Source: Parafrankia discariae
Lineage (GTDB): Bacteria > Actinomycetota > Actinomycetes > Frankiales > Frankiaceae
Assembly (NCBI RefSeq): GCF_000373365.1
Contig: NZ_KB891263.1
Location: forward strand, 1 to 42,297
Direction: 5' to 3'
Length of the DNA: 42,297 nt
A program made the translations under genes and the position numbers. The notes beneath the pieces were generated by a model. The model saw only the letters and a program-made list of their open reading frames with translations, was not told the origin of the DNA and did no database searches. Below are positions 1-42,297 of the stretch, piece after piece; positions within the stretch are counted from its first letter, which is position 1, and every line of letters begins with the position of its first letter.

Positions 1-239
1 ACGCGTCATCCGCCGCCAGGTCACCGACCAGGCGGATTTTTCCCCCTGACCATCACGCGCACGCACTTCAGGAAACCTTCACGGAGATCACCGAGCGGCT
101 CAACCCCTCGCGCCGTCACCGCACCTACCCACGCGCCATCAGACGAGGTCGACACAACGCCTACCGGGTCAAACGCCCAACAGACACCGGCACCCGCCAT
201 GATCGACCGGCCACGATCATCCTCGCTCGCGCCGCTTAA
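1..239 (+). pseudogene. IS4-family transposase, 3' end, frameshifted and cut by the window edge
   Basis: Two adjoining frames together read like the C-terminal end of an actinobacterial IS4-family (DDE) transposase. Frame 2 gives RVIRRQVTDQADFSP and hits TGA at 47-49. The reading continues in frame 3 as DHHAHALQETFTEI, RLNPSRRHRTYPRAIRRGR and HNAYRVKRP, ending at TAA 237-239. The Arg-rich RHRTYPRAIRRGRHN block is what I recall as typical of this family's tail. The 5' part lies outside the window, so the catalytic residues cannot be checked. Either one extra base near 39-47 has broken the gene, or the CCC-TGA-C junction is a +1 recoding site. Family assignment rests on recalled similarity. Confidence 0.7.
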
Positions 240-248
240 CTAAGCGGC
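231..248. repeat. 8-bp inverted repeat at the transposase 3' end, likely close to the IS right end
   Basis: GCCGCTTA (231-238) and TAAGCGGC (241-248) are perfect complements separated by two bases, and the left arm contains the transposase stop codon. From memory, related actinobacterial IS4 elements have a similar stem just after the stop, followed by the outer terminal repeat. The exact IS end and any target duplication cannot be fixed because the left end is outside the window. Confidence 0.45.
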
Positions 249-319
249 ATTGGCCTATAAGTGTCTCGGTTGAAGGTCGTGCTTGACGGGCGGTGTTGTG
301 GTGAAATTTTTATATGTCG

Positions 320-357
320 AAGGAATGGTGCCACCTGTGAGGGCGACACCATTCCTT
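320..357 (-). terminator. Hairpin downstream of the rhs-immunity operon
   Basis: A perfect 11-bp inverted repeat (AAGGAATGGTG at 320-330 and CACCATTCCTT at 347-357) with a 16-base loop starts about 20 bases after the stop of the small membrane-protein gene. There is no long U-run, but an A/T-rich stretch follows on the minus strand. Position and symmetry suggest a terminator. It also marks the boundary between the IS remnant and the rhs locus. Confidence 0.6.
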
Positions 358-376
358 GTCCACGGTCCGTCCTGAC

Positions 377-586
377 TCAAATCAGTATCCCGGCAACCAG
401 AGTAACCAGGCCGGCGGCAGTAATTGCTAGAAATCCTTTCAGCATCACGGGGAAGTATCGATACTGCCTGTCCCTGAACGAGCTAGGGTCGACATCTCGC
501 TTGGTTCGGATCTGAACCGAACTGAAGAAAGCGCCGATAATGCCGCCGACTAGAATGCTGAGTCCGACGGATGTTGTCTGATTCAA
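377..586 (-). CDS. Small two-helix membrane protein, candidate immunity protein for the Rhs tip
   Basis: The 69-residue product has two hydrophobic stretches, about residues 7-23 (VGLSILVGGIIGAFFS) and 49-68 (LKGFLAITAAGLVTLVAGIL). They are joined by a charged loop (IRTKRDVDPSSFRDRQYRY), so both ends probably lie on the same side of the membrane. The chosen TTG start at 586 follows a strong GGAGGA site at 591-596; an in-frame TTG at 598 would place that site inside the gene. It starts 18 bases after the rhs stop on the same strand. A hand count gives about 51% GC over 421-600, far below its surroundings. I recognise no family. A small membrane protein right after a polymorphic toxin-like gene is the classic place for an immunity gene, so that role is inferred from position. 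It could instead be an unrelated small membrane protein. Confidence 0.6.
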   Translation of the reverse strand: MNQTTSVGLSILVGGIIGAFFSSVQIRTKRDVDPSSFRDRQYRYFPVMLKGFLAITAAGLVTLVAGILI

Positions 587-604
587 GGGTTCCTCCAAGA
601 ATGG

Positions 605-3600
605 CTAGCTCATGAGACCGTAGGCGGAGAATCCGGCCCCCGCAATGTTGGTCGCCAAGGAGTAACTATCCTGCAGCGATCCCTTTATGAAAGCCCCGCT
701 ACCGAAAGTCGCGAATGATATTGCGGCTCCCGCCACGGCCTTCCCGCATTCGCCGTCACTTCCGATGGTGCACTCGCTGACAGCCGCCGCTCCAGAGAGA
801 GCCATCGACACGGTGCCGGCAGGCGGAAAGAAGGGCGCCGCAAGAGATGTCGCGTCGCTCGCAAGACTCAGCACATCTCCTAGATCGGGGTCGGTAAAGA
901 CATCCTTGATGTCACCGAAAAGTGCGCCGGTGGGGTCGAGGTTGTTGGCGGGGTCGCCGCCGGCGTAGGTGTAGGGGTTGGCGCGGGTGGGGTCGTCGAT
1001 GGTGACGACGGAGTCGGTCTGGGTCCAGGTGGCCTGGTTGGGGTTGTAGTAGCGGAGGCCGATTTTGTACTGGCCGGTGTCGTCGAGGTATGCGCCGGCG
1101 AAGCGGTAGGGGTTGGTGGGCAGGGTGCCGCCGACGGCGGTAGCGGTGGCGGCTTCGCCGTAGGGGCCGTAGGTGTAGCGGGCCCGTTCGGCTCCGGAGC
1201 CGTCGATGAGTCCGACGACGTTGGCCTGGCCGTCGTAGACGTAATGGTAGGTGGTGGTGCTCCCGCCGCTGGGGACGAGCAGGGATATCAGGCCCCCGGC
1301 CGGATCACGTGCCACGTGCGTTGTCTGCCCGCCGGTGGTGAGACTATGCACGCCGAGAAGGCCGTTACGGAACGAGGTTCCACCGGCCTGGGTGCGCAGG
1401 ACGTTGGTGTCGCCGGCATAGGAGTAGGACGTGGCCGGTCCACCGGAGGTGACGGTGGTGGAGGTCTGCTGGTTCGCGCCGTTGTAGGCGAGAGTGTAAA
1501 GCTGCTGGTTACGGGTCTGGCTGCCCTCGCCGTTGTAGGTGAAGTTACCGACCCCGCCGCTCGGTAGCGGTGAACAGGGGGCGGAGGCGCCGGGGTTTGT
1601 GGTGGTGGTCCAGCAATGCTGGTTGCCGGAGTTGTACCCGTAGTAAGTGGTCGCGCCGGTGCCCTTTCGGGCGGAGAGCCGGTTGCCGGTGGCGTCGTAG
1701 GTGTAGACGAAGTCGTCCGCCGCGCCGTTGTTGAACCTGGTCAGACGTCCGGCGGTGTCGTAGGTGTAGGTGGCGACGAAGCCGGTGGCCAGGTCCTTGC
1801 GGCCCTGGATCTGGTTGCGGTCGGTGGTGCTGGAGGTGGTGCACGTCCCCGACGTGTACGGGGAGTAGCAGTACTCGTAGTCCATCACCCGGTTGGCGTC
1901 CGCGTCGCTGGAGGCGCGGGTCGTCCGGATGCGCTTCAGCCGGCCGCCGGTGTCGAAGGTGGTGTGGGTGTGCATCGCGAACGTGGTGGGTGGGGTGGAG
2001 GTGTTCGCCGAGGCCCAGGTGTCGACGCGGCGGCTGTCGGCGTCGTAGCCGAACACCGTCCGGTTGCCGGCCCGGTCGATCATGGTGGCGACGTTGTTGA
2101 CGTCGTCGTAGGTGTATGTGGTGGTGCCGCTGAGCTCGGTGACGGTGAGCAGGTTGGACGCCCCGTCGTAGGTGTAGCTGGTCGTGGAGCCGCCGGGGAG
2201 GGTCATCGAGGTGAGTCGGGACAGGCCGTCGTAGGCGTAGGTCGTCGTGCCGGAGGCGTCGACCCGCTCGGTCAGGTTGCCGGCGTGGTCGTAGTCGAAG
2301 GTGATGTCGGTGGTGGTGTCGGAGTAGTCGATCTCGGTGAGGCGGTCGTTGTTGGTGTAGGAGTAGTCGACCGTCACCCCGGTGCCCGTCACGATCTGGC
2401 GGACCCGTTCGCCGTTGTCGAAGTACACCCAGCGCTGGGCCAGGCTGTTGCCGGCGGGCGGATTGACCCGCAGGAGCTGCTTGGTGGTCACGCCGTTGTA
2501 AGTGGTCGTGCCGTAGGTGTAGGTGGTGGCGTTGCCGTTCGGGTCGGTCGAGGCGGCCGGCTGGCCGTCGGGGTTGTAGCTGATCTGGGCCTCGGCGCCG
2601 AAGGCGTTCTCGTTCGCGGTGATGTTGCCCGGGCCGTCGAAGGTGAACAGCGAGCGGTTCGCCGCCGGGTCGGAGGAGCACATCGGCTGGTGGGTCTGCG
2701 GGTTGGCGGGTGCCGGGGTGGCGGCGGGGCACGCCGGGTCGGTGTTGACGTAGCCGTACTTGGTGGTCGCGCCGAGCGGACCGGCGGTGGCGGTGAGGCT
2801 GCCGCCGTTGTTGTAGCCCCAGGTGTTGGTGAAGGTGCCGCCGATGGCGTTGGTCACCGAGCCGACCCGGGCCTGCGCGGTCCACGTGGTCGACCGGTCG
2901 TTGCCGTCGGCGTCCTCGACGGCTGTGACGCGGCTGCCGTAGTCGCGGTGCTCCACGGTGTAGACGGTCGCCTTCGACCGCGGGTCGGTGACCGTCCGGG
3001 TCGGGGGAGTCGCGGCGTCGTTGTAGGCGAACGTGGTGGTCAGGTTGACGCCGGCGCTGGGATGGCGGGTGATCGTGAGGACCCGGCCGGCGGTGTCGTA
3101 GGTGAAGTCCGTGGTCCGGCCGTCGGGATCCCAGAACTTGGACAGCTCACCGTTCGCCGAGCCGAAGGTGGTGTAGTCGTAGCTGCGCACCTCGCCGCCG
3201 GGGTCCGTCGAGTAGTCGAGGTTCCAGCCGGCGTAGTGGTAGGTGGCGGCCCGCCCGATGTGCGTGTCGGCCAGCGAGGTGAGGAAGTCCTTGCCGCTGG
3301 TCGGCTCGTTCGTGTACGCGGCCTGCGTGATCCGTCCACGGGTGTCCTTGATCGTGGAGAGGAAGCCCTCGGCGTAGCCGGGACGGGCCGCGTAGTCGAA
3401 CGTGGTCGTGTTGCCGTTGCGGTCGGTGGCCTTCCAGAGCTGGTAGACCAGGTTGAGGGGGTCGGTGGTGAACTTCTTGAAGACGTAGACCGTCTTCGAG
3501 TCGTCGAAGGTCAGCCGGTACTGGCCGGTCGCCGGCTGGTTCTTCTCCAGCTTCGCGTTGAGGCCCGGCGGGGTCGTGTAGGTGAGCCCGCCGTTGGACT

Positions 3601-5413
3601 CGAACACGTAGGGGGTGCCTGCCTCGTCGTGGAAGGTGGCGCCGTTGTGACTGGCGCCGTTCCCGTTCTCGAGGATGGAGACGCCGGTGGAGAGTTTCCA
3701 CCGGTTGAGGCCGAGCGGGGTGTCACCGGCGTTCTGGAAGACGGCAGCCTCGCCGGAGTTGTAGAACCGGGAGACGGTCAGCGGCCGGCCGACGCCGCCG
3801 ATCGCGTACTCGGCGCACTGGAGCAGCAGGTTGCCGTTGCCGACGTTGACGTTCGCGTCGCAGCGCGAGTCCAGCTTCTGGCCGACGAAGGTGTTGAACT
3901 CGCGGCTGCCCGTCTGGGACGTCCAGTCGACGACCATGGAGGGCCGCTGCGCGGCGTTCGTCGCCTGGGTCGAGGCGAACTGGACGACGCCGACCTGCGT
4001 CGATTCGTCCGCCTTGAGGATCAGCCCCTGGTTGGCGACGGTGCCGTTGACCCAGTCCTGGGCGAGCTTGCCCGCGTAGATGTCGAACTCGCCGGGGGTG
4101 CCGGTGACGTTCTTGACGTCGTAGGCGGCGCCGGCCCACGTGCCGCCGGTCCACGCTCCGCTGCCGCTGTTGTTCCAGGTGGCGGCAGTGGTCCAGCTCT
4201 GGCTCAGCCGGTGGAGGTACACGGGGAAGTTCGGCGAGGGCGACGACGCGCCGGTGACGGTGAGCTTGATGTCGGCGGTGGCGACCACGGCGTACTTCGG
4301 GATCGCGGAGAGGTCGAAGTTCATGAGCGTGCGCCGCTTGACCACGCCGTTCGGTGAGCCGCCGTGACCGATCTCCAGCAGGCCCGACGAACAGTAGTTC
4401 GCGGTGGCGTAGGGTCCGTCGACCACATAGCAGTCGGTGATCTGTGACGGGCCGATGGTGACGGTCGGGTCGACCGTCACGGGCCAGCTCCGGCCCCGGT
4501 CCGCGAGCCAGTCCTTCGCCACCGTCTGGGTGACGACGGTGGCGTTCGCCGGCAGCGGGTCCGGGCCCGGCGTGGCGGAGGGGGCGGGGGTGGCGGTGGC
4601 GGTGGCAGTGGGCGCGGGGGCCTCCGTGGCGGGCCGCAGGGTGCTCGCGACGGCGTCCCGGCCCGACAGGTTGTCGGCCCTGTCCTCCGCGAAGGCGGCC
4701 GGCAGGGTGAAGACGGGTTTGCCGTCCGTACCGGAGACGGCGACGCGCCCGTGGTCGAGCTTCGCGGTCAGGCCGGCCGAGGGTGTGATGGCGAAGGGGT
4801 AGGTCGTCGCGGCGCTCGCGCTGTCGAGCACCAGGGATTCCTTCACCCCGGTCGGGAGCACCGTGTAGACGAGGGTGACCCCGGGCAGCGCGTTCTTGTA
4901 GGTGACGGTCGACCCCTGGACCGACCCCTGCGCCGTCGAGCCGCGCAGCCGCATGTCGACCCATTTGTCACCGCTGGAGACGCGGACCGCTCCGTCGGCG
5001 AGGCTGCCGGGGAAGGCCGCACCGTAGCCGGCGGCCTTCGCCTGCCACCCGCCGCCCGTGGCGGCGGGGACGAGGGCGGTGTCGATCGGCTGCCAGGCGC
5101 CCCCGGCGTCCTTGTAGTGGATGGGCGCGGACGAGATCTCGGTCCGGTACACCCCGTCCGTCGACGCGACGGTCCGTGACGTGGCGGTCCGGAGGTCGAT
5201 CACCTCCCCGGACGCCGGCTTGCCGCTCATCCCGCCGGCGGGTGCCGGGCGTACCGATCCCTCGGTGGGGGCCTCGGTGAACGGTCGGGAGGGTGGAGCC
5301 GCCTGCGCGGCTGGAGAGATCAGGACGGGGAGGGTGAGACCGCCGAGGGCGACAAGGCCCGCCGTGACGGCCGCGAGCCTGTGTCGGACGGCCCGCTTCC
5401 TGGATTTTCGCAC
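605..5413 (-). CDS. Secreted Rhs/YD-repeat protein with DNRLRE domain and hydrophobic C-terminal tip
   Basis: About 1602 residues. The GTG start at 5413 is preferred over upstream in-frame starts because AGGGAG precedes it and it yields a clean signal peptide (RKSRKRAVRHR, a hydrophobic core, then SPAAQAA, residues 1-38). A DNRLRE-like beta domain spans about 324-494 (LMNFDLSAIP, W-T-A-A-T-W). A DUF6531-like start to the Rhs shell lies near 521-551 (NVGNGNLLL, RFYNS). Dozens of YD repeats follow (YTYDGASN, FDYDHAGN, YAYDGLSRL). The Rhs core is GLRYYNPNQATWTQTD and ends with NLDPTG near residue 1499. The last ~103 residues are a different, Gly/Ala/Ser-rich hydrophobic tip (SLAAPFFPPAGTVSMALSG, AVAGAAISFATFGSGAF). 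Such proteins form a shell around a C-terminal toxin. This tip shows no nuclease-like motif, and membrane insertion is a guess. The Sec signal suggests export to the cell surface. Confidence 0.88.
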   Translation of the reverse strand: MRKSRKRAVRHRLAAVTAGLVALGGLTLPVLISPAAQAAPPSRPFTEAPTEGSVRPAPAGGMSGKPASGEVIDLRTATSRTVASTDGVYRTEISSAPIHYKDAGGAWQPIDTALVPAATGGGWQAKAAGYGAAFPGSLADGAVRVSSGDKWVDMRLRGSTAQGSVQGSTVTYKNALPGVTLVYTVLPTGVKESLVLDSASAATTYPFAITPSAGLTAKLDHGRVAVSGTDGKPVFTLPAAFAEDRADNLSGRDAVASTLRPATEAPAPTATATATPAPSATPGPDPLPANATVVTQTVAKDWLADRGRSWPVTVDPTVTIGPSQITDCYVVDGPYATANYCSSGLLEIGHGGSPNGVVKRRTLMNFDLSAIPKYAVVATADIKLTVTGASSPSPNFPVYLHRLSQSWTTAATWNNSGSGAWTGGTWAGAAYDVKNVTGTPGEFDIYAGKLAQDWVNGTVANQGLILKADESTQVGVVQFASTQATNAAQRPSMVVDWTSQTGSREFNTFVGQKLDSRCDANVNVGNGNLLLQCAEYAIGGVGRPLTVSRFYNSGEAAVFQNAGDTPLGLNRWKLSTGVSILENGNGASHNGATFHDEAGTPYVFESNGGLTYTTPPGLNAKLEKNQPATGQYRLTFDDSKTVYVFKKFTTDPLNLVYQLWKATDRNGNTTTFDYAARPGYAEGFLSTIKDTRGRITQAAYTNEPTSGKDFLTSLADTHIGRAATYHYAGWNLDYSTDPGGEVRSYDYTTFGSANGELSKFWDPDGRTTDFTYDTAGRVLTITRHPSAGVNLTTTFAYNDAATPPTRTVTDPRSKATVYTVEHRDYGSRVTAVEDADGNDRSTTWTAQARVGSVTNAIGGTFTNTWGYNNGGSLTATAGPLGATTKYGYVNTDPACPAATPAPANPQTHQPMCSSDPAANRSLFTFDGPGNITANENAFGAEAQISYNPDGQPAASTDPNGNATTYTYGTTTYNGVTTKQLLRVNPPAGNSLAQRWVYFDNGERVRQIVTGTGVTVDYSYTNNDRLTEIDYSDTTTDITFDYDHAGNLTERVDASGTTTYAYDGLSRLTSMTLPGGSTTSYTYDGASNLLTVTELSGTTTYTYDDVNNVATMIDRAGNRTVFGYDADSRRVDTWASANTSTPPTTFAMHTHTTFDTGGRLKRIRTTRASSDADANRVMDYEYCYSPYTSGTCTTSSTTDRNQIQGRKDLATGFVATYTYDTAGRLTRFNNGAADDFVYTYDATGNRLSARKGTGATTYYGYNSGNQHCWTTTTNPGASAPCSPLPSGGVGNFTYNGEGSQTRNQQLYTLAYNGANQQTSTTVTSGGPATSYSYAGDTNVLRTQAGGTSFRNGLLGVHSLTTGGQTTHVARDPAGGLISLLVPSGGSTTTYHYVYDGQANVVGLIDGSGAERARYTYGPYGEAATATAVGGTLPTNPYRFAGAYLDDTGQYKIGLRYYNPNQATWTQTDSVVTIDDPTRANPYTYAGGDPANNLDPTGALFGDIKDVFTDPDLGDVLSLASDATSLAAPFFPPAGTVSMALSGAAAVSECTIGSDGECGKAVAGAAISFATFGSGAFIKGSLQDSYSLATNIAGAGFSAYGLMS

Positions 5414-5695
5414 CGTGACTCCCTGGTGTCCCCGCGGTCGCGGGATCGCCGATGAGGGGTTGTGAACCAAGGGCCGAACTACGGCCGGCACGGATCCGCC
5501 TGGTGGCGTTGTTTTTTCCGCGCCGAACTGTGGGACGGGCATGCCGTAGCCGGGCCCTCGCCCGGGCGCCGGCTGCGCCGGGCGGAAAGAACCATCACAG
5601 ATCGTCGCCGCGGGACGAGTAATGGACATCGGCTGCGGGAACGAATTTCGGCGGACCGGGCTAAGCCGGTGAGCTTTTTGTCTCCGCCTTTGTCT

Positions 5696-5731
5696 CCGCC
5701 GCGTCTACGCCGAACGGAGTAGGCGCGGCGG
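5696..5731. other. Long hairpin in the rhs / regulator spacer
   Basis: CCGCCGCGTCTAC (5696-5708) pairs with GTAGGCGCGGCGG (5719-5731) at 12 of 13 positions plus one G-U wobble, with a 10-base loop. It lies in the 421-base gene-free stretch 5414-5834, between the rhs start and the end of the response-regulator gene on the same strand. A 12-bp direct repeat (TTTGTCTCCGCC) abuts it at about 5677-5700. It may be a second terminator for the upstream gene or part of the rhs control region. I see no convincing -35/-10 pair in the rest of the spacer. Confidence 0.45.
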
Positions 5732-5802
5732 ATGCGGGGGAGCTGGCTCGGACGCCCACCGGGCGGTTAGGACGGAGATCAGGTTCGGGAAACCAGGAGA
5801 AT

Positions 5803-5822
5803 GCCGACCGGTAACGGTCGGC
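5803..5822 (-). terminator. Terminator of the orphan response regulator
   Basis: GCCGACCG (5803-5810), loop GTAA, CGGTCGGC (5815-5822) forms a perfect 8-bp stem with a tetraloop, 12 bases beyond the stop of the minus-strand regulator gene. It has no U-tract, as is common for high-GC actinomycete terminators. Confidence 0.6.
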
Positions 5823-5834
5823 TGGCGATGTCGC

Positions 5835-6539
5835 TCAGCTGGCGATGTCGGGCCGCAGATCCAGGTCGGCGACGAGAGCCGCGATACGAGCGGCCTGGAC
5901 GCGGGTGGGAACGTTGAGTTTCCCCAGCAGGGACTGCATGTGGGTCTTTACGGTCGCCGGGCTGACACCCAGAATTCGGCCGATGTCCGCGTTGGAGCGG
6001 CCGGGCACCACCAGGAGGTCGAGCACCTGCCGCTCGCGCGGCGTGAGCAGCGCGACCTTGGCGGCGACGGGCTCCGGGAGGGCGACGAAGCTCTGCCGGA
6101 GCCGGGCGACCAGGAGCTCGCCGACCCGCGGGCTGAGCACGGCTCCGGTCCCGCCGGCCACGTCACGGATCGCCGCCTCGAGGCGGCCGTGCCGTACCTC
6201 GTCCTTGAACAGGAAGGCCGACGCGCCCGCGACCAGCGAACCGAGAATCTCGTTGGCGCCACGGGAATGGGCCGCCAGCAGAATGATCCGGGTGCCCGCG
6301 AGCAGCGGGTCCGCGGTGATCCACCGGATGGCGTCGAGGCCCCCGGCCTCGGGCAGCGCGAAGTCCAGGACAACCACGTCGGGACGCAGCCGGCGGGTCT
6401 CCGCCATCAGCCGGCGGCCGTCCGCCACATCCGCGAGAAGGTGCAGGTCAGGGGTCGCGTCAATGAGTTCCCGCAGACCCTGCCGTGCCAGGTAGTCGCC
6501 GTCGGCGAGCAGGACCGAAACGACCTCAGAAAGTTCCAT
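5835..6539 (-). CDS. Orphan NarL/LuxR-family response regulator
   Basis: A 234-residue two-domain regulator. The receiver domain (about 5-125) has the acidic pocket (LLADGDY), the phospho-acceptor Asp in VVVLDFALPEAGG and the conserved Lys in FLFKDE. The LuxR-type helix-turn-helix (about 170-228) is unmistakable: LTPRERQVLDLLV, SNADIGRILGVSPATVKTHM. The ATG at 6539 is chosen because GGAGA lies six bases upstream and the receiver fold starts straight away; the open frame runs on to 6707 but adds no recognisable domain. No histidine kinase is adjacent, so its partner must be elsewhere or it acts without one. It diverges from the lytic transglycosylase at 7107, making that gene or itself a plausible target, though nothing in the sequence proves this. 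Confidence 0.88.
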   Translation of the reverse strand: MELSEVVSVLLADGDYLARQGLRELIDATPDLHLLADVADGRRLMAETRRLRPDVVVLDFALPEAGGLDAIRWITADPLLAGTRIILLAAHSRGANEILGSLVAGASAFLFKDEVRHGRLEAAIRDVAGGTGAVLSPRVGELLVARLRQSFVALPEPVAAKVALLTPRERQVLDLLVVPGRSNADIGRILGVSPATVKTHMQSLLGKLNVPTRVQAARIAALVADLDLRPDIAS

Positions 6540-7106
6540 CGAGATCTCCGCTCGAGGTCGCTTCCCGCCGCGGTGACGCACCTGGACCGGCGTCCCTGGA
6601 CCAGCCAGTCTGAACCCGCATCGGACTCGGTTCCATCCTTGTTCAGTGAGCGGAGCGACTGCTGCGACGACGAGCTGTGCCGTCCTTGTGACGCAGGCGA
6701 GCATCACACACGAAAAGTTGCGGCGTCCACTCGTTGCGCAACCTTTGTTCGGTTGATACGTTGCTGCGCGTCGAGAGTTCTCGGTGCCGGGTCAATGACG
6801 ATCTCCAGTACCCATGAGATCGTTACTCTGCGTTGTCTGGTATTCGTTGCGCTGAAAGTGTGACGGTTATCTCGCGGAGGTAACGGTAACCCTGAAACCC
6901 CGCGTGCCGACGAACGGCCATCGGGGGAATCGCGGACCCTACGCGTCAGCCCGCTCCGCCCCTCCGGACGGGTTGGCGCGTAGCCCGTTCCAATCATAGG
7001 AAAAGCGCTTCGGCATCGTCGACGGACGCGACTGAAGCGCTGTTCCGTCCGTGGTGTGTAGCTGCGCCCACGTAGCAGTCCCGCTTGTGAGGAAAGGTGG
7101 CTTTCG
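6540..7106. promoter_or_regulatory. 567-base divergent spacer with a strong hairpin
   Basis: This gene-free stretch separates the minus-strand response regulator from the plus-strand transglycosylase, so it should hold both promoters. It contains a 10-bp palindrome GTTGCGCAAC (6733-6742), tandem GGTAAC hexamers near 6880, and a 13-bp helix with two G-U pairs between 6941-6953 (ACGCGTCAGCCCG) and 6969-6981 (CGGGTTGGCGCGT). The helix begins 166 bases before the transglycosylase start and would sit in a long 5' leader. Cell-wall hydrolase genes of actinomycetes often carry structured leaders such as the c-di-AMP switch, but the conserved blocks of that switch are not recognisable here. GAGGAAAGG at about 7090 is the ribosome site. 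Confidence 0.5.
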
Positions 7107-8537
<1,431 letters not shown>

Positions 8538-8598
8538 TCGTCACCCGGCCTGCTGCCAGCCCCGCGGCCCGGCGTGGCCTGGCCTGGCCGATGCCCGC

Positions 8599-10131
8599 TC
8601 AGGCTGAGGAGGCCGGCTCCGTGGCTGACTCGTGCGGTGCGGGTTCCTCGTGCGGCGCGGCCTCGGCGGGCATCAGCGGGTCGGGGTGCAGCGGCAGGGT
8701 CACCCGGAACCGGGTGTCGCCGGGCTGCGAGGTCACGGTCAGGTCGCCGTGGTGGCGGCCGACGACGATGCGCCAGGAGATGTCCAGCCCGAGGCCGGTG
8801 CCCTCGCCGACCGGCTTCGTGGTGAAGAACGGCTCGAAGATGCGGTCGCGGATCTCCGGCGGCACGCCGGGCCCGGTGTCCCGGATCTCGACGGCCAGGT
8901 TGTCGTGGTCCGCCGAGGTGGCGACGGTCAGCGTCCCCGAGCCGGCCATCGCGGCGACCGCGTTGTCGATGAGGTTCGTCCAGACCTGGTTGAGCTCGCC
9001 GGCGTAGACCGCGATCTCGGGCAGCGCCCGGTCGTACTCGCGGACCACCCGCACCCCGGACAGCTTCCCGCCGAGCATCGTCAGGGTGCTGTCCAGCAGC
9101 TCGTGGATGTCGACGCTGCGGTACGGCGCCCGGTCGAGCTGGGAGTACTGCTTGGCCGCCCCGAGCAGGGTGGAGATCCGGGTGGTGGAGTCCTCGATCT
9201 CCTTCATCAGCAGTTCGCTCTCGACCGTGTAGTACAGCCAGCGGATCGCGCCCTCCAGCACCTCCGGCGCCACCGTCGCCGCGACCCGCTCCAGCCAGTC
9301 GACGTCGAAGCCCGCCTGGACGAACGTCGGCGCGATCTCCCACCCGGCGTTGCAGCCGTGGTCCTCCAGCCAGTCGGTCAGGGCGTCCTCGCGGTCGCTG
9401 GTCTCCATCGGGGTCAGCGTCGGGGCCTTCGCCACCCGCTCGGCGGCCTCCTCCTGCAGGCCGATCAGGGTCTCCAGCGCCTCGCGGTCGTACGGCCCGG
9501 CGGCGATCAGGCCGAGCTTGTGCCGCATGCCGGCGACCCGCTCGCGCAGCGACGCCGTGGCCCGCACCGCGGCGGCCGCCGGGTTGTTGAGCTCATGGGT
9601 CAGCCCGGCGGACAGCGAGCCGAGCGCCAGCAGCCGCTCCCGCTGGCCGGTGAGCGCCTGGGTGCTCTGCAGGCCGAAGAACAGCCCCTCCAGCATGTGG
9701 ACGGCCATCGGGAACCACTCGCGCATCAGCCGCGCCAGCGCCGCGCCGTCCAGTACGACGAACCGGGACGGGATCGTGACCCGCATCGAGTTGGTGTAGA
9801 GCTGCGGGACGCGGTCGCCCAGGTAGGAGTGCCACGCCCCGGAGTACACCCCGCTCTGGGTCGTCCGGCTGACCTCGACGTCGTCGTCGCCGACCCGCCT
9901 GGTCAGCACCAGGCCGCCCTCGACCAGCACGTAGAAGCAGGTGGCCGGCTCGCCCTCGCGGAACACGACGCCCGGCTCGATCAGCTCGACGTGGCCGTTG
10001 CGGCAGATCCAGTCGAGCTGGTCGTCGGTGAGCTTCTCGAACAGGAACAGCGTGCGCAGCTCGTCGAGGTCGCAGGGCATCTGCCGGCCCTGGCCGCAGG
10101 CCTGGGTGGCGCCGTCAGCGTCGTCCGCCAT
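8599..10131 (-). CDS. Cyclic-nucleotide-binding-domain histidine kinase
   Basis: A 510-residue soluble sensor kinase with no membrane segment. Residues about 20-140 form a cNMP-binding (Crp-like) domain (LFLFEKLTDDQLDWI, FREGEPATCFYVLVEGG). The phospho-acceptor is His179 in SAGLTHELNNPAAA. A helical region carries several acidic stretches, and the HATPase domain (about 375-485) has the N-box NQVWTNLIDNAVAAM, G1 DTGPGVPP and FEPFFTTKPVGEGTGLGL. The short C-terminal tail is Glu/His/Pro-rich. It lies 88 bases downstream of the receiver-flavoprotein fusion on the same strand, and that neighbour carries a receiver domain, so the two plausibly form a cytoplasmic phosphorelay. The ligand is unknown; similar domains in kinases of this type need not bind cyclic nucleotides. 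Confidence 0.88.
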   Translation of the reverse strand: MADDADGATQACGQGRQMPCDLDELRTLFLFEKLTDDQLDWICRNGHVELIEPGVVFREGEPATCFYVLVEGGLVLTRRVGDDDVEVSRTTQSGVYSGAWHSYLGDRVPQLYTNSMRVTIPSRFVVLDGAALARLMREWFPMAVHMLEGLFFGLQSTQALTGQRERLLALGSLSAGLTHELNNPAAAAVRATASLRERVAGMRHKLGLIAAGPYDREALETLIGLQEEAAERVAKAPTLTPMETSDREDALTDWLEDHGCNAGWEIAPTFVQAGFDVDWLERVAATVAPEVLEGAIRWLYYTVESELLMKEIEDSTTRISTLLGAAKQYSQLDRAPYRSVDIHELLDSTLTMLGGKLSGVRVVREYDRALPEIAVYAGELNQVWTNLIDNAVAAMAGSGTLTVATSADHDNLAVEIRDTGPGVPPEIRDRIFEPFFTTKPVGEGTGLGLDISWRIVVGRHHGDLTVTSQPGDTRFRVTLPLHPDPLMPAEAAPHEEPAPHESATEPASSA

Positions 10132-10219
10132 CGTGTTCCCTTCGCCTTCCGTGATCCGTGCCGCTCGGGTCGGTGGCTCTCGGGTCAGCGCCTCCGGGAC
10201 ATCAGCGATTCCCGAGGTG

Positions 10220-11968
10220 TCAGCGCTTCGCGAGGTAGCGGTGCACCAGCGCGACGGCCATGGCCCCCTCGCCGACGGCCGAGGCGACCCGTTTCACCGA
10301 CTCGGCGCGGGCGTCGCCGGCCACGAACACCCCGGGAACGCTGCTCTCCAGGTGGTACGGGTCGCGGTCCAGATCCCAGCCGGACGGGCGCCGCCCGTCG
10401 ACGACGAGATCCGGCCCGGCGACGACGAAGCCGTGCTCGTCGCGCACGACGACGCCATCCAGCCAGTCGGTGCGCGGGGCGGCGCCGATGAAGACGAACA
10501 GCCACTGGGTGTCGACCTGCTCGGTCTCGCCGGTGCTGTTGTCGCGCAGGACGAGGCCCTCCAGGTGGTCGGTTCCCCGCGCGGAGAGGACCTCGGTGCA
10601 CACCCGGACCGTGATCGCCGGCACGGCCGCGATCTGCTGGATGAGGTAGTGCGACATGGACGCCTCGAGCGACTTGCCGCGCACCAGCATCGTCACCGAG
10701 CGGGCGTGCCGGGCGAAGTACATCGCGGCCTGCCCGGCGGAGTTCGCCCCGCCGACGACGTAGACGTCCTGCCCGGAGCAGCTCGGGGCCTCGGTGAGCG
10801 CGGAGCCGTAGAAGACGCCCCGGCCGGTCAGGTCGGTCAGGCCGGGGGCGGCGAGCTGGCGGTAGGAGACGCCGGTCGCGAGGATCACCGTGTGCGCGTC
10901 GATCCGGCCGCCGTCGGAGAGGAGCAGCCGGCGGGCCGGACCGGCGGCCTCCAGCGTGACGACCTCGGCGGCGGTGAGCAGCTCGGCGCCGAACTTCACG
11001 GCCTGGCGGCGGGCCCGGTCGGTGAGCTGCGAGCCGGAGACGCCGTCCGGGAAGCCCAGGTAGTTCTCGATCCGCGAGCTCTGGCCGGCCTGGCCGCCGG
11101 TCGCGTGCCGTTCGAGGAGAACCGTCCGCAGGCCCTCGGAGGCGCCGTACACCGCCGCGCCGAGGCCGGCCGGGCCGCCGCCGACCACGACGAGGTCGTA
11201 GAAGTCACCGGTGGGGGCGGTCGCGAGGCCGACCTGGATGGCGAGCTCGGTGTCGGTCGGGTCGGTCAGCGCCGAGCCGTCGGTCGTGATGACGCAGGGC
11301 AGCGACTCCGGGTCCGCGCCGGCGGCGGTGAGCAGCCGGGCGCCCTCCGGCTCGTCGGCCAGGTACCAGCGGTAGGGGACCTGGTTGCGGGCCAGGAAGT
11401 CGCGCACCTCGTACGAGCGGGCCGACCAGCGGTGCCCGACCACCCTGGTCTCGACGACCGGCCGGTGGTCGGTGGCGCGCCACGCGTCGAGCAGTGCCTC
11501 GAGGACGGGGTAGAGCTTCTCCTCCGGCGGGTCCCACGGCTTGAGCAGGTAGTGGTCGAGGTCGACGACGTTGATGGCGTCGATCGCGGCCTCGGTGTCG
11601 GCGTAGGCGGTCAGCAGCACCCGCCGCGCGGCGGGGAACAGGTCCATCGCCTGTTCCAGGAACTCGATGCCGTTCATTCCGGGCATGCGGTAGTCGGCGA
11701 GCAGGACGGCGACGGCGTCGCCGCGCAGCTTGATCTCGCGCAGCGCCTCCAGCGCCTGCGCCCCCGACTCGGCGCGCACGATCCGGTACGTCTCACCGAA
11801 CCGGCGGCGCAGGTCGCGGGCGACGGCGCGGGAGACGCTCACGTCGTCGTCGACGGTCAGCAGCACGGCCCGAGGGGCACCGCGCCCGCCGCCGGGGTTA
11901 CCGCGCTCGCCCTGGCCGCCGCCGGAGCCGGGATTCGCCCGGCCCGCCGGGTTCTCGCCCGCCGCCAT
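10220..11968 (-). CDS. Response-regulator receiver fused to a thioredoxin-reductase-like flavoprotein
   Basis: About 582 residues in three parts. A receiver domain (about 34-155) has TVDDD, the phospho-Asp92 in LLADYRMPGMNG and the Lys in YLLKPWD. A middle thioredoxin/glutaredoxin-like domain (about 170-250, FLARNQVPYRWYLADE, LPCVITTDG) lacks a CxxC. The reductase domain (about 257-582) has the FAD site VVVGGGPAGLGAA, TGGQAG, ENYLGFPDG, the NADPH-site-like VVGGANSAGQAA and the FAD-closing motif GVFVAGDARA. Where thioredoxin reductases have the CATC disulfide, this one reads FYGSALTEAPSC, so classical thioredoxin reduction is unlikely. Output may be redox signalling or another electron acceptor controlled by phosphorylation. 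TTG at 11971 is also possible; ATG at 11968 is used here. It precedes the cNMP-domain kinase. Confidence 0.87.
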   Translation of the reverse strand: MAAGENPAGRANPGSGGGQGERGNPGGGRGAPRAVLLTVDDDVSVSRAVARDLRRRFGETYRIVRAESGAQALEALREIKLRGDAVAVLLADYRMPGMNGIEFLEQAMDLFPAARRVLLTAYADTEAAIDAINVVDLDHYLLKPWDPPEEKLYPVLEALLDAWRATDHRPVVETRVVGHRWSARSYEVRDFLARNQVPYRWYLADEPEGARLLTAAGADPESLPCVITTDGSALTDPTDTELAIQVGLATAPTGDFYDLVVVGGGPAGLGAAVYGASEGLRTVLLERHATGGQAGQSSRIENYLGFPDGVSGSQLTDRARRQAVKFGAELLTAAEVVTLEAAGPARRLLLSDGGRIDAHTVILATGVSYRQLAAPGLTDLTGRGVFYGSALTEAPSCSGQDVYVVGGANSAGQAAMYFARHARSVTMLVRGKSLEASMSHYLIQQIAAVPAITVRVCTEVLSARGTDHLEGLVLRDNSTGETEQVDTQWLFVFIGAAPRTDWLDGVVVRDEHGFVVAGPDLVVDGRRPSGWDLDRDPYHLESSVPGVFVAGDARAESVKRVASAVGEGAMAVALVHRYLAKR

Positions 11969-12081
11969 CAACGCGCCGGGCCGGTCGCCGGGCGTGCCGC
12001 CAGGCGGGCCGCCGGGCCGGTGGTGGGGCGTGTTGCCGGGACTGTTTCGGTGCGTCGCCTGCGTCCGCTCACGTCCTCAGT

Positions 12082-12999
12082 CTAGTTCCGGTGTAGTGGT
12101 CGTCCCGGATGCTCCGTGATGTTTGCGGTGGAATCGGAGTTCACGGTGGAATCGCAGCGTAACGCCGGAAGGAGTGCTTCGCGGGCGTCCGGGCGGGCGG
12201 CGGCGCCGACCGCGAGATCGACCGGGTCTAGGTCGCGTTGGCGGGTCAGGAAGAGGCGGATCTGGTCCCGGTCCGACGGCGTGGCGGCCCGGGGCCGCCG
12301 CGCCGGGCCCGGCTGCCCCGCCGGGCCGGCCGGCCCGGGTTGTCCCGCCTGTCCCGCCGGGCCCGGCTGCCGCCGCCGGGGGGCGGCCGGGCCCGGGCTG
12401 CCCGGCGGCACCCCGCCGGGCAGCGGGCCCACCGCCACGACGTCCACCGGGATGAACGGGACCACGCCGTCCAGGATGAGCTGGCCGGGCGCGCGATCGC
12501 CCTCCCACGCCCCGCCGTCACGCTGCACGAAGAGTTCCTGGCCGTGTACGGCGAACCTCAGCTGGGACGGCTCCGCCCGGCCGGCGTGCACCGCCGCCCC
12601 GCCGTAGGCGGCCGCCAGCCCGTGGCGCGCGGGATCCCCGCCGGCCGCCGGCCCGGCGGTCGCCTCGGCGCCGGGCACGAGGCGCAGCCGTTCGGCGGCC
12701 CCCCGGATGTGGCGCAGGCTGAGGCCGGCCCGGCGCAGCGCCGCGATCGCCCGGGCCTGTGTCAGCTCGCCGCGGCCGGGGCGAAGCAGCCCGGAACGCC
12801 GCCAGTAGGCGAGCTGGCCGGGTGTCACATGACCCGCGGGAACCTGACCGACGGGAACCTGATCCATGGGAAGCGGGCCGGTGGGAATCCGTCGGCCCGC
12901 GGCGGGAATGGGCTCGGGCGCGGCGCCGCGCGGGCCGACGGAGCGTTCCGGAATCGGCGCGGGCGGTCTGCCCGGCGGCCCCGTCACCTGGTCCGTCAC
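12082..12999 (-). CDS. MerR-like DNA-binding protein with collagen-like tail
   Basis: The 305-residue product begins with a Pro/Gly-rich leader (about 1-55). Next comes a degenerate MerR-type helix-turn-helix: TPGQLAYWRRSGLLRP, then LTQARAIAALRRAGLSLRHI, then AAERLRLVPG. A small beta-rich segment follows (about 145-190, QLRFAVHGQELFVQRDGG, QLILDGVVPFIPVDVVAVGPLP). A GPA-type collagen-like run (PGPAGQAGQPGPAGPAGQPG) comes before a C-terminal segment with acidic and Arg-rich parts. The GTG start at 12999 follows no strong ribosome site. It lies upstream of the receiver-flavoprotein gene on the same strand with a 113-base gap, and diverges from the secreted esterase. MerR kinship is inferred from the YWRRSGLL and LRRAGLSL pattern; the ligand and targets are unknown. 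A metal-type Cys cluster is absent. Confidence 0.6.
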   Translation of the reverse strand: MTDQVTGPPGRPPAPIPERSVGPRGAAPEPIPAAGRRIPTGPLPMDQVPVGQVPAGHVTPGQLAYWRRSGLLRPGRGELTQARAIAALRRAGLSLRHIRGAAERLRLVPGAEATAGPAAGGDPARHGLAAAYGGAAVHAGRAEPSQLRFAVHGQELFVQRDGGAWEGDRAPGQLILDGVVPFIPVDVVAVGPLPGGVPPGSPGPAAPRRRQPGPAGQAGQPGPAGPAGQPGPARRPRAATPSDRDQIRLFLTRQRDLDPVDLAVGAAARPDAREALLPALRCDSTVNSDSTANITEHPGRPLHRN

Positions 13000-13114
13000 C
13001 CGGCGAATGTAGCTCTCCGCCGGGCGGTCGGCTCGCCCGAGGTTGCCTTTGTTGTCGGCTTCGTGTCCTCGCCGGGGGGATCATTCCCCGGGCGGTGGGA
13101 CGTAATGTCCGGGC

Positions 13115-14122
13115 GTGGCCGGAAAATCGGGTGACAGGTGGATCCGTCGAATCCTGTGCGCGACGGCCGCCCTGGCGTGCGTGACCGCCTGTGGCACAGG
13201 CGGTGGCGAGCCGGCCGCACCAGCCGGGGCGGGGGCGGCGGCAGCGGCGGCAGCGGCCGGGCCGGCCGGTACGGCGGCACCCGCGACCACGGCCGGCTGC
13301 GGGGCGGCCCCCGCCGCCGCGCCGGTCGCGGGCCCGCGGGTCCTGCGGCACGACGGCGCCGAGCGCACCTATCTGCTGGCCCTGCCGACCGGCTACGACG
13401 GGCGGACCCCGGCGCCGGTCGTCCTCGACTTCCACGGCTTCAAGGCGGACAAGGAGACCCAGGAGGGCCGCAGTGCCATGGGCCGGCTCGGGGCCGACCG
13501 CGGCTTCGTCGTCGTGACGCCGGACGCGCTCGGCGAGCCGCGCCGCTGGAACACCCCGGGCGCGCCGGAGGCGGCCGACGACTTCGGCTTCGTCGCCGCG
13601 CTGCTCGACGACCTCGGCGCCCAGCTGTGTCTCGACCCCGGCCGGGTCTACGCGGCCGGGCACTCCAACGGCGCCGAGTTCGCCGCCGCGCTGGTGTGCC
13701 GCCAGGCGCCGCGGTTCGCCGGCGTCGCGATGGTCTCCTCGACCAGCCTCGCGACCTGCCCGCCCGGCACCGCCCCGGCGACCATGGCGGTCCACGGGAC
13801 GGCGGATCCGTCCGTGCCGTACGCCGGGGGCGTGATCAGCGGTTCGACCACCCGGGTCCCGCCCGCGACGCGGGTGATCGACGAGTACGCGCGGCGCTAC
13901 GCCTGCGCGCCGGCCGTGCTGCGCACCGTCGCCGGGATGGGGGTGGAACGGTCGCGGCGCACCGGCTGCGCGGGCGGCGCCGAGGTCGTCCTCGACACCG
14001 TCGTCGGCGGGACGCACGCCTGGCCGAGCAGCCCCGACGCGCTCGCCGACCGCGCCGACTCGCCGGCCGGCCGCACCTACCAGGCGACCCTCGCCATCCT
14101 GGACTTCTTCGCCGGGCACTGA
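13115..14122 (+). CDS. Secreted LpqC-type alpha/beta-hydrolase esterase lipoprotein
   Basis: A 335-residue hydrolase of the poly(3-hydroxybutyrate)-depolymerase/feruloyl-esterase-like (LpqC) group. A signal peptide ends in a lipobox-like VTAC (about residue 25), so it is probably an extracytoplasmic lipoprotein. An Ala/Gly-rich spacer leads to the hydrolase fold. The oxyanion region is VVLDFHGFKADKETQ, the nucleophile Ser is in YAAGHSNGAEFAA, the probable acid Asp in VHGTADPSVPY, and the His in GGTHAWPSS. Several Cys residues (QLCLDP, LVCRQ, TCPPG, YACAP, TGCAGG) suit an exported disulfide-bonded enzyme. It is transcribed alone and ends at a perfect 22-bp palindrome. The GTG start has a weak ribosome site. 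The substrate is an ester of unknown identity. Confidence 0.85.
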   Translation: MAGKSGDRWIRRILCATAALACVTACGTGGGEPAAPAGAGAAAAAAAAGPAGTAAPATTAGCGAAPAAAPVAGPRVLRHDGAERTYLLALPTGYDGRTPAPVVLDFHGFKADKETQEGRSAMGRLGADRGFVVVTPDALGEPRRWNTPGAPEAADDFGFVAALLDDLGAQLCLDPGRVYAAGHSNGAEFAAALVCRQAPRFAGVAMVSSTSLATCPPGTAPATMAVHGTADPSVPYAGGVISGSTTRVPPATRVIDEYARRYACAPAVLRTVAGMGVERSRRTGCAGGAEVVLDTVVGGTHAWPSSPDALADRADSPAGRTYQATLAILDFFAGH

Positions 14123-14144
14123 CCCACCCGGACGTCCGGGTGGG
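14123..14144 (+). terminator. Terminator of the esterase gene
   Basis: A perfect 22-bp palindrome, CCCACCCGGAC followed by its complement, begins at the base after the esterase stop. It lies 12 bases before the -35 region of the next gene, isolating the MerR-thioredoxin unit from read-through. Confidence 0.8.
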
Positions 14145-14155
14145 CGCGTCAGGGC

Positions 14156-14186
14156 TTGCCTTCACATCGACGTCAACGTCTAGCGT
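14156..14186 (+). promoter_or_regulatory. MerR-type promoter with 19-base spacer
   Basis: TTGCCT (14156-14161) and TAGCGT (14181-14186) are separated by exactly 19 bases. That over-long spacing is what MerR-family activators correct by DNA distortion. The spacer contains the palindrome GACGTC and an imperfect dyad. It ends 19 bases before the start of the merR gene, whose ribosome site is GAGGAGG, so it is probably an autoregulated promoter for merR and the thioredoxin gene. Confidence 0.6.
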
Positions 14187-14205
14187 CGGCGCTGAGGAGG
14201 TCGGG

Positions 14206-14721
14206 ATGCGCATCGGTGAGCTGGCACGGCGGGCGGGGACGAGTCCCCGGGCGCTGCGGCACTACGAGGACCAGGGGCTGCTCGCCGCCCGGCGGCTGAC
14301 CAACGGCTACCGGGACTACAGCGACGCGGACCTGCGGGCCGTCGAGGAGATCAGGGCGCTGCTCGCGGCCGGGTTCGCGCTGGAGGAGACCCGGCCGTTC
14401 GTCGAGTGTCTGCGGGCCGGGAACGAGACCGCCGACTCGTGCCCGGACTCGATCGAGGGCTACCGGCGCAAGATCGCGCAGATCGACGACTACGTGGCCC
14501 GGTTGCTGCGCTCCCGCGAGCGGCTCGCCGCCCAGCTCGCGCTGGCCCGGGACGTCACCGAGGCGCCCGTCGCCGGACCGTCGGGTGTCGGACCGTCTGG
14601 TGCCGGACCGCCCGGGGCCGGGCCGACGGACGGCCCGGCCCTGCCCCGGGTGCCACCGGGGATCCCGGGTTGCTCGCTGCACCCGCCGCGGCCCCCGGGC
14701 CGTGCGCACCCCCAGCCCTGA
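14206..14721 (+). CDS. MerR-family transcriptional regulator
   Basis: A 171-residue regulator with a textbook MerR start: MRIGELARRAGTSPRALRHYE, then QGLL, NGYRDYSDADL and IRALLAAGFALEE. The coiled-coil dimerisation helix covers about 90-125 (IEGYRRKIAQIDDYVARLL). Two Cys (FVECLRAGNETADSCPDS) sit between the winged helix and the coiled coil, and another (GCSLHP) lies near the C-terminus, so thiol or metal sensing is possible. The tail from about 128 is Gly/Pro-rich with GPSGVGPSGAGPPGAGP repeats. The ATG at 14206 follows GAGGAGG with ideal spacing. The downstream thioredoxin gene follows after 61 bases on the same strand, suggesting a redox-responsive pair. Confidence 0.9.
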   Translation: MRIGELARRAGTSPRALRHYEDQGLLAARRLTNGYRDYSDADLRAVEEIRALLAAGFALEETRPFVECLRAGNETADSCPDSIEGYRRKIAQIDDYVARLLRSRERLAAQLALARDVTEAPVAGPSGVGPSGAGPPGAGPTDGPALPRVPPGIPGCSLHPPRPPGRAHPQP

Positions 14722-14782
14722 TCAGGTCCGGTCCCAGTCGTGACCAGGCCGTTCATGACCCTGAAGGATGAAGGAGCTGCCG

Positions 14783-15157
14783 ATGACCACGTCCGATGTT
14801 CAGGTCCGGTCGGTGCCGGGCGCGTCCGCTGGCGCCGGAACCGTGTGGCACGCCGACGACACCACGTTCGACGAGATCGTCCTGCGTTCGCCGTTGCCCG
14901 TCCTGGTCGACTTCTCCGCCGAGTGGTGCCCGCCGTGCCGGATGATGCGGCCGGTTCTCGCCCAGATCGCGGCCGAGCTCGCCGACCGGCTGCGGGTCGT
15001 CGAGGTGGACGCCGACGCCAGCCCGCGGACGGCGATCGCCCACGGCGTGCTGGCCATGCCGACCCTGGTGGTCGTCCGCGGCGGCGAGACGGTCGCGAAG
15101 CTGGTCGGCGCGCGCAGCCGGCGCCGCCTGCTGGCCGACATCGCGGATCATCTGTGA
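14783..15157 (+). CDS. Thioredoxin
   Basis: A 124-residue cytoplasmic thiol-disulfide exchange protein. After a short N-terminal extension come VLVDFSAEWCPPCRMMRPVL with the active-site CPPC (canonical thioredoxin is CGPC), then VVEVDADASP, the cis-Pro loop in LAMPTLVVVRGG, and a final helix RRLLADIADHL. The ATG at 14783 is chosen because AAGGAG lies six bases upstream; an ATG at 14768 would place that site inside the gene. It follows the merR gene and converges with the diguanylate cyclase gene (41-base gap). CPPC may shift the redox potential away from that of a general thioredoxin. Confidence 0.92.
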   Translation: MTTSDVQVRSVPGASAGAGTVWHADDTTFDEIVLRSPLPVLVDFSAEWCPPCRMMRPVLAQIAAELADRLRVVEVDADASPRTAIAHGVLAMPTLVVVRGGETVAKLVGARSRRRLLADIADHL

Positions 15158-15197
15158 CGGTCCGCTTCGTGCGGGCCGGTCGGCCGTGGCGGGGCGG

Positions 15198-16730
15198 TCA
15201 GCTGCGGCGGGGCGGCGGCGCGGCCGGGTCGTCCGCGGTTCCCCGCGGCCCGCTCGCCGAGCCGCAGCCGATCACGACCCGGTTGCGGCCCGCCGCCTTC
15301 GCCGCGTACAGGTTGCGGTCGGCGGCGATCAGCAGGTCCATCTGGCCGTGCGCGTGCACCGGGTAGACGGCCGCGCCGACGGAGACGGTCGCCCGTAGTC
15401 CGGCCCCGCCGCCGAGCTCGATCGGGTCGCGGGCGACGTTGCGCCGTAACCGTTCGGCGAGCTCGCCGGCGGTCTCCGGGCCCACGGTGGGGCCGAGCAG
15501 GGCGAACTCCTCACCGCCGAAGCGGGCCAGCAGGTCGCCGGGCCGGCTGGCCGCGGCCAGCCGGGCGCCGATCTCCGCGAGAGCCCGGTCCCCGCACGGG
15601 TGGCCGAACCGGTCGTTGATCGACTTGAAGTTGTCGACGTCCACCAGGACCAGGGTGAAGGGCTGCCCGGACCGGTCCGCGCGGCTGATCGTGGCCGGGA
15701 GCTGGTTCTGCAGGAACCGCCGGGTGCGCAGCCCGGTGAGCACGTCGGTGGTGGCGAGCCGGCGCTGCTCGGTGACCAGCACGGCCAGCCGCGCCACGAT
15801 GAGCAGGGCCAGCGTGGCCGAGGCGGCGGCGATGATCCTGATCTGACCGGGCGACCGGTCCGCCTCGGCGAGCAGGAGCACCGGGGCCATCAGCGCGGCC
15901 GCCAGCAGCGCGGTGAGTCTGCCCGGACCGAGCCGTCGGTCGTCGGCCCGCGGCGCGCACGACAGGTCCGCCATCGACGGGTGCAGCGCGGCGGCGGCGA
16001 CCAGCACGTCCCCCAGGACCCAGAGGGACTCGATGACAGCGGTGACGACGTACCCGCCGCCCAGCGTCGAGGTGGTGTAGAGGATGTCGGCGGCGAGGGT
16101 GACCACCAGGCTGGCGACCAGCAGGACGAACGAGGCCGGCCGGCGGCCGGGCGCGAGGATCAGGATCAGCGACATCACGAGCAGGCCGAGGTCCATCACG
16201 GGGAAGACGACCGAGGCGAGCTGGGCGAGCGGCCCGGAGACCGCCCGCTCGTCGGGCGTGATCACATAGAGCCAGTACAACAGCGACACGGCGACGGCGA
16301 TGGACGTCGTGTCCAGCACCGCCGAGAGGTTTCGGCCGGGGGCCCGCTGCCGGAACAGCAGCGCAAGCGCCACGATCGCGAACGGGTAGCGGCCGAGGTA
16401 GAACAGATCGGCCAGCGACGGATAAGTCGCATCGCGAAATATGAAGATTTTCGTATAGAAAAGGGCGTCCGCGACGGTGTAGAGGGCCTGGGTGACGGCG
16501 AGGAGCACCCACGGCGCGCGGCGTTCCGGGCGCCACGTCCGCACGCCGAAAATGATCGCTCCGGCGGTCGACGCGGTCAGCAGGCACCGCAGAGCCACCT
16601 GCATCTCCGGGCCCACAGGCGTGCTCGCGCCTGTGGGGATCATGCGCACGCCCATCCCGTGTGTCACGAAAAGCGTGTACAGAACGAAATATCCGACTCC
16701 GCCGAGAAGATAGGCCAGCCAGGGCGCCAC
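15198..16730 (-). CDS. Membrane-bound diguanylate cyclase (GGDEF domain)
   Basis: The 510-residue protein should make c-di-GMP from two GTP. The first ~320 residues contain about nine hydrophobic segments (for example LAYLLGGVGYFVLYTLFV, ALRCLLTASTAGAIIFGV and FVLLVASLVVTLAADILY), forming an integral-membrane sensor without a named domain I recognise. The GGDEF domain (about 335-490) begins TTDVLTGLRTRRFL and has DVDNFKSINDRFGH and the active-site GGEEF. RPGD lies exactly five residues before GGEEF, so the product-inhibition I-site is present. The start is GTG with no clear ribosome site; an A/T-rich block upstream (16818-16865) may hold the promoter. It converges with the thioredoxin gene. 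Confidence 0.9.
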   Translation of the reverse strand: MAPWLAYLLGGVGYFVLYTLFVTHGMGVRMIPTGASTPVGPEMQVALRCLLTASTAGAIIFGVRTWRPERRAPWVLLAVTQALYTVADALFYTKIFIFRDATYPSLADLFYLGRYPFAIVALALLFRQRAPGRNLSAVLDTTSIAVAVSLLYWLYVITPDERAVSGPLAQLASVVFPVMDLGLLVMSLILILAPGRRPASFVLLVASLVVTLAADILYTTSTLGGGYVVTAVIESLWVLGDVLVAAAALHPSMADLSCAPRADDRRLGPGRLTALLAAALMAPVLLLAEADRSPGQIRIIAAASATLALLIVARLAVLVTEQRRLATTDVLTGLRTRRFLQNQLPATISRADRSGQPFTLVLVDVDNFKSINDRFGHPCGDRALAEIGARLAAASRPGDLLARFGGEEFALLGPTVGPETAGELAERLRRNVARDPIELGGGAGLRATVSVGAAVYPVHAHGQMDLLIAADRNLYAAKAAGRNRVVIGCGSASGPRGTADDPAAPPPRRS

Positions 16731-17030
16731 GCGCGGGCGGCGCCGAGCGGAGCGAGTCGAGGTTCCCGTCGGTCCACCTCCGCGGGCCGGGGCCGAATGA
16801 CCTCATCGTAGGTTCGGTGCAATTTGAATACATCTTTTGTTGAGCGCGATTATTTTTGATTGGTGTGGGTTCGGCCGCTGTCGGGGGCCCGCCCGCCTCC
16901 CGTCCAGGGCGGCGCGGCACGCGGTGGCCAGTGGTGGCACGCGGTGGCCGGCGGTGGCTCCGGAACGGGCGACGGTCCGTCCGCCCCACCGGTTCTGGAG
17001 TGCCGGGCCGGCGCTCCGTAGGCTCGTGGT
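16731..17030. other. 300-base divergent spacer with an A/T-rich promoter-like block
   Basis: This stretch between the diguanylate cyclase (minus) and the MBL-fold hydrolase (plus) contains an unusually A/T-rich block at about 16818-16865 (AATTTGAATACATC, GATTATTTTTGATTGG) in an otherwise very GC-rich background. It probably holds the cyclase promoter. I cannot pick out a single -35/-10 pair with confidence. The part next to the hydrolase has short repeats (GCGGTGGC-type) but no hairpin I would name. Confidence 0.4.
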
Positions 17031-17741
17031 GTGAGCGATCGCCTGTACTTCCGCCAGTTGCTGTCCGGCCGCGACTTCGCGGTGGGTGACCCCGCCGCCA
17101 CCCAGATGGTCAACTTCGTCTACCTCATCGGGGACCGGGAGACGGGCGAGGCCGTCGTGGTCGATCCCGCCTACCGGGTCGGCGACCTGCTCGACCTGCT
17201 GGCCGCCGACGACATGCGGCTGACCGGGGCGCTGGTGACCCACCACCACGCCGACCACGTCGGCGGCACGGCCTTCGGCATCGAGCTGGAGGGGATCCGC
17301 GAGCTGCTGGAGCGCACCTCCGTCCCCATCCACCTGCAGCGGGACGAGGCCGAATGGGTGCGGCGCGGGACGGGCGTGGGGGCCGCCGAGCTCGTCGAGC
17401 ACGGCGACGACGACGTGGTCACGGTCGGCGCGGTCGACATCCGCCTGCTGCACACCCCCGGTCACACCCCGGGCAGCCAGTGCTTCCTGGTGGACGGGCG
17501 GCTCGTCGCCGGCGACACGCTCTTCCTCGAGGGCTGCGGGCGGATGGACTTCCCCGGTGGGGACGCCGCGGCCATGTACGACAGCCTGCGCCGCCTGGGA
17601 ACGCTGCCCGACGACGTCACCGTCTACCCGGGTCACCGCTACTCGGCGGAGTCCGCCGCGGAGCTGGGCGTCGTGCGCAAGATGAACTACGTCTTCCGGC
17701 CGACCAGCTCCCGGCAGTGGCTGGCGATGCTCGGCGCCTGA
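17031..17741 (+). CDS. MBL-fold metallo-hydrolase (glyoxalase-II-like)
   Basis: A 236-residue zinc hydrolase of the metallo-beta-lactamase fold. The metal motif THHHADHVGG is intact, followed by the second-site His in LLHTPGHTPGS, the bridging Asp in LVAGDTLF, and YPGHRYS near the end. The mid-protein insert (about 80-125) is slightly longer than in minimal glyoxalase II proteins. A substrate such as a thioester or persulfide is plausible for this subgroup but not shown. The GTG start is at 17031. The SelT/SelW-like gene follows after 46 bases on the same strand and may be co-transcribed. Confidence 0.87.
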   Translation: MSDRLYFRQLLSGRDFAVGDPAATQMVNFVYLIGDRETGEAVVVDPAYRVGDLLDLLAADDMRLTGALVTHHHADHVGGTAFGIELEGIRELLERTSVPIHLQRDEAEWVRRGTGVGAAELVEHGDDDVVTVGAVDIRLLHTPGHTPGSQCFLVDGRLVAGDTLFLEGCGRMDFPGGDAAAMYDSLRRLGTLPDDVTVYPGHRYSAESAAELGVVRKMNYVFRPTSSRQWLAMLGA

Positions 17742-17787
17742 TCGCCCGCGAGGAGGGTAGGGGTCGGTGCGGGGGTGAGCGCCGTGA

Positions 17788-18102
17788 GTGGTGAGTGCCG
17801 TGCGTGCGGTGGACGCTGACGGCTCGGCGGGCCCGCGGCCCCGGGTCGAGATCGAGTACTGCACCCGGTGCAGGTGGCTGCCGCGGGCGGCCTGGCTCGC
17901 CCAGGAGCTGCTGACCACGTTCGAGGCGGATCTCGGCGCGGTCGCGCTCGTGCCGGGTACCGGCGGGGTGTTCACCGTCCGGCTGGGCGGTGAGGTGATC
18001 TGGGACCGTGGCGAGCAGGGCTTCCCCGAGCCGTCCGCGGTCAAGCGGGCGCTGCGGGACAGGATCGCCCCCGGCCGGCCGCTGGGACATGTCGAGCACT
18101 GA
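17788..18102 (+). CDS. SelT/SelW/SelH-like thioredoxin-fold protein (Rdx family)
   Basis: A small protein of about 104 residues with the Rdx-family signature: IEYCTRCRWLPRAAWLAQELL, LVPGTGGVFTVRLGG and WDRGEQGFPEPSAVKRALRD. The redox site is CxxC (CTRC) with ordinary Cys codons; in animal homologues the second position can be selenocysteine. Several in-frame GTG codons (17788 to about 17812) could start translation and none has a decisive ribosome site. It directly follows the MBL-fold hydrolase and its 3' end faces the NarL-type regulator. The function of bacterial members is largely unknown. Confidence 0.82.
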   Translation: MVSAVRAVDADGSAGPRPRVEIEYCTRCRWLPRAAWLAQELLTTFEADLGAVALVPGTGGVFTVRLGGEVIWDRGEQGFPEPSAVKRALRDRIAPGRPLGHVEH

Positions 18103-18128
18103 CCGGTCAGGCGAGCCCGGCCGCCCGG

Positions 18129-18932
18129 TCATCCCGCGGGTTCCTCGGCGTCGTGGACGAGCAGGGCGAGCTGCACCCGGTTGCTCAGGTCGAGCCTGGT
18201 CAGCAGCCTCGAGACATACGACTTCGCCGTCGCCACGCTCATGAAGAGCTCACCGGCTATCTCCGCGTTCGACAGACCCCGGCCCACGGCCAGTGCGACC
18301 TCCCGCTCCCGTGGGCTGAGCTGCGCGACCGCCTGGCGGGCCGCCGCCCGCCGGGCCGCCGCGCGCCGCGCCGCGCCGCGTTCCGCCGCCGAGCTCTCCG
18401 CCGCGGCGACTGCTGGCGGGGCGGTTGTTGGCGGGGCGGCCGGTTCCGGGGCGGTCTCCACCGCCGCGATCCGCGCGATGAGCTGGCGGGTGACGGTGGG
18501 GGAGAGCATCGGCTCCCCGGCCGCCACCCGCAGCACCGCCCGGACGATCTCGGCCGGCGGGGTGTCCTTGAGCAGGAAGCCGCTCGCGCCGGCCCGCAGC
18601 GCGCGCAGCACCTGGTCGTCCGCGTCGAAGGTGGTCAGCACGACGATCTGTGGCGGCTGCTCGCGGGCGAGCAGGAGCTCCGTGGCCCGCAGCCCGTCCA
18701 CCCGCGCCATCCGGATGTCCATGAGGACGACGTCCGGGCGCAGCGCGTCGACGGCGGCGGTGACCTCGTCGCCGTCGGTCGCCTCGCCGACGATGCGCGC
18801 GCCGTCGGCACCGTCGAACATCATCGCCAGCGCGGAGCGGACCAGCGCGTCGTCGTCGACCACCAGGACCCGGACGGGGACGGCCCCGTCCGGCGGCGGG
18901 CCGGCGGTCACGGTGTCGTCCAGGGCAGCCAC
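18129..18932 (-). CDS. NarL-family response regulator, partner of the adjacent kinase
   Basis: A 267-residue regulator. The receiver domain (about 20-140) has VLVVDDDALVR, the phospho-Asp in VVLMDIRMARVDG, the switch Thr in VVLTTFDADDQ and the Lys in GFLLKDTPP. The LuxR-type helix-turn-helix (about 205-262) reads LSPREREVALAVGRGLSNAEIAGELFMSVATAKSYVSRLL. Between them lies an unusually long Ala/Arg linker (about 150-200) with a repeated AARRAAARRAAARQA pattern encoded by GC-only repeats. The start overlaps the end of the histidine-kinase gene by 25 bases, indicating translational coupling and a cognate pair. Confidence 0.92.
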   Translation of the reverse strand: MAALDDTVTAGPPPDGAVPVRVLVVDDDALVRSALAMMFDGADGARIVGEATDGDEVTAAVDALRPDVVLMDIRMARVDGLRATELLLAREQPPQIVVLTTFDADDQVLRALRAGASGFLLKDTPPAEIVRAVLRVAAGEPMLSPTVTRQLIARIAAVETAPEPAAPPTTAPPAVAAAESSAAERGAARRAAARRAAARQAVAQLSPREREVALAVGRGLSNAEIAGELFMSVATAKSYVSRLLTRLDLSNRVQLALLVHDAEEPAG

Positions 18933-20371
18933 GCGTAGAGCCGGAACTCGCCCTCGGGGGTCGGGCCGTGCTCGAGCCGCCCGCCGACCAGCGCGGCCCG
19001 TTCGGTGAGACCGAGCAGCCCGGTCCCGGCCGGTCCGGCGGTCCCGGTCGGTCCGGACGGACCGGCCGGCCCAGTGGCCCAGGACGGCTGCCCGGGCCGC
19101 GGTGCCGGGTCAGGGCCGGGCCGGCGGGCGTTGCGGATCTCCAGGTGCAGCCCGCCGGCGGGCGACCCGTCGATGATCAGCCGGGTCGGCGCGCCGGGGG
19201 CGTGCCGCCGGGCGTTGGTCAGCCCCTCCTGCGCGATGCGGAACGCGCTGCCGGCCATCACCGCGGGGGCACTCGCCGCCTCGGCCAGGTGGATGGAGGT
19301 CCGGATCTCCATGCCGGCCCGGCGGCACTCGTCCACCAGCTCGGGCAGGTCGTCCAGCGTCGGCTGGGGTCGGGCCGCCGGATCCTCGGGGCCCTCCCGC
19401 AGCGCCCCGATCGCCGCCCGCAGGTCCCGCAGGGCCTCGTGGGCGCTCTCCCGGATCACCCCGGCCGCGCCGGCGATCTGCTCGGGGGGCGCGCCCGGGC
19501 GGAACTCCAGCGCCCCGGCGTGCATCGTGAGCAGCGAGAGCCGGTGCCCCAGCACGTCGTGCATCTCCCGGGCGATCCGGGTGCGCTCGAGCTGGCGGGC
19601 CGCGGCCACCCCGCGCCGCTGCTCGGCCTCGGCCAGCCGGGCCCGTTCGCGCAGCGACAGCAGAAGCTGGCGCCGGGAGCGCACGAACAGCCCCCAGCCG
19701 ACCGTCAGCGCCAGCATGACGATCAGGAAGACGACCGCCCCCGCGTAGGGCAGGTCGGGATCCGGCCAGACCGCGAAGTACACCAGTCCGGGCGTCCAGT
19801 AGACGGCCGCCAGCAGGACGGTCGTGCGCAGCCGGCAGTGCACGGCCACGGTGAACAGCAGGACCACCGACGCGGCCGACGCCGTCGTGGAGAACAGCCC
19901 GGTCGGCCAGCTCAGCAGCAGCAGTGTCACCGGCCGGCGCCGCCGCCACCACAGCAGGCCGCACAGTGCCAGGCCGACGACGAGATCGACCAGCACCAGC
20001 GGATCCGGGACGTCGGCCCGCCGCGAGGTCTGCTCGACCAGCAGCAGGCCGCAGACCACCGAGAAGCCGAACAGGACGGCGTCGACCACCCAGTCGCGTG
20101 CCGTGCGGACGGCCGGGCGGGCGGACCCGTCGGACGGCTCGGTCGGCGCGCCGGGCAGCAGCGCGCCGGGCAGCAGCCAGCGGAACCGGGGGTCGTTGAC
20201 GAGACCGACATCCGGTGGGCCGGGTTCGTCCAGGGACCGGACGGCGTGCAGCAGCCGGCGCGGGCCCAGCGCGTCCACCGGGCCGCGCCCGGGGAACCCG
20301 CGTGGCCGGCCGCGCCGCCGCACGGCCCGGTCGTGGGCCGGGCCGGGTCCGTCCGCCGTCGTGCCGATCAC
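18908..20371 (-). CDS. NarL-type sensor histidine kinase (HisKA_3)
   Basis: A 487-residue membrane kinase. After a ~95-residue polar N-terminus there are about five to six hydrophobic segments (VVDAVLFGFSVVCGLLLV, LVLVDLVVGLALCGLLWW, AVVFLIVMLALTVGWGLF). The dimerisation helix with the phospho-acceptor His is ERTRIAREMHDVLGHRLSLL. The HATPase part is compact: FRIAQEGLTNARRHA (N-box), a Gly/Pro-rich insertion (GPAGPSGPTGTAGPAG), then GLLGLTERAALVGG. No extracytoplasmic sensing domain is visible, so the signal is probably sensed in the membrane. The GTG start at 20371 could be too far upstream. It is coupled to the downstream regulator. A terminator-like hairpin lies upstream, at the end of the CAP gene. 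Confidence 0.9.
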   Translation of the reverse strand: MIGTTADGPGPAHDRAVRRRGRPRGFPGRGPVDALGPRRLLHAVRSLDEPGPPDVGLVNDPRFRWLLPGALLPGAPTEPSDGSARPAVRTARDWVVDAVLFGFSVVCGLLLVEQTSRRADVPDPLVLVDLVVGLALCGLLWWRRRRPVTLLLLSWPTGLFSTTASAASVVLLFTVAVHCRLRTTVLLAAVYWTPGLVYFAVWPDPDLPYAGAVVFLIVMLALTVGWGLFVRSRRQLLLSLRERARLAEAEQRRGVAAARQLERTRIAREMHDVLGHRLSLLTMHAGALEFRPGAPPEQIAGAAGVIRESAHEALRDLRAAIGALREGPEDPAARPQPTLDDLPELVDECRRAGMEIRTSIHLAEAASAPAVMAGSAFRIAQEGLTNARRHAPGAPTRLIIDGSPAGGLHLEIRNARRPGPDPAPRPGQPSWATGPAGPSGPTGTAGPAGTGLLGLTERAALVGGRLEHGPTPEGEFRLYAWLPWTTP

Positions 20372-20471
20372 GAGGCGAAGAGTACGCAGCCGGCGGGCGT
20401 CGCCGCATCCCTCCGAGGTCTACGGCTCCGGCCGCCCGGCGGTCCGTCGCATCGACTTTCGGCCATCCCGG

Positions 20472-20502
20472 CCGGTGACCGCCGCGTCGCGGCGGTCACC
20501 GG
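20472..20502 (-). terminator. Terminator of the CAP-domain lipoprotein gene
   Basis: CCGGTGACCGCCG (20472-20484) and CGGCGGTCACCGG (20490-20502) form a perfect 13-bp stem with a five-base loop, 19 bases past the stop of the minus-strand CAP gene. It separates that gene from the kinase-regulator pair downstream. Confidence 0.75.
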
Positions 20503-20521
20503 GAGGAGTGGTCGGGACGGG

Positions 20522-21286
20522 CTAGAGCTTCCCGAAGTCCTGCGTCCAGTAGTAGCGGTACGAGCCGCCCTCGGCGTAGCCGACGCCGATGTGGGTGTAG
20601 TCGCAGTTGAGGATGTTCGCGCGGTGCCCCGAGCTGTTCATCCACATCTGGATGGTCGCGGCCGGCGTGGTCGATCCGGCGGCGATGTTCTCGCCGACGA
20701 AGCCCGACGGGAAGCCGGCGGCCCTGGTCCGGTCACCCGGTGAGCTGCCGTCCCGGCCGTCATGGCTGAAGTAGTCGTTCGCCGCCATGTCCGCGGTGTG
20801 CGCCTGCGCCGCGGCGGTGAGCCGGGAGTCGACGGCGAGCGGTCCGCAGCCGGCCTTCTGACGTTCGACGTTGGTGAGCCGGACGATCTCGTCGGCCTGG
20901 GTGCTCGTGCCGGGCGGAGCCGGCGGAGCGGACGTGACCGGCGGGTTCGTGGGAACCGGCGGATCAGCCGGCCCGGGCGGATCGGTCGGCCGCGGTGGCC
21001 GCGGCGGCCGGGTGGATGAGGGCGGTGCCGTGGTCGGCGCCGGCGGGGTGGGTGCGGTGGTGGTGGGCAGGGCGGTGGGCGCCGCCGTCGGCGTCGACGG
21101 AGGCGGTGTCCCCGTGGGCGGCACCGATGACGTCGGTGCGGCCGTGGGCGACGTGCTCGTGCTTGCTGTCGGCGCCGGGAATCCACCACCTGGTGGACCG
21201 CCCGGGGCCGGCCGGCAGGACGCGACGGCCGCCAACAGGGCGACCGTGGCTGCTGCGCTGGCGACGGTCTTGCGGACCGGGGCCAT
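20522..21286 (-). CDS. CAP/SCP-domain lipoprotein with Pro/Thr-rich linker
   Basis: 254 residues from the ATG at 21286, which follows AGAGGAG. A signal peptide ends in lipobox VASC (about residue 24), so the protein is probably anchored to the outer face of the membrane. A ~100-residue Pro/Thr/Ser linker would cross the wall. The CAP domain (about 130-254) has VRLTNVERQKAGCGPLAVD, LTAAAQAHTADMAANDYFSHDGRDG, GENIAAGSTTPAATIQMWMNSSGHRANIL and GVGYAEGGSYRYYWTQDFG. The family's His/Glu cleft residues (FSHDG, GENIA, SGHR) are present. Secreted CAP proteins of actinomycetes have no agreed biochemical role. A small inverted repeat (CGGAC-AATC-GTCCG) at 21340-21353 lies in its promoter region. Confidence 0.9.
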   Translation of the reverse strand: MAPVRKTVASAAATVALLAAVASCRPAPGGPPGGGFPAPTASTSTSPTAAPTSSVPPTGTPPPSTPTAAPTALPTTTAPTPPAPTTAPPSSTRPPRPPRPTDPPGPADPPVPTNPPVTSAPPAPPGTSTQADEIVRLTNVERQKAGCGPLAVDSRLTAAAQAHTADMAANDYFSHDGRDGSSPGDRTRAAGFPSGFVGENIAAGSTTPAATIQMWMNSSGHRANILNCDYTHIGVGYAEGGSYRYYWTQDFGKL

Positions 21287-21558
21287 GGAGACTCCTCTGG
21301 GTGATCTCCCCCCTCGCAACGCCTGGAACTGTAGCGAACCGGACAATCGTCCGCCACGGCGACCGGTACCCGGGCCGGTGCCGTGGTCGGTGCGTCGTGC
21401 CCGGAGTGTCCGCCGGTCGTCCGCCGAGGCCGCGCGTGGTCGTGATGGCGGATCACGCGAAGGAGGGCTCCGGGGCCGGCGGGCGGCCGGGCGGGGGCTG
21501 GCAGGGGGCCGGGGCCGGCGGGAGGAAGGTGCGCAGAACGCGCCGTGTTGTGCCTGCC

Positions 21559-22371
21559 ATGAGCCTGACTCTCGGATCCGGCCCGTTCGCCAGCCACCGG
21601 GCCGGGGCCTTCAACTTCGACCTGGACGCCTCCGCGCCCGCGCACGTCCTCTACCTCGAGGACGTGGCGCCGCGGATCCGGGCGGAGCTGGCCGGCCAGA
21701 CCGTGCTCGACACCCGTCGCGCGAAGATCCTGTACGAGACCAACTACCGGGGCGTCTGGTACGTGCCGCTCGAGGACGTCCGCCAGGACCTGCTGGAGCC
21801 GACCGACCACCACACCACCTGCCCGTTCAAGGGCACCGCCTCGTACTGGACGCTGCGGGTCGGCGACCGGGTCGAGGAGAACGTGCTGTGGTCCTACCCC
21901 GAGCCGCTGCCGGGGGTCCCGCCCCTCGCCGGGCTGGCGGCGTTCTACTTCGACCGCCTGGACGCCTGGTACGAGGAGGACGAGCGGGTCCTCGGCCATC
22001 CGCGCGACCCCTACCACCGGGTGGACGCCCGCCGGTCCTCCGACCAGGTCGAAGTGCTGGTGGGTGGTGAGGTGGTGGCCCGGAGCACCCGTCCGGTGAA
22101 GCTCTTCGAGACCTCCCTGCCGCCGCGCTGGTACCTCCCCCTCGAGGACGTCCGGGCCGAGGCCCTGGCGGGCTCCGCGACGCACACGGTGTGCGCCTAC
22201 AAGGGCCAGGCGTCGTACTACACGGTGCGTGGCGGCGGGGAGGTGATCACGGACGGCGCCTGGTACTACCCGGAGCCGCTGCCGGAGTCGGCCGGGATCG
22301 CCGGGCTGGTGTCGTTCCTCGGCGAGGGCGTGACCGTTCTGGTCAACGGCGAGCCGGCCCCCGGAGCCTGA
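21559..22371 (+). CDS. Tandem DUF427 protein
   Basis: 270 residues made of two DUF427 repeats, about 25-130 and 150-255. Each has the same series: ILYETNYRGVWYVPLEDV and KLFETSLPPRWYLPLEDV; TTCPFKGTASYWTLRVGD and TVCAYKGQASYYTVRGGG; WSYPEPLPGVPPLAGLAAFY and WYYPEPLPESAGIAGLVSF. The conserved CPFKG/CAYKG and YPEPLPE motifs suggest a small-molecule or nucleotide-related pocket, but the family has no established activity. The ATG at 21559 is chosen; a GTG nine bases earlier is possible and no good ribosome site is visible. It stands alone, divergent from the CAP gene (272-base spacer). Confidence 0.85.
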   Translation: MSLTLGSGPFASHRAGAFNFDLDASAPAHVLYLEDVAPRIRAELAGQTVLDTRRAKILYETNYRGVWYVPLEDVRQDLLEPTDHHTTCPFKGTASYWTLRVGDRVEENVLWSYPEPLPGVPPLAGLAAFYFDRLDAWYEEDERVLGHPRDPYHRVDARRSSDQVEVLVGGEVVARSTRPVKLFETSLPPRWYLPLEDVRAEALAGSATHTVCAYKGQASYYTVRGGGEVITDGAWYYPEPLPESAGIAGLVSFLGEGVTVLVNGEPAPGA

Positions 22372-22383
22372 CCCGAGCCACTC

Positions 22384-22465
22384 GCCTTTTGGTTTCTACC
22401 TCGCCGTTTCGGGGGCGAATCGCGGCTGAGTCCTGTCCGAAAGAGCGAGAAAAATGCCAAAAGGC
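22384..22465. repeat. 9-bp inverted repeat bounding a lower-GC segment
   Basis: GCCTTTTGG (22384-22392) and CCAAAAGGC (22457-22465) are perfect complements 64 bases apart in the 210-base spacer between the convergent DUF427 and modC genes. The region up to about 22500 is markedly richer in A/T than its neighbours (GAGAAAAATGCC, GATATTTGGGGC). A 12-bp direct repeat GAATCGCGGCTG also occurs at about 22417 and 22508. It may be a small non-coding repeat element or a bidirectional terminator. Confidence 0.4.
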
Positions 22466-22553
22466 AAGCAGGCCGATCGATATTTGGGGCTTTCGTTCTA
22501 GAGGCGGGAATCGCGGCTGGGGGTGAGGGGCAGGCCCACGGGTGGCGGGATCG

Positions 22554-22575
22554 CGCGGGCGGGATCCCGCCCGCG
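22554..22575 (-). terminator. Terminator of the mod operon
   Basis: CGCGGGCGGGA (22554-22564) followed by its exact complement gives a perfect 22-bp palindrome, ending six bases before the modC stop codon region on the minus strand. Confidence 0.75.
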
Positions 22576-22581
22576 GAGGGA

Positions 22582-23865
22582 TCACATCGTGGCGCTGTCC
22601 CGGGGGTAGATGTCCAGAGCGTCCTCGTGCACCGTGAGCCAGACCGGTGTGCCGCGGACCAGCCGGAGCAGGCCCAGCCGCGCGGCCGGGATCTCGGCGC
22701 GCACGGCGGGGGTGCTGGCGACCAGCACCCGGACCTGGTCGCCCAACGCCTCCACCGAGGTCACCGGACCGGTCAGGACGTTCACCCCGGCCTCGGGCGG
22801 CGGCTCCTCCAGGTGGACGCCGACCTCGGCGGGCCGCAACGCCACGAGCACCGCTCCGGAGGGAACGCCCGGGGCCACCCGGAGCGTCCCGCCAGCCGGC
22901 GCGGTCATCAGGGCCCCGGCGCCTGTGCCGTCCCCGTCCCCGTCCTGGCCGGTCCCGTCCCCGTCCTGGCCGGTCCCGGTCCCGTCCCCGCCGGTCCCGG
23001 TGCTGTCCCCGCCGTTCCCGGTGCCGGCGGCGAACGAGCCACCGTCAGCCGCCAGGTCGAGGACGACCGCGCTGTTCGCCGCGGTTCCCGGGTAGAGGTT
23101 CAGACCGGCCAGGCGGGCCACGTACGGCGTGCGCGGACGGGTGATCACCTCGGTCGGCTCGCCTCGTTGGACCACCCGGCCACCCTCGAGGACCGCCACC
23201 TCGTCGGCCAGCGTCAGGGCGTCCACCGGGTCGTGGGTGACCATCACGACCGGGACGCCCAGGGTGGGGAGCAGGGCCCGGATCTCGGCGCGGACCTCGA
23301 GGCGGGTCCCGGCGTCCAGGGCGGAGAGGGGCTCGTCGAGCAGCAGCATTCCCGGCCCGGGGGCGAGGGCCCGGGCGAGGGCGACCCGTTGCGCCTGTCC
23401 GCCGGACAGCGCGGCGGGGCGCAGGTGCGCGACCTCGGCCAGGCCGAGCCGGGCCAGCCATTCCAGGGCGGCCGCGCGGGCCGGGCCGCGCCGCGTCCGG
23501 TGCCGGACCCGGGGCCCGAACGCCACGTTGTCGACGGCGCTGAGATGGGGGAAGAGCAGGTAGTCCTGGAAGACGTAGCCGGCACCGCGCCGCTCGGGGG
23601 CGACGTACCGCCCGGCCGCCGGGTCGTCGAGCACCGCCCCGTCCAGGGTGATCCGTCCGCGGCGCAGCGGGACGAGTCCGGCCAGCGCGCGCAGCAGCGT
23701 CGTCTTGCCGGCGCCGTTGGGGCCCAGGACGGCGAGGGTGCGCCCGGGGGCGACGGTAAGCTCGGCGTCCAGGCGCAGGGCACCCAGGTCGACGCCGATG
23801 CGGGCGATCAGCCCGGTGGACCTCTCAGCCGTGCGGCCGGTCATGTCGCCCGTGCGGCCGGTCAT
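22582..23865 (-). CDS. modC: Molybdate ABC transporter ATP-binding protein ModC with repeat-bearing linker
   Basis: 427 residues, the ATPase of the molybdate importer. It has Walker A LGPNGAGKTT, Q-loop YVFQDYLLFP, signature LSGGQAQRVALARAL, Walker B MLLLDEPLSALD and switch His VTHDP. The C-terminal TOBE/Mop-like regulatory part follows (about 320-427, LRVAPGVPSGAVLVALRPAEVGV, LTGPVTSVEALGDQVRVLV). Between them, at about 275-318, lies an unusual Gly/Asp/Thr-rich linker (GNGGDSTGTGGDGTGTGQDGD) encoded by tandem DNA repeats. The ATG at 23865 overlaps the modB stop by four bases (ATGA), proving the start and the coupling. The molybdate assignment relies on ModA/ModB context and overall similarity; tungstate is possible. 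Confidence 0.88.
   Translation of the reverse strand: MTGRTGDMTGRTAERSTGLIARIGVDLGALRLDAELTVAPGRTLAVLGPNGAGKTTLLRALAGLVPLRRGRITLDGAVLDDPAAGRYVAPERRGAGYVFQDYLLFPHLSAVDNVAFGPRVRHRTRRGPARAAALEWLARLGLAEVAHLRPAALSGGQAQRVALARALAPGPGMLLLDEPLSALDAGTRLEVRAEIRALLPTLGVPVVMVTHDPVDALTLADEVAVLEGGRVVQRGEPTEVITRPRTPYVARLAGLNLYPGTAANSAVVLDLAADGGSFAAGTGNGGDSTGTGGDGTGTGQDGDGTGQDGDGDGTGAGALMTAPAGGTLRVAPGVPSGAVLVALRPAEVGVHLEEPPPEAGVNVLTGPVTSVEALGDQVRVLVASTPAVRAEIPAARLGLLRLVRGTPVWLTVHEDALDIYPRDSATM
22920..23030. repeat. Tandem repeats inside modC
   Basis: Two perfect 21-bp copies (22936-22956 and 22957-22977, unit beginning GTCCCCGTCCTGG) sit in a wider array of degenerate CCGGTCCC/GTCCCC hexamers. All are multiples of three and encode a Gly/Asp/Thr/Gln linker between the ATPase and the regulatory domain of ModC. 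Confidence 0.8.
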
Positions 23866-24731
23866 GCCAGGCGCTGCGTTCGGCGGGCGTCCCACCAGTG
23901 GCCGCGCAGGGCGACCAGGACGACGATGCTGACCACCAGCAGCACCAGCGACAGCGCCACGGCGGCGTCGGGGTCGGTCTCCATCGCCAGGTAGACCGCG
24001 AGCGGCATCGTCTGGGTGGTCTTCGGGAAGTTGCCGGCGAAGGTGATCGTCGCGCCGAACTCGCCCAGGGCCCGCGCCCAGCTCAGCACGGCGCCGGCCG
24101 CGACCGCCGGGGCGACCATCGGCAGGGTCACCCGGAAGAAGGCCGTCGCCCGGCTGGCGCCGAGGGTGGCCGCCGCGTCCTCGAACCGGCGGTCGGCGGC
24201 ACTCAGCGCGCCCTCGACCGACAGCACCAGGAACGGCAGCGCCACGAAGGTCTGCGCGATGATCACCGCGTTGGTCGTGAACGGGATCGTGACGCCGAAC
24301 CAGTCGTCGAGGCGGTTGCCGACGATGCCGCGCCGGCCCAGCACGAGCAGCAGCGACACGCCGCCGACGACCGGCGGCAGCACCAGCGGGATGGTGACCA
24401 GCGCGCGCAGCACGCCGCGCCCCGGGAAGGAGCCCCGGGCCAGCGCCCAGGCCAGCGGCACCCCGAACAGGACGCAGATCATCGTGGTCACGGTGGCGGT
24501 GCGTACCGACAGCCACAGCGCGTGCCGGGTCGAGGGATCGGTCAGCAGGTCGGGCAGCGACTCCCAGGGGGCTCTGATGATCAGTGCGAGGAGTGGCAGG
24601 AGGAGGAACACGGTGGCGAGCGCCGCCGGCACGGCGAGCGGCCAGGGGGCGCGGACGCGGACCTCGCGCCGCACGACCCGGCCGCCCCGCCGGACCCGGC
24701 CGCTCTGCCGTACCGGGCGGCTCAGCGTCAC
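23862..24731 (-). CDS. modB: Molybdate ABC transporter permease ModB
   Basis: A 289-residue permease with about six membrane segments (LAVPAALATVFLLLPLLALII, ATVTTMICVLFGVPLAWALA, ALVTIPLVLPPVVGGVSLLLVLG, VIIAQTFVALPFLVLSV, VALSLVLLVVSIVVLVAL). The cytoplasmic coupling motif is EDAAATLGASRATAFFRVTLPMVAPAVAAG, and ARALGEFGATITFAGNFP plus TQTMPLAVYLAME is typical of ModB. The GTG start at 24731 overlaps the modA stop (GTGA), and its own stop overlaps the modC start. The N-terminus carries an Arg-rich leader of about 28 residues. Confidence 0.92.
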   Translation of the reverse strand: MTLSRPVRQSGRVRRGGRVVRREVRVRAPWPLAVPAALATVFLLLPLLALIIRAPWESLPDLLTDPSTRHALWLSVRTATVTTMICVLFGVPLAWALARGSFPGRGVLRALVTIPLVLPPVVGGVSLLLVLGRRGIVGNRLDDWFGVTIPFTTNAVIIAQTFVALPFLVLSVEGALSAADRRFEDAAATLGASRATAFFRVTLPMVAPAVAAGAVLSWARALGEFGATITFAGNFPKTTQTMPLAVYLAMETDPDAAVALSLVLLVVSIVVLVALRGHWWDARRTQRLA

Positions 24732-25552
24732 GCCGCCGGGCCGAACCCCGCCGCGGAGAGGACCTTCGTGCCTTCGGCGGACAGCAGCGAGTCGACGAAC
24801 TGCTGCGCGGTCGCGGCCTCGTCGGAGTCGTTCAGCACCGCGATCGGGTACTTCACCGTCGCGTTGACGTCCGCCGGGATCTCCACCCCGACCACGTCGG
24901 CGCCGGCGGCGGCCACGTCGGTGCGGTACACCAGACCGGCGTCCACCTCACCGAGGCGCACGGACGTCAGCACGGCCTTGACGTCCTGGCCGTAGGTGAC
25001 GGGGGTGACCTTCTCGCCGGCCTTGTCCAGGACCGTGGTGGCGGCGACGCCGCAGGGCACCTGCGCCTCGCACAGGGAGACCTTCACGCCGGGCTCGTCG
25101 AGGTCACCGATGTCGTCGATCTTGGCCGGGTTGTCCTTGGGCACCGCGATCTCGAGCGAGTTCGTCGCGAAGGTCTTCGGGTCCTTGGCGTGGCCCGCGT
25201 CCACGACCTCGGTCATGTTCTTCGGGCTCGCCGAGGCGAAGACGTCCGCCGGCGCGCCCGAGTTGATCTGCTGGGACAACGCGGAGCTGGCCGCGAAGGA
25301 GAACGTGACCTTCGTACCCGGGTGGGCGGCCTCGAACTGCTTGCCGAGCTCGGTGAAGGTCTCGGTGAGCGACGCGGCGGCGAAGACCGTGATGGAGTGT
25401 GCCTCCGGCGCGGCACTGGTGGTCGTGGCGGCCGGGGTCGCGGTGTCGTCGTCGGACCCGCAGCCGGCGGCGACGAGCGCGAGGGCGGGCACGAGGACGA
25501 GAGGGACGGCGAGGCGCGAAACGCGGGTGGACCTGCGAGAGGCTCGGATCAT
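24728..25552 (-). CDS. modA: Molybdate-binding lipoprotein ModA
   Basis: 274 residues from ATG 25552. A signal peptide ends in lipobox VAAGC (near residue 31). The mature protein has the ModA pattern: ITVFAAASLTETFTELGKQFE, VTFSFAASSALSQQINSGAPADVFASAS, NSLEIAVPKDNP, KVSLCEAQVPCGVAATTVLDKAG, SVRLGEVDAGLVYRTDV and KYPIAVLNDSDE. The oxyanion pocket residues (AAAS, the second SS after FAA, AxVPCG, VYRTD) match molybdate/tungstate-binding proteins. First gene of the operon on the minus strand. The 103-base spacer to the divergent oxidase-like gene holds TTAC-TTACCC-GTAA (about 25612-25625), a possible operator, but no known ModE site. Confidence 0.92.
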   Translation of the reverse strand: MIRASRRSTRVSRLAVPLVLVPALALVAAGCGSDDDTATPAATTTSAAPEAHSITVFAAASLTETFTELGKQFEAAHPGTKVTFSFAASSALSQQINSGAPADVFASASPKNMTEVVDAGHAKDPKTFATNSLEIAVPKDNPAKIDDIGDLDEPGVKVSLCEAQVPCGVAATTVLDKAGEKVTPVTYGQDVKAVLTSVRLGEVDAGLVYRTDVAAAGADVVGVEIPADVNATVKYPIAVLNDSDEAATAQQFVDSLLSAEGTKVLSAAGFGPAA

Positions 25553-25655
25553 CGACACGGATGCACGATACAGCCGCAATCGCGGTTTCTGACCGATGTC
25601 TGCGCCGCGTTTACGGGTAAGTAACCGCTGTCGGGCCTGGTGAGAGGGTGTGGGG

Positions 25656-26255
25656 ATGTCCAACGACCCGCGCGGCCGGGGCGCCGCCTTCCTCGAGTTC
25701 TGGCGTGAGCGGCATCTGTGCACCCTGACGACGGTGCGTCCGGACGGCACGGCGCACGTCGTCGCCGTGGGCGTCACCCTGGACGCGCCGGCCGGTCTCG
25801 CCAGGGTCATCACGTCCCGCCGGTCGCGCAAGGTCGGACTGCTGGCCGGGCGGGGCGGGCTCGACGCCGCCGGCCGGGTCGCGGCGGCGGGGGCCGGCCC
25901 GCGGGCCGCGGCGGCCAGGCCGGTGGGCTCCGGGGGCGAACAGAATCAGATTAATTCGGGCATAAATGGCGAAAAAGCCGGACCATCGGCCCCGGAAGCC
26001 CTTGCGGAACAGGTCCTGGAGCCGGCTGGTGGCGGGCTCGCGATGGCGGCGGGTCGGGTCGGTGTGCCGGTCGCGGTCTGTCAGATCGACGGGCGGCGAT
26101 GGTCGACGATCGAGGGGCTGGCGGTCGTCCGGGACGATCCCGGGTCGGTCGCCGAGGCGGAGCGCCGTTACGCCGAGCGGTACCGCACCCCTCGCGCCAA
26201 CCCCGACCGGGTCGTGGTGGAGATCACGATCACCCGGATTCTCGGCAGCGTGTGA
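25656..26255 (+). CDS. Pyridoxamine-5'-phosphate-oxidase-like flavin/F420-binding protein with inserted segment
   Basis: 199 residues. The N-terminal half (MSNDPRGRGAAFLEFWRERHLCTLTTVRPDGTAHVVAVGVTLD, ARVITSRRSRKVGLL) and the C-terminal half (VGVPVAVCQIDGRRWSTIEGLAVVRDDP, AERRYAERYRTPRANPDRVVVEI) together form the split beta-barrel of this family. Related actinobacterial proteins are usually about 130-145 residues. Residues about 68-132 are extra and include a strikingly low-GC piece (GEQNQINSGINGEKAG). The inserted piece is framed by an imperfect inverted repeat. The frame stays open, so the protein may still fold with a loop. The ATG at 25656 follows a G-rich ribosome site. Whether it binds FMN or F420 is not decided. 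Confidence 0.78.
   Translation: MSNDPRGRGAAFLEFWRERHLCTLTTVRPDGTAHVVAVGVTLDAPAGLARVITSRRSRKVGLLAGRGGLDAAGRVAAAGAGPRAAAARPVGSGGEQNQINSGINGEKAGPSAPEALAEQVLEPAGGGLAMAAGRVGVPVAVCQIDGRRWSTIEGLAVVRDDPGSVAEAERRYAERYRTPRANPDRVVVEITITRILGSV
25929..25996. repeat. Inverted repeat framing a low-GC insert inside the oxidase-like gene
   Basis: TCCGGGGGCGA (25929-25939) and TCGGCCCCGGA (25986-25996) are complementary at 10 of 11 positions, and the match extends outward (GGC ... GCC) with one slipped base. The 46 bases between them are A/T-rich (CAGAATCAGATTAATTC, GCATAAATGGCGAAAAAG) in a gene that is otherwise over 70% GC. This resembles a small palindromic element inserted in frame. No clear target duplication is visible. 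Confidence 0.45.
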
Positions 26256-26361
26256 GGTCCGTGTGCCCGTGCCGGGTGTGTCGGGTCACAGAGCGCGCGG
26301 GCCGCCGGGAAATTACCTGTTCGTCATGAGTCCGTAACGTGCCGTGCCACGTCGCGGATGA

Positions 26362-26721
26362 TCACAGGCGGCGCAGGCCCGTGAGCACCCGGCCGAGCAG
26401 CCCCACCTCCTGGGTCGCGTCGGTCGTGTCGAGCTGCGAGATCTCCACCAGACCCGTCGACTCGGCGTCCGTCACCAGCACCCGCACGACGCCGACCGGA
26501 AGCCGTAGTTTCGCCGCGATCTCGATCACGGACTGCGGGCGCAGGCACATCTCGACGATCGAACGTTCGTCGAGGAGCAGCTCCTGATGCCGGTGCCGCC
26601 CGTGCGCGGTCGTACAGACCATCGCCTCGAGCGCGAGCAGGCGGCTGGCGTGGGCACGCCCACGGGTGGCCGTGTAGGGCCGGACGAGTTCGCCGGAAGG
26701 GTCAGACCAGTCGTCGGTCAC
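26362..26721 (-). CDS. DUF742 protein, conservon component CvnC
   Basis: A 119-residue DUF742 protein: LVRPYTATRGRAHASRLLALEAMVC, then an ERSIVEMCLRPQSVIEIAAKLRLPVGVVRVLVTDAESTGLVEI winged-helix-like region. In Streptomyces conservons this protein is encoded between the roadblock protein and the CvnD GTPase and joins a membrane-associated complex. Here the order kinase-roadblock-DUF742 is kept, with a 21-base gap from the roadblock gene, but no GTPase gene follows; the next gene faces it from the other strand after 106 bases. The GTG start at 26721 has a modest GGGAG upstream. Confidence 0.9.
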   Translation of the reverse strand: MTDDWSDPSGELVRPYTATRGRAHASRLLALEAMVCTTAHGRHRHQELLLDERSIVEMCLRPQSVIEIAAKLRLPVGVVRVLVTDAESTGLVEISQLDTTDATQEVGLLGRVLTGLRRL

Positions 26722-26742
26722 CGGGTACGAGCTCCCGTCCCG

Positions 26743-27159
26743 CTAGAGGCCCGCGGGTGGTTCGTGGCGTCTGGCCGGGGTCAAGGCGTCGCGGGTGCGC
26801 TTGACCAGCACTGTCATCTCGTAGCCGACCAGTCCGATGTCGCAGGTGTTGCTCGCGAGGACGGCGAGGCACGATCCGTCGCCGACGGCCATCAACAGCA
26901 TCGAGCCCTGGGCCATCTCCACGATCGTCTGTGTGACGGAGCCCCCGTCCACGAACTCGGCCGCCGCCAGGGTGAGGCTGAAAAGACCGGAGGCGATGGT
27001 GCCGAGCTGGCCGGCCTGTTCCCGCGGGAACCCGTCACAGACCGCGAGCAGGTGCCCGTCGGACGACGCGACGATGGCGTTGGCGACGCCCGGTACCTGG
27101 TCAACGAAGTTGTTGACCAACCAGTCCAGTGACGGGCTGTCGGGGATCGTCTCGGTCAC
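26743..27159 (-). CDS. Roadblock/LC7-domain protein, conservon component CvnB
   Basis: 138 residues forming a single roadblock/LC7 domain: LDWLVNNFVDQVPGVANAIVASSDGHLLA, GFPREQAGQLGTIASGLFSLTLAAAEFV, TIVEMAQGSMLLMAVGDGSCLAVLAS and VGYEMTVLVKRT. Such proteins are MglB-like partners that bind small GTPases and scaffold the conservon complex. Its GTG start overlaps the stop of the kinase gene by four bases (GTGA at 27156-27159), so the two are translationally coupled. The GTPase it would normally regulate (CvnD) is not encoded nearby. Confidence 0.92.
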   Translation of the reverse strand: MTETIPDSPSLDWLVNNFVDQVPGVANAIVASSDGHLLAVCDGFPREQAGQLGTIASGLFSLTLAAAEFVDGGSVTQTIVEMAQGSMLLMAVGDGSCLAVLASNTCDIGLVGYEMTVLVKRTRDALTPARRHEPPAGL

Positions 27160-30100
27160 TCGTCCTCCAGCCTATCGAGGGGTGGGCCGAACGGAGGTTC
27201 GGCCCGGGCCGCGCCGGGGGGCGCGACCGGAGAGGACACACCGGGCCCCCCGAGGCCGCGGGAGTCGGTGGCGTCGATGTCGCGGGCGTCGATGTCGCGG
27301 GCGTCGATGTCGCGGGCGTCGGCGTCGCGGGCGTGGTTCACGCCTTCGTACAGCCGGGAGAGCCGGCCCCGGATCCACTCCGGCCGCACCTCGGGCGTCG
27401 GCTGCTCCCAGCTCGGGCGGCCGGCGAGGGCACCCGCTCCCGCCGAGCCCGGGATGCGCCCCGACCCTGTTCCGCCGGGGCCGGGCGCCAGGGGCCCACC
27501 GGCCGCGGGGACGCGCATCGGCAGCCCCGCCCTGGTGGTCGGCAGCGCGGCCGGATCGATCCGCTCCGGCGGGCCCTGCAGCCGCTGGACCGGGTCCGTC
27601 GACGCGTCGCCGCCCGCGGGCGCCCGGCCCGCTCCGCCGCGCGCCACGCGGTCGGTGGCACCCGGGACCACCGGGTGGACCGGCGGCGGGAGCGGGGCGG
27701 CGGCCGGCCTGGTGGGCAGCCCCCCGGCGGGTGTGAAGGCCGCCGGGTCGGCGGGCGCGAACGTGGACGGCACGGCCGGGGTGGGGGCCGCCGGGGTGGG
27801 GGCGAAACCGGTGTTGGGTGCCGCCGGGGGCGGGGTGGTCCAGGTGGGCGCGAAGGCGGACGCCGGTGGCACGGCCGCTGGCGCCGTGGGCCCGGGTGGC
27901 GTGCGGGGCGCGCTGGCGCCGGTCGGTACGTTCCCGCCCGCCGCTGGCCGGTCGAACCAGGTGAACGGCGCCCCGGGTGGTTCGGGCGGCAGGTGCGCCG
28001 CGGAACCCGCCACCGGGTCCACCGCGAGCGGGTCCACCGCGAGCGGGCCCGCCGTCATCGGGCCCACGGTGATCGGGTCCGCCGGGACCGGGTCCGCCGA
28101 GACCGGGTCCGCCGAGACCGGGTCCGCCGAGACCGGGTCGGGCGCGGTCCGCTCGCGCTCGCGGGCACGGCCGGCCACGACCTCCTCGATCGGTGGGAGG
28201 CCCATCTCGCCGGTGGCGCCGGTGACACCGGTGGACGCGCCCGTCGCCGCTCCGGCCGAGGCGGAGGCGGCTGTCCCCGGCCGGGCAGCGCCCTCCTCGG
28301 CCTTGGACGCCGTCCCGCGAGGCTTGAACCAGGCGACCACGGGGGGGTTCGGCACCACCGGTGGCAGCGGATCCAGGCCGTGCGCCTCCGGAGTCCGTGG
28401 GACCGGGGGCCGTGGGGCCGGGGGTCGTGGGGCGGGGGAGGACGGCGGCGGCGCCGGAACCTCCGGGGGCGCGGTGGGGATGCTGGGCGCGGGGGGTGGC
28501 GGCGGAACCGCCGCCGCGGGCGGCCGGGGGCCGGGATCGGCCGGTCTCGTCGCCGGGCGGTCGGTGAGTCCGTTCAGCTCGAGTAGGCGGTTGAACTCGT
28601 CGGTGGTCCCGCCGTCACCGCCGCCGAGGGACGTCATGCGGGGCCGCTGGGGGAGTGGGCCGCTCGAGCCCGGCAGGAGCGGGTCGCCGGCGCCGTGGCC
28701 ACGGGCGTGGCCGTTCATCGACGCCGGTGCGCCCGGGCCGTTCCCGTTCGGGGACAGCGCCAGCGGCTGGACCCGCCCGCCCGCCGCGAGCGCCGCGCCG
28801 CCGCGCGCGGCGCCGGCGTCCTCGCCACGCCGTGGGACGGCCGCGCTGGCCAGCAGGTTCGCCGGCAGGCTGACCTGGGCCTGGACCCCACCGCCGGACG
28901 CCGCCGCGAGCCGGACGCTGATCTCGTGCCGCTCGGCGAGCCGGGCGACGACGAACAGGCCGAGCCGCTCGGAGATGGAGAAGTCGAAGATGGGCGGGTG
29001 GGCGAGCCGCTCGTTGGCGGCGGCGATCTCCGCCGGGGGCATCCCCAGGCCGCGGTCGGTGATCGAGACCGTCATCCCGCCGTCCGGGGAACGGCGCGCC
29101 ACGACCTCCACCGGCCGGTGCGGCGGCGAGAACTGCGCGGCGTTCTCCAGCAGTTCGGCGATGAGATGCACGACGTGGTTCACCGCGCCGGCCGTGATGC
29201 GGGCGTCGACCACCTCGACGATCTGGATCCGCTGGTACTGCTCGATCTCGCCGACGGCGGCCTGCAGGACGGCGGCCGTCGACACCGGGGTCGCCCGGCG
29301 CCGGCCGGGCCCGGTGCCGGCCAGGACCAGCAGGTTCTCGCTGTTGCGCCGCATCCGGGTGGCCAGGTGGTCGAGCCGGAACAGGTTCTCGAGCTGCGCG
29401 GGGCTCTCCTCGGCCCGTTCCAGCCGGTCGATGAGGGCTAGCTGGCGCTCGATGAGGCTCTGGCTGCGGCGGGACAGGCTCAGGAACAGCGTGTTGACGC
29501 TGCGCCGCAGGACGGCCTGCTCGGCGGCCAGCCGCACCGCCTCGCGCTGGAGGTCGTCGAACGTGCGGGCCACCTCGCCGATCTCGTCCTTCGACCGGAT
29601 GCCGATGGAGTGGATCCTGGTGTCGACCTGGCCCGCCCCGGCGGTCTGCAGCTGCTCGATGATGCGCGGCAGCCGCTCGTGCGCGACGTCGTGCGCGCCG
29701 TCGCGCAGCGCCCGCAGCGGACGGGTCATCGTGGCGGCGATCGCCATGGTCAGCAGCACCGCGGCCAGAGTGATCGCGATGATGAAGCCGCCGATGAGCG
29801 CCGTGCGCCCCCAGGCGTCCGCGCGCAGTGTGTCGGCCTCGTCGATCACGTTCTGCGACAGTCCCGACTCGACGGTGCGCAGCAGCTCGATGTGGGTGGT
29901 GCTGGCGGCGAACCACTGCTCGGGGTCGACGTCGAGGTCGAGCAGATGCTGGCGGCTGATGGCCCGATCGGAGATCCGCTCGACGGTGAGCACCGCCTGG
30001 CCGTTGACCACCCGGTCGTAGCGGGCCCGGTCGTCGGCGTCGGCGACGTCCCGGAACGCCGCCCGCGCGGCGTCGGTCTGCGCCAGCAGGCTCGAGAGCG

Positions 30101-31004
30101 CGTCGGCCTGCCCGGTGTCGAAGTGCCCGACCTGGGCGACGGCGTAGAGCTCGGCCCGGACCTGCGACTCGACCTCCTTCACCTCGGACAGGTCGCGCAG
30201 CACCGTCGTCGTGTAGCCGAGGTCGCCGTCGACCCGGTCCGGCCCGATCCGCCGGTCGACCTCGCGCAGGTCGGCGATGGTCGTGGAGTACTGGTTGAGC
30301 ACCGCCCCGAGGGGCAGGCCCGCGCCGTCGGCCGCGGCGCGGGCGCGCGGCAGCTCGTCGAGGCTGCGCAGCGCGCGCTGCGCGGCCGGGCCGGCGGCCG
30401 GGCCGAAGTTGTCGGACGCCTTCGCCAGCCCGCCGCGCACGGTGGCGACGGCGTCGTCCACCGAGCGGTGCTGCGCCGCCAGCCGCTCGACCCACCGCGC
30501 GCCGTCCGGCCGGTTCTGCCGCCCACCGGCGACGAAACCGGCGGCCAGGTCCCGCTCCATCTGCAGCTCGTGGACCGTCGCCGCGATGTCGCGGCCCAGG
30601 ACGGCCGCGTGCACGCCGCGGCCGTAGCTCGCCGCGTCGGAGATCCAGGTGACGGCGCCGAGGACGGCGACGCTGAGGAACGCCGCGGCGGGGATCGCGA
30701 TCGACAGCAGCAGCCGGCGGCGCACCGGCAGGTCGGCGACCCGGCCGCCCAGATCCCGCCGGCCGGCCCGGGCGACCCGGGTCAGCCGGGTGGCGCGCCG
30801 GCGCCGCGCCGAGGGGCGGACGGTCCGGGGAGAACGGCCGGAGCCGGCGCGCCGGGGCGCCCGGGAACGCCGGTCAGCCCGGGACGACGGAGCCCCGGAG
30901 GCACCCGACGCTCCGTGCGCTCCCTGGGCCGGGAGGGCTGTGGGCGCCGTGACGGCCGCGGGGACGGCCTGTCCGGCGTTGGCAAGCTCGGGTGCCTCGG
31001 TCAT
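27156..31004 (-). CDS. NIT-domain sensor histidine kinase, conservon component CvnA
   Basis: 1282 residues from ATG 31004 (GGGGGA upstream). Residues 1-95 are polar and Arg-rich and sit in the cytoplasm. TM1 is about 96-120 and TM2 about 402-424. Between them is an all-helical extracytoplasmic NIT (nitrate/nitrite-sensing-like) domain with ELQMERDLAAGFVAGG and DRVVNGQAVLTVERISD. HAMP is about 425-485, a signalling helix about 485-560, and the ATPase domain about 590-715 (LIAELLENAAQFSPP, ITDRGLGMPP, GLFVVARLAERH). No classical phospho-acceptor His box is obvious, as in other CvnA proteins. The last ~560 residues are Pro/Ala/Gly-rich with two in-frame repeat arrays and a short conserved-looking end (RGRLSRLYEGVNHARD). 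It is the first gene of the conservon and diverges from the ABC-transporter operon. Confidence 0.9.
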   Translation of the reverse strand: MTEAPELANAGQAVPAAVTAPTALPAQGAHGASGASGAPSSRADRRSRAPRRAGSGRSPRTVRPSARRRRATRLTRVARAGRRDLGGRVADLPVRRRLLLSIAIPAAAFLSVAVLGAVTWISDAASYGRGVHAAVLGRDIAATVHELQMERDLAAGFVAGGRQNRPDGARWVERLAAQHRSVDDAVATVRGGLAKASDNFGPAAGPAAQRALRSLDELPRARAAADGAGLPLGAVLNQYSTTIADLREVDRRIGPDRVDGDLGYTTTVLRDLSEVKEVESQVRAELYAVAQVGHFDTGQADALSSLLAQTDAARAAFRDVADADDRARYDRVVNGQAVLTVERISDRAISRQHLLDLDVDPEQWFAASTTHIELLRTVESGLSQNVIDEADTLRADAWGRTALIGGFIIAITLAAVLLTMAIAATMTRPLRALRDGAHDVAHERLPRIIEQLQTAGAGQVDTRIHSIGIRSKDEIGEVARTFDDLQREAVRLAAEQAVLRRSVNTLFLSLSRRSQSLIERQLALIDRLERAEESPAQLENLFRLDHLATRMRRNSENLLVLAGTGPGRRRATPVSTAAVLQAAVGEIEQYQRIQIVEVVDARITAGAVNHVVHLIAELLENAAQFSPPHRPVEVVARRSPDGGMTVSITDRGLGMPPAEIAAANERLAHPPIFDFSISERLGLFVVARLAERHEISVRLAAASGGGVQAQVSLPANLLASAAVPRRGEDAGAARGGAALAAGGRVQPLALSPNGNGPGAPASMNGHARGHGAGDPLLPGSSGPLPQRPRMTSLGGGDGGTTDEFNRLLELNGLTDRPATRPADPGPRPPAAAVPPPPPAPSIPTAPPEVPAPPPSSPAPRPPAPRPPVPRTPEAHGLDPLPPVVPNPPVVAWFKPRGTASKAEEGAARPGTAASASAGAATGASTGVTGATGEMGLPPIEEVVAGRARERERTAPDPVSADPVSADPVSADPVPADPITVGPMTAGPLAVDPLAVDPVAGSAAHLPPEPPGAPFTWFDRPAAGGNVPTGASAPRTPPGPTAPAAVPPASAFAPTWTTPPPAAPNTGFAPTPAAPTPAVPSTFAPADPAAFTPAGGLPTRPAAAPLPPPVHPVVPGATDRVARGGAGRAPAGGDASTDPVQRLQGPPERIDPAALPTTRAGLPMRVPAAGGPLAPGPGGTGSGRIPGSAGAGALAGRPSWEQPTPEVRPEWIRGRLSRLYEGVNHARDADARDIDARDIDARDIDATDSRGLGGPGVSSPVAPPGAARAEPPFGPPLDRLEDE
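27271..27330. repeat. 15-bp tandem repeat in the cvnA tail (array 1)
   Basis: Three perfect copies and one near-perfect copy of GCGTCGATGTCGCGG encode ARDIDARDIDARD-type pentapeptides close to the C-terminus of the kinase. The unit is in frame, so copy-number change would alter only tail length. Confidence 0.9.
28012..28140. repeat. 15-bp tandem repeat in the cvnA tail (array 2)
   Basis: Perfect copies of GGTCCGCCGAGACCG at 28091-28105, 28106-28120 and 28121-28135 are followed upstream in the gene and downstream by degenerate 15-mers. Together they encode about eight DPVSA-like pentapeptides in the kinase's disordered tail. Confidence 0.85.
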
Positions 31005-31412
31005 CGTGTTCCCCCGTCCGATGCGGTGGGCGGCGCCGGCCGGCGGCCCGACGGCCGCCGGCAGACCGCCGCCGTGTCGTGCCCTCCGCCGCGCAGCAAT
31101 ACCACGTCGCCTACCTCTCGGGGTCCGTGCGCCCAACGAGCTCCGCGCACGTTCAACCATGCCGGTCGGGAAATCGTATTTCCCGGTGCAGTCGACACTA
31201 TGGGAGGGGGTCGCGCCGGAAGGAACCTTCTTTTGTTGGGGTGTGATCCGCCTCCCGTTGTTCTTGTCGGGGGGTGAACTGGCTAGAGTGGCCTCGCATT
31301 GCGCGGGTACTTGTCGGTGCCGTGGCGTCGGTACTCTGACGCTGTACCGGGCGGACCGCCGTGCCGCGTGTCTGAACGTGCGCCTGGAAGATGACGACGT
31401 GGGGGACGAGCC
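31005..31412. promoter_or_regulatory. Divergent control region of the conservon and the transporter operon
   Basis: 408 gene-free bases separate cvnA (minus) from the first binding-protein gene (plus). A perfect inverted repeat, CGGGAAAT (31167-31174), CGT, ATTTCCCG (31178-31185), lies 163 bases from the cvnA start and 228 from the transporter start, and resembles a dimeric regulator's operator. An A/T-leaning stretch at 31220-31275 (TTCTTTTGTTGG, GTTGTTCTTGTC) followed by TAGAGT at about 31283-31288 could be the transporter promoter, but the spacing to a -35 is poor. GGGGGACGAG just before 31413 is the ribosome site. Confidence 0.5.
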
Positions 31413-32738
31413 ATGGCCATCGTGTCGCCGTCGCGCGTCCTAAGCGTTGCGATCGCAACGGTTCTGGTGCTGGCGACCGGCTGCTCCGGGGATTCGAATT
31501 CCAGCGGCACCGGGGTTTCCGGCGTTGTCAAGATCGGCCTGTTGGCTCCGCTCGCCGGCGCGAACGCGGAAGCCGGCCGGGACGCGCAGCGCGGCGCGGA
31601 CCTCGCCGCCTCGGTCGTCAATGCGGGCACGGACGCCGCTCTCGCCGCGACCGGCGTCTGGGGTGCCGGCCGCGCCTCGCTCTCCATCGTGACAATGGAC
31701 ACAGAAAGCGATCGGCAGCGTGCGGTTGATGCTACTGACCGCCTGGTGGCCGAACAGCGCGTCGCCGGCATGGTCGGCGCCTTCGACGCCGAGGCGACGC
31801 TGGATGCCAGCCAACGCGCCGAACGCCTCGGAACTCCATTCGTGAGTGGTGACGTTCCGTTGAGCGCGCTGACGGAACGTGGGCTGGGCTGGTTCTTCCG
31901 CTCCGGTCCGGACGTACGGGGCTTCGGCAGCGCGTTCCTTTCCCTGCTGCGTGGCGCGGAACGGGACGGCGTCGCCCGCCGGCGGGTGGCCGTCATTTAC
32001 GGCGACCGGCCGGAAGGCCACGACCTGAAGGCCATGCTCCAGGAGCTGGCCGAGGAGACCGACGTCGAGCTGGTCGCGCAGGTGCGCTACACGCCCGGCG
32101 ACCCGGACCTCACCGACGAGGTGGGCGCGGTCCGCGCGGCCGCACCCGACATGGTGCTTTTCGGGGCACTGCCCGGCTCCGGCCGCGTGCTCGGCGAGGC
32201 GCTGGGCGGGCTCGGCTACGCCCCGCCCGGGATCGTCGTCTACGGGTCCGCGCAGGAGGCGGTGCCGCTGGCCGCGGTACCCGGTCTCGACGGGCGGGTG
32301 AGCCGGCAGGTCGGGTGGTCCGCGCTGGTCGCGCAGGCGAACCCGTTGGCGACCGAGGTGTCGACGCGTTACCAGAGCGTCTACGGCGGCCCGATGACGG
32401 AGGCCGCCGCGGCCGCGTACACGGCGGTCATGGTGCTGGCCCGGGCGATCGGCGCCGCGGGCGGCCTCGAACCGGAGCGGATCAGGTCGGCGCTGGTGGC
32501 GACGAACGTGCCCGGCGCGGAGACGGTCATGCCCTGGGAGGGCGTCCGCTTCGACGTGACGCACCAGAACACGCTCGCCGCGACGGTGATCGAACAGGCC
32601 ACCGGCGGCCGGTTCGCCGTCGTGTACCCGCGGGAGCTCGCGACGGCCCCCTTCACCTGGCCGGCGACGGACTCCGGCGGCCTGCCCGCCGGAGCGGCCA
32701 CCGGCCCGGGCCGCGGCGACGCCCGCGGCGAGGGCTGA
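31413..32738 (+). CDS. LIV-type (Peripla_BP_6) substrate-binding lipoprotein
   Basis: A 441-residue extracytoplasmic binding lipoprotein. The signal peptide ends in lipobox LATGC (near residue 24). The mature part has the two-lobed leucine/isoleucine/valine-binding-protein pattern: VVKIGLLAPLAGANAEAGRDAQRGADLA, RAVDATDRLVAEQRVAGMVGAFDAEATL, RRRVAVIYGDRPEGHDL, DLTDEVGAVRAAAPDMVLFGALPGSG, and MTEAAAAAYTAVMVLARAIGAAGG near the end. It is the first gene of an operon whose ATPase and permease belong to the nitrate/sulfonate/taurine type, which pairs with a different binding-protein family; the matching SsuA-like protein is encoded downstream. This one may therefore deliver a ligand signal, for instance to the divergently encoded NIT-domain kinase, rather than feed the permease. 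That role is inference. Confidence 0.85.
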   Translation: MAIVSPSRVLSVAIATVLVLATGCSGDSNSSGTGVSGVVKIGLLAPLAGANAEAGRDAQRGADLAASVVNAGTDAALAATGVWGAGRASLSIVTMDTESDRQRAVDATDRLVAEQRVAGMVGAFDAEATLDASQRAERLGTPFVSGDVPLSALTERGLGWFFRSGPDVRGFGSAFLSLLRGAERDGVARRRVAVIYGDRPEGHDLKAMLQELAEETDVELVAQVRYTPGDPDLTDEVGAVRAAAPDMVLFGALPGSGRVLGEALGGLGYAPPGIVVYGSAQEAVPLAAVPGLDGRVSRQVGWSALVAQANPLATEVSTRYQSVYGGPMTEAAAAAYTAVMVLARAIGAAGGLEPERIRSALVATNVPGAETVMPWEGVRFDVTHQNTLAATVIEQATGGRFAVVYPRELATAPFTWPATDSGGLPAGAATGPGRGDARGEG

Positions 32739-33536
32739 GTGGTGTCGCGACCGGGCGAACCATCCCCCGCCAGCGACACGGCGCTCTCCGCCGACGCCGC
32801 GCCGCTGCTGACTCTCGCGGCGGCCGGCAAGCGCTTCCCGGACGGGACGACCGCCCTGACCGGTGTCGACCTGGCCGTCAACCGCGGCGACTTCATCAGC
32901 CTGGTCGGCCCCTCGGGCTGCGGGAAGAGCACGGTGCTGCGGCTGGCCTCCGGCCTCACCGGGGCGACGACCGGCACCGTCGGGCGGGCGACGGACCGGG
33001 TCAGCTACGTCTTCCAGGACCCGACGCTGCTGCCCTGGCGCAGCGTGCGGCGCAACGTCGAGATGCTGGCCGAGGTGACCGGCGTCCCCCGCGACGTCTA
33101 CCGGCCGACCGCGGCCGAACTCATCGAGCTCGTCGGTCTCACCGGGTTCGAGCGGCACCGGCCGCGGTCGTTGTCCGGCGGCATGCGGATGCGGGTCTCG
33201 CTGGCCCGTTCGCTGGTGCTCGCCCCGGAGCTGCTGCTGCTCGACGAGCCGTTCGGCGCCCTCGACGAGCTCTCCCGCGAGCGGCTCAACGACGAGCTGC
33301 TCCGGCTGTTCGGCCTGGGCCGGTTCGGGGCGGCGGTCTTCGTGACGCACTCGGTCGCCGAGGCGGTGTTCCTGTCGACGAAGGTGATCGTGATGTCTCC
33401 CCGACCGGGCCGGATAGTCGCCGAGCTGGACGTCCCGTTCCCGTATCCGCGCCCGGCGGACCTCCGCTTCACCGACGGGTTCACCCGGCTGACGGCCCGG
33501 ATCTCGCGGTTGCTGCGCGCCGCGGAGCCGGCGTGA
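32739..33536 (+). CDS. ABC transporter ATPase, SsuB/NrtD/TauB type
   Basis: 265 residues with Walker A VGPSGCGKST, Q-loop VFQDPTLLPWRSVRRNVE, signature LSGGMRMRVSLARSL, Walker B LLLLDEPFGALDE, switch His VTHSVAEAVFL and VIVMSPRPGRIVAELDVPFPYPR. The Q-loop LLPW and the MSPRPGRI block are typical of importers for sulfonates, nitrate, taurine or pyrimidine precursors. The GTG start at 32739 lies directly after the stop of the preceding gene (a GTG at 32742 is also possible), with GAGGG upstream. Its stop overlaps the permease start. Confidence 0.92.
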   Translation: MVSRPGEPSPASDTALSADAAPLLTLAAAGKRFPDGTTALTGVDLAVNRGDFISLVGPSGCGKSTVLRLASGLTGATTGTVGRATDRVSYVFQDPTLLPWRSVRRNVEMLAEVTGVPRDVYRPTAAELIELVGLTGFERHRPRSLSGGMRMRVSLARSLVLAPELLLLDEPFGALDELSRERLNDELLRLFGLGRFGAAVFVTHSVAEAVFLSTKVIVMSPRPGRIVAELDVPFPYPRPADLRFTDGFTRLTARISRLLRAAEPA

Positions 33537-34339
33537 CCGCGGCCGGGCGCCGCCCGTTCTGGCGGTCGGTGGATCTCCTCGGCCCGGTGGCGATGTTCGG
33601 GCTCATGATCGGCGTCTGGTACCTGGTGAGTCTGGTGCTGCTGGACCCGAAGCGCCGGTTCCTGCTGCCCCCGCCGCACGCCGTCGTGGACGTCGCCTTC
33701 TTCGACTGGTACAACCTCGAACAGCTGCTACGCGCGTTGTGGCTGTCCACCTCGGTCGCGCTGACCGGCCTGGGAATCTCCATCGTGCTCGGTATGGCGC
33801 TGGCCGTCCTCATGAGCCAGGCGCGCTGGATCGAGCGTTCGGTGTATCCGTACGCCGTTGTCCTGCAGACGATTCCGACGCTCGCGATGGTGCCTCTCAT
33901 CGGTTTCTGGTTCCACTACGGCTTTGTCAGCCGGGTGATCGTCTGCGTGCTGATCGCGCTCTTCCCGATCATCAGCAGCACGCTCTTCGGGTTGCAGTCG
34001 GTCGACCGCGGCATGCTTGATCTCTTCACGCTGCACCGCGTTCCGCGATGGGTGCTGCTGGTGAAGCTGCAGCTTCCCGCGGCGCTGCCCGCGACCTTCT
34101 CGGGTTTCCAGGTGTCGGCCGGCCTGGCTGTGGTGGGCGCGGTGGTCGGCGACTTCTTCTTCAAACAGGGCGACCCAGGGATCGGTGTACTGATAGATCT
34201 GTACCGGGCTCGGCTGATGACGGAGCAGCTTCTCGGCGCGGTCATTCTCGCGTCGCTGCTCGGGGTGGCCGTCTTCGTTCTCTTCGGCTACCTGTCCAGG
34301 CTTGTCACCGGGGCCTGGTACGGCTCCGAAACCCGCTGA
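33533..34339 (+). CDS. ABC transporter permease, SsuC/NrtB/TauC type
   Basis: 268 residues with about six membrane segments (VAMFGLMIGVWYLVSLVLL, LWLSTSVALTGLGISIVLGMALAVLM, VIVCVLIALFPIISSTLFGL, VSAGLAVVGAVVGDFF, LGAVILASLLGVAVFVLFGYL). The coupling loop reads LDLFTLHRVPRWVLLVKLQLPAALPATFSGFQVS, matching the family's EAA region. The RFLLPPPHAVV near the N-terminus is also characteristic. The GTG start at 33533 overlaps the ATPase stop by four bases. It should pair with the ATPase upstream and the NMT1-like binding protein downstream. Confidence 0.92.
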   Translation: MTAAGRRPFWRSVDLLGPVAMFGLMIGVWYLVSLVLLDPKRRFLLPPPHAVVDVAFFDWYNLEQLLRALWLSTSVALTGLGISIVLGMALAVLMSQARWIERSVYPYAVVLQTIPTLAMVPLIGFWFHYGFVSRVIVCVLIALFPIISSTLFGLQSVDRGMLDLFTLHRVPRWVLLVKLQLPAALPATFSGFQVSAGLAVVGAVVGDFFFKQGDPGIGVLIDLYRARLMTEQLLGAVILASLLGVAVFVLFGYLSRLVTGAWYGSETR

Positions 34340-34540
34340 GACGCAGCCGGTACAGCGTGGATGCGAGACCGTCCGGATTCGGCCGGACCGCCGCGGCCGG
34401 TCGAACGACCGCGGTAAGCCCGCCTCGCCCCGCCGGACCTGGCCCACCCCGGGCCCGTCCTGCCGGACCCGGCCCGCCCCGCACCGCGCCGGCGCCCTCC
34501 CGGACCCCGTGAAACGCATACTTCCCTGAAAGGCGACAAC

Positions 34541-35722
34541 ATGAGACGAACAAAACTGGGCGTGGTGGCCCTGGGCGCGACGGCGGCACTGGCCCTCGCG
34601 GCCTGCTCGGGTGACCCGACGACGGGCGAGAGCGGTTCCGGTGAGCGGGCGCCGGCCGTCGAGGCGGGGGGCGCCCTCGACCTCGCCGGAGTCTGCCCGG
34701 AGAACGTGGTGATCCAGACCGACTGGTTCGCCGAGTCCGAGTACGGCTTCCTCTACCACCTGATCGGTCCGGATGCCAAGATCGACAGCAGTGGCAAGCG
34801 GATCTCCGGCTCGCTGGTCGCCCAGGGCAAGGACACCGGCGTCAACGTCGAGGTGCGCTTCGGCGGGCCGGCCATCGGCTTCGAGCAGGTCAGCTCCCAG
34901 CTCTACCTCGACCCGGAGATCGACCTGGGCCTGGTCTCCACGGACGAGGCGATCCAGAACTCCAAGGATCAGCCGACCACGGCCGTCTTCGCCCCGTTCG
35001 AGGTCAGCCCCATCATGATCATGTGGGACAAGGCGAAGAGCCCGAACTTCCACACCCTGGTCGACATCGGCCAGACCGACACGAAGGTCCTGTACTACGA
35101 GACCGACACCTACATGCAGTACCTGCTCGGCGCCGGCATCCTGCGGGCGTCCCAGGTCGACGGCAGCTACGACGGCAGCCCGGCGCGCTGGGTGACCGAG
35201 GACGGCGCCGTCGCGCAGGGCGGGTTCGCCACCTCCGAGCCCTACATCTACAAGAACGAGCTGGAGGGCGGCCGCAGCTACGACGTCGATCTCCAGCTGA
35301 TCAACGACACCGGGTACCCGGTGTACGGGCAGGCGCTGTCGATCCGCTCCGGTGACAAGGAGACCCTCGCGCCCTGCCTGAAGAAGCTGATCCCGATCGT
35401 CCAGCAGTCGCAGGTCGACTTCGTGAGCGATCCGGCCGAGACCAACGCGCTCATCATCAAGGCCGTGCAGGCCGACAACGCCTCGGTGTGGAACTACTCG
35501 CCGGGCCTGGCCGAGTTCGCCGTCACCACGATGAAGGAGCGCGGCCTGGTCGCCAACGGGCCGAACGCGGCCGTCGGCGACATGGAGGAGGACCGGCTGA
35601 CTCGCATGATCGAGATCCTCGAGCCGATCTTCACCGGCCAGCGCAAGGAGCTCAAGGCCGGCCTGGCCCCCGGTGACCTGTTCACCAACGAGTTCATCAA
35701 CACCTCGATCGGTCTCAAGTGA
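34541..35722 (+). CDS. NMT1/SsuA-like substrate-binding lipoprotein
   Basis: 393 residues. The signal peptide ends in lipobox LAAC (about residue 22). Features of the NMT1/THI5/SsuA class are VVIQTDWFAESEYGFLYHLIG (the start of lobe 1, aromatic-rich as in pyrimidine-precursor binders), VEVRFGGPAIGFEQVSSQLYL, DLGLVSTDEAIQ, FAPFEVSPIMIMWDKAKS and GGFATSEPYIYKNELEGG. The WFAESEYGFLY motif suggests a flat, nitrogen-containing ring ligand as in pyrimidine or thiamine-precursor systems, but this is inferred. The 201-base gap upstream holds GC-rich hairpins such as GTCCGG-ATTCGG-CCGGAC (about 34371-34388) that may attenuate or process the transcript. The ribosome site is GAAAGG. Its stop overlaps the amidohydrolase start. 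Confidence 0.88.
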   Translation: MRRTKLGVVALGATAALALAACSGDPTTGESGSGERAPAVEAGGALDLAGVCPENVVIQTDWFAESEYGFLYHLIGPDAKIDSSGKRISGSLVAQGKDTGVNVEVRFGGPAIGFEQVSSQLYLDPEIDLGLVSTDEAIQNSKDQPTTAVFAPFEVSPIMIMWDKAKSPNFHTLVDIGQTDTKVLYYETDTYMQYLLGAGILRASQVDGSYDGSPARWVTEDGAVAQGGFATSEPYIYKNELEGGRSYDVDLQLINDTGYPVYGQALSIRSGDKETLAPCLKKLIPIVQQSQVDFVSDPAETNALIIKAVQADNASVWNYSPGLAEFAVTTMKERGLVANGPNAAVGDMEEDRLTRMIEILEPIFTGQRKELKAGLAPGDLFTNEFINTSIGLK

Positions 35723-37143
35723 CCCCACCACCGGCGGGTCCCGCTCCGCTGCCCGCCGACTTCGTCGTGCGGGCCCGGCACGTCCTGACCATGGGGCCCC
35801 GCGGCCATCTGCGGGACGCCGCGGTCGCCGTCGTCGGCGGGCGGATCGCCGCCGTCGACACCACGGCGGACGTCCGGGCGCGGTTCGCGGACCTGCCGGT
35901 GGTCGGGGACGGTGGCGGGATCCTGATCCCGGGGCTGGTCAGCGCGCACGGCCACTTCTCCGAGGGGCTCGTCACCGGCATCGGTGAGACACACACGCTG
36001 TGGGAGTGGTTCGTCCGAGTCGTCGAGCCCATCGAGGGGCACCTCACCCGGGACATGGCCTACGTGGGGACGCTGCTCAAGGCGGCCGAGCTGGCCTGTT
36101 CCGGGGTGACGACGGTCGCCGACATGTTCTGCTCGGCGGCCGGGACCACCCCGGTCACCCCCGGGGTGGTCGACGCCCTCGACGCGGTCGGCCTGCGCGG
36201 CGACGTGTCGTTCGGGCCGGCCGACTCGGCGAACCCCCGGCCGATGGCGGCCGTCCTCGCCGAGCACGCGGCGCTCGCCGACGCGGCCCGCGGCTCGCGC
36301 CGCACCACCTTCCGGGTGGGCCTGGCGACCGTGCCGTCGAGCAGCGACGAACTGCTCGACGAGACGGCCCGGCTGGTCACGGAGACCGGCCGGCTGCACG
36401 TCCACCTGCACGAGATCCGCGAGGAGGTGACCGCGTCGCGCACGACGCGCGGCACCGGGTCGATCGAGTTCGCCGCGCGACGCGGGCTGCTCGACGCCCA
36501 GGTGGTGGCCGCGCACTGCGTGTGGCTCGACGACACCGACGTCGAGCTGCTGCGCCGGCACCGGGTCGCGGTCGCGCACTGCCCCGTCTCGAACATGATC
36601 CTCGCCAGCGGGGTGTGCCAGGTCCCGCGGCTGCTGCGCGACGGGCTCACCGTCGCGCTCGGCGTGGACGGCGCGGCGAGCAACGACAGCCAGAACATGC
36701 TGGAGACGATGAAGGTCGCCGCCCTGCTGCAGAAGGTGCACCATCTGCAGGCGACGGCCCTGACCGCGCCGACGGTGCTGCGGATGGCGACCATCGAGGG
36801 CGCGCGGGCGCTCGGGCTCGCCGACGAGGTCGGCTCCCTGGAGGTCGGCAAGTCCGCCGACCTGGTCTACCTCGCCGAGGCGAGCCCGTCGCTGGCGCTC
36901 GTGCACGACCCGTACCAGGCGGTCGTCTACTGTGCCTCCCCGCGGGACGTCACCGGGGTGTGGGTGGCCGGCGAGCGGGTCGTCGTCGACGGCCGGCTGA
37001 CCACCGTCGACCTCGGACCGGTCCTGCCGTGGGCGCGTGAGCTGGCTGTCGAGCTCGCCACCCGGGCCGGGCTGGACTCCGAGCTGCGCTCCGCCGTGGG
37101 CGCGGCCGGCGCCGGTCCGGGCCCCGGCGCGCCGGGTGGATGA
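35719..37143 (+). CDS. AtzA/TrzN-type amidohydrolase (chlorohydrolase/deaminase family)
   Basis: A 474-residue metal-dependent hydrolase of the subgroup that includes guanine, SAH/MTA and cytosine deaminases and triazine hydrolases. Metal ligands appear in order: HGH in VSAHGHFSEGL, the His of HVHLHEIREEV, the His of VAAHCVWLDDTD, and the Asp of LGVDGAASNDSQNMLE. Other family marks are VAHCPVSNMILASGVCQVP, ATIEGARALGLADEVGSLEVGKSADLVYL and VWVAGERVVVDG. It removes or replaces an amino or similar group on a ring, probably a nitrogenous heterocycle. The GTG start at 35719 overlaps the stop of the binding-protein gene by four bases, tying the enzyme to the importer: the imported compound is probably its substrate. 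Confidence 0.9.
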   Translation: MTPPPAGPAPLPADFVVRARHVLTMGPRGHLRDAAVAVVGGRIAAVDTTADVRARFADLPVVGDGGGILIPGLVSAHGHFSEGLVTGIGETHTLWEWFVRVVEPIEGHLTRDMAYVGTLLKAAELACSGVTTVADMFCSAAGTTPVTPGVVDALDAVGLRGDVSFGPADSANPRPMAAVLAEHAALADAARGSRRTTFRVGLATVPSSSDELLDETARLVTETGRLHVHLHEIREEVTASRTTRGTGSIEFAARRGLLDAQVVAAHCVWLDDTDVELLRRHRVAVAHCPVSNMILASGVCQVPRLLRDGLTVALGVDGAASNDSQNMLETMKVAALLQKVHHLQATALTAPTVLRMATIEGARALGLADEVGSLEVGKSADLVYLAEASPSLALVHDPYQAVVYCASPRDVTGVWVAGERVVVDGRLTTVDLGPVLPWARELAVELATRAGLDSELRSAVGAAGAGPGPGAPGG

Positions 37144-37249
37144 CCGGCCCGCCGGTGGAAGAGGCGCCCGGCGCGGCGCGGTGAACGACGGTTGGGGTCC
37201 TTTCGGACATTAGACTGCGCACTCCGGGCGGCGCGGTGCGGGAGGTGCG

Positions 37250-39262
37250 GTGATCGCTGGGGTTGCGGGGCTGGCCGCGGCGGCTTCTTCTGTCGGCATG
37301 CTGATCGTCACCGCGGACGGCCGGGTGGCGTGGGTCAACGACGCCCTCGTCGACCTGGTCACCGGGACGCGGAACCCCGACTCGCCGTTCGAGGCGCGGC
37401 TCGCGGTGGCCGAGGCGGGCCTGCCGCTGACCGGCCTGCACCCGGCGGCTCCGCCCGCCGTCCTCGACTGGGCCGGCGCCGACGGCGAGCCGCGCCGGCT
37501 GCGCATCAGCTGCCGCGACATGAGCGCCGGGCAGCCCTCGGAGCTGCTGCTCTTCGAGATCGTCGACCTCACCGGTGAGGCCGCCGAGGCCGCCGAAGCG
37601 GCCCGGGCCGCCGAGGTCACCGCTGCGGAGGCCGCCGCCGAGCTCACCGCGACCGAGGCCGCCCTGGCCGTCCTCGCGGCCGGCCAGCGCCCGGCGCCCG
37701 CCGACTCCGGCCTCGCGGAGGATCTTCCCTCCACCGGGCCCGTCGGCCCGGCCGCCGCCGGTCAGGACACCGACGCGGCGGGCGGCCTCGATCCCGAGGA
37801 CGCCGCCTGGCTCGACGCCGCGGCGTCGATCGCACTGGCCGCCGCGGGCGCCGAGACTCCGTCCCCAGCCCGGTCCGACGGCGGGTTCCCGACCGCCCCC
37901 GCCGTCGACCCGCTCACCGGGTTCGCCACCCGGTACGCCATGGCCGAGGAGCTGGACGCCCGCATCGCGGCCGCGGCCGCGGCGGCCGCCGCCTCGGCCA
38001 CCGCGGGCCCGGCGGTCGAGGCGCTCGAGGCGGAGGCCGCGGGCCCGGCGGGCCCACCGGGCTGCCTGCTGCTGCTCGACGTCGACCACCTCGCGGACGT
38101 CAACGACCTGCAGGGTCACACGGCGGGCGACGCCGTCCTGCGCGGGCTCGCCCACAGCCTGCGCGCCGAGCTGCCCGAGGCGGTGCTCGGCCGGCTCGGC
38201 GGGGACGAGTTCGCCGTCCTGCTGCCCACCGGCGGCGGCGGCGAGGGGCTGGCGGTCGCCGAACGGCTCTGCGGCACGCTCGCCGCCGGGCCCGTCGCGG
38301 CCGGCGAACTCCCGGCGGCCCGGGCCACGGTCAGCATCGGCGTCGTCCCGCTGGACCTGGCGGCCGGCAGCGAGGCCGCGTTCGCCTGGGCGGACCTCGC
38401 GTTGCGGGCGGCGAAGCGGTCCGGGCGCAACCGGGCCCGGCTGTTCACCCGGGAGCAGTACGACGAGGCCGCGCTGCGGGTGACGGTGACCAGCCGGGTC
38501 GCCGCCGCGCTCGACAGCGGCCAGATGGCACTGGACGTGCTGCCCCTCGTCGATCTCGCCAGCCGCGAGGTGGTCGGTTTCGAGCTGCTCTCCCGGCTGC
38601 GGGACGGCGTGTGGCCGGAACTCGGGCCGCGAGGCTTCCTCGCGGCGGCCGAGCACACCGACCTGGGCCTGCACCTCGACCGGTGGGTCGTCCTGCGGGC
38701 GGTCAACGCCCTGGTCAGCGGGGTTCCGGGCCGGCTGTACGTCAACCTGGCCGCCCGGTCCCTGCACGATCCCGCCTTCGGTGACTTCGTGCTCTCCACC
38801 CTGCGGGACGGCCGGGTCGACCCGGCTCGGCTGGGTCTGGAGATCTCCGAGAGCGCGGCGGTGGCCAGCCCGGACGCGGCCCGGCGGCTGGCCGAGCAGG
38901 TCGGCGCCGCCGGCTGCCCCGTCCTGCTGGACGACTTCGGGATGCAGACGGGCGCGATCGTCGCCCTGCGCAACCTCCCGCTGTGGGCGGTGAAGATCGA
39001 CGCGAACGTCGTCCGTAACGTCGACGCGAACCCACGGGACCGCTCGCTGGTGGAGGCGGTCGTCCAGATCGCCCGGACGGCCGGCATGCTCGTCATCGCC
39101 GAGGGGGTGGACCGGGCGTCGCTGCCTCAGCTGCTGCTCGACCTCGGGGTGGGCCTGGCGCAGGGCTATCACGTCGGCCGCCCGCGCCGCCTCACCGAAC
39201 TGCTCGGCGGCCCGGACGGCGACGACGTCACGACCGTGATGAGCCTCGGTAACCGGCGGTGA
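37250..39262 (+). CDS. PAS-like/GGDEF/EAL c-di-GMP enzyme, probably a phosphodiesterase
   Basis: 670 residues, no membrane segment. A PAS-like N-terminus (about 10-110, GMLIVTADGRVAWVNDALVDL) is followed by an Ala/Glu-rich helix (about 110-145) and a Pro/Ala linker. The GGDEF domain (about 215-405) has DPLTGFATRYAM, an Ala-rich insertion (AAAAAAAAASATAG), LLLDVDHLADVNDLQGH and GGDEF; no RxxD I-site precedes it. The EAL domain (about 417-655) keeps every catalytic residue: VVGFELLSRL, YVNLAA, LEISES, DDFGMQTGA, VKIDANVV, AEGVDR and QGYHVGRP. It can therefore hydrolyse c-di-GMP. The GTG start has GGAGG four bases upstream. It begins 106 bases after the amidohydrolase and need not belong to that operon. 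Confidence 0.9.
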   Translation: MIAGVAGLAAAASSVGMLIVTADGRVAWVNDALVDLVTGTRNPDSPFEARLAVAEAGLPLTGLHPAAPPAVLDWAGADGEPRRLRISCRDMSAGQPSELLLFEIVDLTGEAAEAAEAARAAEVTAAEAAAELTATEAALAVLAAGQRPAPADSGLAEDLPSTGPVGPAAAGQDTDAAGGLDPEDAAWLDAAASIALAAAGAETPSPARSDGGFPTAPAVDPLTGFATRYAMAEELDARIAAAAAAAAASATAGPAVEALEAEAAGPAGPPGCLLLLDVDHLADVNDLQGHTAGDAVLRGLAHSLRAELPEAVLGRLGGDEFAVLLPTGGGGEGLAVAERLCGTLAAGPVAAGELPAARATVSIGVVPLDLAAGSEAAFAWADLALRAAKRSGRNRARLFTREQYDEAALRVTVTSRVAAALDSGQMALDVLPLVDLASREVVGFELLSRLRDGVWPELGPRGFLAAAEHTDLGLHLDRWVVLRAVNALVSGVPGRLYVNLAARSLHDPAFGDFVLSTLRDGRVDPARLGLEISESAAVASPDAARRLAEQVGAAGCPVLLDDFGMQTGAIVALRNLPLWAVKIDANVVRNVDANPRDRSLVEAVVQIARTAGMLVIAEGVDRASLPQLLLDLGVGLAQGYHVGRPRRLTELLGGPDGDDVTTVMSLGNRR

Positions 39263-39362
39263 GGCCCTCCCGAAACCAGCCGTCGCCGGCCAGACGGGGT
39301 GATGTGACGTAGAAGGACCACGCCGCGCGCCGGGTGTCGTGACCGTGCGTAGTGTCAGTCGC

Positions 39363-40577
39363 ATGGGGGGAAGCGCCGGAAGCGGCGCGGTCGTGCCGCG
39401 TGTCCTGCTGGTGGCCGCCCTGCTCGTGGGGCTGCTGCTCTGCCTGCCCGGTCCGCCGTCCGCCGGCCCGGCCCGGGCGGGCGTGATCCTGGCCGGCGGG
39501 TCGGGCGGGGTCGCCCCGCTCGCGGCACCCGACGAGCCGGGCCCGTTCGCCGCCGGGTACCAGACCGTGACCGTCTCGGATCCGGCCCGCCCGGGCCGGA
39601 TCCTGACCACCTCGATCTGGTATCCGGGCACCCTGGCGCCTCCCGGCCCGGCGGCGCTGTCGTCGGTCGCCGCGTCGTCGGTCGCGCGCTATCCGGTGGC
39701 GCGCTATCCGGTGGCGCCGGGCGTGGACGTGTTGTCAGCCTCGGCCCACGGGGAGATCCCGGTGGCGCCGGGCCGGTTCCCGCTCGTGGTCCTCTCGCAT
39801 GGCAGTGCCGGCAGCCGGGTGCAGCTCGCCTACCTGGCCGAGGCGCTGGCGACACACGGCTTCGTCGTGGCCGCGCCGGACCATCCCGGTGACACCATGA
39901 TCGAGACGGCGGAGGGCCGGCAGGCCCCGCTCGCCGAGCTCGCCAGCGACCGTCTGCTCGACGTCTCGGCGGTCATCAGCGCGTTCACGAAGGAAAACCG
40001 CCCGCTGTCGCGGATGGTGCGCGCGGACGAGATCGCCGTCCTCGGGTTCTCCTTCGGCGGGCTGACCTCGGTGGTCTCGACCGTGGGTTTCCTGCGGGCG
40101 CCGGCGGACCCGCGGGTGCGGGCCGTGGTCGGGATCGCGCCGGCCACCGAGGTCGTGCCGGCGGGAGAGCTCGACCGGGTGCGCGTCCCGACGCTGCTCG
40201 TCGGCGGCGGCGGCGACCTGGTGGCGCCGGTGGAGCGCAACGCCGGGCGCACCTTCGCCGGCCTGCACGGCGCGCACCCGCGCTACCTGGTCACGGTGAC
40301 GGGCGGGACGCACAACTCGTTCACCGAGATCTGCGCCCAGGCCGCGGCGGTGCGTGACCGCCCGGTTCCCGAGGGTGTGCGGGTGCGGCTGGAGGTGACG
40401 GCGGAGATGACCTGCCGGCCGCCGGCCGTCGACATCGAGCGCGCCCACCGCCTGACCACCTACTACACGGTGGCCTTCCTGGAACGCCGGTTGCTCGGGG
40501 TCACCGCCTACGACTCGTTCCTCACCCCGGCCGCCGCCCGCCGGTTTCCCGAGGCGCTGTTCCGCGCCGCCGGCTGA
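39363..40577 (+). CDS. Secreted alpha/beta hydrolase (PAF-acetylhydrolase/dienelactone-hydrolase-like)
   Basis: About 404 residues from ATG 39363; a GTG at 39339 adds eight residues, and neither has a clear ribosome site. A signal peptide or anchor is evident (VPRVLLVAALLVGLLLCLPG). The fold then shows RILTTSIWYPG, the oxyanion loop FPLVVLSHGSAGSRVQ, LATHGFVVAAPDHPGDT, the nucleophile Ser in IAVLGFSFGGLTS, an Asp in VGGGGDLVAPVE and the His in VTGGTHNSFTE. A pair of 15-bp repeats gives ARYPVARYPVAPG near residue 105. Related proteins include lipase-like and platelet-activating-factor acetylhydrolase-like enzymes. The substrate is unknown. The gene appears monocistronic. Confidence 0.85.
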   Translation: MGGSAGSGAVVPRVLLVAALLVGLLLCLPGPPSAGPARAGVILAGGSGGVAPLAAPDEPGPFAAGYQTVTVSDPARPGRILTTSIWYPGTLAPPGPAALSSVAASSVARYPVARYPVAPGVDVLSASAHGEIPVAPGRFPLVVLSHGSAGSRVQLAYLAEALATHGFVVAAPDHPGDTMIETAEGRQAPLAELASDRLLDVSAVISAFTKENRPLSRMVRADEIAVLGFSFGGLTSVVSTVGFLRAPADPRVRAVVGIAPATEVVPAGELDRVRVPTLLVGGGGDLVAPVERNAGRTFAGLHGAHPRYLVTVTGGTHNSFTEICAQAAAVRDRPVPEGVRVRLEVTAEMTCRPPAVDIERAHRLTTYYTVAFLERRLLGVTAYDSFLTPAAARRFPEALFRAAG

Positions 40578-40843
40578 CGCGTCCGCGGCGTCCGCGGAGC
40601 TCGTGGTGCGCCGGTGCTGTCCGGGTGGACACCGCTGTGGTCTGATCAGCTGGGCGTGCGCGTGTGACCTGCGGCGACGCCTGCACGTGCGGGCGCGCCG
40701 AGGTCCGGCGCGGCGAAACGGATGACCGCCGCCGACACCGGCGGCTACGGTGGCCCGACCAGCCGGTGACCGGGTGGCCGCCGGTGGGGTGTAGCGCAAC
40801 GCTCAGGGGCACGGCGATGTGACCCGCGAGGAGGTCGGCCAGT

Positions 40844-41341
40844 ATGTCCGCTCGCCAGGTACGGCGGTTTCATCTCGAGCGTGATGTCGACGTGTCCGGG
40901 GTGTCCGGCACGGGTTCGGTCGCCTTCGGGGCGCAGGCTCCGGACGGCACCTGTGTCCTGTGGTGGAACTCCGAGCATGGGTCGGTCGCCATCTACCCGT
41001 CGATGGAGACGCTGCTCGCCATCCACGGCCACGCCGGGATGACGAGAGCGGTCTACATCGACTCCCCGCCCGCGGGCCCGCCCGGCGCCGCGGCGCAGGC
41101 GGCGCCCCGGGCGGCCCGCACCGGTGGTTGGCGGTCGGTGGCGGCTCGAGGCGGCCGCGCCGGCCGGGCCGGGCGGGCCGCCCGCACGACGGCCGGGCGG
41201 CCCGCCCGGCCGTCGTGGAACGTGACCACCGGATCCGTCGCCGCGCGGATGGCCGCCCGGGGCGGGGCGGCGCGCGCTCTGTCCGTTCAGGTCAGCGGTC
41301 GGAAGCACGGCACGGTCGGCCCGTCCGGGTCGATCGTGTAG
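40844..41341 (+). CDS. Conserved-looking actinobacterial hypothetical protein
   Basis: 165 residues. The first ~75 form a compact, evenly mixed domain (RRFHLERDVDVSGVSGTGSVAFGAQAPDGTCVLWWNSEHGSVAIYPSMETLLAIHGHAGMTRAVYI), which I recall as a small actinomycete family of unknown role (D-V-x-G-V-S-G-T-G and H-G-H motifs). The remaining ~90 residues are Ala/Arg/Gly low-complexity and may be disordered, basic and nucleic-acid-contacting, or partly an artefact of a late stop. The start is supported by GAGGAGG. Its last 55 bases overlap the 3' end of the convergent gene on the other strand. The 266-base spacer upstream contains a GCCGCCG-ACAC-CGGCGGC hairpin (40728-40745). Confidence 0.65.
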   Translation: MSARQVRRFHLERDVDVSGVSGTGSVAFGAQAPDGTCVLWWNSEHGSVAIYPSMETLLAIHGHAGMTRAVYIDSPPAGPPGAAAQAAPRAARTGGWRSVAARGGRAGRAGRAARTTAGRPARPSWNVTTGSVAARMAARGGAARALSVQVSGRKHGTVGPSGSIV

Positions 41342-41925
41342 AGCGCGAGGGTGCCCGCCATGTCCTGCGGGTCCACGCCGATGATGTTCATGTCGTCGAC
41401 GACGCCCGCCATCACACCGAGCGTGTGGCGCAGCAGGACGGGCGCCAGCCCGCGCGGGCTGTTGACGCGGGAGTGGAACTCGACAGCGGTGTCACGGTCC
41501 GCGGTCAGCGCGGCCAAAGTGCCGAGCCTGATCCGGTCGGTGAGGATCTCCCAGACCCGTTCCGACTCCGGTGCCTCCGGGCTGCGCCACACCGTCCGGT
41601 AGGACATCGCGGAGATCACCGCGGACGGGGACTGCCCGGTGCGCAGGTGGATCGTGACCGTCCACATGGCAAGCAGCCAGCACAACGCCCCCATCGTTCG
41701 GTGCGGATCGTCATCGACCCGTTCGGCCAGGTGTTGTTCGGCGGCATACCGGGTGTGCGGCGACAGCCACGCCACGACCAGGCGTTCGACGTCGACCACG
41801 TCAATCATGGGGAGCTCGTTGGGGTGGGGACGGGCGAGTGCTGCAGCCCGCCGTGAACTTGTGTCGACCAGGGCCAACGCCCCCGCGTCCGGGAGAGTCT
41901 GCCAGGCGAGTCCCGACAGCGGCAT
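41287..41925 (-). CDS. Hypothetical protein
   Basis: About 212 residues from ATG 41925; the frame stays open to 42006 but that extension looks non-coding. Codon use is less extreme than in neighbours and the sequence looks protein-like, for example MIDVVDVERLVVAWLSPHTRYAAEQHLAERVDDDPHRTMGALCWLLAMWTVTIH, VWRSPEAPESERVWEILTDRIRLGTLAALTADRDTAVEFHSRVNS, and DMNIIGVDPQDMAGTLALYTIDPDGPTVPCF. No family is recognised and no membrane segment or signal peptide is clear. The start is uncertain (ATG at 41809-41811 is a plausible alternative). It overlaps the end of the convergent gene by 55 bases and lies downstream of two strong hairpins. Confidence 0.6.
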   Translation of the reverse strand: MPLSGLAWQTLPDAGALALVDTSSRRAAALARPHPNELPMIDVVDVERLVVAWLSPHTRYAAEQHLAERVDDDPHRTMGALCWLLAMWTVTIHLRTGQSPSAVISAMSYRTVWRSPEAPESERVWEILTDRIRLGTLAALTADRDTAVEFHSRVNSPRGLAPVLLRHTLGVMAGVVDDMNIIGVDPQDMAGTLALYTIDPDGPTVPCFRPLT

Positions 41926-42102
41926 GGCGCACACCGTAACGTGGCGTGCGCCATTCCACCACCAGCGTTGGTGAAAGCTTGGGGTCGTTCGTGTTTCCGA
42001 CCCCACTCTTCTGTGCCAGTCGAGCGGATTTTCGCGCCGGTCAGGCTGGTTCTGTTCCCGCTCCGTCGCCCTCGGTTCCGGCTGTGCAACGTGGTGTGTC
42101 TA

Positions 42103-42139
42103 CCGGCGTGCCCTGCGTGTTGACGCGAGGGCACGCCGG
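42103..42139. other. Long near-perfect hairpin between two minus-strand genes
   Basis: CCGGCGTGCCCT (42103-42114) and AGGGCACGCCGG (42128-42139) are perfect complements. Inside, GCGT and ACGC pair around a GTTG loop with one bulged G, giving a 16-bp hairpin. It lies 29 bases past a second strong hairpin, in the 270-base stretch between the partial regulator and the hypothetical gene. I see no small gene in this stretch. Confidence 0.6.
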
Positions 42140-42167
42140 GCCCACCGAGGTGTTGGTCCGTCGGTGC

Positions 42168-42193
42168 CGGTCCGGCGGGTGCCCGCCGGACCG
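42168..42193 (-). terminator. Terminator of the partial regulator gene
   Basis: CGGTCCGGCGGG (42168-42179) and CCCGCCGGACCG (42182-42193) form a perfect 12-bp stem four bases past the stop at 42198 on the minus strand. Confidence 0.75.
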
Positions 42194-42197
42194 TTGG

Positions 42198-42297
42198 CTA
42201 TTCGCCGAGCAGGTCGATGACGGTGCTGGGTGACTGGCTGGGGATGGTGGCGATGTGGGTGCGCCAGTGGGTTTCGGCGGCGTCGGTGTCGTGGCGG
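42198..42297 (-). CDS. C-terminal end of a GntR/FadR-like regulator (partial)
   Basis: Only 32 residues and the stop (TAG at 42198-42200) are inside the window; the gene continues beyond the right edge. RHDTDAAETHWRTHI, then VIDLLGE at the end, matches the last helices of FCD-domain GntR/FadR regulators (…AAEAHWRxHL…). The identification rests on a short motif and is tentative. Codon use is typical of the window. Confidence 0.5.
   Translation of the reverse strand, partial: RHDTDAAETHWRTHIATIPSQSPSTVIDLLGE

Follow-up and report, generated by a model that had tools for sequence, protein, structure and literature searches.

A Sec-signal Rhs protein of Parafrankia discariae with a variable two-cysteine tip and a small membrane partner: a likely toxin-immunity cassette

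Introduction

What does an Rhs protein of Parafrankia discariae carry at its C-terminus, and could the small membrane protein encoded directly behind it be the cognate immunity protein? Many known exported polymorphic-toxin tips are enzymes acting in the cytosol. Such tips leave open how the target membrane is crossed, a problem that small tips acting at the membrane themselves would avoid. The initial annotation of the stretch of DNA analyzed here (the window; 42,297 nucleotides of contig NZ_KB891263.1) had proposed a toxin of this kind, namely a hydrophobic tip neutralized in the membrane by a 69-residue protein. Here we follow up this proposal by computational analysis (Table 1).

Table 1. 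Features of the Rhs locus in the window
Feature	Position	Strand	Remark
Response regulator upstream of Rhs	5835..6707	minus	also 5' of the Frankia tisae Rhs locus
Rhs ORF	5629-605 from first ATG, or from 5413 (GTG) if the signal peptide marks the start	minus	
Rhs body: Sec signal peptide, DNRLRE, DUF6531, YD/RHS repeats, Rhs_assc_core, end at NLDPTG	926..5413	minus	family scans
Plug at the C-terminal end of the core, carrying the two aspartates of a putative Rhs autoprotease site (TQTD ... NLDPTG)	926..1024	minus	
Variable Gly/Ala-rich tip of 106 aa with two cysteines (C-x7-C)	608..925	minus	proposed membrane-active toxin
Ribosome-binding site (GGAGGA) for the small gene	591..596	minus	read directly from sequence
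69-aa protein with two predicted transmembrane helices	377..586	minus	TTG start; proposed cognate immunity protein

Results

Pfam and NCBIfam scans of the Rhs protein detected DNRLRE, DUF6531, RHS repeats, YD repeats and Rhs_assc_core. With its YD/RHS repeats, Rhs_assc_core and variable C-terminal tip, the protein fits the Rhs polymorphic toxins in this respect. The domain scans found no PAAR-like type VI loading domain, the N-terminal part consisting of a Sec signal and DNRLRE. Since the signal peptide, MRKSRKRAVRHRLAAVTAGLVALGGLTLPVLISPAAQA, begins at the GTG at 5413 (as seen by eye and also flagged by our signal script), this codon is a likelier start than the upstream ATG at 5629.

The core matched a Tse5 chain (8cp6) in a search against PDB chains. 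Both plug aspartates fall in columns that are invariant in 12 of 12 aligned Rhs cores, and the pattern Q-(x)-D-x18-27-D-x2-G is present in 77 of the 83 cores of the survey described below. Compared with a site of the DPxG-x18-DPxG type, the first motif reads TDSV in the window and is followed by a longer spacer. Cleavage of the Rhs chain at the plug is inferred by analogy with Tse5 and other Rhs proteins (PMC10684867).

Several claims of the initial annotation could be checked directly on the tip and its neighbor. The end of the core at NLDPTG and the Gly/Ala-rich composition of the tip held, with 106 residues in place of about 103. Hydrophobicity held only in part, as the best 19-residue Kyte-Doolittle window (KD19) of the tip scores 1.32, which is moderate and below the family median. 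The two cysteines, at SECTIGSDGECGK, had gone unmentioned; our survey of related Rhs proteins shows them to be the signature of a wider tip family. Arg and Trp are both missing from the tip, and its structural model was unusable (pLDDT 47.8). The small two-helix membrane protein with its own GGAGGA site also held: its gene starts with TTG at 586, 18 bases past the Rhs stop, and the single-sequence AlphaFold2 model is a plain helical hairpin (helices 4-32 and 34-68, pLDDT 74.8).

No Pfam or NCBIfam model scored over cut-off on either the tip or the partner. We found no convincing homologue of the tip among relatives, class genomes, genome contigs, plasmids and viral contigs, nor any match to a PDB chain at E up to 10. 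Weak matches among relatives amounted to 20 loci besides the tip itself; none of the 15 inspected by eye was an Rhs tip, and five others (L011, L013, L014, L017, L022) were left unread. Those inspected included, by eye, several histidine kinases and two acyl-CoA dehydrogenase-like frames, others being apparently non-coding. The partner had no convincing homologue outside its own genome among relatives, the class, plasmids and viral contigs, so the outcome that would have refuted the pair, homologues of the small gene lying mostly away from Rhs genes, was not observed. Three weak matches from the class-wide search lie inside frames of 344-657 aa and were not inspected. Because neither protein has a convincing homologue, the coding status and pairing of the window tip and partner rest on composition, the ribosome site and analogy.

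The composition of the two genes departs from that of the body, with a GC3 of 0.651 for the tip and 0.594 for the partner vs 0.941 for the body, in which no 318-bp window falls below 0.811. For comparison we used the Rhs locus of Frankia tisae. The gene upstream, which by eye and without a family scan we take to encode a LuxR-type response regulator, is 60% identical to its F. tisae counterpart over 239 residues, and we regard the two loci as corresponding because this regulator is common to both. Over the last 1500 nt the bodies are 76-89% identical per 75-nt block, and 74 of 75 positions are identical in the block directly before the tip junction. Past the junction, identity falls to 32 of 105 positions (ungapped). 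With gaps allowed, 30/54 and 13/30 positions there can still be paired, which we read as alignment noise. Given the drop in GC3 and the sharp loss of identity, tip and partner likely represent one acquired cassette, an inference from sequence alone. The sharp tip swap is shown by the sequence itself, and so are the gene order, the core, the signal peptide and both plug aspartates.

The F. tisae tip is merely a 35-aa stub, on an Rhs body split over two frames, and no small transmembrane (TM) ORF was present among the candidate ORFs listed for that locus. Therefore, the tip/partner module is not always kept.

Survey of actinomycete Rhs tips

Since neither the window tip nor its partner has a convincing relative, we surveyed actinomycete Rhs loci by their core. 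Loci were picked by the core alone, with a profile that stops at DPTG and hence does not select on tips. The count of 83 tips excluded tips <40 or >200 aa, cores <25 bits, and loci L159 and L160, which overlap L125 and share a contig with L059, respectively. The analysis of cluster representatives excluded tips <40 aa (L059, L130, L157), all but one member per cluster, and L160. L094 entered neither count, as its match covers only query residues 56-89 and its frame showed no core end; L070-L093 and L023-L052 were examined apart from the survey counts.

The core subfamily occurs in at least 27 of 296 genomes sampled from the class, the window's own included, and genome counts are lower bounds because at most 12 or 17 candidates were scored per genome. 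Signal-like N-termini were found in 32 of 49 long Rhs frames. The initial view that a Sec-exported Rhs protein is unusual in an actinomycete therefore finds no support.

The 83 unique tips are 48-127 aa long, mostly hydrophobic, Gly/Ala-rich and mostly unrelated in sequence. Cysteines are even in number in 82 of them (none in 3, two in 68, four in 11), the remaining tip having three. Among 28 cluster representatives (≥40 aa), 23 have two cysteines, one has three and four have four, while 64% of equal-length body segments, taken as a control, have none. The median best KD19 is 1.63 for tips vs 0.13 for body segments, and 86% of the representatives reach ≥1.2; some tips are barely hydrophobic (L137, 0.79; L154, 0.64). 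Clustering of 82 unique tips gave 31 clusters. With this variability and the sharp change at the junction, we reject the possibility, which would also have refuted the initial reading, that the tip is a conserved end of the Rhs shell.

A small TM ORF adjoins 69 of the 83 tips on the 3' side. Under strict rules, it follows 16 of the 28 representatives vs 16 of 432 control stops, with 0/26 at shifted positions and 1/28 at opposite-strand positions. Relaxed rules gave 21/28 vs 27/423 control stops, leaving seven representatives without a TM ORF. Pfam/NCBIfam-type scans of 26 tips and 20 partners returned isolated weak single matches only. In one partner family of four, differences by codon position (107/82/186 over 360 compared codons) indicate that the family is coding.

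Partners were similar in 7 of 76 similar-tip pairs vs 2 of 2270 other pairs, and 69 of the 76 had no detectably similar partners. As to co-occurrence of tip and partner under different Rhs bodies, the exact pair was found only in the window; L125 and L126 come close, with tips 85% identical, partners 57% and cores 60% over the last 60 residues. Orphan cassettes of the tip-immunity type lie behind the main Rhs gene at L168, L188, L152, L166 and others. L168, for example, combines one full Rhs gene with three partial-core cassettes, each having its own two-cysteine tip and TM ORF. Such partial-core cassettes, which bring further tips and membrane genes, are a signature of polymorphic toxins. The foreign composition of tip and partner, the even-cysteine signature, the family-wide tiny membrane partners and these orphan cassettes are likewise shown.

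The pattern has limits. Outside the survey, four cores scoring 61-75 bits (L023, L027, L043, L051) carry tips of 98-234 aa with 3, 5, 4 and 5 cysteines, respectively, and lack a small TM ORF. Because these loci break it, the rule of short tips with even cysteines applies to the closer relatives and not to every core above 60 bits. Nor do short tips with TM partners characterize Rhs proteins in general, as a small TM ORF was found in 3 of 17 cores <60 bits and in just 2 of 27 cores from outside the actinomycetes (up to 81 bits). Behind L027 we noted a larger membrane-like frame.

Discussion

We consider it likely that the locus encodes a polymorphic toxin-immunity cassette on a Sec-exported Rhs cage, probably a disulfide-stapled membrane toxin with a membrane immunity protein, where the killing, the disulfide and the immunity are inferred. 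The toxin-immunity reading of the initial annotation is supported by the tip swap against F. tisae, the foreign composition shared by tip and partner, the family-wide combination of a variable tip with a tiny membrane gene, and the orphan cassettes.

In this model, the Rhs barrel would be exported from the producer cell, the two plug aspartates would cleave the chain behind the DPTG motif, and until contact the short tip would stay in the cage. Outside the cell, the two tip cysteines may form a disulfide stapling a helical hairpin. The freed tip would then insert into the cytoplasmic membrane of a competitor without the partner, dissipating its membrane potential, while in the producer membrane the 69-residue two-helix protein would block the tip. 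Cleavage and membrane insertion are inferred as well, and we have no data on toxicity, depolarization or protection.

Several alternatives may be proposed. One that remains possible is that the tip forms no pore and instead binds to a receptor in the target membrane or to a precursor of the cell wall (e.g. lipid II), the small protein shielding this receptor in the producer. Being small, having paired cysteines and coming with tiny membrane partners would fit receptor-dependent bacteriocins just as well. Moreover, CDI ionophores rely on membrane-protein receptors (PMC11630599), and hardly hydrophobic tips such as those of L137 and L154 exist. However, most representative tips reach a KD19 at which they might insert unaided, and no receptor-binding domain was recognized in the tips.

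It is less probable that a longer Rhs toxin has lost its catalytic end, leaving as the tip only its hydrophobic pre-toxin or translocation segment, with the small membrane gene being incidental. In favor of this, L029, L034, L045 and L046 have Gly/Ala-rich hydrophobic stretches past the core with a longer region behind them, the contig ends close to the window gene, and the F. tisae tip is a stub. Yet the short form, with its small TM ORF and cysteine parity, is the rule in the closer relatives, and neither the parity nor the TM partners would survive random truncation.

We regard it as very unlikely that the tip serves to hold the Rhs cage on or in the membrane of its own producer, with the small protein as docking partner and no toxin involved: hydrophobic C-termini can anchor proteins and a membrane location is predicted for the partner, but an anchor would be expected to be conserved, unlike these tips with their many clusters and sharp junction, and tips also occur in tandem cassettes with a partial core only. 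Equally remote is chance or decay, with the tip a misplaced reading frame and the small ORF no gene, for which the lack of convincing homologues in the collections searched and a codon usage unlike that of the body could be cited, whereas the excess of small TM ORFs over control stops, the good ribosome site and the third-position excess in one partner family argue against it.

The toxin-immunity reading we prefer has its closest parallel in Tse5 and Tsi5, the Rhs pore-forming effector of Pseudomonas aeruginosa and its immunity protein (PMC9637101, PMC10684867). Tse5 and the window Rhs protein have in common the cage, the aspartyl-protease plug (putative in the window protein) and a tip without predicted enzymatic activity that acts (for the window, is proposed to act) on membranes; Tsi5, like the window partner, has two predicted transmembrane regions. 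Tse5 instead depends on type VI secretion from a Gram-negative cell and has a tip of ~16 kDa, whereas the window family combines a Sec signal, actinomycete hosts, tips of 48-127 aa and paired cysteines. The window tip showed no similarity to Tse5-CT in the PDB search, with the reservation that the presence of the whole tip in the deposited Tse5 chains is unconfirmed. By analogy, the system would work like Tse5/Tsi5 while representing a new actinobacterial variant.

Other known systems are more distant. CDI ionophores (CdiA-CT/CdiI) are likewise polymorphic, potential-dissipating tips with highly variable cognate immunity (PMC11630599), but they are carried by E. coli CdiA, have a predicted five-helix ionophore with a separate entry domain, and lack an Rhs cage. 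The Caulobacter Cdz system (CdzC, CdzD, CdzI) comprises glycine-zipper contact killers of 86 and 84 aa and a small transmembrane immunity protein; it differs in its type I secretion, its two proteins and its lack of an Rhs carrier, and the word disulfide is absent from the main text of the report (PMC5380434). EsxX, a type VII toxin of Staphylococcus aureus, has a glycine-zipper, membrane-depolarizing C-terminus and dedicated immunity families, but uses an LXG carrier and type VII secretion (PMC12744356). The catalogue of Zhang et al. (2012) lists a pore-forming Tox-WTIP tip on Rhs proteins, and Imm-CdiI and Imm17 with two TM helices (PMC3482391). Tox-WTIP is listed as proteobacterial and has two membrane helices bearing RxxR and Wx[ST]IP motifs, in contrast to a window tip without Arg or Trp (PMC3482391).

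A bolder reading, toward which we lean only slightly, is that actinomycetes possess a large hypervariable class of Rhs-caged, cystine-stapled mini membrane toxins, each paired with a membrane immunity protein of only 35-115 aa, and that the class may derive from an Rhs toxin whose hydrophobic translocation segment took over the toxic role. If so, the tips would in effect be bacteriocins delivered in a protein cage, and, since the membrane of Gram-positive targets is exposed on the outside, they would do without an injection machine. A subfamily of this kind would link the bacteriocin and polymorphic-toxin fields, kept apart so far. The open-access literature that we searched (titles and abstract starts, no preprints) contained no description of exported actinobacterial Rhs proteins with membrane tips of the two-cysteine type. 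The even-cysteine rule together with a tiny membrane partner provides a search rule for candidate pairs in Streptomyces, Actinomadura, Frankia and other actinomycetes.

A minor observation concerns the surroundings of the window locus. The Rhs gene lies near the contig end, and the contig stops 376 bases after the small partner gene. A frame at this end may resemble the tail of an IS4-type transposase; a Pfam scan of it gave nothing.

The Rhs locus and its partner gene

Family scans of the window Rhs protein identified DNRLRE, DUF6531, YD/RHS repeats and Rhs_assc_core, and a search against structures matched solved Rhs structures, including Tse5, across its body. The tip, that is, the variable C-terminal part after the core, is rich in Gly, Ala and Ser and carries two cysteines with seven residues between them. 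The Rhs stop lies 18 bases from the TTG of the gene for a 69-aa protein (the partner), which a single-sequence model predicts to form two helices (pLDDT 74.8).

Features of the Rhs locus and its surroundings in the window
Feature	Position	Strand	Remarks
Rhs gene	5413-605	minus	GTG start at Sec signal peptide; frame open from ATG at 5629
Tip	925-608	minus	106 residues after core end NLDPTG
69-aa protein	586-377	minus	TTG start; GGAGGA ahead of start
Contig-end frame	1-240	plus	ends in YPRAIRRGRHNAYRVKRPTDTGTRHDRPATIILARAA and a stop
Lytic-transglycosylase-like secreted protein	7107-8537	plus	upstream of Rhs locus; by eye only
Cyclic-nucleotide-binding sensor-kinase-like protein	8599-10131	minus	upstream of Rhs locus; by eye only

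The contig terminates at window position 1, so no sequence downstream of the partner gene can be read beyond it. The contig-end frame bears some resemblance to IS4-type transposases at their C-terminal end; 63 of its residues, scanned against Pfam, matched no family. An insertion element, if this frame is one, would explain why the contig stops there. The tip of a second Rhs core in the window's own genome (L194; G000, contig C173:171982-172395) is ~227 aa long and cysteine-free, with no small membrane ORF found behind it.

In the collections searched, neither the window tip nor the partner has a convincing relative. At E values up to 0.1, the tip matched in 16 of 58 genomes of relatives, including its own; apart from the tip's match to itself there were 20, of which 15 were read out, none being an Rhs tip, and five remain unread. 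At 0.001, only 2 of 393 class genomes matched, namely the window's own and one whose match is not an Rhs tip, and for the tip nothing came back from genome_contigs, plasmids, viral contigs or PDB. The partner matched solely the window's own genome among 97 relatives. Among 393 class genomes it matched 4, three of them besides its own and only weakly, within longer frames that were not followed; plasmid and viral searches gave no match. Pfam and NCBIfam scans assigned neither protein to a family above cut-off.

Recurrence of the tip/partner layout

Since neither sequence had a convincing relative, we surveyed the plan instead, asking whether the tip/partner layout recurs in relatives. The last 165 core residues, used as query, found 36 loci in named genomes. 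An alignment of 12 actinomycete cores, the window's among them (A1), provided a profile that matched in at least 27 of 296 class genomes and at least 23 of 220 genomes of the family of genome G287, some genomes being common to both sets. All places from both profile searches were fetched, except the window's own, which was already available. Because the profile ends at DPTG, the tips were not selected by it. Survey matches scored 83 bits or more; the window core reached 225 bits, but is itself a row of the profile. For clustering, 82 unique tips gave 31 clusters, from which three stubs were dropped, leaving 28 representatives of 40 aa or more.

The strict criteria required 36-130 aa, at least 4 bases of ribosome site, a start at -20 to +200 and a best 19-residue Kyte-Doolittle window (KD19) of at least 2.0. 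They detected a small transmembrane (TM) ORF behind 16 of the 28 representatives, whereas controls yielded one at 16 of 432 other long-ORF stops, at none of 26 positions displaced by 600 bases and at 1 of 28 opposite-strand positions. Relaxed rules found one in 21/28 representatives vs 27/423 control stops at KD19 1.8, which left seven representatives without any (loci L144, L064, L177, L131, L139, L158 and L190), and in 18/28 vs 24/423 at KD19 2.0. Among 83 unique tips, 69 had a TM ORF at KD19 1.8. Across 360 compared codons in one four-member partner family, there are 107 differences at the first codon position, 82 at the second and 186 at the third, a third-position excess as real genes would show. 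Where both genes were present, 76 pairs had similar tips, and in 7 of them the partners were similar too; among the 2270 remaining pairs, this held for 2. Tip and partner are thus associated, yet the partners of most similar tips have diverged too far to be aligned.

The tips share features of their own. The 83 unique tips, admitted at 40-200 aa, actually span 48-127 aa (median 82), with two cysteines in 68, four in 11, three in 1 and none in 3; the 28 representatives have two (23), three (1) or four (4), while 64% of random body segments matched for length contain none. Even counts, seen in 82 of 83 tips, are as expected of paired cysteines, and a disulfide between them remains an inference. 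Of 49 long frames, 32 begin with a signal-like N-terminus, a feature absent from all 49 internal control stretches; many Rhs proteins of the family should therefore reach an oxidising place. The tips are also more hydrophobic than body segments (median KD19 1.63 vs 0.13), and 86% of them reach a KD19 of 1.2 compared with 4% of body segments (28 representatives).

A second tip type and a few exceptions were noted. The second type, of 96-102 aa with four cysteines (L064, L067, L068, L129, L137, L174, L177, L181, L192), by eye appears Gly-rich and strand-like rather than helical (CYFACVG...SCSAPG...YGC); a tiny TM ORF is present in 4 of these 9 loci. The exceptions to the two-cysteine pattern are three cysteine-free hydrophobic mini-tips (two at L166, one at L189), which TM ORFs of 41-62 aa still follow.

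Beyond the survey, a small TM ORF followed 3 of 17 contrast-set cores under 60 bits and 2 of 27 cores from outside the actinomycetes (chiefly Paenibacillus and Caulobacter relatives, scoring up to 81 bits; tips of 101-436 aa). Four actinomycete cores outside the survey (L023, L027, L043 and L051; 61-75 bits) have tips of 98-234 aa with 3, 5, 4 and 5 cysteines, respectively, and no small TM ORF behind them; L027 has a larger membrane-like frame there. These four speak against a clean rule and may show where the class ends. Together with the low counts outside the survey, they confine the plan to the closer part of the core subfamily, beyond which it fades. The four cores narrow the class but leave the evidence for the window, and the standing of the toxin-immunity reading, untouched.

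A putative membrane toxin and its proposed immunity protein

In Rhs proteins elsewhere, the tip is severed by two plug aspartates and then kept caged (PMC10684867). Both aspartates are invariant in all 12 cores of A1; the window plug deviates in its longer spacer between them and in TDSV where the first DPxG is expected. The Rhs protein Tse5 has a tip with no predicted enzymatic activity that can form membrane pores, and the protein that neutralises it is predicted to have two transmembrane regions (PMC9637101). The actinomycete cage would be exported by Sec; by analogy with Tse5, the tip would enter and depolarise the target membrane, and the 69-aa protein would block it within the producer's membrane. 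With Sec export, no injection system would be required, since Gram-positive targets expose their membrane. Membrane insertion, killing, the disulfide and immunity are all inferred and none has been demonstrated. The main rival, a receptor-dependent action of the tip, remains possible and cannot be excluded.

Under the membrane-toxin reading, the window system may work in the manner of Tse5/Tsi5. We do not class it with that pair, however, because it lacks a type VI domain and its tip is shorter and without similarity to that of Tse5. CDI, Cdz and EsxX already provide examples of membrane immunity paired with membrane-acting tips or small toxins, whereas we found no description of an actinomycete class with even-cysteine mini-tips in the literature searched. 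The system is thus a fresh version of a familiar scheme; within that literature, it is probably the actinomycete Rhs even-cysteine mini-tips that are new.

Probable acquisition and mobility of the cassettes

GC at third codon positions is 0.941 across the body, where the minimum of any 318-bp window is 0.811, but 0.651 for the tip and 0.594 for the partner. Frankia tisae has the corresponding locus (L059, on the same contig as L160), with an upstream response regulator 60% identical to the window's and Rhs bodies 79-84% identical in DNA. Over the last 1500 nt of the body, 75-nt blocks are 76-89% identical (a gap shortens two blocks), and the final block ahead of the tip agrees at 74 of 75 positions (window 926-1000, minus, vs L059 6421-6495). 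Past the junction, only 32 of 105 positions agree ungapped, and gapped alignment pairs 30/54 and 13/30. Such a jump and drop is the trace expected of recombination at the core end, here a recent crossover, though strong constraint on these 75 nt cannot be ruled out. The Frankia tisae tip is a 35-aa stub, its Rhs body is split over two frames, and no small membrane ORF is among the candidates listed there. From both comparisons, tip and partner probably represent a single acquired cassette.

Orphan cassettes in other genomes, together with the L125/L126 pair, indicate that tip/TM-gene cassettes move. At L168, three partial cores of 96-113 residues come after a full Rhs gene with tip and TM gene, and every one of the three has a two-Cys tip and a TM ORF of its own. 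A single cassette with TM ORF follows the main gene at L188, L152, L166 and L126, and one lies at greater distance (~3.6 kb) at L069; L149 and L156 have two partial cassettes apiece. The cassettes of L184 and L153 terminate in a 39-aa and a 30-aa stub, respectively, and no TM ORF was found for that of L125. The tip of the full-length L125 Rhs is 85% identical to that of the L126 orphan cassette, against 57% for their partners and 60% for the last 60 core residues.
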